NCBI GenBank assembly: GCA_028288965.1
Contig: JAQGHD010000024.1
Location: forward strand, 1 to 39,352
Reading direction: 5' to 3'
Source: Candidatus Saccharimonadota bacterium
GTDB taxonomy: Bacteria; Patescibacteriota; Saccharimonadia; Saccharimonadales; JAQGHD01
DNA: 39,352 nucleotides
Shown here: piece after piece, positions 1 through 39,352 of the stretch
Layout: every line of letters starts with the position of its first letter
Numbering within the stretch: position 1 is the stretch's first letter
Notes under the pieces: model-generated
Databases searched by the model: none
What the model was told of the DNA's origin: nothing
Seen by the model: only the letters and a program-made list of their open reading frames with translations
Translations under genes and position numbers: made by a program

Positions 1-486
1 AAAAACAGTCAGTATTCTTTGCAACTGCGCGAAAAGCAGAAAGTAAAGCGCTTGTATGGTTTGCTAGAACGCCAATTCAGTAAACTAATGGTGGAAGCCA
101 GCGCGTCTAGGGGTCAATCAGGTAGCATTTTACTGCAGTACTTAGAGCAACGCCTCGATAACGCCGTTTACCGCGCTGGGCTGGCCTCAAGCCGACGCGC
201 CTCTCGCCAGCTCGTAACGCATGGACATTTTATGTTAAACGGCCGGCGGGTAAACATTCCCTCAATTCGCGTCAAGGCTGGTGATAAAATTGTTCTTCGT
301 CCGCACAGCGTAGGGAACGCTTATTTTAAGAATATTGATGAACTGAGCCCTCCGGGCGATATGAATTTAAGTTGGCTGAAGGTCAACCGCAAGAAGTTTG
401 AAATTGATATAACTGGACTACCTTTACGTGAAGAGGTAGAGCCAGATATTAATGAACAATTAATCGTTGAATACTACTCACGATAG
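1..486 (+). CDS. rpsD: 30S ribosomal protein S4, 5'-truncated by window edge
   Basis: Primary 16S rRNA-binding protein that helps nucleate 30S assembly. The open frame runs from base 1 without a start: six residues (KNSQYS) precede the TTG at 19, and the text continues LQLREKQKVKRLYGLLERQF, a conserved internal stretch of S4. Roughly 40 N-terminal residues, including the part that carries zinc cysteines in some S4 proteins, lie outside the window. The S4 RNA-binding fold follows (LEQRLDNAVYRAGLASSRRA, then VTHGHFMLNGRRV). rpoA starts 19 bases downstream, the classic rpsD-rpoA-rplQ order. The TTG at 19 is not the real start. Confidence 0.97.
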   Translation, partial: KNSQYSLQLREKQKVKRLYGLLERQFSKLMVEASASRGQSGSILLQYLEQRLDNAVYRAGLASSRRASRQLVTHGHFMLNGRRVNIPSIRVKAGDKIVLRPHSVGNAYFKNIDELSPPGDMNLSWLKVNRKKFEIDITGLPLREEVEPDINEQLIVEYYSR

Positions 487-505
487 GAAAGGTAAGGAAC
501 CATAC

Positions 506-1444
506 ATGTCAAAAACCATTCACACACCAGGACTCGTTCACGTCGACGACCACGGCCAGAGCAGCGCAACATTTACTGTTGAGCCACTGCACACTGGTTA
601 CGGAATGACCCTGGGTAATTCATTGCGCCGCGTCTTGCTATCTAGCATTGCCGGTGCAGCTGTGACTTCATTCCGTGTAGAAGGTGCTACTCACGAATTC
701 ACTACCTTACCGGGCGTTAAAGAAGACGTGGTGGATATTACTCTCAATCTTAAGGGGATACGTTTCCGCGTATTTGGTGATGAGCCACAAACCCTAAGAG
801 TCACTAAAAATGGCAAGGGAAACGTCACCGCTAAAGACATCGAGACCAACGCCGATGTTGAAATTGTTAACCCCGAGCATGTGATTGCCACGATTGACGA
901 GGCCAAGTCCAAGTTTGTTATGGATATTGTGGTCGAGACTGGCCGCGGCTACCGTACCGTTGAAGAAGGTGGCGCCCGTAAAGCTTCCGACATGATTGCT
1001 GTTGATGCCGTATTCAGCCCTGTTATGCGCGTTCGCTACAAGGTAGAGAACACACGTGTTGGCCAAATGACCGATCTGGATAAGTTGCTGATCACTATCG
1101 ACACTGACGGTTCTATGACCCCGCGTGATGCCTTTGAAGAAGCTGCCGCAATTCTAGTCAACCAGTATACTGCCCTAGCCGGTCAAACCCGACTTGAGCC
1201 CAGTGCGCCACTTGGTACTAAGTCAGCCGAAGGCGCCGAAGAAGACGATGACACGCCAGAGTTAATGACTTCTATAGAAGATTTAAATTTGTCGGCTCGT
1301 ACCACCAATGCGTTGATTAACAACGACATTCATACCCTCAAAGATTTATTTAGCTTAAGCGATGCCGAACTGCGCGACCTGAAAGGTTTTGGCAGCAAAG
1401 CATTAGACGAAGTTAAAGAGAAACTAGCGGAGTTGGAGCTTTAA
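506..1444 (+). CDS. rpoA: DNA-directed RNA polymerase subunit alpha
   Basis: Scaffold of RNA polymerase; the N-terminal domain dimerises and the C-terminal domain contacts UP elements and activators. The N-terminal domain shows GYGMTLGNSLRRVLLSSIAG, which is diagnostic. An acidic linker (EGAEEDDDTPE) leads to the C-terminal helix-hairpin-helix domain ending TLKDLFSLSDAELRDLKGFG. The product is 312 residues, normal for the family. I start at ATG 506, preceded by TAAGGAA at 493-499, rather than the TTG at 467, which would overlap rpsD and add 13 unconserved residues. rplQ follows after 2 bases, so the genes are co-transcribed. Confidence 0.97.
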   Translation: MSKTIHTPGLVHVDDHGQSSATFTVEPLHTGYGMTLGNSLRRVLLSSIAGAAVTSFRVEGATHEFTTLPGVKEDVVDITLNLKGIRFRVFGDEPQTLRVTKNGKGNVTAKDIETNADVEIVNPEHVIATIDEAKSKFVMDIVVETGRGYRTVEEGGARKASDMIAVDAVFSPVMRVRYKVENTRVGQMTDLDKLLITIDTDGSMTPRDAFEEAAAILVNQYTALAGQTRLEPSAPLGTKSAEGAEEDDDTPELMTSIEDLNLSARTTNALINNDIHTLKDLFSLSDAELRDLKGFGSKALDEVKEKLAELEL

Positions 1445-1446
1445 TC

Positions 1447-1920
1447 ATGCACCGTCACGGCTATCAAGGCAGGAAACTAGGACGAGAACGCGATCAACGC
1501 CGAGCTCTTATTAAGGGCCTGGCCGATTCCTTGATCAAGTACGAGTCCATTGAGACTACCTTGCCAAAAGCCAAAGAAATCGTGCCCTATGTAGAGCGCC
1601 TGATCACCAAGGCCAAGAAGGGCGACCTGCATGCTCGCCGTCAGATTATAAGCAGCCTGCAAACTATAGAGAGCGCTCATAAATTAGTTGATGATATTGC
1701 CCCCAAGCTGGGAGCCCGTAACAGTGGGCACCTGCGCATCGTAAAAAGCGGTTTCCGCCGCGGCGATCACGCAGCTATGGCTAAAGTTAGCTTTGTGGAT
1801 GACCTGAAACAGGCGCCCGTATCTAAAGCTGCCGAAAAAGAAGCCAAACCAGCCGTGACTAAACCGGCTGCTCGCAGCACCGCCAAGCCAGCTGCTAAAA
1901 CGCTGCGAGGAAAGAAATAA
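1447..1920 (+). CDS. rplQ: 50S ribosomal protein L17
   Basis: Large-subunit protein near the exit of the peptide tunnel. The start MHRHGYQGRKLGRERDQRRA and the later RNSGHLRIVKSGFRRGD are clear L17 signatures. The core is about 120 residues; the remaining ~35 form a low-complexity Lys/Ala/Pro tail, a common kind of basic extension. The stop TAA shares its last base with the ATG of rplM (TAATG), so translation is probably coupled. Confidence 0.96.
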   Translation: MHRHGYQGRKLGRERDQRRALIKGLADSLIKYESIETTLPKAKEIVPYVERLITKAKKGDLHARRQIISSLQTIESAHKLVDDIAPKLGARNSGHLRIVKSGFRRGDHAAMAKVSFVDDLKQAPVSKAAEKEAKPAVTKPAARSTAKPAAKTLRGKK

Positions 1921-2360
1921 TGAAGACCTACAGCGCCAAACCAGGCGACGTAACTCGCAAATGGTACATCCTTGATGCCAGTGAAGTGCCCCTTGGCCGT
2001 TTGTCTACGGTGGCTGCCCGGCTGTTGCTTGGCAAAGATAAGCCAATGATTACGCACCACATCGATACGGGTGATTTTGTAATTGTTATTAACGCCGACA
2101 AGCTTGTTATGACCGGGAATAAGGCCGAAAAGAAAGTCTATTACCATCACAGCCATTATCCAGGGGGACTCAAAGAAGCGTCCCTGACAGAAGTAATCGC
2201 CAAGGACTCGTCTCGAGCCGTCCGCCAAGCTATTCGCGGGATGCTACCAGTAAACAAACTTCGTAATGGCCGGCTCAAGCGTCTTAAGATCTATCCAGGC
2301 GCCGAGCACCAGCATGAAGCCCAGAAACCAGAAGTTATGTCAGCAAAAGGGAGTAAATAA
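1920..2360 (+). CDS. rplM: 50S ribosomal protein L13
   Basis: Early-assembling large-subunit protein. Recognised by KWYILDASEVPLGRLST at the N-terminus, then HIDTGDFVIVINADKLVMTG and the core motif RGMLPVNKLRNGRLKRLKIY. The length of 146 residues is typical. It overlaps rplQ upstream and rpsI downstream by one base each (TAATG), so rplQ-rplM-rpsI form one coupled unit. The L13-S9 pair is an operon in most bacteria. Confidence 0.96.
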   Translation: MKTYSAKPGDVTRKWYILDASEVPLGRLSTVAARLLLGKDKPMITHHIDTGDFVIVINADKLVMTGNKAEKKVYYHHSHYPGGLKEASLTEVIAKDSSRAVRQAIRGMLPVNKLRNGRLKRLKIYPGAEHQHEAQKPEVMSAKGSK

Positions 2361-2761
2361 TGGCCAAAGATAGTTATTTTTATGCATTAGGGCGCCGCAA
2401 GAGCGCCACAGCTCGCGTTCGACTAATGAGCGGCAAAGGCGGCGTTATTACCGTTAATGGCAAGCCAGCTCAAGAGTATTTTGCTGGCAGTGAGTACTTA
2501 CTAGCTGAGTTACAAGAACCATTTCAACTGCTCGACATGCAAAACAAGTTTGATGTCAGCGTTGTTGTCAGTGGTGGCGGTCATCACGGTCAAATTGAAG
2601 CCATTCGCCTAGGCATCTCTAAGGCGCTGACAGAAGTAAACGAAGATCTTAAAACAACGCTTAAGCGCGCCGGACTACTCAGCCGTGATCCTCGTGAAAA
2701 AGAACGCAAGAAGTTTGGCCTGAAGGGCGCTCGTAAACAGCGTCAGTACACCAAACGTTAG
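2360..2761 (+). CDS. rpsI: 30S ribosomal protein S9
   Basis: Small-subunit protein whose C-terminal tail reaches the P-site tRNA. The N-terminus YFYALGRRKSATARVRL and the conserved end DPREKERKKFGLKGARKQRQ with final YTKR are diagnostic; the final Arg is the one that contacts tRNA. 133 residues, normal. Its stop overlaps by 4 bases the stop of a gene on the opposite strand. I see no separate terminator hairpin between the two. Confidence 0.96.
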   Translation: MAKDSYFYALGRRKSATARVRLMSGKGGVITVNGKPAQEYFAGSEYLLAELQEPFQLLDMQNKFDVSVVVSGGGHHGQIEAIRLGISKALTEVNEDLKTTLKRAGLLSRDPREKERKKFGLKGARKQRQYTKR

Positions 2762-3219
2762 CTTGAATCACTCAACCCAAAAGAGATTTCATACAACATC
2801 ATCGATGCAAAAACGTAACTATTTGTGTCTTGAAACCCTTCCCGACGAACCCTTTGTTCTAGATCTGCTAATAACGCGGGTGTAAGTGGAATTTGAATCG
2901 TCTTCGCTTGGCCGTCCTGTACTTGATCAAAACTTAATTCTTGGTCAAGCATATTGAATTCAAGCATTTTTATTGCCATTTCAGAAGTAAAACGCACATC
3001 CTCGTTACTGTTCAGTAGCATACGTTTTAGGAGATCCGGAGTGTTATTTGGATCATCACGGGCATCTTCTAGTGCCCTCCGAAAAGCGACCGCTAGTCTA
3101 ATAATTTCACCAACCCTTTTACCCTCTACTTTTGAATGGTTAAGGAATCGCGTGAATAGCCAAACGGGTATTATCAGATCTAAATGAGACAACGTGGGCT
3201 CGGACTCGGCATTATGCAT
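2758..3219 (-). CDS. Hypothetical protein, 153 aa
   Basis: I do not recognise a family. The protein is soluble, with no signal peptide or membrane segment, and is mostly helical. It has an acidic N-terminus, a leucine-rich middle (DLLKRMLLNSNEDVRFTSEM) and a C-terminal part with PLTPALLADLEQRVRREGF. That C-terminal part loosely resembles an RHH/Arc-like regulator of the 'T-values at position, DLEQRV' kind; this is a guess. It is convergent with rpsI. Its own promoter lies directly upstream, placing the -10 box 8 bases before the ATG. It reads as a real, independently expressed gene of unknown role. Confidence 0.72.
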   Translation of the reverse strand: MHNAESEPTLSHLDLIIPVWLFTRFLNHSKVEGKRVGEIIRLAVAFRRALEDARDDPNNTPDLLKRMLLNSNEDVRFTSEMAIKMLEFNMLDQELSFDQVQDGQAKTIQIPLTPALLADLEQRVRREGFQDTNSYVFASMMLYEISFGLSDSS

Positions 3220-3227
3220 GATGTATT

Positions 3228-3257
3228 ATTATGACACTATTACATAAATGATGCCAA
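3228..3257 (-). promoter_or_regulatory. Promoter of the 2758-3219 gene, leaderless type
   Basis: On the minus strand TTGGCA (3257-3252), an 18-base spacer and CATAAT (3233-3228) are followed after 8 bases by the ATG at 3219. Transcription would start at or within a base or two of the start codon. No Shine-Dalgarno sequence is present. Confidence 0.55.
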
Positions 3258-3266
3258 TGTTCCTTA

Positions 3267-3427
3267 TTGACAGTAAGATTGGCGTATAGTAATGTAGTCT
3301 TCATGCAAAAGTTATTCCAGCAATTTAGTGCATATTGGTTTACCTCCTATCAATTGGCGGTTTGTTCTGTGCGTTCGTAAATAAATTTTGAAAATGTTGA
3401 AGAGACCGCCAAGTAGGCGGTTTTTTT
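3267..3427 (+). promoter_or_regulatory. Promoter plus attenuator-like leader (or terminated small RNA)
   Basis: TTGACA at 3267-3272 is followed at 17 bases by the weak -10 TAATGT (3290-3295). The transcript would run to an intrinsic terminator at 3405-3427. TTGGCGGT at 3354-3361 is an exact complement of ACCGCCAA at 3405-3412, which contains the left arm of the terminator stem. Antiterminator and terminator therefore exclude each other. No T-box consensus and no run of Trp codons is visible. The region could equally be a free small RNA of about 125 nt. It lies back-to-back with the minus-strand promoter at 3228-3257. Confidence 0.5.
3405..3427 (+). terminator. Intrinsic terminator upstream of the 62-aa gene and trpS
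   Basis: Stem ACCGCC (3405-3410), loop AAGTA, stem GGCGGT (3416-3421), running into seven T residues to 3427. This is the cleanest Rho-independent terminator in the window. It precedes the next gene rather than following one, hence the attenuator reading. Confidence 0.75.
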
Positions 3428-3469
3428 ATGTCCCACAGCGAAGGGGACCCAGAATTAAAGGAGTAGGTC

Positions 3470-3658
3470 ATGGAACCGATGATAGTAACAAGTTTAGAAG
3501 TTCGGATGGAAGACATCCGTAACCAAGCGGCCCTGAGAAAACGGGCTACACTCGAGCAAAAAGCAGCTGACGCTCTCGTGGCAGCCAGAATCGTAATGAC
3601 AGAAGCAGACGCAGCCCAGGCGGCGAGCGAACAGGAGTTGCTTTGGCAGCCAGCCTAA
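3470..3658 (+). CDS. Small hypothetical protein, 62 aa
   Basis: No family recognised. The ATG is preceded by a strong AAAGGAG site (3457-3463) at good spacing, which is why I accept this short frame. The product is highly helical and Ala/Glu-rich (KAADALVAARIVMTEADAAQ), likely one amphipathic helix or coiled coil. It sits just after the attenuator-like terminator, so its expression may depend on read-through from the promoter at 3267. trpS, 116 bases further on, has its own -10 box. Confidence 0.55.
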   Translation: MEPMIVTSLEVRMEDIRNQAALRKRATLEQKAADALVAARIVMTEADAAQAASEQELLWQPA

Positions 3659-3761
3659 TTCAATTGAGCCAATCGAACATATACGAAAACGCCTTGGTAT
3701 TGAGCCCGTGCGGCAGGTCACTGGCTGGATGATTTGTCATGGCTTTAAGCGGGAAAATAGC

Positions 3762-3767
3762 TATAAT
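3762..3767 (+). promoter_or_regulatory. -10 box of trpS, leaderless type
   Basis: Perfect TATAAT ending 7 bases before the ATG at 3775, with no Shine-Dalgarno site between. No convincing -35 hexamer at 16-18 bases. The mRNA would start at or next to the start codon. Confidence 0.5.
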
Positions 3768-3774
3768 GACAGTA

Positions 3775-4815
3775 ATGAGTAAACCAGTCATATTAACTGG
3801 ACTGCGAGCGAACAACGATCTGCACCTAGGTAACTATCTTGGCGCTTTGTTGCCAATGGTTGATATGGCCAAGCAACATGCCGGTGAGTATCAAATCAAT
3901 TTATTTGTGCCTGATTTGCATAGTTTTACGACGCCAGTTGACCACAGCAAATTATTTGATCAAATACTTCAGAATTTAAAAGTCTTTGCGGCGGCCGGGC
4001 TGCCATTGGAACATGAAGATATTCATATATATAGGCAAAGCTTTATCACTGCTCACAGTGAGCTAACTTGGATACTTGATTGTTTTACCGGCTTCGGCGA
4101 AATGAGCCGCATGACCCAGTTTAAAGATAAATCGGCCAAATTGAGCCAAGATCGTATTAGCGTTGGTTTGTTTAATTATCCGGTGCTGATGGCTGCCGAC
4201 ATCTTGCTTTATGGAGCCAGTTACGTACCGGTGGGTGATGACCAAACGCAGCATCTTGAGTTTACTCGCGATATTGCTGAGCGAATGAATAAGCAGTTTG
4301 GTGATTTGTTTGTAGTGCCAAAGCCAGTGACTGAGCAGCACACGTTTTTTGGCAAAGAACAGGGTCTGCGCGTAAAAGATTTAGTAGATCCAACCAAAAA
4401 AATGAGTAAGTCAGATGAGACCGGTACTGGAGTTATCTTTTTGACCGATAACGCCAGCGTTGCGCGTAAAAAGATTATGAGCGCCACCACCGACAGCCTC
4501 GGAAAAATTAGCTACGACACGACCAACCAGCCCGGCGTGAGCAACCTGCTGCAAATTCTTGGACTGCTGGCTAATAAGAGCCTTGAGGCGGTGGCCAAAG
4601 AGTATGCCGGACAATCACAATACGGTGCGCTCAAGGAAGCCGTCTCTACGGCTGTTGTTGATTTTCTTAGCGATTTTCAAACTAAGCTGGCGGCCGTTGA
4701 CGAACACGCTCTCCTTAATAAGCTAGCGGCCAGTGAACAAACTATGAACCAGACAGCCAGCCAAACATTGCATAAAGCCCAACAAGCCGTTGGCTTAAGA
4801 CCAAAGGGTCAATGA
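3775..4815 (+). CDS. trpS: Tryptophan--tRNA ligase
   Basis: Class I aminoacyl-tRNA synthetase that charges tRNA-Trp; a tRNA-Trp(CCA) gene lies at 10596-10670. The HIGH-type motif appears as DLHLGNYLGALLPMV and the second signature is KKMSKSDETG. Also visible are FTGFGEMSRMTQFKDKSAK and the dimer-interface/Trp-binding stretch YPVLMAADILLYGASYVPVG with DDQTQHLEFTRDIAER. I choose the ATG at 3775 (MSKPVILTGLRAN) because known TrpRS proteins begin there and a TATAAT ends 7 bases before it. An ATG at 3739 would add 12 unconserved residues and lie upstream of that box. Length 346 aa. Overlaps the next gene by ATGA. Confidence 0.95.
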   Translation: MSKPVILTGLRANNDLHLGNYLGALLPMVDMAKQHAGEYQINLFVPDLHSFTTPVDHSKLFDQILQNLKVFAAAGLPLEHEDIHIYRQSFITAHSELTWILDCFTGFGEMSRMTQFKDKSAKLSQDRISVGLFNYPVLMAADILLYGASYVPVGDDQTQHLEFTRDIAERMNKQFGDLFVVPKPVTEQHTFFGKEQGLRVKDLVDPTKKMSKSDETGTGVIFLTDNASVARKKIMSATTDSLGKISYDTTNQPGVSNLLQILGLLANKSLEAVAKEYAGQSQYGALKEAVSTAVVDFLSDFQTKLAAVDEHALLNKLAASEQTMNQTASQTLHKAQQAVGLRPKGQ

Positions 4816-5684
4816 TCTCGTTTAAAGTCAAAGATAAAGATGTGGGCAAGCGGCTTGATATATTTGTCATAGAAAATATTCCTGAGCTAACCCGTGGCTA
4901 CGTAAAATCGCTTATTGATAGAAGCGAGATTCTGTTAAATGACCAACCCGCTAAAGCCGGTGAAAGGTTAAAAGCCGGCAATAATGTAAGCATTTTATAC
5001 GATTTAGCTCGGATTCATGAGATACCAGCTATTGAACTGCCCATTATATACGAAGACGATGACTGCCTAGTCATTAATAAGCCCGTGGGTGTCCTGACTC
5101 ATAGCAAGGGCAGCTTTAACCCTGAAGCCACTGTGGCCACATTCATTAAAGATAAGGTGACAGGCATGGCAGGCGACCGCGCCGGTATTGTTCATCGGCT
5201 GGATCGAGCCACGTCTGGTGTCATTATTGGTGCCAAGTCGCCGGAAGCGCTCGCTTGGCTGCAGAAACAATTCTCCACACGCAAGGTGCATAAAACGTAT
5301 CAAGCCATAGTGGCCGGACACATTGATCCGCCAGAAGCTATTATTGATATGCCGATTGAGCGCAATCCCAAAAAGCCACAATCCTTTAGAGTTGGTGCCG
5401 GCGGTAGACCGGCCACCACACACTACAAAACACTCACCCAAACCACTGGTTTTAGTTTGGTTGAGCTAAAACCCACCACCGGGCGGACCCATCAGCTGCG
5501 TGTTCACCTCAGTCAAATCGGCCACCCGATTGTTGGCGACAGTGTCTATGATGGCCAGCCAGCCGATCGGCTCTATTTACACGCCCTGAGCTTAGAGCTA
5601 ACACTCCCTAACCGCGAACGAAAAACATTTTCCGCACCGTTGCCAACGCAATTCAAGGAGTTTTTAAAAAGCCATGATTTATAA
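4812..5684 (+). CDS. RluA-family pseudouridine synthase (RluD-like)
   Basis: Converts specific uridines in rRNA or tRNA to pseudouridine. An N-terminal S4-like RNA-binding domain (residues ~1-65: VGKRLDIFVIENIPELTRGY) is followed by the catalytic domain. Motif II reads GIVHRLDRATSGVIIGAK with the catalytic Asp in HRLDRATSG. VVELKPTTGRTHQLRVHLS (here LVELKPTTGR...) and GHPIVGDSVYDG complete the family pattern. 290 residues. The domain order S4 plus RluA suits RluD or RluB/C homologues, but the substrate cannot be read from the sequence. It overlaps trpS by 4 bases (ATGA) and the delta' gene by 11 bases, so the three are one operon. Confidence 0.92.
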   Translation: MISFKVKDKDVGKRLDIFVIENIPELTRGYVKSLIDRSEILLNDQPAKAGERLKAGNNVSILYDLARIHEIPAIELPIIYEDDDCLVINKPVGVLTHSKGSFNPEATVATFIKDKVTGMAGDRAGIVHRLDRATSGVIIGAKSPEALAWLQKQFSTRKVHKTYQAIVAGHIDPPEAIIDMPIERNPKKPQSFRVGAGGRPATTHYKTLTQTTGFSLVELKPTTGRTHQLRVHLSQIGHPIVGDSVYDGQPADRLYLHALSLELTLPNRERKTFSAPLPTQFKEFLKSHDL

Positions 5685-6537
5685 CGACCTCACGGCCCAG
5701 CAAGTGAAGGCATTTCTTGCTCAGCCCGCTCACGCCTTAATTGTCAATGCTCCGGTGGGGTTTGGAAAGCGCAGCTTGATGCACCAGCTAGCCGCCAGCT
5801 TGCTGGACATCGAACCTGGCGGCGTAGTGCAGCATCCGGCGATAACCATCATTCAGCCAGTAAAAAATTCCATAGGTATTGAAGTAATCCGCGATCTTCG
5901 GTCTTTTAGCAAACTACGCTCCGCTAATCAAAAAGAGGGTATCCACAGAATCATTCTTATTGAAGATGCCCAAGGACTAACCCGTGAGGCTCAAAATGCT
6001 TTTTTGAAGTTATTAGAAGAGCCGCCCGCCGACTTAGTAATTATTATGACCGTCTCTTCACTTGGTCTATTACTGCCGACTATTATTTCTAGGGCTCAGC
6101 TAATTCATCTTAAGCCGGTTCCTAAATCTCAAGTTTTAGGCTACTTTAGCGAACAAGGATTTGCCGTCAAAGACACTGAGCGGGCCTATCATCTCAGCGA
6201 TGGGCGCTTGGGTCTCATGCACGCCATTTTGCAGGAAAGTAACGATCATCCGCTGCTCACCCAGGTTCAGCTTGCCAAAGAAGTCCTCACGGCACCAGCA
6301 TTTGAACGGCTACAGAAGATTGACGAGCTCAGCAAAGATAAAGCCAATCTGAGTAGCTTTTTGCAAGGGTTACACCGGGTGGTGCAGGCCGCCCTAGCTG
6401 GCGCCATAGACAAAAACGATGCCAGGAACATCGAGCGTTGGAAGTTACGCTTACAACAAGTGCATAAAGCACTCGATGGACTTGTTGTTAATGCCAATAC
6501 CAAACTCCTGCTGACCGATTTGCTACTCAATTTGTGA
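5674..6537 (+). CDS. holB: DNA polymerase III delta'-like clamp-loader subunit
   Basis: AAA+ protein related to clamp-loader subunits. The P-loop is degenerate (NAPVGFGKRSLM), as in delta' proteins that do not hydrolyse ATP. The Walker B region is RIILIEDAQGLTREAQNAFL, followed by LLEEPPADLVIIMTVSS and a sensor/arginine-finger segment IISRAQ (SRC in many homologues). I see no zinc-binding cysteine cluster. 287 residues, slightly shorter than E. coli delta'. It stops with TGA directly before the promoter of the TPR gene. The partner DnaX is encoded at 24322. Assignment to delta' rather than another AAA+ subunit is by similarity of pattern. Confidence 0.85.
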   Translation: MIYNDLTAQQVKAFLAQPAHALIVNAPVGFGKRSLMHQLAASLLDIEPGGVVQHPAITIIQPVKNSIGIEVIRDLRSFSKLRSANQKEGIHRIILIEDAQGLTREAQNAFLKLLEEPPADLVIIMTVSSLGLLLPTIISRAQLIHLKPVPKSQVLGYFSEQGFAVKDTERAYHLSDGRLGLMHAILQESNDHPLLTQVQLAKEVLTAPAFERLQKIDELSKDKANLSSFLQGLHRVVQAALAGAIDKNDARNIERWKLRLQQVHKALDGLVVNANTKLLLTDLLLNL

Positions 6538-6544
6538 ATTTTGC

Positions 6545-6550
6545 TATAAT
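6545..6550 (+). promoter_or_regulatory. -10 box of the TPR gene, leaderless type
   Basis: TATAAT ending 8 bases before ATG 6559; no Shine-Dalgarno site in between and no clear -35. Confidence 0.5.
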
Positions 6551-6558
6551 AGATCTAC

Positions 6559-7212
6559 ATGTTTGAACTTGCCCTTGTAGCCGGATTCGGCATTCTTGTA
6601 TGGAAAAACGCTAAGCCTCATGATGAGGAACTGTCGGCGCTTCCTCGAAGAATCGGTGATAAACTCGGTAAACTCTGGGACATTGCCCACCAGGGTATGC
6701 GGGAAAACCGCTTCCTACGGGCCGAAAAAGCTCTGCTGACTATTCTCAAAATAGACGAAAAAAACGCCGCCGCTTATAACCGCTTGGGCATTCTCTACGC
6801 CAAGCAAAAGGAATATAAAGACGCTATAGATTGCTTTGAAATTGCTAGCAGCATTGAAGTTAGCCCCTCTAGTTTGCACAACTTAGGCCTTATTTATTAC
6901 GAGACAGAGAATTATCAAAAAGCAGCCGTGGCTTTTGAACAAGCCTTAAAACTGGAGGATAAACTGGCCGCCCGCCACATTGCCTACGCCAAGGTGCAGG
7001 AAAAACTGGGTAATTCCAAACTTATGCTGCAAGAGCTAGAGATCGCCGCCGAACTCGAACCCAACCAAGAAACTTTTAACTTGCTTATCCACGCCTACGA
7101 CGAACTCGGCCTAAGTGAGGAATCCAAAAAATACCAAAAAAGACTAGAAAAAATGATCATCCCATCTGGTCGGCCCAAACGCGTACTTCGTCCCAAACGG
7201 GTAGTTATTTAG
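6559..7212 (+). CDS. TPR-repeat protein
   Basis: The N-terminus (MFELALVAGFGILVWKN) is a short hydrophobic segment that could anchor the protein in the membrane. Residues ~45-185 hold tetratricopeptide repeats, for example ENRFLRAEKALLTILKIDEK, NAAAYNRLGILYAKQKEY, SSLHNLGLIYYETENYQKAA and AFEQALKLEDK. The C-terminus is basic (RPKRVLRPKRVVI). Such proteins are scaffolds for protein-protein contacts; no enzymatic domain is present. Function unknown. Transcribed from its own promoter and convergent with the next gene. The GC-rich inverted repeat GCCCT/AGGGC at 7233-7253 between them may help terminate. Confidence 0.85.
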   Translation: MFELALVAGFGILVWKNAKPHDEELSALPRRIGDKLGKLWDIAHQGMRENRFLRAEKALLTILKIDEKNAAAYNRLGILYAKQKEYKDAIDCFEIASSIEVSPSSLHNLGLIYYETENYQKAAVAFEQALKLEDKLAARHIAYAKVQEKLGNSKLMLQELEIAAELEPNQETFNLLIHAYDELGLSEESKKYQKRLEKMIIPSGRPKRVLRPKRVVI

Positions 7213-7262
7213 CTTTACAATTCGTCATCATAGCCCTGGGCCCTGGCGAGGGCAAAAATAGT

Positions 7263-7595
7263 TCAATGATTACCAGGTGCTGGTGTGTTTTGCTTAGATC
7301 GTTTATCCAGCACCCACTTTACTGATGGGCTGATCGACTTGTCTGTACGGTGGGTGCAGCCTATCCAGCAACAAGGTCGTCGCATTCCTTCCTTGAGTTC
7401 AGAAATAACTCGTTTAACATGTTCGTCCCTTGTCTTTTGTTGTTTCACTGTCACCGTCCAGCAAATCCACTCATTACGTGCTAGTGGCGTTAAGCTCTGC
7501 CATGCTACTCGTGCCACTGGGGCAGTAGTAAGTGCTTTTCTTAAGTCGGCAGGCATTTTATGAACCGTTCCGCCGGCTATTTCTGCTTTGGCCAT
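7263..7595 (-). CDS. YdeI/OmpD-associated (OmdA-like) family protein
   Basis: The stretch MPADLRKALTTAPVARVAWQ, then LTPLARNEWICWTVTVKQQK and TRDEHVKRVISELKEGMRRP, matches the pattern of the YdeI/OmpD-associated domain. That domain is a helical module named after E. coli YdeI and usually called 'bacteriocin-protection'; its molecular role is unclear. The C-terminal half is rarer: CCWIGCTHRTDKSISPSVKW carries a CCxxxC cluster that could bind a metal. 110 residues, no signal peptide. A TAGAAT box ends 6 bases before the ATG (7607-7602), again a leaderless layout. The family call is from memory of the motif. Confidence 0.7.
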   Translation of the reverse strand: MAKAEIAGGTVHKMPADLRKALTTAPVARVAWQSLTPLARNEWICWTVTVKQQKTRDEHVKRVISELKEGMRRPCCWIGCTHRTDKSISPSVKWVLDKRSKQNTPAPGNH

Positions 7596-7658
7596 AAGCT
7601 TATTCTACCTTGTTTTGTTCCAGTCGTCCCGATTGCTTCATCTGGTGCAGCTTATGCT

Positions 7659-7681
7659 ACGAAGTAGGAACGCTACTTCGT
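7659..7681. repeat. Perfect hairpin between two minus-strand genes
   Basis: ACGAAGTAG (7659-7667), loop GAACG, CTACTTCGT (7673-7681): nine perfect base pairs. It lies just past the stop of the 7692-8021 gene and before the -10 box of the next gene. There is no T tract on either strand, so it may protect or process a transcript end rather than terminate. An operator is also possible. Confidence 0.5.
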
Positions 7682-7691
7682 CAAGTATAAA

Positions 7692-8021
7692 CTAAATATT
7701 CTGTAGGTCTAAGACTTTCGCAGCAGCAAAAGCTCCTCGCATATACGCTGCTTCTGGGCATCTTTGTGCTGGGTCTACTAACTTGAATCGTTCGAGATGG
7801 TCCAAGCCGAAGACATGCTTTTCAATGAAATCATGGCTGTAACCACAGCTGCTAAGCTCGGGATGTGCCTCCATCCACTCACCATCGCTGCATGTAAATA
7901 TACCGATGCTATCACGTGCTATTTTGTAGTCTGTGGTTTCATTAAAGTAAACCTCATCAAACATAGCATCAAAGCCTGTCATCCATGGATGTGCTAATGC
8001 CTCAAGATTTGGTTCACTCAT
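7692..8021 (-). CDS. Hypothetical protein, 109 aa
   Basis: No family recognised. The product is acidic and aromatic-rich (HPWMTGFDAMFDEVYFNETT), with no signal peptide or membrane segment. Two cysteines and several histidines are scattered without a zinc-finger spacing. I choose the ATG at 8021 because an excellent promoter places its -10 box 6 bases before it. The longer frame from 8036 starts with TTG inside that promoter. Monocistronic by context: tRNA-Tyr lies just upstream on the same strand and a hairpin lies downstream. Confidence 0.65.
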   Translation of the reverse strand: MSEPNLEALAHPWMTGFDAMFDEVYFNETTDYKIARDSIGIFTCSDGEWMEAHPELSSCGYSHDFIEKHVFGLDHLERFKLVDPAQRCPEAAYMRGAFAAAKVLDLQNI

Positions 8022-8027
8022 AAAACG

Positions 8028-8056
8028 ATAATACAACCTATACCTATACTTGTCAA
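8028..8056 (-). promoter_or_regulatory. Near-consensus promoter of the 7692-8021 gene, leaderless
   Basis: On the minus strand TTGACA (8056-8051), 17 bases, TATTAT (8033-8028), then 6 bases to ATG 8021. This is the best example in the window of a full promoter that fixes a leaderless start. Confidence 0.75.
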
Positions 8057-8060
8057 AATC

Positions 8061-8146
8061 TGGTGCAGGGTGTAGGATTCGAACCTACGAAGGCGTAAGC
8101 CAACAGATTTACAGTCTGCCGTGTTTGACCGCTTCACTAACCCTGC
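8061..8146 (-). tRNA. tRNA-Tyr (GUA)
   Basis: 86 nt, class II with a long variable arm. The acceptor GCAGGGT pairs with ACCCTGC, followed by discriminator A and encoded CCA. The T arm is GTAGG-TTCGAAT-CCTAC. The anticodon loop, within CAGACTGTAAATCTG, gives GUA for tyrosine. Confidence 0.95.
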
Positions 8147-8152
8147 ACAGTA

Positions 8153-8251
8153 ATGAGACAAACCTACGGTTTTTCTTTGCCCCACAAAACAAGTTTTGCG
8201 GGGACCCCGGTTTGTCTCATCGCGCCGGCAAAATGGAATACATTTTGTCGG
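8153..8251. repeat. Two large hairpins in the tRNA-Thr/tRNA-Tyr spacer
   Basis: First hairpin: ATGAGACAAACC (8153-8164) pairs perfectly with GGTTTGTCTCAT (8209-8220). Nested inside are CCCC-A-CAAAAC (8180-8190) and GTTTTG-C-GGGG (8193-8203). Second hairpin: CCGGCAAAATG (8225-8235) pairs with CATTTTGTCGG (8241-8251) with one G-U. They fill most of the 132-base spacer between two minus-strand tRNA genes. They may be processing structures or the remains of a small inverted-repeat element. No convincing ORF lies here. Confidence 0.6.
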
Positions 8252-8278
8252 GCTGCTCTTTTCCCTTATCAATGTGCA

Positions 8279-8355
8279 TGGAGCCACCTGTCGGATTCGA
8301 ACCGACGACCCTCTGTTTACAAAACAGATGCTCTAACCAGCTGAGCTAAGGTGGC
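8279..8355 (-). tRNA. tRNA-Thr (UGU)
   Basis: 77 nt. Acceptor GCCACCT pairs with AGGTGGC, discriminator T, encoded CCA. The anticodon stem-loop CTGTTTTGTAAACAG gives UGU. The T arm contains GGTTCGAATCC. Confidence 0.95.
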
Positions 8356-8426
8356 GCGTGGCAGCTCTAACAGTTCTCAAGTGTAGCAAAAACAGGGGGA
8401 ATTTGCTACTATTACCAGGTTATTCT

Positions 8427-8501
<75 letters not shown>

Positions 8502-8505
8502 ATAT

Positions 8506-8766
8506 TTACGGTTCGCGGTTCTCGTGCCGCTCAATAGTCTCGGTAATACTTTTATTGAGGCTTTTTAATTCTTCGATGCTGTGCAAACGAACGGCGGCCA
8601 CCACGTCGGCTTCTAATCCTTGGCCGGCTTGGGGACGAATTTGGAAAAATAATAGAGTGGGAATATTTTCACTAGTCAGCTGCACAATGTTGCCATCGGT
8701 AGCCATTATGGGCACTGTGAAGTTCAATTTACTGAGATCTACCGGGCGGTTATCTTTTGGAGTCAT
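8506..8766 (-). CDS. Hypothetical protein, 86 aa
   Basis: No family recognised with confidence. A single compact domain with a beta-rich centre (LNFTVPIMATDGNIVQLTSE, then PTLLFFQIRPQAGQG) and a C-terminal helix (IEELKSLNKSITETIERHEN). The layout resembles small bacterial proteins of the 'sensor of ADVVA..RLHS..EL' type, but I cannot name one. The TATACT box at 8778-8773 ends 6 bases before the ATG, a leaderless layout that supports the start. The stop lies only 4 bases from the tRNA-Thr(GGU) gene on the other strand. Confidence 0.6.
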   Translation of the reverse strand: MTPKDNRPVDLSKLNFTVPIMATDGNIVQLTSENIPTLLFFQIRPQAGQGLEADVVAAVRLHSIEELKSLNKSITETIERHENREP

Positions 8767-8809
8767 GCTAATAGTATAATCCTTTCACCTAATGAAAGCA
8801 GTAGGGGAG

Positions 8810-8838
8810 TTTACAAAACAGAGGTCATTTGGTAAAAT
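8810..8838 (+). promoter_or_regulatory. Promoter of rpmG
   Basis: TTTACA (8810-8815), 17 bases, TAAAAT (8833-8838). The leader of about 20 nt carries AAAGGA upstream of the ATG at 8867, so this gene is leadered, like other ribosomal genes here. Confidence 0.65.
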
Positions 8839-8866
8839 AAGACAAATTCGAAAGGACGTATAGAAG

Positions 8867-9073
8867 ATGGCTAAAAAAGGTGATAAACGACGTATACTTG
8901 GCATGGTCAGCGAAGGTTCTGGCGGTCGGCATTATTACACCACCAAAAACACCATGAATACCCCAGATAAGCTGAGTCTACGCAAGTATGACCCAGTGCT
9001 GCGTAAGCACGTCTTATACGTCGAAACCAAAAAGAGTTTGGGCCGTAACGAAGTCAAGCCACGTAAGGGCTAG
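8867..9073 (+). CDS. rpmG: 50S ribosomal protein L33, zinc-less form
   Basis: Small large-subunit protein near the E site. The core [20 protein letters not shown] with [17 protein letters not shown] is the L33 pattern. In zinc-binding L33 the positions before YYTTKN and before RKH are CxxC pairs. Here they read SEGSG and DPVL, so all four cysteines are gone; this is the 'C-minus' type known from other bacteria. 68 residues, longer than the usual 50-55 because of basic extensions at both ends. Confidence 0.88.
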
Positions 9074-9087
9074 GCAAACCTTTTAGA

Positions 9088-10539
9088 CTAGTGCTGATTA
9101 CCAGTGATAACTCGTAGTACGGAGGGCTGGTGATTCTTGTCAGTTTCGGCTATCACTAGCATACAAATTGTTTCAGGCGAAACCTCTAAATCAGTTTGTA
9201 ACTGTAGATCAGCAAATTCATCTATTTTTCCTTCTATAAAATAGACGCGCGTACCTATTCTATCCACGGTATACCAGATTGGTCTATTACCCGTAGCCAT
9301 ATCTTTATTGGCAGTTCGCACTCGTTTAACGCTCGTACCAGTTCGCCGCGGCATGATGCCAGCAGCCATACGCCTGCCTTGCTGTAATATAGCGGCATCA
9401 TACAAATTCTGTTCATCCCGAGAGGTCTGAGCATGGTCGCGAACGATATTGGAAATAGACCCCAGCTGCGAGTTACCAATGGCTCGTATAACCAAAATCT
9501 GAGAGTCTGAGGTTTCAATTCGTTCTATGGGCAGATCTGTTATTTGTCCTTCATTAATCCAAGGCACGCTTAACGGATAACTACCGAGCTGTTCGAAATA
9601 GACTTCTGACAAATCCTGGTCATTTTCTTCGCTGAGCTCGGTTACCTGGTCCGTTTCGGACTGAGGAGCTTTGGGCGTTTGTTCTGGCGTTGGTTGTGGT
9701 TTGGGTGCCGGACGACTCTTTACGGCAGCTTGGTCATGTGGGTCCAGATTCTGCAGAATGGCGCTGTTACCTTCGGCGATAAATTTATCGACATTGGCTT
9801 CCAATGTAGCCAGCATATCCTCCTGTTCAACTAGCAGTTTTTTGACAATGAAGCCATACGGCTCAGCCTGCAATTGCACGAGCAAATCATTTAGGGTTCG
9901 CACTTTTCGAGAAATGCGCTTTTCCTCGGTCTTTTCCCGCATTGAGTTAAGGTCAACGTAAGGAGTTGCTCTAACTTCTGTCCGCGTGAGCCGGGCAAAG
10001 GCCCGACGCATAAGCCTCTTCTTATGTGCATCTCGCTCAGGTACAATCTCACAAATTTCTTGCAGGTCCTCATCGAGCGCACTGAACACCGTCGCCTTAA
10101 TATAGGCCGGGATGCGTCCTAAGCTGCCTTGGCTAAAACTAATATCGACGGGGACAGTTCCGGCTTCAATTTCATCAAGTCGCTGAATAAAAAGAGTCCG
10201 AGTTTTAGGAGGAATGCTTGTCCATGTATATTGCGGTGTATCGTCGGCATCGTCTGGCACCAATACATTTCCGGCTGCAAGTACCGTTCGATGACTTGTT
10301 AAGCGTTCACGGAATTTCTGCAGCTGCAGCAGCTGAGATTGCCGTTCAATTTCGGCTACAAACTCGTCTTGGGAGAGTGTAAGGCCAGATAAATTATCTA
10401 AATGTTGTTTTAGTTCGGTAAATTCGTCATCAATATCTGGATACAGCAGCCTGTAACTAAGCTGCTGTCTTACATGGTCAGCTATTTGCTCACCGAGTCT
10501 TAAATTGGCCGTCTCACCCGTAAAGGGTTTATCTTCCAT
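9088..10539 (-). CDS. Large hypothetical protein, 483 aa
   Basis: I do not recognise a family. No signal peptide or membrane segments. Residues ~1-270 are helical and charged, with coiled-coil character (LQLQKFRERLTSHR; KKLLVEQEDMLATLEANVDK). A Pro/Gln/Glu-rich linker at ~275-305 (SRPAPKPQPTPEQTPK) separates a C-terminal domain of ~175 residues with mixed alpha/beta pattern (ESDQ-type beginnings, then IWYTVDRIGTRVYFIEGKID). It starts from a TATAAT ending 8 bases before the ATG (10553-10548) and is convergent with rpmG. The two-domain layout with a linker suggests a scaffold or structural protein, which is only an inference. Confidence 0.8.
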   Translation of the reverse strand: MEDKPFTGETANLRLGEQIADHVRQQLSYRLLYPDIDDEFTELKQHLDNLSGLTLSQDEFVAEIERQSQLLQLQKFRERLTSHRTVLAAGNVLVPDDADDTPQYTWTSIPPKTRTLFIQRLDEIEAGTVPVDISFSQGSLGRIPAYIKATVFSALDEDLQEICEIVPERDAHKKRLMRRAFARLTRTEVRATPYVDLNSMREKTEEKRISRKVRTLNDLLVQLQAEPYGFIVKKLLVEQEDMLATLEANVDKFIAEGNSAILQNLDPHDQAAVKSRPAPKPQPTPEQTPKAPQSETDQVTELSEENDQDLSEVYFEQLGSYPLSVPWINEGQITDLPIERIETSDSQILVIRAIGNSQLGSISNIVRDHAQTSRDEQNLYDAAILQQGRRMAAGIMPRRTGTSVKRVRTANKDMATGNRPIWYTVDRIGTRVYFIEGKIDEFADLQLQTDLEVSPETICMLVIAETDKNHQPSVLRVITGNQH

Positions 10540-10595
10540 AAACGACTATTATACAATCAATTAACTAAATATACTTAAGAAGCCGTGATGGCTTT

Positions 10596-10670
10596 TGGCA
10601 GGGGCATGTGGAATCGAACCACAATCTAAGGTTTTGGAGACCTTTATACTAACCGTTGTACTATGCCCCT
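10596..10670 (-). tRNA. tRNA-Trp (CCA)
   Basis: 75 nt. Acceptor AGGGGCA pairs with TGCCCCT, discriminator G, encoded CCA. The anticodon stem AAGGT/ACCTT encloses CTCCAAA, giving anticodon CCA. No UCA-anticodon tRNA is seen, in line with UGA being a stop. Confidence 0.95.
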
Positions 10671-10768
10671 TTAAACTACCAGCTCATAATAATCCAAAGT
10701 TACCGCATTGTCATCTGTTTGCCATGGCTTTTCAACTATTAACAAATCTGTTATACAATAGGATACAT

Positions 10769-11428
10769 ATGAGTAAGCTGTCGTTAAGTAAGCCGCTGTT
10801 GATTTTGCTATATGGGTTTCCTGGCTCAGGCAAGACGCATTTTGCCCGTCAACTAAGTGAAACACTTGGTATTGCCCACCTGCAAGGCGACAGGATCCGC
10901 TACGAACTGTTTGAGAACCCGCGCTATGACAAAGAGGAAAACGACATTGTGACGCACATTATGGATTACATGACCGAGGTACTATTACAGGCCGGCGTCA
11001 GTGTTATTTACGACACCCATGTTTTGCGTTTAGCCCAGCGGCGAGTTTTGCGAGATATGGCCCGAAAGAGCCGAGCTGAGCATGCCCTCATTTGGTTGCA
11101 AATTGATAACGATGCCGCCTTTGCCCGTGTCAGCGGGCGTGACCGGCGCAAAGCCGATGACAAATATGCCGTGCCCCTCACACAGCCTCAATTTGAGAAA
11201 TTGATGGCCGCTATGCAGAATCCCAGAGACGAAGATTACATTGTTATTAGCGGCAAGCACACCTTTAACGCCCAGCGGGGCAGTGTAACTAAGAAATTCT
11301 ATGAGCTTGGCTATCTCGACGCCGAGACCGCTATGAGCAAAGTTGTTAAACCGGGTATGGTAAATCTCATTCCTAATCCTATGGCTGGCCGTGTAGATCA
11401 AGCCCGGCGTAATATAATTATTCGCTAA
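10769..11428 (+). CDS. P-loop kinase, AAA_33-like
   Basis: Small nucleoside/small-molecule kinase fold. The Walker A motif is YGFPGSGKTHFARQL near residue 15, followed by a substrate/Asp motif LQGDRIRYELFENPRYD and a conserved VIYDTHVLRLAQRR. A lid-like basic segment SGRDRRKADDKY comes later. The layout matches the AAA_33 (zeta-toxin/kinase-like) group; the substrate is unknown. I start at ATG 10769 because TACAAT (10754-10759) lies 9 bases before it. The longer frame from 10595 would translate across the antisense of tRNA-Trp. The stop TAA overlaps the next ATG by one base, so it is coupled to the metallopeptidase gene. Confidence 0.82.
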   Translation: MSKLSLSKPLLILLYGFPGSGKTHFARQLSETLGIAHLQGDRIRYELFENPRYDKEENDIVTHIMDYMTEVLLQAGVSVIYDTHVLRLAQRRVLRDMARKSRAEHALIWLQIDNDAAFARVSGRDRRKADDKYAVPLTQPQFEKLMAAMQNPRDEDYIVISGKHTFNAQRGSVTKKFYELGYLDAETAMSKVVKPGMVNLIPNPMAGRVDQARRNIIIR

Positions 11429-12132
11429 TGCCTAGCCGACAAATACAGTTAGAAGAGGTGGGCCTGGTTACTATTGTCAAGCGACGTGGTGCCAGAAACA
11501 TTCGCCTGACGATTCAGCCCGATGGCCAAGTTCGGGTCAGCCTGCCAATGTGGGCGTCATATCAGGCGGCCACAGAATTTGTAAAGCAAAAACGAGATTG
11601 GATAACCAAAAATCAGGTAAGCAAAAGCCTCATTCATTCGGGGCAACGCATTGGCAAGGCTCATAGGTTGCTATTTGTTCCGAGCCCTACGGCCAGTAAG
11701 ACTTCGGCTAGGATCAAAGACCAAGAAATACGAGTTACTCATCCTGCAGCCCAGGCGCTTACTACGGCAACCGTCCAGGCAGCCGCACACAAAGCAGCCC
11801 TCAGAGCCTTGCGAGACGAGGCCGAGCAGTTATTGCCCCGCCGATTGCGTGAGCTAGCCACGCACAACGAACTGCCCTTTAAGAGCGCCAGTGTCAGGCA
11901 ACTTAAAACCCGTTGGGGCAGTTGTAGTTCCCAACAACACATCACCTTAAATTACTACCTTATGCAGTTGCCCTGGCCGCTCATCGATTACGTACTGGTA
12001 CACGAATTGGTGCACACTAAACACATGAATCATGGCCCTGAATTTTGGGAGCTGATGGAGCGGCTGATACCAAGCGCTAGAACCGTGCGTAAGCAACTTA
12101 AGGCCTATCGCCCTTGGCTCGTCACGTATTAA
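11428..12132 (+). CDS. YgjP-like (DUF45) metallopeptidase
   Basis: The signature YVLVHELVHTKHMNHGPEFW contains a HExxH-type zinc site (HELVH) and the third ligand region NHGPEFW, as in YgjP/DUF45 proteins. The conserved RQLKTRWGSCSSQQHITLNY precedes it. The N-terminal part (RRGARNIRLTIQPDGQVRV) is the usual beta domain of the family. 234 residues, the expected size. No signal peptide, so it is probably cytosolic. Family members are putative zinc peptidases without a settled substrate. Overlaps the kinase gene by one base. Confidence 0.9.
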   Translation: MPSRQIQLEEVGLVTIVKRRGARNIRLTIQPDGQVRVSLPMWASYQAATEFVKQKRDWITKNQVSKSLIHSGQRIGKAHRLLFVPSPTASKTSARIKDQEIRVTHPAAQALTTATVQAAAHKAALRALRDEAEQLLPRRLRELATHNELPFKSASVRQLKTRWGSCSSQQHITLNYYLMQLPWPLIDYVLVHELVHTKHMNHGPEFWELMERLIPSARTVRKQLKAYRPWLVTY

Positions 12133-12141
12133 ATGATGTGA

Positions 12142-12147
12142 CATAAT
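12142..12147 (+). promoter_or_regulatory. -10 box of the histidine kinase gene, leaderless type
   Basis: CATAAT ending 7 bases before ATG 12155, with no Shine-Dalgarno site between. Confidence 0.4.
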
Positions 12148-12154
12148 ACCAATA

Positions 12155-13258
12155 ATGCTTAAAAAAATCCGCTTTTTACCTACAAATAACGCCGATCTAG
12201 AACACGAACGACTGACTAGTTTGATCAACAATATGGCCGATGGCGTCATAGCCACCGATGAGCACGTCAAAATCGTGCTCTATAATGGAGCAGCCCTTAA
12301 CATTTTAGACGTTAACAGCTCCATAAACAGCAAACCAATCGACGAAGTTTTGAGCTTAATCGATAAAAATAATCAGCCCGTGGATGTCCGCACCCTCATA
12401 TTAGAAACCAAAACTGCTCTGTCAAACCGCGATTTTCGGCTGCAGTATCCAGATAAAAGCACAATGAATCTCTATATAAGCATCGCGCCAGTTAAACTTG
12501 GCTACGGTAAGAATGGTGACAGCGGTTACGTAATATTGATCAGGGATATTACCCGAGAAAAATCTTTAGAAGAAGAACGTGATGAATTCATTAGCGTCTC
12601 TAGCCACGAGCTGCGCACGCCAATTGCCATAGCCGAGGGCAATATTAGTAACGCTCTGCTCATTGCCCAAAAAACTGGGGATATGACTAAGATTAAGCAG
12701 GCCCTGGAACAAGCGCATAACCAAGTTACTTTCTTGAGCGAACTCGTCAACGACCTATCTACATTATCACGGGCAGAACGCTCGCAGTTACATGTGGAGA
12801 TCGAGCCGATCAACGCTCATGACTTGTGCCAAGAGCTGGTCGACAATTACCGTCCGGATGCTGAAAAGAAGGGGCTGGAACTCAAGCTAGAGCTCGATCC
12901 GCAGCTAGAGTTGTTGCAATCGAGTCGGCTCTATGTCCGTGAGACGCTGCAAAACTTTATCACCAATGCCATTAAATACACCCAAACGGGTAGCGTGACC
13001 CTCGGTGCCAGAAATAAGCCAGTCGGGATTGAATTCTATGTAGCCGATACGGGCATTGGCATTAGTAAGTCGGACAAGGAAAAAGTCTTTGATAAATTCT
13101 TTCGGTCCGAAGACTTCAGAACCAGGGAAACAAACGGCACGGGCCTAGGGCTATACGTAACCATGAAATTAGCTCGTTTGATCCATGCTGAGATCACTCT
13201 GCAAAGTGAGTTAAACAAAGGCTCAACCTTTAGTGTCTATATTCCTAACTTAAAGTAA
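12155..13258 (+). CDS. Soluble PAS-domain sensor histidine kinase
   Basis: PAS domain at residues ~17-135 (LINNMADGVIATDEHVKIVL, ending IRDITREKSLEEERDEFIS). HisKA dimerisation domain has the phospho-acceptor in SSHELRTPIA (His151). The HATPase domain has an N box (NFITNAIKYT), G1 (DTGIGIS), F box (KFFRSEDFRTRE) and G2 (GTGLGLYVTMKLA). No membrane segment, so it senses a cytoplasmic signal. No response regulator gene is adjacent. The only DNA-binding response-type domain in the window (22323) lacks a receiver. 367 residues, all catalytic motifs intact. Confidence 0.93.
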   Translation: MLKKIRFLPTNNADLEHERLTSLINNMADGVIATDEHVKIVLYNGAALNILDVNSSINSKPIDEVLSLIDKNNQPVDVRTLILETKTALSNRDFRLQYPDKSTMNLYISIAPVKLGYGKNGDSGYVILIRDITREKSLEEERDEFISVSSHELRTPIAIAEGNISNALLIAQKTGDMTKIKQALEQAHNQVTFLSELVNDLSTLSRAERSQLHVEIEPINAHDLCQELVDNYRPDAEKKGLELKLELDPQLELLQSSRLYVRETLQNFITNAIKYTQTGSVTLGARNKPVGIEFYVADTGIGISKSDKEKVFDKFFRSEDFRTRETNGTGLGLYVTMKLARLIHAEITLQSELNKGSTFSVYIPNLK

Positions 13259-13298
13259 GCTGCTTTTTGGCCAAAGGTAGTCACTGCCGCGCCAGAGC

Positions 13299-13356
13299 TT
13301 GACGCTCACGGAGTTATGGGCTATGCTTGACACGTCGGAACCTACTCTAGTATGAG
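13299..13356 (+). promoter_or_regulatory. Tandem promoters of secE-nusG
   Basis: P1: TTGACG (13299-13304), 17 bases, TATGCT (13322-13327). P2: TTGACA (13327-13332), 18 bases, TATGAG (13351-13356). The last T of the P1 -10 box is the first T of the P2 -35 box. P2 would start near 13363, leaving a short leader with AAGGGG (13372-13377) before the GTG start of secE. Confidence 0.55.
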
Positions 13357-13365
13357 TAGGTTTTT
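13339..13365 (+). terminator. Hairpin with T tract overlapping the secE promoter
   Basis: AACCTACTC (13339-13347), loop TAGTAT, GAGTAGGTT (13354-13362), then TTT: nine perfect pairs with a T run. It can terminate the histidine kinase transcript. It also covers the spacer and -10 box of the second secE promoter, so an operator role cannot be excluded. Confidence 0.6.
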
Positions 13366-13385
13366 AAGTGTAAGGGGTTCTACCA

Positions 13386-13730
13386 GTGGCCAATGAAGAA
13401 AAAAGTTCCAATAAAGCCGCCAAATCCAGCCTGCGGGAACTCGCAACTAAACAAGCAAATAAAAAACAGCCTCGTCGTTTGCGCAGTGCTGCTGGCAAAG
13501 TTAGTTTTTTGCTGGTACCGTTTAAATTTATTGGCAAAATTGGCCGGTTTATCATTCCTCCGTATTTCCGCAATAGCTGGAAGGAACTCAAGGAAGTCAC
13601 TTGGCCCAGCCGTAAAGAAACGCGGCAACTTACGCTCGCTGTTTTTGTGTTCGCCATCATCTTTGGCGCACTTATTACCATCACTGACTACGGTTTAGAT
13701 AAAGTATTTAGAAAGGTTCTACTTAAATAA
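13386..13730 (+). CDS. secE: Preprotein translocase subunit SecE
   Basis: Clamp subunit of the SecYEG channel. The C-terminal half shows the conserved cytosolic segment SWKELKEVTWPSRKETRQLT followed by one membrane span (TLAVFVFAIIFGALITITDY). This is the single-span form. The first ~70 residues are a basic Ala/Lys/Ser extension. The start is GTG 13386 with AAGGGG upstream. An overlapping frame from ATG 13393 loses the SecE sequence and is a shadow. Stop and nusG start share a base (TAATG), the universal secE-nusG pair. Confidence 0.93.
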   Translation: MANEEKSSNKAAKSSLRELATKQANKKQPRRLRSAAGKVSFLLVPFKFIGKIGRFIIPPYFRNSWKELKEVTWPSRKETRQLTLAVFVFAIIFGALITITDYGLDKVFRKVLLK

Positions 13731-14272
13731 TGAGTAAGCGATATGACACCAGTAAACAGTGGTACGCCATCCACACCTACAGTGGTTATGAAGAAAAAGT
13801 AGCCGAGAGTATCCGCCAACGCGCCGCCACGCTTGACATGGGCGACAAGATTTTTCAGGTGCTTGTCCCTAAGGAAAAAATGATCGAAATTAAGAATGGC
13901 AAGCGCAAAGTGGTAGAAAAGCGCATCTTTCAAGGCTACGTTTTAGTACAAATGAAATTAACCGAAGATGCTTGGTACATTGTTCGAAACACTCCCAGCG
14001 TGACAGGTTTTGTGGGTAGCGGAAGCGAACCAACACCGGTGAGCAATGACGAAATGGAAAAGATCAACAAGCGCATGGGCCTGGAACAACCCAAACACAA
14101 GATTGACTACAATTTGGGCGACGTAGTTTCTATCACTGATGGACCTTTCAAGGGCTTTGACGGCAGCATCAACGAAATTGATCCCCAAAAAGGCAAGCTC
14201 AAAGTGCTGGTCAACATGTTTGGCCGCGAAACACCAGTAGAGCTGGACAGTCTACAGGTGAAGCGAGTTTAG
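13730..14272 (+). CDS. nusG: Transcription termination/antitermination protein NusG
   Basis: Binds RNA polymerase to control pausing and links it to ribosomes or Rho. The NGN domain starts KQWYAIHTYSGYEEKVAESI and includes KRIFQGYVLVQMKL and WYIVRNTPSVTGFVG. The C-terminal KOW domain reads LGDVVSITDGPFKGFDGSIN. 180 residues, normal. Coupled to secE by a one-base overlap. Confidence 0.96.
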   Translation: MSKRYDTSKQWYAIHTYSGYEEKVAESIRQRAATLDMGDKIFQVLVPKEKMIEIKNGKRKVVEKRIFQGYVLVQMKLTEDAWYIVRNTPSVTGFVGSGSEPTPVSNDEMEKINKRMGLEQPKHKIDYNLGDVVSITDGPFKGFDGSINEIDPQKGKLKVLVNMFGRETPVELDSLQVKRV

Positions 14273-14274
14273 GC

Positions 14275-14487
14275 ATGGGCGGTGATTCTCAAAAGGAACT
14301 ACGCATTGAAGCCCAAGAAATGGAAAAATACGGCTTTGATTCCAGTAACCCTGATGAAATACTGATTTGGCGAGGGCTTGTACGCACAGTTAGTGACGAC
14401 AAGAAGCCGTATGATTATTCCGAAGATGCATTTGCTTTTGGTAGTGAGCAAAATCCTGGACAACAGGGGTCGGATGTGGTAGAATAG
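14275..14487 (+). CDS. Small hypothetical protein between nusG and rplK, 70 aa
   Basis: No family recognised. The ATG is 2 bases after the nusG stop, so it would be translated by coupling or re-initiation. The product is acidic and hydrophilic (RIEAQEMEKYGFDSSNPDEI, then YDYSEDAFAFGSEQN), without a signal peptide or membrane segment and probably partly disordered. The rplK promoter lies in its 3' end. Its position inside a highly conserved operon, where most bacteria have no gene, makes it worth comparing with relatives. Confidence 0.55.
   Translation: MGGDSQKELRIEAQEMEKYGFDSSNPDEILIWRGLVRTVSDDKKPYDYSEDAFAFGSEQNPGQQGSDVVE
14457..14485 (+). promoter_or_regulatory. Promoter of rplK
   Basis: TGGACA (14457-14462), 17 bases, TAGAAT (14480-14485), inside the end of the small upstream gene. 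The start would be near 14492, leaving a leader of about 27 nt that is almost entirely the hairpin at 14499-14519. Confidence 0.6.
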
Positions 14488-14498
14488 ATAAGTTACGC

Positions 14499-14519
14499 AC
14501 TCCAGGAGGAGTTTTTTTA
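14499..14519 (+). promoter_or_regulatory. Terminator-like hairpin containing the rplK Shine-Dalgarno site
   Basis: ACTCC (14499-14503), AGGA, GGAGT (14508-14512), then seven T residues up to the ATG at 14519. The AGGAGG ribosome site (14504-14509) spans the loop and the right arm. When folded, the hairpin hides the ribosome site and mimics an intrinsic terminator; when bound by a ribosome it is open. Confidence 0.45.
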
Positions 14520-14950
14520 TGGCAGAGAAAGTAGTAAGAGCAAATCTAAAATTAAAGATCCGTGGCGGCCAAGCTAATGCTGCGCCACCGGTTGGTAGCA
14601 CCCTGGGACAATATGGGGTCAACATGATGGATTTTATTAATCCATTCAACGAACAGACCAAAGAGATGCAAGGCAAAATGTGCACAGTGCACATTACCAT
14701 TTATGAAGATCGCACCATGAGTTGGCGAGTAGTTGGTGAGCCAACCGATGACCTTATTCGGGCGGCGCTAAAAATTGACAAAGGTTCGGGTAAGCCCAAC
14801 AGTGAAAAAATCAGCAAGAAGCTGAGCGACACCCAACTGACCGAAATCGCTACCAACAAAGCCAAAGACATGAACACCGATGACGTCGAAGCTGTAAAGA
14901 AAATGGTCGCAGGTACTGCTCGCAGTATGGGCGTAGAGATTGAAGGCTAG
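14519..14950 (+). CDS. rplK: 50S ribosomal protein L11
   Basis: Forms the L11 stalk base with 23S rRNA at the GTPase-associated centre. The N-terminal domain reads ANLKLKIRGGQANAAPPVGS and TLGQYGVNMMDFINPFNEQT. The C-terminal rRNA-binding domain ends DVEAVKKMVAGTARSMGVEI. 143 residues, normal. A strong AGGAGG precedes the start. One base separates its stop from the start of the next small gene. Confidence 0.96.
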   Translation: MAEKVVRANLKLKIRGGQANAAPPVGSTLGQYGVNMMDFINPFNEQTKEMQGKMCTVHITIYEDRTMSWRVVGEPTDDLIRAALKIDKGSGKPNSEKISKKLSDTQLTEIATNKAKDMNTDDVEAVKKMVAGTARSMGVEIEG

Positions 14951-14951
14951 G

Positions 14952-15203
14952 ATGGCCGAGTTCCAATCTGGTCCAGCTTTTGAACTACACATGGCAGCCA
15001 TTGGTGTCGAGACTGCAATTCTGGACGCTACAGACAACTTATACTACGGCCCGTCCGGCTTGGTTTCTGGTGTAGATACCTTACGGGGACACATGTGGCG
15101 CGGAGATACCCTAATACAGCAGTATCCTGAAGTGCCTTTTGCTGAAATATGTGAGGCTCAAAGGATTGGTACGTTCTTTTTAGAACTTAATAAGTTAATT
15201 TAA
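14952..15203 (+). CDS. Small hypothetical protein between rplK and rplA, 83 aa
   Basis: No family recognised. I start at ATG 14952, one base after the rplK stop; a start at 14940 would overlap rplK. Features: a mixed pattern with FELHMAAIGVETAILDATDN, a Tyr/Gly turn (LYYGPSGLVSG) and a helical end (ICEAQRIGTFFLELNKLI). No Shine-Dalgarno site of its own beyond the end of rplK, so coupled translation is likely. It interrupts rplK-rplA, normally adjacent in bacteria. Confidence 0.5.
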   Translation: MAEFQSGPAFELHMAAIGVETAILDATDNLYYGPSGLVSGVDTLRGHMWRGDTLIQQYPEVPFAEICEAQRIGTFFLELNKLI

Positions 15204-15212
15204 TTTGTGGGA

Positions 15213-15227
15213 GGCCGTGACCCGGCC
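15213..15227 (+). promoter_or_regulatory. Short GC hairpin in the rplA leader
   Basis: GGCCG (15213-15217), loop TGACC, CGGCC (15223-15227), 25 bases before the rplA ATG. In other bacteria L1 binds its own mRNA in this region; whether this is such a site cannot be seen from sequence. Confidence 0.3.
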
Positions 15228-15251
15228 ATATGCACCACGAAAGGATCAATA

Positions 15252-16232
15252 ATGGCAGAAGCCAAGAAGAAAGTGACCAAGAAAGTTAAAAAGGAGGTGG
15301 GTGATGGGGCTGATCAAAAAGCTAGTCCTAAAAAGCTTGTTACTGAAGAGCCGGAGCAAGAAGTAGTAGCTTCTACAGAGACACAAAAGTCTGAAAAAGT
15401 TGCCGTTGCCAAGGCTGGCAAGCATAGTGCCAAGGCCCTCAAAGAAGCTGAGGAAAAAGAAGCCAAAGAAGCTCGCAAAGCCAGTGGGGAAACCCAGGCT
15501 GAGGCCAAACCAAAGCCAGCTCAGAAACCAGCTCATTCACGCTTAGAGCGTCAGGGCAAAAAGTTTCGCGAATTGGCCGCTTTGATTGATAAAACTAAGG
15601 ATTACAGTCTGGCGGAGGCCATCGATCTAGCCACCAAGACTAATCCTGCTAAATTTGACGCCACCGCTGAACTACACATTCGTTTGGGCGTTGATCCACG
15701 CCAAGCTGATCAAAATATTCGTAGCACCGTCACCTTACCGGCTGGAACCGGTAAAACTATCCGGGTAGCCGTGTTGGCAGAGGGCGAGCAAGCCTCTGAC
15801 GCAAAAAAAGCCGGTGCCGACCAGGTTGGGGTAGACGAGTTACTGGCTAAAATCGAGAAGGAAACCTTAGACTTTGATATTTTAGTTGCCACACCAGCCC
15901 TGATGGCCAAACTCGGTAAGCATGCTCGCGTGCTCGGACCAAAAGGCTTGATGCCTAACCCAAAGAGCGGCACTGTCACCAACGACACCGCTAAAGCCGT
16001 CCAAGAAGCTAAGGCCGGTCGGGTTGAATTCCGAGTAGACAGCACTGGTATTGTCCACATTGGTTTTGGAAAAGTCAGCTTTGGGGCTGACAAGCTGCAA
16101 CAGAACGCTCGCGCAGTGCTCGACAGCATCAAGGCTGTTAAGCCCGGTTCGCTCAAAGGCGCTTACGTCCAAGCTATCTACGTGACCACCAGCATGGGGC
16201 CCAGTATTCGGGTTGCCGTTAGCGAAGCCTAA
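15252..16232 (+). CDS. rplA: 50S ribosomal protein L1 with long charged N-terminal extension
   Basis: Forms the L1 stalk that helps release deacylated tRNA. The L1 core starts near residue ~100 (GKKFRELAALIDKTKDYSLA) and shows LHIRLGVDPRQADQNIRSTV, then VLGPKGLMPNPKSGTVTND and FRVDSTGIVHIGFGKVSF. The family is usually ~230 residues; this one has 326. The extra ~95 N-terminal residues are low-complexity Lys/Glu/Ala. I start at ATG 15252 with AAAGGA at 15240-15245 rather than at 15207. tmk follows after 15 bases, with its own TATAAT. Confidence 0.94.
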   Translation: MAEAKKKVTKKVKKEVGDGADQKASPKKLVTEEPEQEVVASTETQKSEKVAVAKAGKHSAKALKEAEEKEAKEARKASGETQAEAKPKPAQKPAHSRLERQGKKFRELAALIDKTKDYSLAEAIDLATKTNPAKFDATAELHIRLGVDPRQADQNIRSTVTLPAGTGKTIRVAVLAEGEQASDAKKAGADQVGVDELLAKIEKETLDFDILVATPALMAKLGKHARVLGPKGLMPNPKSGTVTNDTAKAVQEAKAGRVEFRVDSTGIVHIGFGKVSFGADKLQQNARAVLDSIKAVKPGSLKGAYVQAIYVTTSMGPSIRVAVSEA

Positions 16233-16234
16233 GT

Positions 16235-16240
16235 TATAAT
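16235..16240 (+). promoter_or_regulatory. -10 box of the thymidylate kinase-like gene, leaderless type
   Basis: TATAAT ends 7 bases before ATG 16248. TTGCCG (16213-16218) at a 16-base spacer inside rplA is a fair -35. Confidence 0.5.
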
Positions 16241-16247
16241 TGCTGCT

Positions 16248-16898
16248 ATGAGCAAGACCATTGATGGTGGGTTAGTCATAGCCTTTGATGGTCCTGATGG
16301 TATTGGTAAATCTACTCAAGCCGCCTTATATAAAGAGTATTTAACCCAGCAGGGTTACATCGCACACCTTACGGCTATGTCCGGTGGGACGCCAATTGGC
16401 GAAGCTTTGCGGCAAGCGATGCTTTCGGATAATCCCAGGCCAGCTGAGACTGATGTTTATATTTCACTCGCCATGGGTGTGGCTTTGGCCGAAGATCTAG
16501 GGCTGCATAGAGCTCGAGGTGAAATTTGCTTGATTGATCGTAGCCCATTGGCTGTCATTGCTTACAATACCTACGGCAGCCAGTTAGCCAATAAAGAGTG
16601 GGGGATGAACGCCGCGGAACTGCTTTTTAAGCGCCTGGCTGTCGACGCCCTGGTGATGTTTACCGCTAATCCAGCGACCATCAATGAGCGCCGAAACATC
16701 AGAACCGATAAGCCTCTCGATTTTTATGAAAACAAGGGTGATGCCTATCACCAGCGGGTTAACGAAGGCTATGATTTTGGCAAGCAATTTGCCGCCAAAC
16801 AGCTTGGCATTCACGTTCTTGACATAGAAGCTGAGGGGCCTAAACAACAGGTTCATCGCTCGGTTGTGCAAACCCTCCAGCCATATCTCCCTAGCTAA
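16248..16898 (+). CDS. Thymidylate kinase-like protein
   Basis: Deoxynucleoside monophosphate kinase of the thymidylate kinase superfamily. Walker A is AFDGPDGIGKSTQAALYKEY (residues ~12-31). The DR motif is LIDRSPLAVIAYNTYGSQL, and the lid-like region is NERRNIRTDKPLDFYENKGD. 216 residues, as in Tmk. A second Tmk domain is fused to ThyX at 17694. One of the two may phosphorylate a different nucleotide or act in salvage. It begins the dTMP cluster Tmk-like, Dcd-like, Tmk-ThyX-ThyX. Confidence 0.85.
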   Translation: MSKTIDGGLVIAFDGPDGIGKSTQAALYKEYLTQQGYIAHLTAMSGGTPIGEALRQAMLSDNPRPAETDVYISLAMGVALAEDLGLHRARGEICLIDRSPLAVIAYNTYGSQLANKEWGMNAAELLFKRLAVDALVMFTANPATINERRNIRTDKPLDFYENKGDAYHQRVNEGYDFGKQFAAKQLGIHVLDIEAEGPKQQVHRSVVQTLQPYLPS

Positions 16899-16927
16899 AC
16901 CAGTTTGTTGTAATATCTTTTAAATGC

Positions 16928-16957
16928 TTGTGAAACTGCTTTGCGGTTTCGTACAAT
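16928..16957 (+). promoter_or_regulatory. Promoter of the dcd-thyX pair
   Basis: TTGTGA (16928-16933), 18 bases, TACAAT (16952-16957). The short leader carries GAGAGGA (16972-16978), 5 bases before the TTG start at 16984. Confidence 0.5.
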
Positions 16958-16983
16958 AGTGTGGCAGATACGAGAGGATAAAT

Positions 16984-17697
16984 TTGGGAGTATACAGTAA
17001 TCTTCAGATAAGACAGGCTATGGCCAGCGGCCATATTGTTTGCGTGCCGTTCAATCCAGACCATATTGCCCACGCCAGTATGGACGTAACGCTCGGTTAT
17101 TACTTCTATCGCACTGGGCAGGCCAGCAAAGGGTATGTCTATAACCCGTTTGATGAGCGCGATGTAAAGCGCTATTTTGACGAAGTTCATCAAGCAATTC
17201 CGCACCAAGATTGGGCTACTGCCAATGGCGTGCGGCTGCTGGCTGGTATTCCGCCGGAGCACCCAGTGATTCCACTAAAACCTGGCGAGCGCATTCTGGC
17301 TCACACCCACGAATTTTTTGGGATTAAACCGCCTGGTGCTTATGAAATAAAGTCACGTTCCAGCTGGGGCCGAAATGGGATTGCCGTTTGTTTTGACGCT
17401 GGCTGGGTTGATCCTGGCTATATTAATCGGCTAACGCTTGAGATTTACAACTTAAACGAGCATGAGACCGTTCTGCTGCCGGTGGGGGAGCGAATTGCCC
17501 AAGCTGTTTTCCACGAAACGGGCGAAGTAGAAGGAAACTATGGCGAGGGACGCGACGCAGTTCAAAGTGGCAAATACCAGGCTGGCACTGATTTGGACCA
17601 GTTAATCGCCGATTGGACCCCCGATCAAATGCTTCCCAAGGCCTACCGTGACCAGCGAAATTTGCCGGAGCCGATCCAAGGTTTAAAAGCTCGATGA
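16984..17697 (+). CDS. dcd: dCTP deaminase / dUTPase-superfamily protein
   Basis: Makes dUTP (or dUMP if bifunctional) from dCTP, feeding dTMP synthesis. The family signature is YEIKSRSSWGRNGI with Ser/Arg, then GWVDPGYINRLTLEIYNLNE carrying the catalytic Glu, and GERIAQAVFHETGEVEGNYG with a final SGKYQ. 237 residues against ~190 for typical Dcd; the surplus is a ~35-residue C-terminal extension rich in Asp/Pro. The start is TTG 16984, supported by GAGAGGA 5 bases upstream; no ATG is suitably placed. It overlaps the ThyX fusion by 4 bases (ATGA), so both are made together. Confidence 0.85.
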   Translation: MGVYSNLQIRQAMASGHIVCVPFNPDHIAHASMDVTLGYYFYRTGQASKGYVYNPFDERDVKRYFDEVHQAIPHQDWATANGVRLLAGIPPEHPVIPLKPGERILAHTHEFFGIKPPGAYEIKSRSSWGRNGIAVCFDAGWVDPGYINRLTLEIYNLNEHETVLLPVGERIAQAVFHETGEVEGNYGEGRDAVQSGKYQAGTDLDQLIADWTPDQMLPKAYRDQRNLPEPIQGLKAR

Positions 17698-20033
17698 TTA
17701 ATGATACCTCTGCTACTAGTGGCATCTTTTTAGTAGTTGAAGGTACCGATGGCTCAGGTAAGGGCACGCAGTTTGATAAGTTGGCCAAACGGCTGGTGGC
17801 AGAAGGCTACGATGTGGAGACATTTGATTTTCCGCAGTATGACGCTCCTTCCAGTTATTTCGTGAAGGAGTATTTAAACGGCAAATACGGTACCGCCGAG
17901 GAAGTCGGACCGTATACCGGATCGCTATTTTTTGCGCTGGATAGATATCAGGCGGCTGCCAGCATTCGGGCGGCACTTGATCGCGGCGCCGTGGTGCTCG
18001 CTAATCGCTTTACCGGGTCCAACATGGCGCATCAGGGCACAAAGTTTCGTTATCCGGAAGAACGACGTGGCTACTTTATTTGGTTAGATAATTTAGAGTT
18101 TGAGATGCTTAAAATCCCGCGGCCCACTAAGAGCATCGTATTACGGGTGCCAGCCGAAATTGCCCAAGAGCTGGTTGATCAAAAAGCCGAACGCAGCTAT
18201 ACCGATAAAAAGCGTGATTTGCATGAAGCAGACATAGAGCACTTGCGTAAATCCGTAGAAGTTTATGACGAACTGTGCAACTTATTTCCCAAAGATTTTA
18301 TGCGGTTAGACTGCGTGCGCGGTGAAAGGCTCATGGATATAGATACCATTCATCACCTGTTATACGAAACCATTGAACCGCTGCTGCCCACTAAAGCACT
18401 GTCTGCACAAAAATCAGCTGAGACGGCTTCGGATAATCCTTACGTCATCAAAACCAAGACTGGCTATAACGTCACCCAAGCCGGTGAGGACTTTCTACGG
18501 GCTGCTGTCACCAGTATAGATGGGCAAGTATATGCTTTTGGTGACAAGCTTAGCCCAATAACTATAGCCGCTGCCATGGCCCGACTCAGCCGTCGTGGTG
18601 ACGATATGCGTATTACTATTTTGGACGAATTTGCCCATGCGCTTGATAAAGACAAGCAACTGCTGCAGCGAGTCATTACAGCCTTTGGCGACGATTCTGT
18701 TCAGCAACTGGTGGCCCAATACGTAGTCGTAGAAGATGCCTCCAACTTACTGACCAAAAAATTGGAGTGGGGCAGGCTGGCCGCTTACCTTGAACAATCT
18801 ACTCGCTACATTTATTTTGATCAGAAAGATAAGCATGGTGAGTACAAATACTACACGCCGTCTTATCTAGATGACGACACGGCTGCCGCCTACAAAGTCT
18901 GCATGGATAAGATATTTGACTTGTACTCGGACATGGTTAGAAAACTTACGGACTACGTACAGATAAGTTCAAATGTGCCTAAGGCCGAGCAAGATGGCGC
19001 TTGGCGAAGCGCTACCAGGGCCCAAGCTTGCGATGCTATCCGTCCGGTACTGCCTGTAGCCACTAAATCTACCGTTGGCATTTTTGCCTCTGGCCAAGCT
19101 TTAGAAAGCCTTATCATGCACTTACAAAGCGATGAATTACCTGAGGCCGCCCGGGTTGGTCAGCAGCTGCTAGAAGAAGCCCGCAAAGTCATTCCCACGT
19201 TCTTAGAGCGAGCTGATAAGCCCGAGCGTGGCGGTGCCATGATTGCCTACCGCTCTAATACTTACCGGGCGGTTCGCAAGCTGAGCCGAACCCATATTAA
19301 GGAAAGCTACAGTAGTGACTACCGTGAACCTGCCAGACTAATGAGTTTTTGGCCGCGCAACGAGCTCGATTTAGTGCCCGACTTACTTTATGAACACAGT
19401 AATTTGTCACTCAGTGAGCTGCAAGCCCAAGTCCGCAGCTGGACATATGATCAAAAAGCTACTGTTATGGAAACCTATTTTGGCGAACGTTTAAATCGGC
19501 GCCATCGTCCCGGCCGGGCCCTGGAAAAAGCCCACTATAGCTGGGATATTGTCTGTGACTATGGTATCTTTCGGGATTTACAGCGGCACCGCATAGTAGA
19601 CGATCTGGCCTGGCAGGAACTCACACCACGATTTGGCTATGAGATACCCAAGCTCGTAGAAGAAGCTGGGCTGGAAGAGCAATTTGAAAAATGCTTTGAA
19701 CTAAGCCTGGAGCTCTATGACAGGCTACAGGCCGCCGGCTACCAGCTAGAAGCTCAATACGCCACGCTTCTTGGCCACAAAATGCGTTGGAAAGTAACTT
19801 ACAATGCCCGTGAAGCTTTTCATTTGCACGAACTGCGGACTTCGCCACAGGGTCACCCGGGCTATAGGAAATTAGTTCTGTATATGCACGAAAAGCTCGC
19901 CGAGGTCCATCCGCTGCTGGCTAGTGGTATGAAGTTTGTCAATCAAGACGAGAGCCCGGAACTTACCCGTCTGGCCGCCGAGCGTTATACCCAGTTTAAG
20001 CTTGGGCAGCTACAAACCCCGTCTATTGACTAA
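17694..20033 (+). CDS. Tmk-ThyX-ThyX fusion: thymidylate kinase plus tandem flavin-dependent thymidylate synthase domains
   Basis: One chain appears to make dTMP from dUMP and phosphorylate it to dTDP. Residues ~9-230: thymidylate kinase, Walker A EGTDGSGKGT (16-25), DRY (83-85) and NRFTGSNMAHQ. A linker spans ~231-250. Residues ~250-525: first ThyX-like domain, with EWGRLAAYLEQSTRY (358-372) and GIFASGQALESLIMHLQSDE (462-481). Residues ~526-779: second ThyX-like domain, with RHRIVDDLAWQELTPRFGY (631-649) and HLHELRTSPQGHPGYRKL (710-727). The ThyX motif RHRxxSxNExSxRY is split: the first copy keeps EQSTRY but has WGR instead of RHR, and the second keeps RHR but has lost the Ser and the final RY. 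779 residues; single ThyX proteins have ~220-250. Confidence 0.85.
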   Translation: MINDTSATSGIFLVVEGTDGSGKGTQFDKLAKRLVAEGYDVETFDFPQYDAPSSYFVKEYLNGKYGTAEEVGPYTGSLFFALDRYQAAASIRAALDRGAVVLANRFTGSNMAHQGTKFRYPEERRGYFIWLDNLEFEMLKIPRPTKSIVLRVPAEIAQELVDQKAERSYTDKKRDLHEADIEHLRKSVEVYDELCNLFPKDFMRLDCVRGERLMDIDTIHHLLYETIEPLLPTKALSAQKSAETASDNPYVIKTKTGYNVTQAGEDFLRAAVTSIDGQVYAFGDKLSPITIAAAMARLSRRGDDMRITILDEFAHALDKDKQLLQRVITAFGDDSVQQLVAQYVVVEDASNLLTKKLEWGRLAAYLEQSTRYIYFDQKDKHGEYKYYTPSYLDDDTAAAYKVCMDKIFDLYSDMVRKLTDYVQISSNVPKAEQDGAWRSATRAQACDAIRPVLPVATKSTVGIFASGQALESLIMHLQSDELPEAARVGQQLLEEARKVIPTFLERADKPERGGAMIAYRSNTYRAVRKLSRTHIKESYSSDYREPARLMSFWPRNELDLVPDLLYEHSNLSLSELQAQVRSWTYDQKATVMETYFGERLNRRHRPGRALEKAHYSWDIVCDYGIFRDLQRHRIVDDLAWQELTPRFGYEIPKLVEEAGLEEQFEKCFELSLELYDRLQAAGYQLEAQYATLLGHKMRWKVTYNAREAFHLHELRTSPQGHPGYRKLVLYMHEKLAEVHPLLASGMKFVNQDESPELTRLAAERYTQFKLGQLQTPSID

Positions 20034-20247
20034 GGCTTGGTTCATCCTCGGCTATGGCCGTCTCATTCGGATGTTCACCCATAAGTGATTGTATTACTTC
20101 TCGGTCAAGTTCTAATAGGGCTGAACCGGTTAACTTACCGGCACTCCGAGCTACTCCTCTTACGTGCGCCAGTTCGATGTGAAGGCGTGTTGTCCTGTCA
20201 GCGTCCGGGCTTGGTACCGGCATTCCCAAATATTGATCTAAGCTCAT
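20023..20247 (-). CDS. Small hypothetical protein, 74 aa
   Basis: No family recognised. Soluble, with a helical centre (RTTRLHIELAHVRGVARSAG, then GSALLELDREVIQSLMGEHP) and an acidic C-terminus. The start is uncertain: ATG 20247 (MSLDQYLGMP) or ATG 20283, 12 residues longer with AAGAG upstream. The frame extends much further 5' but that part looks non-coding and overlaps a folded region. The 3' end overlaps the thyX stop by 11 bases, convergent. Confidence 0.4.
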   Translation of the reverse strand: MSLDQYLGMPVPSPDADRTTRLHIELAHVRGVARSAGKLTGSALLELDREVIQSLMGEHPNETAIAEDEPSLSQ

Positions 20248-20330
20248 ATAATTCTCTGTTTCTCTCTTGCCAGAAATAATCATACTCTTATTAATTTCTA
20301 ACACAAGAACTTTTAATTGTAGTAGGAGGA

Positions 20331-20471
20331 ACAGGGTCGGTGATGTGGGGGTGGGGGTCTTGGGAAGTTGATCGCGGGTAGGCGATAACACGTCCAAGAC
20401 GGCGGGGGTTTTCACACCCTTGTTCGAAGTTCGGGATCTTCCGATCTTCCAGCCCTGTACCGTGCGTACAG
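20331..20471. other. Structured non-coding region between two small minus-strand ORFs
   Basis: ACAGGG (20331-20336) can pair with CCCTGT (20453-20458). Inside, GTCTTGG (20357-20363) pairs with CCAAGAC (20394-20400) around a nested hairpin ATCGC/GCGAT (20371-20386). CTGTAC/GTACAG (20455-20471) is an alternative to the outer pairing. GATCTTCC is repeated in tandem at 20435-20450. The 287-base gap 20248-20534 holds no gene I can support. The base pairing suggests an RNA or a leader, and the strand is not decided. Confidence 0.4.
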
Positions 20472-20534
20472 CCCCATGCCCTCTGGCCAAGCTCTATGTC
20501 TCAACGATGCACCGTAATGAGTTTGTTCTCCGAT

Positions 20535-20729
20535 TTAAGCACTCGCCAATACTATGGCAACATGCTTCATACGAAGTCGGCCCACGAGATCACGCAGTTG
20601 GCTGGCTTCACTATCAGAGACAAACTGACGGTGTGCTTCAATCTCACTTAGCCAAGCTCGAGCTGATGACAGCTCATTGTTGGCCAGTGCCTCGGCGGCC
20701 TCTTCCATCATGTCGGTTATGGACATCAT
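20535..20729 (-). CDS. Small hypothetical protein, 64 aa
   Basis: No family recognised. The start ATGATG at 20729 is preceded by GGAGG (20743-20739) with 9 bases of spacing, good evidence for a real start. The product is a helical, acidic protein (MMEEAAEALANNELSSARAW, LSEIEAHRQFVSDSEASQLR) that looks like a helical hairpin or TPR-like pair. It is preceded on its strand by a chain of perfect hairpins (20759-20899). A longer frame exists upstream, but it runs through those hairpins and lacks a start signal. Confidence 0.5.
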   Translation of the reverse strand: MMSITDMMEEAAEALANNELSSARAWLSEIEAHRQFVSDSEASQLRDLVGRLRMKHVAIVLASA

Positions 20730-20758
20730 GGCGCTGTTCCTCCAAATTGTGAATGCTA

Positions 20759-20899
20759 CTGTGCGGTTGCACAGAAGCGACTTCCTGGTCTCTCTAATGA
20801 GAGTCGGGATGGGGAGAGATTCTCCCAGCCAAACAGTTTCATGACTACTTGGCTGGATTAACCTCAACAAAAAACGGACTCCGGTTGGTTGGAGTCCGT
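20759..20899 (-). promoter_or_regulatory. Chain of five perfect hairpins upstream of the 64-aa gene
   Basis: In plus-strand coordinates: CTGTGC/GCACAG (20759-20774, loop GGTT); CTCTC/GAGAG (20790-20803); GGGAGA/TCTCCC (20812-20826); CCAGCCAA/TTGGCTGG (20825-20856); ACGGACTCC/GGAGTCCGT (20874-20899). The third and fourth share two bases and so compete. On the minus strand they lie between a lone TATAAT (20928-20923) and the Shine-Dalgarno site, with the terminator first. This is laid out like an attenuated, structured leader. Confidence 0.5.
20869..20899 (-). terminator. Intrinsic terminator, minus strand
   Basis: On the minus strand ACGGACTCC, loop AACCAACC, GGAGTCCGT, then a run of T. Nine perfect pairs. 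On the plus strand no T run follows. No gene ends here on the minus strand, so it acts on a short leader or small RNA starting near 20916. Confidence 0.6.
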
Positions 20900-21080
20900 G
20901 TTGTTTGCTTTGATTTTTAGATATTATACGTGCACGTCTCCAACCATTATTGCGCCATAAGGAGCACCAAGCCATTGTAGCGGCAGGTGGTCTCATGGGT
21001 AGTAATTGTTGGACGTTGCATCACGGCTATTGAATGTACTCTCGTGCTTTTATGATGTCAATAGTGCGCGCCAGCCGTGC
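20900..21080. other. Intergenic, little seen
   Basis: Contains the minus-strand TATAAT at 20928-20923 without a -35 match, and the palindrome ACGTGCACGT at 20928-20937. I see no supported gene between 20730 and the rplJ promoter apart from the elements listed separately. Confidence 0.4.
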
Positions 21081-21109
21081 TTGACAAAAACAGAGGTAAA
21101 AGTTAAAAT
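21081..21109 (+). promoter_or_regulatory. Promoter of rplJ-rplL
   Basis: TTGACA (21081-21086), exactly 17 bases, TAAAAT (21104-21109). Transcription would start near 21116, leaving a leader of ~183 nt. Confidence 0.8.
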
Positions 21110-21116
21110 AACAGCT

Positions 21117-21298
21117 ATCGTTACCAAAGACAGCGACGGCCATCAAAAGCTTAATTATGTCGCCTAGGTAAAAGCAATGCATACGCATCTCTTTATAAGT
21201 CTTTGGTTTTACGCCAAAGGCTTTTAATTTGGGTAACGATTAAATCAGTGCTGGTGCCCAGCATAGGTCGACTGGTTTTAAAGAAAAGAGGTAATTAT
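21117..21298 (+). promoter_or_regulatory. L10-type leader with attenuator
   Basis: ATCGTTACC (21117-21125) pairs perfectly with GGTAACGAT (21232-21240), closing a domain right after the transcription start. CCAAAGAC (21124-21131) can pair with GTCTTTGG (21199-21206). The same CTTTGG can instead pair with CCAAAG (21214-21219), forming a hairpin followed by a T-rich stretch. GCGAC/GTCGC (21133-21163) adds an inner stem. In other bacteria the L10(L12)4 complex binds such leaders; here the match is by architecture and position. AAGAGG before the ATG is the ribosome site. Confidence 0.6.
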
Positions 21299-21826
21299 AT
21301 GGCCCTAACCAAAGCCAAAAAAGAAGAATTAGTTAAAGATTTAAGCAAGCTACTTAGTAGCGCCAAATTAACGGTCGTTGCCAGTTACCCTGGGACCACC
21401 GTTAAGGCTATGCAAGATTTGCGTCGCCAAGCTCGAGATAACGGCACCGTGCTAAAGGTTGCCAAAAACCGCTTAGTCAAAAAAGCCTTGGAATCGACAG
21501 ATTTGAAAGACGTTGATACCACCGCCTTGACCGGACAACTCCTTTACGCCTTTAACAGCGAGGATGAGGTTGCACCGGCTCAAGTACTGGCCAAGTTTGC
21601 TAAGACTCAGCCGAGCCTGGTATTTGTGGGTGCGCTCACAGCAGAAGGCACATTTATTGGTGCTGACGATGTTAAGGCGCTGGCCGCCTTGCCCAGCAAG
21701 GGTCAACTACGGGCTCAACTGGTCGGCACGATTGGTGCCCCGTTGAGTGGTTTTGTAAACGTTATGTCCGGGAATATTCGCGGCGTGTTAAATGTTCTGA
21801 GCGCCCGTGCTGAAACAATTCAATAA
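21299..21826 (+). CDS. rplJ: 50S ribosomal protein L10
   Basis: Base of the L7/L12 stalk. The N-terminal domain has KKEELVKDLSKLLSSAKLTV and the conserved KVAKNRLVKKAL; the core ends with LPSKGQLRAQLVGTIGAPLS, and the C-terminal helix binds L7/L12 dimers. 175 residues. The start is ATG 21299, with AAAGAGG upstream and the usual MALTKAKKEE opening. The frame upstream to 21203 is leader. rplL follows after 15 bases. Confidence 0.95.
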   Translation: MALTKAKKEELVKDLSKLLSSAKLTVVASYPGTTVKAMQDLRRQARDNGTVLKVAKNRLVKKALESTDLKDVDTTALTGQLLYAFNSEDEVAPAQVLAKFAKTQPSLVFVGALTAEGTFIGADDVKALAALPSKGQLRAQLVGTIGAPLSGFVNVMSGNIRGVLNVLSARAETIQ

Positions 21827-21841
21827 TATTAGGAGAAAATT

Positions 21842-22249
21842 ATGGCAGATGAAGATAAGAAAGTAGAGACTCCCAAAGAGTTTGAGAAATTAGTAGCCGA
21901 GCTAGACAAAATGTCAGCGCTCGAAATTAGTAAGTTTGTTAAGTTCTTAGAAGAGTACTGGGGCGTGAGCGCTGCTGCTCCGGCCGCAGCTGTAGCGGCT
22001 GCACCTGCTGGTGATGAAGCTCCAGCCGAAGCTGAAAAAGCTGAGTACGATGTAGTCCTCAAAGACGCTGGCGCTCAAAAAGTAGCTGTTATTAAGGCCG
22101 TAAAGGACCTGACTGGTCTGGGTCTTGGTGAAGCTAAAGCTGTTGTAGACGGTGCCCCAAAGACCGTTCTAGAAAAGGCTAAGAAAGAAGACGCCGAAGC
22201 CGCCAAGAAAACGCTTGAAGAAGCTGGCGCAACTGTCGAGCTTAGTTAA
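21842..22249 (+). CDS. rplL: 50S ribosomal protein L7/L12
   Basis: Mobile stalk protein that recruits translational GTPases. N-terminal dimerisation helices ([20 protein letters not shown]), an Ala/Pro-rich hinge (~residues 40-62), and the C-terminal domain [20 protein letters not shown] with [20 protein letters not shown]. 135 residues, with a hinge slightly longer than in E. coli. AGGAG precedes the start. Confidence 0.97.
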
Positions 22250-22271
22250 AAGGTAAAAATTAGTTGCATAT

Positions 22272-22303
22272 TCACCCGTCCTAGCAATAGGGCGGGTGAT
22301 TTG
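22272..22303 (+). terminator. Terminator after rplL
   Basis: TCACCCGTCC (22272-22281), an 8-base loop, GGGCGGGTGA (22290-22299): ten pairs with one G-T wobble, then a short T-rich tail. A plausible though not ideal end of the rplJL operon. Confidence 0.55.
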
Positions 22304-22322
22304 CCTTTAACGAGAACCGCTT

Positions 22323-22910
22323 ATGATAAACAACGAGTACGATCCGACTTTTTCTGTCCACATCAGTCATCCTGATGAAATGGATCACTCTATGCCATTG
22401 TCATTGCCGCTTATTGAAGGGCCAAATGGTAAAAAAGGGGTCAGTGTAGGTGAACTGCAACAAGGGATTTCTTTATTAGCCGCCGATGCCGTTATTTGGC
22501 TAGCTAACACACCAGAGCCCAGCACTGAGCGCCCGCCTTTAGAATTCTTTTATGGCGGTTTACAGCTTGATCAAGAAAAATACCAACTCATTATCAACGG
22601 CCAGGTGGTAGTCACACCACAAAAAGAATATCAGTTGATCAATTTTTTAATGCAGAATCCTGGCCGTATCATATCTCGAAATCAAATCTGTGAGTCTGTC
22701 TGGGGAAATGAGTATAGACGGGGGAGCGACAAGTCTGCTGCGCAAAGCCTAAGAGTGCACATCTGTCGGATACGTCAGAAGCTTGGCCCGTATCATTTAT
22801 CAATCGTGACCCGCAGAGGTGCAAGTACGCCTGTAGAAAATCGAGCTTCATCACGCCCCACACTTATTGGTGGTTATATGTTTGATCCGAGTGCAAAAGT
22901 CGACGAGTAA
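22323..22910 (+). CDS. OmpR/PhoB-type winged-helix DNA-binding protein without receiver
   Basis: The C-terminal half is a Trans_reg_C domain: QLDQEKYQLIINGQVVVTPQ (here LQLDQEKY...), KEYQLINFLMQNPGRIISRN, then QICESVWGNEYRRG and the recognition helix AQSLRVHICRIRQKLGPY. The usual wing 'RTVRGVGYRF' appears as IVTRRG and GGYMF separated by ~18 extra residues. The first ~80 residues are not a receiver: no Asp pocket or Lys is seen, and the region is acidic with an amphipathic helix. It could be regulated by an unknown ligand or constitutive. A TTATCCACA sits directly after its stop. Confidence 0.82.
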   Translation: MINNEYDPTFSVHISHPDEMDHSMPLSLPLIEGPNGKKGVSVGELQQGISLLAADAVIWLANTPEPSTERPPLEFFYGGLQLDQEKYQLIINGQVVVTPQKEYQLINFLMQNPGRIISRNQICESVWGNEYRRGSDKSAAQSLRVHICRIRQKLGPYHLSIVTRRGASTPVENRASSRPTLIGGYMFDPSAKVDE

Positions 22911-22913
22911 GAT

Positions 22914-22922
22914 TTATCCACA
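22914..22922 (+). promoter_or_regulatory. Single perfect DnaA box
   Basis: TTATCCACA, identical to the strong DnaA-box consensus, 3 bases after the wHTH stop and ~100 bases before the next start. No second consensus box nearby, so this is not an origin by itself. Confidence 0.4.
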
Positions 22923-23020
22923 GTTTTTATAGGTACGCTTTGACTTGGAAAAGCGAACATGGTACGTTTAGGCAGGAAAGTGTAGTAAACAAACACTGAA
23001 GTTTCACGGGAGTTACTGGG

Positions 23021-23530
23021 ATGGCAGACCTACCAGATAAACAAATAAAGCGGTTGAAGGCTCTTATTCAAGAAGCCGAGACAAGTTTGGGTGCAGCCAA
23101 AGAGTTGCTAGTGAGTTTAGTGGGCGAAGATGTCACGGCCGTGAAAAGCAGCAAAGAAGAAGCCCTTGGTAAGGTTATCGAAGGTGTCTTTGACGGGCAA
23201 AACATGGTTGGCAGTGATGGCAAAACCTATCCGGTGCCCGCTAACTACGCCTCAAAGTCTAAACTTGTTCAGGGTGATATCTTAAAGCTAACCATCGCCG
23301 ATGATGGCGCCTTTTTATATAAGCAAATCGGTCCAATTCCACGCAAACAAGTTGTTGGTACGCTTAAACTCGAGAACGGTCATTATTTTGTAGATGTTGA
23401 GGGCAGGAACTACCGCGTATTGCTGGCTAGCGTAACGTATTTCAAGGCTAAGCCTGGCGATCAAGTCAGTGTCAACGTTCCAGAAGACGAAGTTAACGCC
23501 GAATGGGCCGCCCTCGAAGCTGCCCTATAA
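23021..23530 (+). CDS. Hypothetical protein, 169 aa, helix plus beta domain
   Basis: No family recognised with confidence; the layout reminds me of proteins conserved in CPR genomes near ribosomal genes. The N-terminal helix (KQIKRLKALIQEAETSLGAA) is coiled-coil-like. A beta-rich domain follows (~60-160: EGVFDGQNMVGSDGKTYPVP, DILKLTIADDGAFLYKQIGP, VVGTLKLENGHYFVDVEGRN), resembling an OB- or S1-like barrel pair. It ends in an acidic tail. A possible promoter is TTGACT (~22940) with a weak -10 17 bases later. GGGAG precedes the ATG. A role in nucleic-acid binding or translation is an inference only. Confidence 0.75.
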   Translation: MADLPDKQIKRLKALIQEAETSLGAAKELLVSLVGEDVTAVKSSKEEALGKVIEGVFDGQNMVGSDGKTYPVPANYASKSKLVQGDILKLTIADDGAFLYKQIGPIPRKQVVGTLKLENGHYFVDVEGRNYRVLLASVTYFKAKPGDQVSVNVPEDEVNAEWAALEAAL

Positions 23531-23577
23531 ATATTTGCTTATGGTTGTAACAAGTCGGGTCGGTATACTTGCTGTAT

Positions 23578-24258
23578 ATGGGAGTTCTTAGACCAGTTAT
23601 TGCCATGACTCAACGGACCGATAATCCAGCTGAGCATGAGCCGTCTAACAAAATTATAACTTTACCAAACGCTTTGACGCTGGCACGTCCAATTCTGGCT
23701 GATCAAGCCGCTCGAAAATTAGTCCAAGGAGAAAAAGGCGCCTTATGGTTAGTTATGGCTATGGCAGCTACTGATATGGAGGGTATACCTGCTCGGTTAA
23801 TCGACAAATATTTTCCTAATAGTGGCCGCGGAAAGACAAAGTTGGGGGCTGAAGGTGACCAGGTTGCCGATGTCGCCGCCATACTGCGCCTGGGCGAGGC
23901 CATTCGGCGGGCCCCTAGGATTAGCCTGCTAGGTAAGACTGCAACCGCTCTAGCCCTGGCCCAAGAGACACGTAAATCTGTATGGGCCGTTAAAGCTGCC
24001 TACCGCTACCAATACTATACCGGTGAACGTCTTAGCATACCAACCATCGAGGCCGGCAAAGAAGCCATGGCCGAAAAATTGGTAGCTATTACTTTTGCAG
24101 TTGCCACCCATGAAACCGACAATCCTATGGCACGGTTAGCACTTGGTATGGCAGCCATGGGTTTTGCCATACCAGGAGCCCTGCGTGGTGAATCGGTTAT
24201 GAAGCAGTATAATGCCTCATTCCAACAGATGTTTAGCGTGGCCTTAAGCACACCCTAG
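23578..24258 (+). CDS. CDP-alcohol phosphatidyltransferase-family protein with altered motif
   Basis: Members transfer a phosphoalcohol from CDP-alcohol in phospholipid synthesis, using the motif DxxDGxxARx8-9GxxxDxxxD. Here NALTLARPILA is followed by TDMEGIPAR (~60-68) and GAEGDQVAD (~87-95). GxxAR and the last two Asp are kept, but the first Asp is Thr and the second is Glu. Several moderately hydrophobic helices follow (LVAITFAVATHE, LGMAAMGFAIPG). TATACT ends 8 bases before ATG 23578, chosen as a leaderless start; the TTG at 23569 overlaps that box. Activity is uncertain. Confidence 0.7.
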   Translation: MGVLRPVIAMTQRTDNPAEHEPSNKIITLPNALTLARPILADQAARKLVQGEKGALWLVMAMAATDMEGIPARLIDKYFPNSGRGKTKLGAEGDQVADVAAILRLGEAIRRAPRISLLGKTATALALAQETRKSVWAVKAAYRYQYYTGERLSIPTIEAGKEAMAEKLVAITFAVATHETDNPMARLALGMAAMGFAIPGALRGESVMKQYNASFQQMFSVALSTP

Positions 24259-24306
24259 AAATATCAACTATCGTAAAACACAACAGCCAATACGCGCCAA
24301 AGGTTC

Positions 24307-24312
24307 TATAAT
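24307..24312 (+). promoter_or_regulatory. -10 box of dnaX, leaderless type
   Basis: TATAAT ends 9 bases before ATG 24322, with no Shine-Dalgarno site between; no clear -35. Confidence 0.45.
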
Positions 24313-24321
24313 TAATAGGCT

Positions 24322-25776
24322 ATGGGGCAGGCGTTATATAGAAAATACCGGTCGAGAATGCTCGATGAAATTGTGGGGCAAGAACACATTACCACCACGC
24401 TAAGTAATGCCCTAAAAAAGGGCATGATTAGTCATGCCTATTTATTTACCGGGCCGCGTGGAGTAGGCAAAACCAGTATTGCCAGAATCTTAGCCCACGA
24501 GGTAAACGGCCTGCCGTACGATCAAGAAGCTTCGCATTTGGATATTATTGAAATCGATGCCGCCAGTAACCGTCGGATTGAAGAGATTCGCGACCTGCGC
24601 GACAAGGTCCACACAGCGCCTACCAGCAGTCAGTACAAGGTTTATATTATTGATGAAGTACACATGCTCACCAAAGAGGCCTTTAATGCCTTGTTAAAGA
24701 CGCTCGAGGAACCGCCAGCACACGTTATTTTTATTTTGGCCACCACTGAAATTCATAAAGTGCCAGAAACAATTATCAGCCGCACCCAGCGCTTTACCTT
24801 CAAGCCTATCGAGCCAGCCAAGGCACTGAGCCATCTACGCCATATTGCCAAAACCGAAAAAATTACAATTAGCGACGAAGCTTTGATGCTGATTGCCGAA
24901 CACGGTGGCGGCAGCTTTAGAGATAGCATTAGTTTGCTGGATCAAATTAGTGGCGTTAGGCAAGACAAGATTGAGACTGTGGACGTAGAGGCCATGTTGG
25001 GACTGGCACCCCATTCCGCAATAAAACAACTACTAACATTATTAGTTGCCAATGCCAGCCCGAAAGATATTCACGCCTATGTGCGCCAGCTGAGCGAACA
25101 GGGCATTGCCGCCACCCAAATTGCCAAACAGCTACAATCCCTCATTAAACACCAGCTGGTGAACGGTGAGCTGGCTATGGAGCTGGAGGAAGCTACGGCA
25201 CTAATGCGAAAGCTACTGGCTGTCTCGGCATCCGCTAATAGTGATGACGCTCTCTTGATTGCCTTGCTAGAATCTATCAAGCCTGGTCAGCCGGCCGTAA
25301 AAACACCTGCCCCAAAACTGGTTGAGCAAGTTGTGGTCACGGAAGAAGTTGTCATCCAACAGCAAGCACCTTTACCGGCCGAACCTCCGGCAAAAAAAGC
25401 GGTGGCTCCGGCAAAAACTAAGGACAGCGCGCCGCTCAGTAGTGGGGTTGATTTTTGGGATGAAACACTGGCCACGGTGAAGCAAAGCTACAATACCTTG
25501 TACGGCATTTTACGGATGGCTCATCCCGAGCTCAGTGACCAAACCCTAACACTTAAATTTACTTTTCCGTTTCATCAAAAACGAATTAATGAGACTCAGA
25601 ATCGTCAGCTACTCAGTGACATTATTCAAAGGCAAACCGGCCAAATCTATGAGCTGATTTGTATAGTAGAAAAAACTGGCAGTAAAAAGCCCCGGGCTCT
25701 TAGCAAAAAACCCGAGACCAACAAAACATTGCAGACCATAAGCGATATTTTTGGCGACGCAGAGGTGATAGAGTAG
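24322..25776 (+). CDS. dnaX: DNA polymerase III subunit gamma/tau, zinc-less
   Basis: ATPase of the clamp loader. The start GQALYRKYRSRMLDEIVGQE and Walker A YLFTGPRGVGKTSIARILAH are diagnostic. IIDEVHMLTKEAFNALLKTL is Walker B, and ETIISRTQRF holds the SRC-like arginine finger. The four-cysteine zinc module normally between Walker A and the IELDAAS motif is missing: ILAHEVNGLPYDQEASHLDI runs straight on. Residues ~330-375 form an Ala/Pro/Lys linker, then a C-terminal domain (VDFWDETLATVKQSYNTLYG) that may bind polymerase or helicase. 484 residues. dnaB follows after 5 bases. No frameshift slippery site examined stood out. Confidence 0.94.
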   Translation: MGQALYRKYRSRMLDEIVGQEHITTTLSNALKKGMISHAYLFTGPRGVGKTSIARILAHEVNGLPYDQEASHLDIIEIDAASNRRIEEIRDLRDKVHTAPTSSQYKVYIIDEVHMLTKEAFNALLKTLEEPPAHVIFILATTEIHKVPETIISRTQRFTFKPIEPAKALSHLRHIAKTEKITISDEALMLIAEHGGGSFRDSISLLDQISGVRQDKIETVDVEAMLGLAPHSAIKQLLTLLVANASPKDIHAYVRQLSEQGIAATQIAKQLQSLIKHQLVNGELAMELEEATALMRKLLAVSASANSDDALLIALLESIKPGQPAVKTPAPKLVEQVVVTEEVVIQQQAPLPAEPPAKKAVAPAKTKDSAPLSSGVDFWDETLATVKQSYNTLYGILRMAHPELSDQTLTLKFTFPFHQKRINETQNRQLLSDIIQRQTGQIYELICIVEKTGSKKPRALSKKPETNKTLQTISDIFGDAEVIE

Positions 25777-25781
25777 GTAAC

Positions 25782-27140
25782 ATGGACGAAAAGGGAGCTA
25801 AAATACCGCCCCAGAACACCGATGCTGAGGCCAGTCTGCTGGGGGCCATCTTAATCGATAGCGATGCCATAGTAAAAGTGGCCGATATTGTGTCTCCTGA
25901 TGATTTCTACGACGAACGCCACGCTCGTATCTTTGAAGCTACTGGGCAATTATATGAAAAACACAGCCCCATAGACGTACTGACCTTATCTGATCAGCTT
26001 AAAAACACTGGTTATCTAGATATGGTCGGGGGAGCTGCTTATTTAACGGAGCTGACCAACTACGTGCCGACGGCTGCGCACGCCGAACAATACGCCGAGA
26101 TCGTTGCCCAGAAGGGTATGCGCCGGCGGCTGATTAAGGCCTCCCAAGATATCGTTGGGCTGGGCTATGATGAGGCAAAAAACTTACAAGAACTTATAGA
26201 AGAAGCCGAAGCCCGTTTATTTGATGTCAGCCAAAGACATGTCAAGCAAGATGTGGCCAGCCTAGAAAATATATTGAGCGAGAGTTTTGATCGCCTTGAT
26301 GAACTCCATAAAGATAAAGGTAAAATTCGTGGTGTGGCCACCGGCTATAAGGATTTAGACGAGAAGCTGGCTGGCATGCAGCGCTCTGATTTAATTGTTT
26401 TGGCGGCCCGACCATCCATGGGTAAAACCGCTTTGGCCTTAAATTTGGCGCATAACGTTGCTACTAAAACGGAGTTGCCAGTCCTGATTTTTTCTCTAGA
26501 AATGAGTAAGGAACAACTGGTAGACCGCTTGTTGTCAATGGAATCAGGAGTCGATGCCTGGGCACTGAGAACCGGTAATTTGACTGACGCTGATTTTGAA
26601 AAAATCGGTCAAGCCATGGGTGTATTGAGTGAGGCCCAGATTTATATAGATGACTCGCCTGGTATAACCGTCAGCGATTTGCGCACCAAAGCCCGCCGCG
26701 AAGCACATAAACGCCCCTTGGGCCTAGTGATTGTGGATTATATGCAGTTGATGAGCGGTGGCAGCCGATTTGGCAGCGATGGCAACCGTGTCCAAGAAAT
26801 TTCTGAAATTTCGCGGGGGCTTAAGGGTGTCGCCCGTGAATTAAATGTGCCCCTCCTGGCGCTCAGTCAGTTAAGCCGCTCGGTTGAGAATCGCAGTCCG
26901 CAAATTCCGCAACTAGCCGATCTGCGTGAGTCGGGTTCGATTGAGCAAGATTCAGATGTGGTTATGTTTATTTACCGTGAGGAATACTACAATCCTGACA
27001 CCGACCGTAAGAATATTACCGACATTCTTATCAAGAAACATCGCAATGGTCCAACCGGTGGCATAGAACTTTATTTTGACCGCGAAAAACAACGCTTCCG
27101 TAGTCTCGATGCTCGCCATACCGAAGCTTTTTCAGACTAA
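25782..27140 (+). CDS. dnaB: Replicative DNA helicase DnaB
   Basis: Hexameric fork helicase. The N-terminal domain has PPQNTDAEASLLGAILIDSD. The RecA-like motor has Walker A LAARPSMGKTALALNLAHNV, then SLEMSKEQLVDRLLSMESGV, Walker B LGLVIVDYMQLMSGGSRFG, and the DRESGSIEQDSDVVMFIYRE type motif (LADLRESGSIEQDSDVV). 452 residues, as expected. It begins 5 bases after dnaX with a GGTAAC context rather than a strong ribosome site, so coupling to dnaX is likely. Confidence 0.97.
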   Translation: MDEKGAKIPPQNTDAEASLLGAILIDSDAIVKVADIVSPDDFYDERHARIFEATGQLYEKHSPIDVLTLSDQLKNTGYLDMVGGAAYLTELTNYVPTAAHAEQYAEIVAQKGMRRRLIKASQDIVGLGYDEAKNLQELIEEAEARLFDVSQRHVKQDVASLENILSESFDRLDELHKDKGKIRGVATGYKDLDEKLAGMQRSDLIVLAARPSMGKTALALNLAHNVATKTELPVLIFSLEMSKEQLVDRLLSMESGVDAWALRTGNLTDADFEKIGQAMGVLSEAQIYIDDSPGITVSDLRTKARREAHKRPLGLVIVDYMQLMSGGSRFGSDGNRVQEISEISRGLKGVARELNVPLLALSQLSRSVENRSPQIPQLADLRESGSIEQDSDVVMFIYREEYYNPDTDRKNITDILIKKHRNGPTGGIELYFDREKQRFRSLDARHTEAFSD

Positions 27141-27217
27141 CACGCTTTATACCCTCTCGATTCAGAAACCGCCCACACCGCCCAACTTAAAAGCTAGTGT
27201 TATAATTCAAGGAAGCT

Positions 27218-28405
27218 ATGAATATTAAGAAGCTCGTTGTGAATGCAGGGCGTCCATTGGTTGTGTATACGGCAGCCGTATTGGCGGGTACGTTATTATT
27301 ATTCCGTCATCTTGGTTCGATTACACCTGGCGTCAGTGCAGCCGAGCAAGCCCAAGCTAACTTTGCGAGCAATTTTCAGCGTATTATTGATAATCCACTC
27401 TACGCGCCCCAAACTATGCTGTCCTGGTTGGTTCAAAAAATTGGTCAAGGTACACCATTTGGTCTACGCGCACCCAGCGCCCTCATTGGCCTGGCTGTTC
27501 TGTGCTCGTTTTATATTTTACTGCGTCAATGGTTCACGCTTCGTATAGCCGCCCTTGGGACACTGTTGTTTGCCTGTTCAAGTTGGTTTCTACATACAGC
27601 CCGGATCGGGTTGCCTAACATATTACTAATGAGTATCGTCATATTGGTCATGCTGGCTGTTCGCTTAAAGCACACCGCCCATCCTAAAATTGTATTGCTA
27701 TTTTTACTTATTGCACTGGCGGCAACAGTCTATATTCCTGGACTGGTTTGGTTTGTGGCTGCTGGCTTGTTTTGGCAAAGAAAAATCATCGTCCACGAAA
27801 TAAAAGCCTTCCATTTTTCACTTTCATTTCTAGCCGTGCTCTTTAGTCTCCTTTTATTAAGTCCGCTTGTACTGGCATTCCTGAAACACCCACATCTCAT
27901 CACAGCCTGGCTTGGGCTGCCAAATCAAGTGCCAAGTTTTGGCACGATGGCGCGCAATCTCCTGAATATTCCAGTACAATTATTCGTTCGTGGGCCAAGA
28001 AGCCCTAGCTTATGGCTTGGTAGGATACCTATTTTGGATGTCTTTACGAGCATTATGTTTCTGCTTGGCGTATACACCTACAGCCTGCACCTCAGGCTCG
28101 ATCAAGCGCAAATGATCGGTGGAATTTTTGCTATTGGAGTCATTTTGATTGCCTTAGCCGGCCCAGTTAACCTTACCGTACTATTACCTTGGATTTATGT
28201 GGTGGCCATAACCGGACTGGCCTACTTTTGGCAGCAATGGCTGAGTGTGTTTCCAAGAAATCCATTTGCCCGCGGCATAGGCAACGCCTTTTTAATTGCA
28301 GTTATCTTACTTGCTTGCGGCTACCATTTGCTGCATTACTTTATAGCCTGGCCCCGCAACACCGATACCAAGCAGATATTTAGCACGACAATCATGAATC
28401 GTTAA
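27218..28405 (+). CDS. Multi-pass membrane protein, possibly GT-C glycosyltransferase
   Basis: About nine to ten hydrophobic segments (for example PLVVYTAAVLAGTLLLF, ALIGLAVLCSFYILL, ILLMSIVILVMLAVRL, FLAVLFSLLLLSPLVLAFL). Between the first two spans is a ~45-residue extracellular loop (SITPGVSAAEQAQANFASNF). GT-C enzymes of the PMT/ArnT type have their catalytic acidic residues there; here the candidate is the single Glu in AAEQA. The first loop and the run of spans fit GT-C, but no firm motif is present. TATAAT (27201-27206) is 11 bases before the ATG and includes an AAGGAA, so this gene is shortly leadered. Confidence 0.65.
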   Translation: MNIKKLVVNAGRPLVVYTAAVLAGTLLLFRHLGSITPGVSAAEQAQANFASNFQRIIDNPLYAPQTMLSWLVQKIGQGTPFGLRAPSALIGLAVLCSFYILLRQWFTLRIAALGTLLFACSSWFLHTARIGLPNILLMSIVILVMLAVRLKHTAHPKIVLLFLLIALAATVYIPGLVWFVAAGLFWQRKIIVHEIKAFHFSLSFLAVLFSLLLLSPLVLAFLKHPHLITAWLGLPNQVPSFGTMARNLLNIPVQLFVRGPRSPSLWLGRIPILDVFTSIMFLLGVYTYSLHLRLDQAQMIGGIFAIGVILIALAGPVNLTVLLPWIYVVAITGLAYFWQQWLSVFPRNPFARGIGNAFLIAVILLACGYHLLHYFIAWPRNTDTKQIFSTTIMNR

Positions 28406-28538
28406 CGGCGGCGCGATTATTTTTTGTGGCACCATGGGAAGCGCCACCCCTGCGAGCAGATAGTTGCACAGGACGTGGGCACAGATAGGCGTTTTTTGTT
28501 ACAATAGAGGTACTAGAGATAACCGAAGGAGTCTTGTT

Positions 28539-28832
28539 ATGAGTCGATTCGACCAAGCTAAGATGCTATTAAAAGTGAAGAAGATTCAAAAAGAATTGCA
28601 AAAGCACATCATTACCACAGAAGAAGGCGATGGTGCTGTTAAGGTAGAAATATCTGGTGAGCAAAAGCTAAAGAAAATTCATATTGATCCTGAATCTGTG
28701 GACCTCGATGATATCGGTCAACTGGAGCGATGGGTAGAAGACGCCGTCAAAGAAGCTATCAATCAAAGCCAGAAATATGCAGCTGAAAAAATGCAGCCAA
28801 TGATGGGAGCACTAGGCGACTTAGGCCTATAA
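28539..28832 (+). CDS. YbaB/EbfC-family nucleoid-associated protein
   Basis: Small dimeric DNA-binding protein, commonly between dnaX and recR. It shows MSRFDQAKMLLKVKKIQKEL and the beta-rich centre GDGAVKVEISGEQKLKKIHI followed by an acidic helix (AVKEAINQSQKYAAEKM). 97 residues, standard. I start at ATG 28539 with GAAGGAG (28525-28531); the frame upstream to 28464 lacks similarity. TACAAT at 28500-28505 may be its -10. recR starts 4 bases after the stop. Confidence 0.9.
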   Translation: MSRFDQAKMLLKVKKIQKELQKHIITTEEGDGAVKVEISGEQKLKKIHIDPESVDLDDIGQLERWVEDAVKEAINQSQKYAAEKMQPMMGALGDLGL

Positions 28833-28836
28833 ATAC

Positions 28837-29442
28837 ATGCAAGTATTGCCACCTGCGTTAACTAAAGTTATCGAAGCCTTAGGTGTGCTGCCCGGTGTGG
28901 GTCCCAGAACCGCCGAGCGCTACGCCTATTACTTACTCAAAGCCGATAAGGCTACCTCTGGGCGAATAGCCGACAGTGTAGCTAATTTACATGATCATAT
29001 TGGCTACTGTAAAAAAACCTTTGCCTTGGTGGACAAAGGTCAGGAGCTTTCGCCGCTATATACTGACCCCAGCCGAGACAAACGGCTAGTAGCCATAGTT
29101 GCCGAGCCGTTTGATATTGTGGCGCTAGAAAAAACTGGTCAGTTTAAAGGAACCTACCACGTGCTTGGCGGTCTGGTTTCACCGATAGACGGCATTGGTC
29201 CTGATCAGCTCCACATTAAGGAGCTGGTTAAGCGCATTGCCGAGGATAAGGTTAAAGAGATTATTTTAGCTACTAATGCCAGTGTGGAGGGAGAGTCGAC
29301 GGCTCTGTATATTCAACAGCAACTAGCCGGCAAAAAAGTTAAGATCACGCGGCTAGCCCGCGGTTTGCCAATAGGTGTAGATCTAGAGTACGCCGATCAA
29401 ATTACCTTAACCCGAGCCCTAGAAGGACGTCAAACACTGTGA
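28837..29442 (+). CDS. recR: Recombination protein RecR with lost zinc-finger cysteines
   Basis: RecFOR recombination-mediator component. The N-terminal HhH motif is EALGVLPGVGPRTAERYAYY. The Toprim domain has VAEPFDIVALEKTGQFKGTY, VLGGLVSPIDGIGPDQLHIK and ATNASVEGESTALYIQQQL. The usual four-cysteine zinc finger between HhH and Toprim is reduced to one cysteine (IGYCKKTFALVDKGQELSPL). The rest is well kept. 201 residues. It follows ybaB, the common order. Confidence 0.92.
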   Translation: MQVLPPALTKVIEALGVLPGVGPRTAERYAYYLLKADKATSGRIADSVANLHDHIGYCKKTFALVDKGQELSPLYTDPSRDKRLVAIVAEPFDIVALEKTGQFKGTYHVLGGLVSPIDGIGPDQLHIKELVKRIAEDKVKEIILATNASVEGESTALYIQQQLAGKKVKITRLARGLPIGVDLEYADQITLTRALEGRQTL

Positions 29443-29492
29443 AGTTTATGTACTACCCAGTCTAAAGCTCGTCAAGCTAACTAAGTTTCATC

Positions 29493-29498
29493 TATACT
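29493..29498 (+). promoter_or_regulatory. -10 box of the DHH gene, leaderless type
   Basis: TATACT ends 6 bases before ATG 29505; no Shine-Dalgarno site between. Confidence 0.4.
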
Positions 29499-29504
29499 AT
29501 ACCA

Positions 29505-30524
29505 ATGAGCAATACTAAACCTTCAGACATTCAATCTATCATTGATGCAGCCAAAAAAATTGTTATCATTCAGGCTGATAATCCCGATGGGGATAGTTTG
29601 GCCAGCAGTTTAGCCCTGGAGCAAATTTTAGGCGACATGGGCAAAGAGCCGTACTTGTATTGCGGGATTGATATGCCGCAGCACCTTACCTATCTGCCGG
29701 GCTGGGATAGGGTCAATAAAGAACTACCTGGCCAATTTGATGCCAGCATCATTGTGGATACCAGCAGCCTAAAACTCTTGGAGAGCTTGGAAAAATCCGG
29801 CCAAAGACAGTGGATAGCCGCCAAGCCCAGCATTGTCATCGATCACCACAAGGACGTCGTTTCTACTATTAATTTTGCTACCATAGTTTGGAATAAAACG
29901 GCGGTGGCCACTGGTGAAGTTTTGTACGAGCTAGCCGCAGAGCTCGGCTGGCCCCTTAATTTGGCGGCTGGCAACATGATTGCCACATCTATTTTATCTG
30001 ATAGTCTGGGGCTGAGCACTGATCAAACTACGGCACGCAGCATTCACATTATTGCCGAGCTGGTTGAAAAGGGAGTGGAGCTGGCTGCCTTGGACAACAT
30101 GCGCCGTGAGCTGATGCGTAAGAGCCCAGAACTGGTTCGGTATAAGGGCGAACTGTTGCAGCGAGTGGAATATCATGACAACAACCATATTGCTACCATC
30201 ACCATCCCCTGGGAAGAAATTGAAAAATATTCGCAGGCCTATAATCCCTCTATGCTGGTCATAGATGAAATGCGTTGGACCGAGAATACTCATATTGCCA
30301 TTGCTTTTAAGCTGTACAGAGACGGCAAAATTACCGCTAAGCTAAGGGCTAACTTTGGCTCGCCGATTGCCAACAAACTTGCCGAACATTTTGGTGGCGG
30401 GGGACACCCTTACGCGAGTGGTTTTAAAATTACCGAAAAGCGACCATTTTCTGAAGTAAAATCAGAGTGCGTCCAATTAGCATCCCAGCTTATTGATGAG
30501 CTTAAAAAAGACGTTTCAGCATGA
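29505..30524 (+). CDS. DHH-family phosphoesterase (NrnA/RecJ-like)
   Basis: Probably degrades short oligonucleotides or cyclic-dinucleotide products (NrnA-like). The DHH domain has VIIQADNPDGDSLASSLALE (motif I with DxD), SIIVDTSSLKLLE (motif II-like) and SIVIDHHKDV (DHH motif). The DHHA1 domain ends with EHFGGGGHPYASGFKI. 339 residues, like NrnA. The usual first His of motif I is replaced (QADNPDGD). It overlaps cysS by 4 bases (ATGA). Confidence 0.88.
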   Translation: MSNTKPSDIQSIIDAAKKIVIIQADNPDGDSLASSLALEQILGDMGKEPYLYCGIDMPQHLTYLPGWDRVNKELPGQFDASIIVDTSSLKLLESLEKSGQRQWIAAKPSIVIDHHKDVVSTINFATIVWNKTAVATGEVLYELAAELGWPLNLAAGNMIATSILSDSLGLSTDQTTARSIHIIAELVEKGVELAALDNMRRELMRKSPELVRYKGELLQRVEYHDNNHIATITIPWEEIEKYSQAYNPSMLVIDEMRWTENTHIAIAFKLYRDGKITAKLRANFGSPIANKLAEHFGGGGHPYASGFKITEKRPFSEVKSECVQLASQLIDELKKDVSA

Positions 30525-31927
30525 AACTATATAACACTGCCACCAAACAACTAGAAGAAGTTAAGCCAATTCAACCGCCAAAAGTATCAGTTTATTCCTG
30601 TGGGCCAACTGTCTATGACTATCCGCACATTGGCAACTGGTTTACATTTATTCGCTATGACGTATTGGTTCGCGCGCTGAAAGCCAGTGGTTTCCAGCCA
30701 GATTGGGTCATGAACATAACTGACGTGGGCCATCTTACCAGCGACGCTGACGAAGGCGAAGACAAACTAGAAAAAGGCGCTAAGCGCGAAGGCAAGTCAG
30801 CCTGGGATATCGCTAAATTTTACAGTGACTATTTTGTGCAGGGACTTGATCGCTTGAATATTCTTAGGCCGTCGCACCTACCAAAAGCCACCGACCATAT
30901 TCGTGAGCAGATCGATCTTATTAAAACCCTTGAGCAAAAGGGCTACACCTACCAAATAAGCGACGGCGTGTACTACGACACCAGCAAATTTCCTGACTAT
31001 GGCAAAATGGCGCACTTGGATCTAGCGCACTTAAAAGAAGGTGCCCGCATAGCGGCCAATCCAGAAAAAAAGAATCCCGTGGACTTTGCCTTATGGAAAT
31101 TTAGTCCCAGTGGCGCCAAACGCGATATGGAATGGGATAGCCCGTGGGGTAAGGGCTTTCCGGGCTGGCACCTAGAGTGTTCGGCTATGAGCATCAAGTA
31201 TTTAGGTGAAACACTTGATATTCATGCTGGCGGTATTGACCACATTCCAGTGCATCACACCAACGAAATTGCCCAGAGCGAGGCAGCCACCGGCAAGCCT
31301 TTCGCCAATATCTGGGTACACATGAACCACGTAACGGTGGATGCTGAGAAGATCGCCAAGAGCACTGGCAACGGCATAACACTTGAAGACATTGAAGCCA
31401 AAGGATTTTCTTTAGAAGCGTTAAGGTTGCTGGTGTTGCAATCCCACTACCGCACCCAAGCCGAATTTAGCTGGGAGACGCTCGAAGCCGCCCAAAACCG
31501 ACTGAAAGATTTATATGCATGGGCCGATCTTCGACATCAGCCAAATATAGACACTATGCCCAGCGAACTCGATGATCTCTTTGGGGCAACGCGCCAGTCA
31601 ATGCAACAAGACATGGCAAACGATCTTAACGCACCAGCGGCACTCATAAGTTTAGGAAAGCTAGTTTCGTTCATGCAGCAAATTCCCATTCCAGGCGTTG
31701 AAGGGAAGTACACCGATGAGATTTTAAAGTTCATTGATGATTTGCTGGGACTAAAGCTAGATGGTCGTCCTGACATCTCGGACGAGCAAAAACAACTTTT
31801 GCAAGAACGTCAAAAAGCCAGACTGTCAGAAGACTGGTCAAAATCCGATGCATTACGCGCCACGCTAGAAACTCAGAAACTTGGCATACGAGACACCAGT
31901 TATGGGCAACAGTGGTATCGACTATAG
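30521..31927 (+). CDS. cysS: Cysteine--tRNA ligase
   Basis: Charges tRNA-Cys. The HIGH region is CGPTVYDYPHIGN with the first zinc-ligand Cys; further ligands are in GWHLECSAMSI and IDHIPVHHTNEIAQSEA, all present. The KMSKS motif is KIAKSTGNG. The end of the catalytic domain and the anticodon-binding helical domain follow (LKDLYAWADLRHQPN to YGQQWYRL). 468 residues, normal. Zinc ligands are kept here, unlike in DnaX, RecR and L33. Coupled to the DHH gene. Confidence 0.95.
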   Translation: MKLYNTATKQLEEVKPIQPPKVSVYSCGPTVYDYPHIGNWFTFIRYDVLVRALKASGFQPDWVMNITDVGHLTSDADEGEDKLEKGAKREGKSAWDIAKFYSDYFVQGLDRLNILRPSHLPKATDHIREQIDLIKTLEQKGYTYQISDGVYYDTSKFPDYGKMAHLDLAHLKEGARIAANPEKKNPVDFALWKFSPSGAKRDMEWDSPWGKGFPGWHLECSAMSIKYLGETLDIHAGGIDHIPVHHTNEIAQSEAATGKPFANIWVHMNHVTVDAEKIAKSTGNGITLEDIEAKGFSLEALRLLVLQSHYRTQAEFSWETLEAAQNRLKDLYAWADLRHQPNIDTMPSELDDLFGATRQSMQQDMANDLNAPAALISLGKLVSFMQQIPIPGVEGKYTDEILKFIDDLLGLKLDGRPDISDEQKQLLQERQKARLSEDWSKSDALRATLETQKLGIRDTSYGQQWYRL

Positions 31928-31942
31928 GGCTAGCTGGTTGAA

Positions 31943-33049
31943 TTAACTCTCGCTTATAACTGGCAGAGGTTCTAGTAACTTTTTGCGTTCTAGATAGTCA
32001 AGCGCTAGGATGCGCAGGCAACCAGCTATCGGAATGGCCACCAGTCCACCAAGTAATCCGTTAAAACTAACCCCGATAATCACCGAGCTAAAAACCAATA
32101 GCGGCGACATATCGGTTGAGTTTGCTTGAATACGTGGCTGCACCACGTAGTTCTCGACTTGCTGATAAAAGATATAGTAGGCCAGCACAATCAGCGCCGT
32201 AACTGGTGAGTGAAAAAGGGCTACGGTACTCACAATAATAGCTCCAATGGTGTGGCCGACCAAGGGAATCAAACCGCAAATAAATATAATCACCATTAAG
32301 GCAACGGGGTAGCTCACATGCAAAATAAATAGCGGCACTACGATTAAACAGGCCGCCAGCGCAGCTAGGAAAACCTGACCATTCACATAACCCTTTAAGA
32401 CTCTATACATATCAAGGCTTATGTGTTTTACCCATGCTTCTTTTTCATCCGGCAGTAAACGCTGTATAAACACCAGCCAGTGGGGTCCTTCGATTAGCAT
32501 CATAAAGGTCAGCACCAGTACCGTTAAGACCGAGAACACACTACTAGTGATGCGTGTCACTGTTGTAAAAGCTGAGCCACTAAAATTTTGCAGTCTATCA
32601 GATAATTGCGAGGCAAGTTTATCGGATTGGCTTTCTAAGTGGTAGCGGCGCACAAATTTGCCCAGGCTGGTGTCTTCATTATGAACATCGCTAACTAACT
32701 GCGGGGCTTGATCAATAAAGTTACTGGTTTGGCGTACCAGCGGCGGCACCAAGCTACCAATGAAAGCAGCCAGCAAAATCACCACTACTAAAAAGGAGAT
32801 ACTGGTAGCTAGAGTTCGGTTTCCGCGGCCTTTGCTCGGCAAACGCTGAGACAACCAGTGTACTGGAGCGTTCAAAACAAGGCTTAAGAAAAAGGCTATA
32901 AAAATAAGAGTCAAGGCGTGCGAGGCGCGCCGGAATAGGGTCACTAGTAGTAAGGACAGAAAAATTAAAGCCAAAACGCGGAGTATGGTGGTGTTGGCGA
33001 CCGTTATGCGAATAGCTTTGTCTTTTTTTCTAGATTCGAAACCAAACAT
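31943..33049 (-). CDS. AI-2E family transporter-like permease
   Basis: Multi-pass membrane protein of the AI-2E family, several of which are antiporters or efflux proteins. N-terminal spans (VLALIFLSLLLVTLFRR, ALTLIFIAFFLSLVLNAPVH) are followed by a soluble stretch (~110-185: FIDQAPQLVSDVHNEDTSLG). The family block is LKGYVNGQVFLAALAACLIV, ICGLIPLVGHTIGAIIVS, ENYVVQPRIQANSTDMSPLL and GGLVAIPIAGCLRI. 368 residues. AAAGGAA precedes the ATG. It is last in a minus-strand operon after two glycosyltransferases, only 20 bases after the second. Confidence 0.88.
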   Translation of the reverse strand: MFGFESRKKDKAIRITVANTTILRVLALIFLSLLLVTLFRRASHALTLIFIAFFLSLVLNAPVHWLSQRLPSKGRGNRTLATSISFLVVVILLAAFIGSLVPPLVRQTSNFIDQAPQLVSDVHNEDTSLGKFVRRYHLESQSDKLASQLSDRLQNFSGSAFTTVTRITSSVFSVLTVLVLTFMMLIEGPHWLVFIQRLLPDEKEAWVKHISLDMYRVLKGYVNGQVFLAALAACLIVVPLFILHVSYPVALMVIIFICGLIPLVGHTIGAIIVSTVALFHSPVTALIVLAYYIFYQQVENYVVQPRIQANSTDMSPLLVFSSVIIGVSFNGLLGGLVAIPIAGCLRILALDYLERKKLLEPLPVISES

Positions 33050-33069
33050 GGTATTCCTTTATGCCTTTA

Positions 33070-34197
33070 TTATCGCATGTCTCGACGTTTACGCAATGCA
33101 GCCTGATAAATTGAGTGCAGCTGCTGGCCAATACGGTTAATGTCATAGCGTCTTACCAGTTCTTGCTGTAACTGATGCAGCTGCTGACGCTTATTCTCAT
33201 GCTTTAGCAGATCGGCTAACGTATCAGCAAAAGCTACCGTATTGGTTGGATCAAACAAGAAATCGGCTTGATTGGCGAGCACCGATGCATAGCCTGGATT
33301 GTTACCACCAAGCACCACACCAGCACCGGCCGCCATGGCCTCTAGCAGTACTATGCCAAAGCTTTCACCGCCCGTAGCTGGGAAGACTGCAATATCAGCA
33401 CTAGCCAAAAAGCTAGGCTTAGCCGGCTCGTCAATAAAACCACTGAACTTGACCACATCAGTGAGCTGGTGGTCAGCAACTTTTTGCTGTAATAGTGGCA
33501 GCAGCGGACCCCGTCCGCCAATCACCACCCTAAATGCGGGCACGTTTGTTCTTTGCTTGAGCTGATACACCGCCTCAAGTAAATGTTGGCTGCCTTTGCG
33601 TTCCACCAGTCGGCCCAAGAATGCAATGGTGAGCATGCCGGTAGTGGACTTTTTAAGTCCGACGTAGCGTGACAGATCAATAGGATTGGGTACTACCGTA
33701 GATTGAATGCCATAGTAGGCTCTAGCAAATGATTGAGCCGGTTGGGACACCGCCACAATGTCATCAAACCGCTGAAGCTGACGATGCTCAACGGCCCCCA
33801 ACAAGCGGCTGCCAAACTGAGCCAAGCGGTTAGCCGGTAAAATATGGAAGGTGCCAACCAGAGCGGTTTTGGGAGAGGCGTACTTCATTACTCGGCCACT
33901 CATCAGCGGGCTATACGGTAACTGCACATGTAATAGATCAAGCTGCAAATCTTCCAGACACTGCTTAACTACTTGCCGGGAAGCCAAGCGCGGAACCGAT
34001 AAGCGATTACCATTGAATCGCACTGCTACACTACGCGACAGGCTGTGCACGTTGGGCAGATTACTTGACTCTGTTTGGCTCACCAAGTAATGAACCTCAT
34101 GACCATGGGCTTGCTGCCACTGCCCAACTGTTCGGACGTACTGCTGAACGCCATCAGGTCTATCAAGCGAATCATCAAATAGGTAGCCAATCTTCAT
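33070..34197 (-). CDS. GT4 glycosyltransferase (second of pair)
   Basis: Retaining glycosyltransferase with the GT-B fold. The N-terminal domain is MKIGYLFDDSLDRPDGVQQY with DLLHVQLPYSPLMSG and a His in VGTFHILPAN. The C-terminal domain holds IAFLGRLVERKGSQHLLEAV and the donor-phosphate Ex7E motif GGESFGIVLLEAMAAGAG. 375 residues. It resembles PimA-like mannosyltransferases acting on lipid or glycan acceptors; the sugar cannot be read. It overlaps the first GT by 4 bases. The fold and the order suggest that the two act in sequence on one acceptor. Confidence 0.88.
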   Translation of the reverse strand: MKIGYLFDDSLDRPDGVQQYVRTVGQWQQAHGHEVHYLVSQTESSNLPNVHSLSRSVAVRFNGNRLSVPRLASRQVVKQCLEDLQLDLLHVQLPYSPLMSGRVMKYASPKTALVGTFHILPANRLAQFGSRLLGAVEHRQLQRFDDIVAVSQPAQSFARAYYGIQSTVVPNPIDLSRYVGLKKSTTGMLTIAFLGRLVERKGSQHLLEAVYQLKQRTNVPAFRVVIGGRGPLLPLLQQKVADHQLTDVVKFSGFIDEPAKPSFLASADIAVFPATGGESFGIVLLEAMAAGAGVVLGGNNPGYASVLANQADFLFDPTNTVAFADTLADLLKHENKRQQLHQLQQELVRRYDINRIGQQLHSIYQAALRKRRDMR

Positions 34198-35321
34198 ACT
34201 TGGGTGGTAGCGTGTTTATGGGTTTGCAGGTAGAGATCCTCGTACTGCTTTACAACGTATTCGTAATTAAATTGCTGCACGTAATCAAGCGCCCAGCTTT
34301 GCCATAACTGCCGCAGGGCTTGATCAGTAAGTAACAGTTCTAGTCGGCTAGCAAACTCGTCTATTTCTTTGGGATTTATTAATGAAATGCGACCGTGTTC
34401 TCGCAAAACGGACGCGTAGCCGGGGTTGTTGCCGGCCACCGTCACAATACCCATGGCCATAGCTTCTAGCAGCACAATGCCAAAACTCTCGCCATACAAA
34501 GCCGGTGAGCAAAACAGATCGGCATCAGCCATTAGTTTTAATTTTTCGGCTTGCGAAACAAAACCTTTAAACGTTACGTGCGGTATTTGCTTGTCGCGTA
34601 CGTAATCCTCAAGCTTGGCGCGGTCCGGCCCATCCCCGGCAATGATTAAGGTAGCATCTGGATACTTAGGTGTGAGGAGTTCAAATGCTTTGAGTAAATA
34701 CTTCACCCCTTTGCGTTTTTCCAACCTGCCAATGTATAAAATTGTTTTGCCTAAATGCTTTTTAGGCGGTAGCTTGTACGTCTGCAAATCGATACCGTTG
34801 GGAATAATCGTTATCGGCTTTTGCGTCAGGCTACGGACATATAAAGCGGCCGCCTCGGAAACTGCGCTTAAACCATCGAGATATTTTAAGATCGAACGCG
34901 TGTAGGGGGTAATGACCCGCTCAATAGTTTTAGACATAACCGACTCTGGCAGTTTGGCATGAAAAGTGGCTACCACGGGACAAGCACAACGACTTAAAAT
35001 TTGCCGGCTGAGCATCGGTACCCATGGCTCGTGAAAGTGCAGCAAATCAAACTGCTCACGGGCCAGTAAGGTATCAATGGTTTCATTATTGGGCGCGGCC
35101 GATATCTGTGCGGTGGTATGGAATGGTGATTTTATGTCTGTGGCGCCACCAATAAAAATAATGTGCGGGTTCTCGTGTTGTTCGGAGCTGGCGCGGGGCT
35201 GAGGTGTAATAATTTTTGCTGTGTGGCCGCGTTTTTCCAAACCAGCTTGCAGCGCGATTACACACTCTTGCACGCCGCCACCACGAAACATGTTATACGG
35301 GCAGACGATGCCAATCTTCAT
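34194..35321 (-). CDS. GT4 glycosyltransferase (first of pair, PimA-like)
   Basis: Same fold: MKIGIVCPYNMFRGGGVQEC with a GGGV donor/acceptor loop, FDLLHFHEPWVPMLSRQIL, the catalytic-type His in VVATFHAKLPES, GKTILYIGRLEKRKGVKYLL and Ex7E motif YGESFGIVLLEAMAMG. The N-terminus and HEPWVP strongly recall PimA/GtfA mannosyltransferases. 375 residues, matching the second GT in length but clearly different in sequence. TATACT ends 7 bases before the ATG (35334-35329). First gene of the three-gene minus-strand operon. Confidence 0.9.
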   Translation of the reverse strand: MKIGIVCPYNMFRGGGVQECVIALQAGLEKRGHTAKIITPQPRASSEQHENPHIIFIGGATDIKSPFHTTAQISAAPNNETIDTLLAREQFDLLHFHEPWVPMLSRQILSRCACPVVATFHAKLPESVMSKTIERVITPYTRSILKYLDGLSAVSEAAALYVRSLTQKPITIIPNGIDLQTYKLPPKKHLGKTILYIGRLEKRKGVKYLLKAFELLTPKYPDATLIIAGDGPDRAKLEDYVRDKQIPHVTFKGFVSQAEKLKLMADADLFCSPALYGESFGIVLLEAMAMGIVTVAGNNPGYASVLREHGRISLINPKEIDEFASRLELLLTDQALRQLWQSWALDYVQQFNYEYVVKQYEDLYLQTHKHATTQV

Positions 35322-35370
35322 CTATAGCAGTATACCTTAAAAGCTCCTGAAACATGTTTTGGTCCCTGGC

Positions 35371-36300
35371 TTAAGTTTTGGCCAGTAGCTGGCGAATTTT
35401 TCGGGGAAAGAAGGGTGCTACTTCTTTGGCCGTAGCAATCACGGTGTGTGAATGGCCGCCCATATCTGATTTGATGAGTGTAACTTTATTAAAAATGACA
35501 GCCAGGTGCTGCTCAACCAGATAGTTATCAAAATAACGATCTCCGTCAACGCTAATGTGATACACCGGCAAGTCTACTTGTTTATTACCAAGATCGAGCG
35601 TAAACATTTCGTGCGCTGTTTTCATGTAAGTCCGTACCTCGTTGCTGCGCCATAAGCCAATTTCAAAATTAATTCGCTCGGCACGTATCTCTGGCGTTGC
35701 ATCTTTGAGTTTTTCATTCCTATTTTCAACCAGCTTATACGTCAGGCGAATCAAGGTCGGCTGAAACAGGAGGGTACGGATGGACCAGGCTATCAAGCGA
35801 TTGGTGCAAATAAAAGTTCCCGCTCGCATCAAATAATAGTTACGGCGCTTTATGCGGAAATCATCTTTGTGCACAAAGCCCACCACACTGACAACTAAAT
35901 CGACACGCTTGGCTATGTCAGGATACTTTTGGAGCATTTTAGCTACGACGATAAAGCCGAACGACATGCCCACCACTGTAATACGCCGGCGGCCAAAACG
36001 CAGACGTATGAACGAGGCCAGATAATCTGCTAGATTGTCGAGAGTTGGGACCATGCCAATTTTGTAAAAAGCGTCCATGCCACCAAAGCCCGGTAAGTCT
36101 GGCATGGTAACCGAACCATATTTGTTTAAGGCTTCAGCAAAGCCAACGTAACGTTCCAGGCTAGCGTGATGGCCATAAATAAACAATAGTTCACGCTTTT
36201 TACTTTTTGGCGCCGCCAAATGTAACATGCGGCCACGAAGCCCATTCATATTAAGCGGCACAATATGATCAATAGCTTTTTTGGTTTTAGTAGCTGCCAT
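35371..36300 (-). CDS. Alpha/beta hydrolase
   Basis: Alpha/beta-hydrolase fold: oxyanion region LLFIYGHHASLERYVGFAEAL, strand MPDLPGFGGMDAFYK, nucleophile elbow VVGMSFGFIVVAKML (Ser of GMSFG), probable acid in ISVDGDRYFDNY and the catalytic His in MGGHSHTV. The lid region is a helical insert of ~90 residues. I start at ATG 36300 because TACATT lies 8 bases before it, with TTGCGC 18 bases further up. A start at 36348 would add a hydrophobic 16-residue N-terminus. 309 residues. Substrate unknown. Divergent from the gene at 36463. Confidence 0.85.
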   Translation of the reverse strand: MAATKTKKAIDHIVPLNMNGLRGRMLHLAAPKSKKRELLFIYGHHASLERYVGFAEALNKYGSVTMPDLPGFGGMDAFYKIGMVPTLDNLADYLASFIRLRFGRRRITVVGMSFGFIVVAKMLQKYPDIAKRVDLVVSVVGFVHKDDFRIKRRNYYLMRAGTFICTNRLIAWSIRTLLFQPTLIRLTYKLVENRNEKLKDATPEIRAERINFEIGLWRSNEVRTYMKTAHEMFTLDLGNKQVDLPVYHISVDGDRYFDNYLVEQHLAVIFNKVTLIKSDMGGHSHTVIATAKEVAPFFPRKIRQLLAKT

Positions 36301-36462
36301 GTCATAGCAATGTACCAAGAAATTACAGATCAGCGCAACCATAAGCATGATAAATTGTGCATTTTGGCTTAGGAGTGGATAAACTATCTTGACATATGGG
36401 GTAATAGGAGGAAACTGAGATTATAAGCTTAAAAAGCAACACAACAGAAAGGCAAGGGAAAC

Positions 36463-36945
36463 ATGGTAGCCGTTTTAGAAAGTGATGTATGGCGTGATGA
36501 ACAGTTTGGTAGCTATAGTGAAGCAAGATATCCTGGTATCCCGGCAGGACAGGAACGAGAATATATGCTTCGGGAAACCAGCGCTCCGTATTGGCAAGAT
36601 GTCTTGGCGGGATTTGATATGCGCCTGCACGGGACGGGCAGCGCACGCGTAGAACATAGCAGCGTGGAAATGACTCGAGAAGCCACCGGCGTATACATTG
36701 CCCGGCACATGAACAAATTGATTGACCGAGACGCCGACACTAAACTAGAGAGGGTAGTAGTGGTTTACGAGCCAACCGATGTCGACGAAGAACTTATGTA
36801 CTATGGGATCAGCGGCATATTGCGCACTCCCCACCGCCAGCCTAGAAATTTCGATCAAGAGATTTTTAGAAAGTTAAGTTTTGATGACGTGATGCGTTAC
36901 CGCCATGTTGGCCGAGCTGGTTTGCACTGGCGTTTGGTAAAATAG
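36463..36945 (+). CDS. Hypothetical protein, 160 aa
   Basis: No family recognised. Soluble and acidic, no signal peptide. Features are an N-terminal charged part (WRDEQFGSYSEARYPGIPAG), a central helical region (TREATGVYIARHMNKLIDRD) and a beta strand KLERVVVVYEPTDVD. A C-terminal basic-aromatic part follows (VMRYRHVGRAGLHWRLVK). The ATG is preceded by AAGGGA at good spacing. TTGACA upstream (~36389) lacks a -10 at standard spacing. tRNA-Gln lies 57 bases downstream. Confidence 0.7.
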   Translation: MVAVLESDVWRDEQFGSYSEARYPGIPAGQEREYMLRETSAPYWQDVLAGFDMRLHGTGSARVEHSSVEMTREATGVYIARHMNKLIDRDADTKLERVVVVYEPTDVDEELMYYGISGILRTPHRQPRNFDQEIFRKLSFDDVMRYRHVGRAGLHWRLVK

Positions 36946-37002
36946 CTGTTTTAAGCTAAAATCAATCTGTTAATTAGCCTTTGGGCCTATTATGCAGATT
37001 AT

Positions 37003-37077
37003 TGGGGAGTGGCCAAGCGGTAAGGCACCAGTTTTTGGTACTGGCATTCGGGGGTTCGAATCCCTCCTCCCCAGCCA
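37003..37077 (+). tRNA. tRNA-Gln (UUG)
   Basis: 75 nt. Acceptor TGGGGAG pairs with CTCCCCA, discriminator G, encoded CCA. The anticodon stem CCAGT/ACTGG encloses TTTTGGT, giving UUG. The last 21 bases are copied downstream at 37574-37594 with two changes, and more loosely at two or three further sites. Confidence 0.96.
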
Positions 37078-37079
37078 AG
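37057..37079 (+). repeat. Repeat R1: 3' end of tRNA-Gln
   Basis: CGAATCCCTCCTCCCCAGCC plus AAG. Its last 16 bases (CTCCTCCCCAGCCAAG, 37064-37079) recur exactly at 37581-37596, 517 bases away. Reference copy of the array. Confidence 0.8.
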
Positions 37080-37081
37080 CA

Positions 37082-37111
37082 TTGACATTTATATTAATTT
37101 ATATTTATATA
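37082..37111 (+). promoter_or_regulatory. Promoter of the 95-aa gene, leaderless
   Basis: TTGACA (37082-37087), 18 bases, TATATA (37106-37111), then 6 bases to ATG 37118. It starts 5 bases after the tRNA end. Confidence 0.6.
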
Positions 37112-37117
37112 CATTAT

Positions 37118-37405
37118 ATGGCTGAAGCGTGTAAAGATTTTTGCCCTAGAATTCAAGCTTTAGAAAACTTAGCCGGTACTTATAGGCCTGAAACTGCTTT
37201 CGGATATCATGCTGGTTCAGCACAAATGCAGCTAGCATGGGAAGAGCGGCGACTCGCTGCATGTAGTGCGGCTGATATGTGCGAAGGCCCGGTTGAAATA
37301 ACTACTGAGGAGGTTATAGTCCGTGGTTCTATAAAGCAACTATTTCGCAAAAGAACGGAAAATGTGGCTCAGTTTGAATGTGGGCTTAGTAGTGACACTG
37401 TATGA
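37118..37405 (+). CDS. Small hypothetical protein A of the tRNA-Gln array, 95 aa
   Basis: No family recognised. Cysteine-containing (MAEACKDFCPRIQALENLAG, then AACSAADMCEG) with two Cys pairs separated by ~40 residues, which might bind a metal or form disulphides. A basic stretch (GSIKQLFRKRTEN) lies near the C-terminus. The promoter is near-consensus and ends 6 bases before the ATG, good evidence that the gene is real. It is the only ORF between repeats R1 and R2; its stop is 26 bases before R2. Confidence 0.62.
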   Translation: MAEACKDFCPRIQALENLAGTYRPETAFGYHAGSAQMQLAWEERRLAACSAADMCEGPVEITTEEVIVRGSIKQLFRKRTENVAQFECGLSSDTV

Positions 37406-37431
37406 TTTAGACTCTCTAGCATATCGGAGAA

Positions 37432-37461
37432 TTCCTGAAACTCATCCATCATCCCCAGCCA
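37432..37461 (+). repeat. Repeat R2 of the array
   Basis: Ends ATCCATCATCCCCAGCCA, so it shares the tRNA-Gln 3' end pattern (ATCC.TC.TCCCCAGCCA, 16 of 18). It is closer to R4: AAACTCATCCA is identical in both, and both end CCCCAGCCA. Confidence 0.6.
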
Positions 37462-37594
37462 GGGTTATTTGAGAGGTTTTTAGACCTCTCGGATAACCCT
37501 GTTTTGATGACAGGATTCGAACGGGATGGCCCGATGGCCATCCCCGGCACTTTTGGCGCTTGAGCGACAAAAGCGAACCTCTCCTCCCCAGCCA
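37461..37594 (+). ncRNA. Structured unit ending in a tRNA-Gln-like 3' end (candidate RNA)
   Basis: No ORF. Hairpin 1: AGGGTTAT-TT-GAGAGGT ... ACCTCTC-GG-ATAACCCT (37461-37500), 15 pairs. Hairpin 2: GGGATGGCC/GGCCATCCC with loop CGAT (37523-37544). Hairpin 3: CTTTTG-CGCT/AGCG-CAAAAG (37550-37573). Then repeat R3. GAGAGGTT (37471-37478) can alternatively pair with AACCTCTC (37576-37583) inside R3. GGATTCGAAC (37513-37522) is the T-loop of tRNA-Gln in inverted orientation. No promoter found; it may be part of a longer transcript. Confidence 0.45.
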
Positions 37595-37596
37595 AG
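37574..37596 (+). repeat. Repeat R3: near-exact copy of the tRNA-Gln 3' end
   Basis: CGAACCTCTCCTCCCCAGCC followed by AAG: 21 of 23 bases equal to R1, including the encoded CCA and AG after it. The tRNA 5' part is absent, so this is not a functional tRNA. Confidence 0.78.
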
Positions 37597-37623
37597 ATTT
37601 GAAAAACGCGCTATTATAGAATT

Positions 37624-37788
37624 ATGGAATGCCCAGTCTGCAAACAAGCAATGAAGAAAGTCCGTTGGCATATTACTTATGATGCCAATGAAAAGGAATT
37701 CGACCATACCACGTATCACTGCAAAACTGACGATGTTTGGGCCACTACTGAAATCCCAAAAAGCGATTCAAGTGAGCAGAACGGCTAA
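37624..37788 (+). CDS. Small CxxC protein B of the tRNA-Gln array, 54 aa
   Basis: Short ORF below the usual size cut-off. It starts MECPVCKQAMKKVRWHITYD with a CxxC knuckle; a second metal site may be the His/Cys pair in HTTYHCKTDD, so a small zinc-binding or ribbon-like protein is possible. An acidic Ser-rich tail follows. TATTAT (37612-37617) ends 6 bases before the ATG, matching the leaderless layout. It lies between R3 and R4; the stop is 41 bases before R4. No family recognised. Confidence 0.55.
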   Translation: MECPVCKQAMKKVRWHITYDANEKEFDHTTYHCKTDDVWATTEIPKSDSSEQNG

Positions 37789-37829
37789 ATCTTTTTTGGT
37801 TTTTGCGTAGTCCGGATGATGCATCGCGG

Positions 37830-37857
37830 TTCTAAACTCATCCACTAACCCCAGCCA
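37830..37857 (+). repeat. Repeat R4 of the array
   Basis: TTCTAAACTCATCCACTAAC then CCCAGCCA. It shares AAACTCATCCA and CCCCAGCCA with R2, three mismatches apart over the central part. Its end is the same as that of the tRNA-Gln gene. Confidence 0.58.
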
Positions 37858-37886
37858 AAAAATGCATGTGTTAAAGTATAAGCAAT

Positions 37887-38684
37887 ATGGAAAATACCGG
37901 CCCTGTGCTTCCGCCGCAAACTCCTCAAGACATTCCGCCCGTACCCGGTGTAGTAGCTCAACCACCCGTATATGATGTGCAGCCGCCCAAGAAATCACGG
38001 CGAACAATTATAATTGTAGCTGTGGTGGTTATCCTGCTGGTAATAGGCGTTATGGCCGCTGTTATTATGCAGAAAAAGCCAGTCGCAAAAACAACTCCAG
38101 CAGACAACGCTTTGCTGGGATCCAAAATCAAAAGCGCCGGTGATGATTACGTGCAAAAAGATAAGTCTGGGGCGAACGATCAATATTACCGTAAAAACGC
38201 CGCGGAATACCAGGCAATTGCCAAGTCATTTACTTTTGATACGTACGACACGACTTACTCGACTACCGACATTAAGCTATCAAAAAGAGTCACCACGGCT
38301 ATTACAGGCGAAGCTAAAAATATGTTTATGGTCTATGCCACACTGGTTAATGGCGGCTTTAATCCTTATGCCAGTACGGAAGTTATAAAAATCCAGAGTT
38401 TTGATATACGCGATTTTCCAGGCTACACCAGCAATTGCGGGCCCATCTTGTTGATAATCGCCAATGCCCGTCAAGATAACAGCTTTCCCTGTAAGACCAC
38501 CTCCGAAAAGTTCCTGGGCACCGTGGTCTACAAAGGCATAGGCGCCGGGGCCGATCAGTATAGTGTGACCATCAATAACACTCGCATTACTATCACAGCC
38601 AGAAGCGAACAAGAAGCGCTGGCCGTGATGCGGTCCATGAAAAAAGTGCCGGCTACTCAGCTCGACTTTTTTATCAAGAACTAA
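37887..38684 (+). CDS. Membrane-anchored extracytoplasmic protein
   Basis: Residues 1-35 are a Pro-rich cytosolic tail (TGPVLPPQTPQDIPPVPGVV). One hydrophobic span follows (~40-62: TIIIVAVVVILLVIGVMAAV). The remaining ~200 residues face outward, with a Lys/Asp linker, a helical part and a beta-rich end (YSVTINNTRITITARSEQEA). Two Cys (NCGPI, FPCKTT) could form a disulphide. No enzyme motif; no family recognised. Proteins with this Pro-rich head plus span are common in Saccharibacteria. TATAAG (37877-37882) is 4 bases before the ATG. R4 precedes it and a poor fifth repeat follows its stop. Confidence 0.75.
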   Translation: MENTGPVLPPQTPQDIPPVPGVVAQPPVYDVQPPKKSRRTIIIVAVVVILLVIGVMAAVIMQKKPVAKTTPADNALLGSKIKSAGDDYVQKDKSGANDQYYRKNAAEYQAIAKSFTFDTYDTTYSTTDIKLSKRVTTAITGEAKNMFMVYATLVNGGFNPYASTEVIKIQSFDIRDFPGYTSNCGPILLIIANARQDNSFPCKTTSEKFLGTVVYKGIGAGADQYSVTINNTRITITARSEQEALAVMRSMKKVPATQLDFFIKN

Positions 38685-38729
38685 CAAACAAAAGACACCC
38701 GTTATAGGACGCTAGGCCATACCTACGGC

Positions 38730-38743
38730 TTCCATCCCAGCCA
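38730..38743 (+). repeat. Possible degenerate repeat R5
   Basis: TTCCATCCCAGCCA, 46 bases after the stop of the membrane-anchored gene. It agrees with the CCCAGCCA end of R1-R4 but is short, so chance is quite possible. The distance from the stop is like that at R2 and R4 (26-41 bases to the start of the repeat). Confidence 0.28.
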
Positions 38744-38810
38744 TCACAGTTCCGGACGACACAATAGGGCACTGGTAACTATCTCGCCGAAGGTCTAATA
38801 TTTGGTCGTC

Positions 38811-39230
38811 TTAACTAGCCGGACTACCCGAGATATTGACCAGCCAGCTAATGCCGAACTTATCATTAAGCATGCCAAAGGTGTCGCCCCAAATGGCTTT
38901 TTCTAGCGGCATGGTAATAGTGCCGCCATCTGCTAGCTTCTTAAAATAGTCAGTGAGTTCGGCCTCGTTATCGCCACTCAGCGAGACGCTAAAGTTGGTG
39001 CCCGGTTTGTATTCCATTCGAGCCGGTGTGTCAGAAGCCATGAGGGTCAAACCATCGTCGCTTACTAGCGAGGCATGCATGATCAAGTTATCCTCGCTCG
39101 GATCCTTGGAGCCATTCAACTCTTTAAACGTTTGCAGATCCAGTTTGCCACCAAAGACACTTTTATAAAATTCCATCGCCTGGCGGGTATTATCTTTAAA
39201 ACTTATGTAGGGGTTTAGTTTGGTTGGCAT
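38811..39230 (-). CDS. VOC-superfamily protein (PhnB/glyoxalase-like)
   Basis: Small vicinal-oxygen-chelate protein of the PhnB-like group. The pattern is MPTKLNPYISFKDNTRQAME, FYKSVFGGKLDLQTFKEL, IMHASLVSDDGLTLMASDTP and the C-terminal WGDTFGMLNDKFGISWLVNI. 139 residues. These proteins are dimeric and often of unknown substrate. I start at ATG 39230 because AGGAG lies just upstream; a start at 39251 would add 7 residues and skip that site. Convergent with the membrane-anchored gene. Confidence 0.88.
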   Translation of the reverse strand: MPTKLNPYISFKDNTRQAMEFYKSVFGGKLDLQTFKELNGSKDPSEDNLIMHASLVSDDGLTLMASDTPARMEYKPGTNFSVSLSGDNEAELTDYFKKLADGGTITMPLEKAIWGDTFGMLNDKFGISWLVNISGSPAS

Positions 39231-39277
39231 AGGGACTCCTTGGTTAATCAATGTCTCTATCTTATCAGATATGTTAA

Positions 39278-39339
39278 AAGCGGCCGGTGCGGAAGTGGGG
39301 GAGATAAATCTCCTGATCCCAGTTCCGCCCGTGCCGCTT
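39278..39339. repeat. Long imperfect inverted repeat near the window end
   Basis: AAGCGGC (39278-39284) pairs with GCCGCTT (39333-39339). Inside, GCGGAA and TTCCGC, then GGGAGAT/ATCTCC around a 2-base loop, extend the stem to about 27 paired positions with mismatches and a bulge. It lies upstream of the VOC gene. The window ends 13 bases further on. Could be a terminator-like end of the next gene, a folded RNA, or a mobile-element end. Confidence 0.45.
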
Positions 39340-39352
39340 AAAACAATTTGCA

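Follow-up and report, generated by a model that had tools for sequence, protein, structure and literature searches.

A possible insertion hot spot at a tRNA-Gln gene and a family of small, folded, gene-free elements beside tRNA genes in Saccharibacteria

Introduction

The REPIN/RAYT and IS200/IS605 systems comprise gene-free hairpin elements that move in single-stranded form through enzymes supplied in trans, guide bases pairing with the cleavage site. Insertion at tRNA genes with restoration of the tRNA is long known in general, and ssrA provides a known case of arrays behind a single gene. The anticodon and T arms of tRNAs are known sites of tyrosine recombinases (PMC8371274), and the tRNA- and tmRNA-targeted integrative elements of tyrosine and serine recombinases use T-loop, anticodon-loop and 3'-end sites (PMC8371274). 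In Dehalococcoides, tandem islands are located behind one tmRNA gene, ssrA, where they are inserted at the T-loop and bordered by 20-bp 3'-end repeats (PMC3146451). These islands are of kilobase size, many of them contain an integration module including a serine recombinase, and a folded element has not been reported from them (PMC3146451).

The window analysed here is the whole stretch of 39,352 bases that makes up one contig (C10) of a Saccharibacteria genome of 916 kb in 30 contigs. Its tRNA-Gln locus resembles the Dehalococcoides ssrA arrays in its tandem units behind one gene, its 3'-end repeats as borders and its apparent T-loop insertion (PMC3146451). With tRNA-targeted integrative elements it shares insertion at a tRNA loop, a restored tRNA, a 3'-end direct repeat and directional build-up downstream (PMC8371274); the 3'-end repeat stands at the far boundary together with an intact tRNA, and presence and absence were found at syntenic sites, whereas an integrase of its own is lacking. 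Unlike those integrative elements, the elements described here are gene-free, measure 130-190 bp and contain the target arm as an inverted copy, and 5'-restoring forms, which are rare in bacteria (PMC8371274), are common among them. The locus is read here, with moderate confidence, as a tRNA-gene hot spot of insertion, the central unit of which is a tiny gene-free mobile element that enters the T-loop and is probably mobilised in trans.

The tRNA-Gln locus

The features of the locus are listed in Table 1. A sequence-only reading of the window had described repeated tRNA 3' ends separating single small genes, and this description holds. The copy that closes the structured element agrees with the tRNA-Gln 3' end at 19 of 21 positions, the final 16 being identical, and the two looser copies behind the 95-aa and 54-aa ORFs are closest to each other (21/24; the runner-up site in the window reaches 17). 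A weak further repeat is borne out behind the third ORF, and the ORFs of 95, 54 and 265 aa and their stop-to-repeat gaps are as had been described. The sequence CCCCAGCCA occurs four times in the window, each time at the tRNA-Gln locus, where 0.35 occurrences were expected, and 22 times genome-wide with both strands counted. Chance as the source of the repeats was refuted, as none of 20,000 simulated downstream regions reached the observed three further copies. The layout of a tRNA followed by short units is not unique to the window; tRNA 3'-end copies are located downstream of tRNAs in many relatives.

Table 1. Features of the tRNA-Gln locus and of the tRNA-Tyr locus in the window
Feature	Positions	Strand	Remarks
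tRNA-Gln(UUG)	37003..37077	+	intact anchor gene; ARAGORN; Rfam RF00005, 62.4 bits
95-aa ORF	37118..37405	+	first unit; no Pfam family
Plain tail repeat AAACTCATCCATCATCCCCAGCCA	37438..37461	+	closes 95-aa unit
Terminator-like hairpin	37462..37499	+	perfect; directly 3' of the 95-aa unit tail; same placing after relatives' tRNAs
AGGATTCGAAC	37512..37522	+	10/11 match to tRNA-Gln T-arm 3' half, inverted; forms 5' strand of P1 stem
Structured element, short form	37512..37594	+	P1, P2 (37523-37544), CGGCA, P3 (37550-37573), P1' and tail
tRNA-Gln 3'-end copy	37574..37594	+	19/21; closes structured element
54-aa CxxC ORF	37624..37788	+	next unit; no Pfam family
Plain tail repeat AAACTCATCCACTAACCCCAGCCA	37834..37857	+	closes 54-aa unit
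265-aa ORF	37887..38684	+	contains a membrane-spanning segment
Weak tail repeat CCCAGCCA	38736..38743	+	3' of 265-aa ORF
tRNA-Tyr	8061..8146	-	anchor of second, weaker array
tRNA-Tyr unit	7643..8021	-	109-aa ORF (7692-8021), 9-bp hairpin, tail CTGCACCA (7643-7650)
110-aa OmdA ORF	7263..7595	-	bacteriocin protection; next after the tRNA-Tyr unit tail

The structured element and its distribution

When the genome was searched with the tRNA-Gln region, contig C25 unexpectedly proved to contain the same core beside a tRNA-Ser gene. The core of this paralogue, GGATTCGAACGGG-hairpin-CCCCGGCACTTT-hairpin-AAAGCGAA, continues into the tRNA-Ser end and not into the tRNA-Gln end. Two further true copies were identified in other genera by pattern search; the first such search gave seven matches, of which three (G051, G055 and G106) look like chance. 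The four starting copies align closely and share a three-way junction fold, with DNA fold z-scores of -3.9 for the copy in the window and -3.7 for the C25 paralogue, and the copy in the window scores 101 bits with the covariance model. Long forms carry one extra arm relative to the short form. The gene-free element, about 130-190 bp in size, is located on the tRNA's own strand, usually 42-58 nt past the last tRNA base, and the gap between them contains a terminator-like hairpin. At a few loci (L097 and L220) an identical terminator is present again 3' of the second tail, and the repeated block there therefore consists of the tRNA end plus the terminator.

The first covariance model, built from the four copies and run on 393 genomes of the same order, gave 53 places in 30 genomes. 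Copies were found with the long-form model in 8 of the 380 genomes of a phylum-wide sample, in which three carriers lie outside the order, one of them (G444) with seven copies. Further copies in Candidatus Saccharibacteria MAGs were detected by a scan of named records for the element core. The host tRNAs of the family represent ten amino acids. In one genome the tRNA-Lys and tRNA-Arg copies have 96% identical interiors and different tails, and in another the interiors of two tRNA-Ser copies and one tRNA-Val copy are 80-87% identical. Element-free tRNA loci, for which a search had been suggested, were found at tRNA-Gln in congeners: G123 carries the element and G160 does not, with clear synteny, and G147 carries it and G135 does not, the synteny of this pair resting on weak upstream similarity.

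Of 45 copies retrieved from the order, 6 lack a tRNA in the available sequence up to 1 kb upstream. Such elements are present at L102 (G182) and at L104 (G194), the latter with two diverged copies in tandem; they are possibly relics, or moved together with their own tail. At L152:1590-3257 (G444 contig 28), a tRNA-Ser is followed by a hairpin and element, a 278-aa ORF unit ending in TCCGCCA, and a second hairpin and element. The second hairpin-plus-element copy matches the first over most of its length, and this is the clearest array outside the order. On contig 8 of the same genome (L153), an element is located near a tmRNA called by ARAGORN, which raises the possibility of tmRNA genes as further hosts.

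Correspondence between the element and the adjacent tRNA

At its start the element carries the 3' half of the T-arm of its own tRNA in inverted form, and it ends, unless decayed, with a direct copy of that tRNA from C56 onward. Both relations were tested with 20,000 permutations in a set of 45 elements whose tRNA neighbours represent ten amino acids. The tail has a mean identity to its own tRNA of 16.5/21 (13.0 when permuted) and the inverted copy one of 9.9/11 (9.2 when permuted), and neither value was reached in any of the 20,000 permutations. Twenty-one of the 45 tails are identical over all 21 bases, and decayed tails are also present. In 8 of 9 discordant elements, the own 3' strand of which has drifted, the inverted segment resembles the tRNA more than that strand; this count is small, partly biased and inclusive of decayed copies. 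Because the inverted segment tracks the tRNA in these cases, the comparison of sequences hints at a guide role for it. An element beside tRNA-Arg (L106 in G010) has an inverted segment matching tRNA-Arg, whereas its adjoining 3' strand still reads like that of the tRNA-Lys copy and only the last bases are Arg-like; this mixed pattern is possibly the trace of a recent move.

Folding as DNA or as RNA

RNA under selection tolerates G-U pairs but not A-C mismatches. In 21 long forms, 93% of cells are paired and 60 two-sided changes were counted, with few one-sided changes in the stems; slid controls gave 34-53%. G-T accounts for 1.6% of the element stem pairs, as compared with 6.6% in tRNAs of the same loci (Fisher p=6e-6), the tRNA pairs having come from a program that accepts standard pairs only. 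In the element stems, G-T is no more frequent than A-C. Since the stems covary strongly yet nearly without G-U, folding as single-stranded DNA fits better than folding as RNA. The low G-U content could come partly from hairpin upkeep by templated repair. The credible matches of an Rfam search were tRNAs only, plus an RNase P nearby, and the element matched no known family. An earlier suggestion that the repeats mark or process mRNA ends is not favoured, since the stems lack the G-U signature of RNA and each tail follows the adjacent tRNA, as recombination would leave it.

Modules upstream of tRNA genes

A second folded family, type B, is multicopy in one genus. Some of its copies are located downstream of a tRNA; others follow a loop-broken tRNA 5' fragment and lie just upstream of the intact gene. 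Matches of at least 14 nt to the tRNA 5' part were found upstream of 15 of 125 tRNAs and downstream of none, and exact 9-mer copies of the tRNA 3' end on the same strand were found 14 times downstream and never upstream. Several of these 14 tails close further structured units, not ORFs. The breaks of the 5' fragments fall within D, anticodon or T loops. Of the modules inspected, about half contain an inverted copy of the broken loop 3' of the insert (e.g., GGACCAAAAC, GACCAGAACC, GGACTCGAACCT, ATTCGAACCCC and GGTGCTCTAGCCA). Because the 5' fragments and inverted loops mirror the 3'-tail arrangement, 3'-restoring and 5'-restoring forms seem, judged from sequence, to follow one logic.

Broken tRNA 5' copies upstream of intact tRNAs are present at L212, L219, L223, L228, L073, L075, L221 and L088, and in many of them the interrupted loop recurs inverted behind the break. 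Conservation across families is seen for the insert that interrupts the anticodon loop of tRNA-Gln (CTGTyyGAGC..GCGAGTAAA), and L213 (G135 contig 4) contains two tandem tRNA-Pro 5' halves with type-B inserts upstream of an intact tRNA-Pro(ggg). A self-splicing tRNA intron was considered and rejected: all broken copies observed adjoin an intact one and are without the remainder of the acceptor, and splicing is therefore not required of them.

ORF units and their cargo

The 95-, 54- and 265-aa ORF units are each closed by a plain tRNA tail of 8-12 bases. Comparable units of relatives encode an Imm5-like protein (L072), a cupin (L076), a HAD phosphatase (L091) and a Nudix protein (L099). A convincing relative of the 265-aa protein was absent from 393 genomes, the matches being weak (E of at least 3e-6) and mostly to the N-terminal half. 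In the second array of the window, at tRNA-Tyr, a tail copy at +1681 was set aside as probably due to chance; it lies inside an opposite-strand 287-aa ORF (5674-6537). In L072 (G123) the Imm5-like immunity protein is encoded between tRNA-Gln(ctg) and the element, and this unit, together with the OmdA ORF of the window, suggests protective cargo in the ORF units. Compared with shuffled sequences, the ORF-unit ends show no better folding, with a single exception at tRNA-Tyr. As these ends carry no fold, the ORF units are at most putative members of the same system as the structured element, linked to it by their shared location.

Recombinases and comparison with integrons

The absence of an integrase, as had been stated for the window, is true but says little, because the window is one of 30 contigs; a Xer-type recombinase (C4:7608-8441) and a second tyrosine recombinase (C15, around 89134-89907) are encoded elsewhere in the genome. 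A tyrosine recombinase was found in 48 of the 50 genomes searched, whether the element was present or not. Xer is a candidate mobilising recombinase by default, and it is not linked to the element, because its gene is also present in element-free genomes. A search for shared neighbour proteins gave only syntenic housekeeping genes and frames inside tRNAs or elements, and no element-borne integrase. In IS110 bridge-RNA elements a DEDD transposase adjoins the RNA; no protein family recurred in such a place in this search. Element copies were not found in viral contig, phage and plasmid collections, and pattern scans of viral contigs gave unrelated matches or none.

Reverse transcriptase (RVT_1) was not found in the window's own genome and was present in 7 of 36 genomes searched. 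An origin from a reverse transcriptase or group II intron was rejected, most carriers being without the enzyme. The Y1 transposase is likewise missing from the window's genome and was detected in 19 of 36 genomes searched; REPIN/RAYT and IS200/IS605 differ further in that their target is other than a tRNA loop and a tRNA tail is absent.

The model proposed below would resemble integron attC in its folded strand as recombination site, its inverted arms and branched variable part, and a length of about 70-140 nt, and the single-gene neighbours in one direction resemble integron cassettes. In contrast to integrons, the arms copy the host tRNA and change with it, the ORF units have no fold, most elements are gene-free, and the integrase IntI is absent. 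An IntI-type integrase (TIGR02249 over cut-off) was found in none of 30 genomes, and on this ground and that of the unfolded ORF units an integron was rejected.

Proposed mechanism and alternative explanations

The cargo of the element consists of a replacement tRNA 3' end with terminator, an inverted copy of the host T-arm and a covarying multi-branch fold. A double-stranded circle of 130-190 bp is implausible as an intermediate, so the mechanism would be single-stranded or different. The element may fold as single-stranded DNA, with the inverted copy paired to the tRNA-derived strand and the remainder bulging out. Folded in this way, it could work as a hairpin attachment site like integron attC, with the tRNA arm as partner site or box sequence. 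A recombinase acting in trans, with Xer, present in nearly all these genomes, as the candidate, would join the element to the tRNA at the loop. The intact tRNA would then combine its original 5' part with the 3' part brought in by the element, the original 3' part being left as the tail. The 95-, 54- and 265-aa ORF units may have been acquired through recombination at the terminal 8-12 bases of this tRNA end. A more far-reaching proposal is put forward tentatively, as somewhat improbable on present evidence: a new class of gene-free elements in which a complement of the target is the built-in guide. The inverted segment of the folded strand would recognise a tRNA loop, the strand would insert at that loop and repair the tRNA with a spare 5' or 3' half, and the guide would change on moving to another tRNA, forming in Saccharibacteria an integron-like capture system with tRNA genes as docking sites.

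The sequence-only reading had proposed an array of single-gene units added by repeated integration at one tRNA. Units closed by the tRNA 3' end, one orientation, varied cargo and element-free loci in congeners speak for that part of it; a uniform integron-like cassette array is not borne out, as the ORF-unit ends lack a folded site and an integron integrase is missing. In its full form, with a tyrosine recombinase adding the units one by one at the 3' end and the structured segment as one ORF-less unit among them, this explanation is unlikely. It would account for the single, same-strand, cassette-like genes in relatives' units (Imm5-like, cupin, HAD and Nudix), for tails that occur downstream only and for the second array at tRNA-Tyr, but the ORF units have in common just the 8-12 tail bases and no folded site, and no integron integrase accompanies them. 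Moreover, the structured unit recurs ORF-less in about 8% of genomes and is thus not a random empty cassette; it is rather a separate, widespread, gene-free element.

The structured segment could instead be the gene of a small non-coding RNA that arose by duplication of the tRNA 3' half with its terminator, its inverted T-arm being antisense to the adjacent tRNA. Its own terminator-like hairpins, multi-branch fold and conserved loops would suit such a gene, as would an inverted segment that, in 8 of the 9 discordant cases, is more like the tRNA than like its own strand. We nevertheless regard this origin as improbable: G-U pairs are nearly absent and A-C mismatches as many as G-T, the tRNA differs between genera, presence is patchy, broken 5' counterparts follow the same logic, and an acceptor 3' strand without a partner has no obvious RNA role. 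Inverted copies beside direct ones at hairpin loops typify template switching, and decayed tails exist, both of which agree with replication-error scars. On this account no mobile element is involved, and tRNA halves are duplicated and inverted copies made when replication switches template at tRNA hairpins. This is very improbable as a general account. For the structured element it is refuted by a homologous folded interior that recurs beside unrelated tRNAs and across genera, because errors would not supply a shared covarying interior; for single broken tRNA copies template switching is possible.

Significance

No description of a gene-free, folded, target-complementary element with 5'- and 3'-restoring versions was found in the open-access literature and Rfam, which does not prove absence, and the structured family is apparently undescribed before. 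The covariance models can now be used by others for searches. The folded, target-complementary site would be a natural test case for how tyrosine recombinases adopt single-stranded hairpins. If the preferred reading of a tRNA-gene insertion hot spot is true, the broken tRNA copies beside intact ones would be explained, and Saccharibacteria would own a gene-capture hot spot based on tRNA genes together with tiny gene-free integrative elements that bear a copy of their target.
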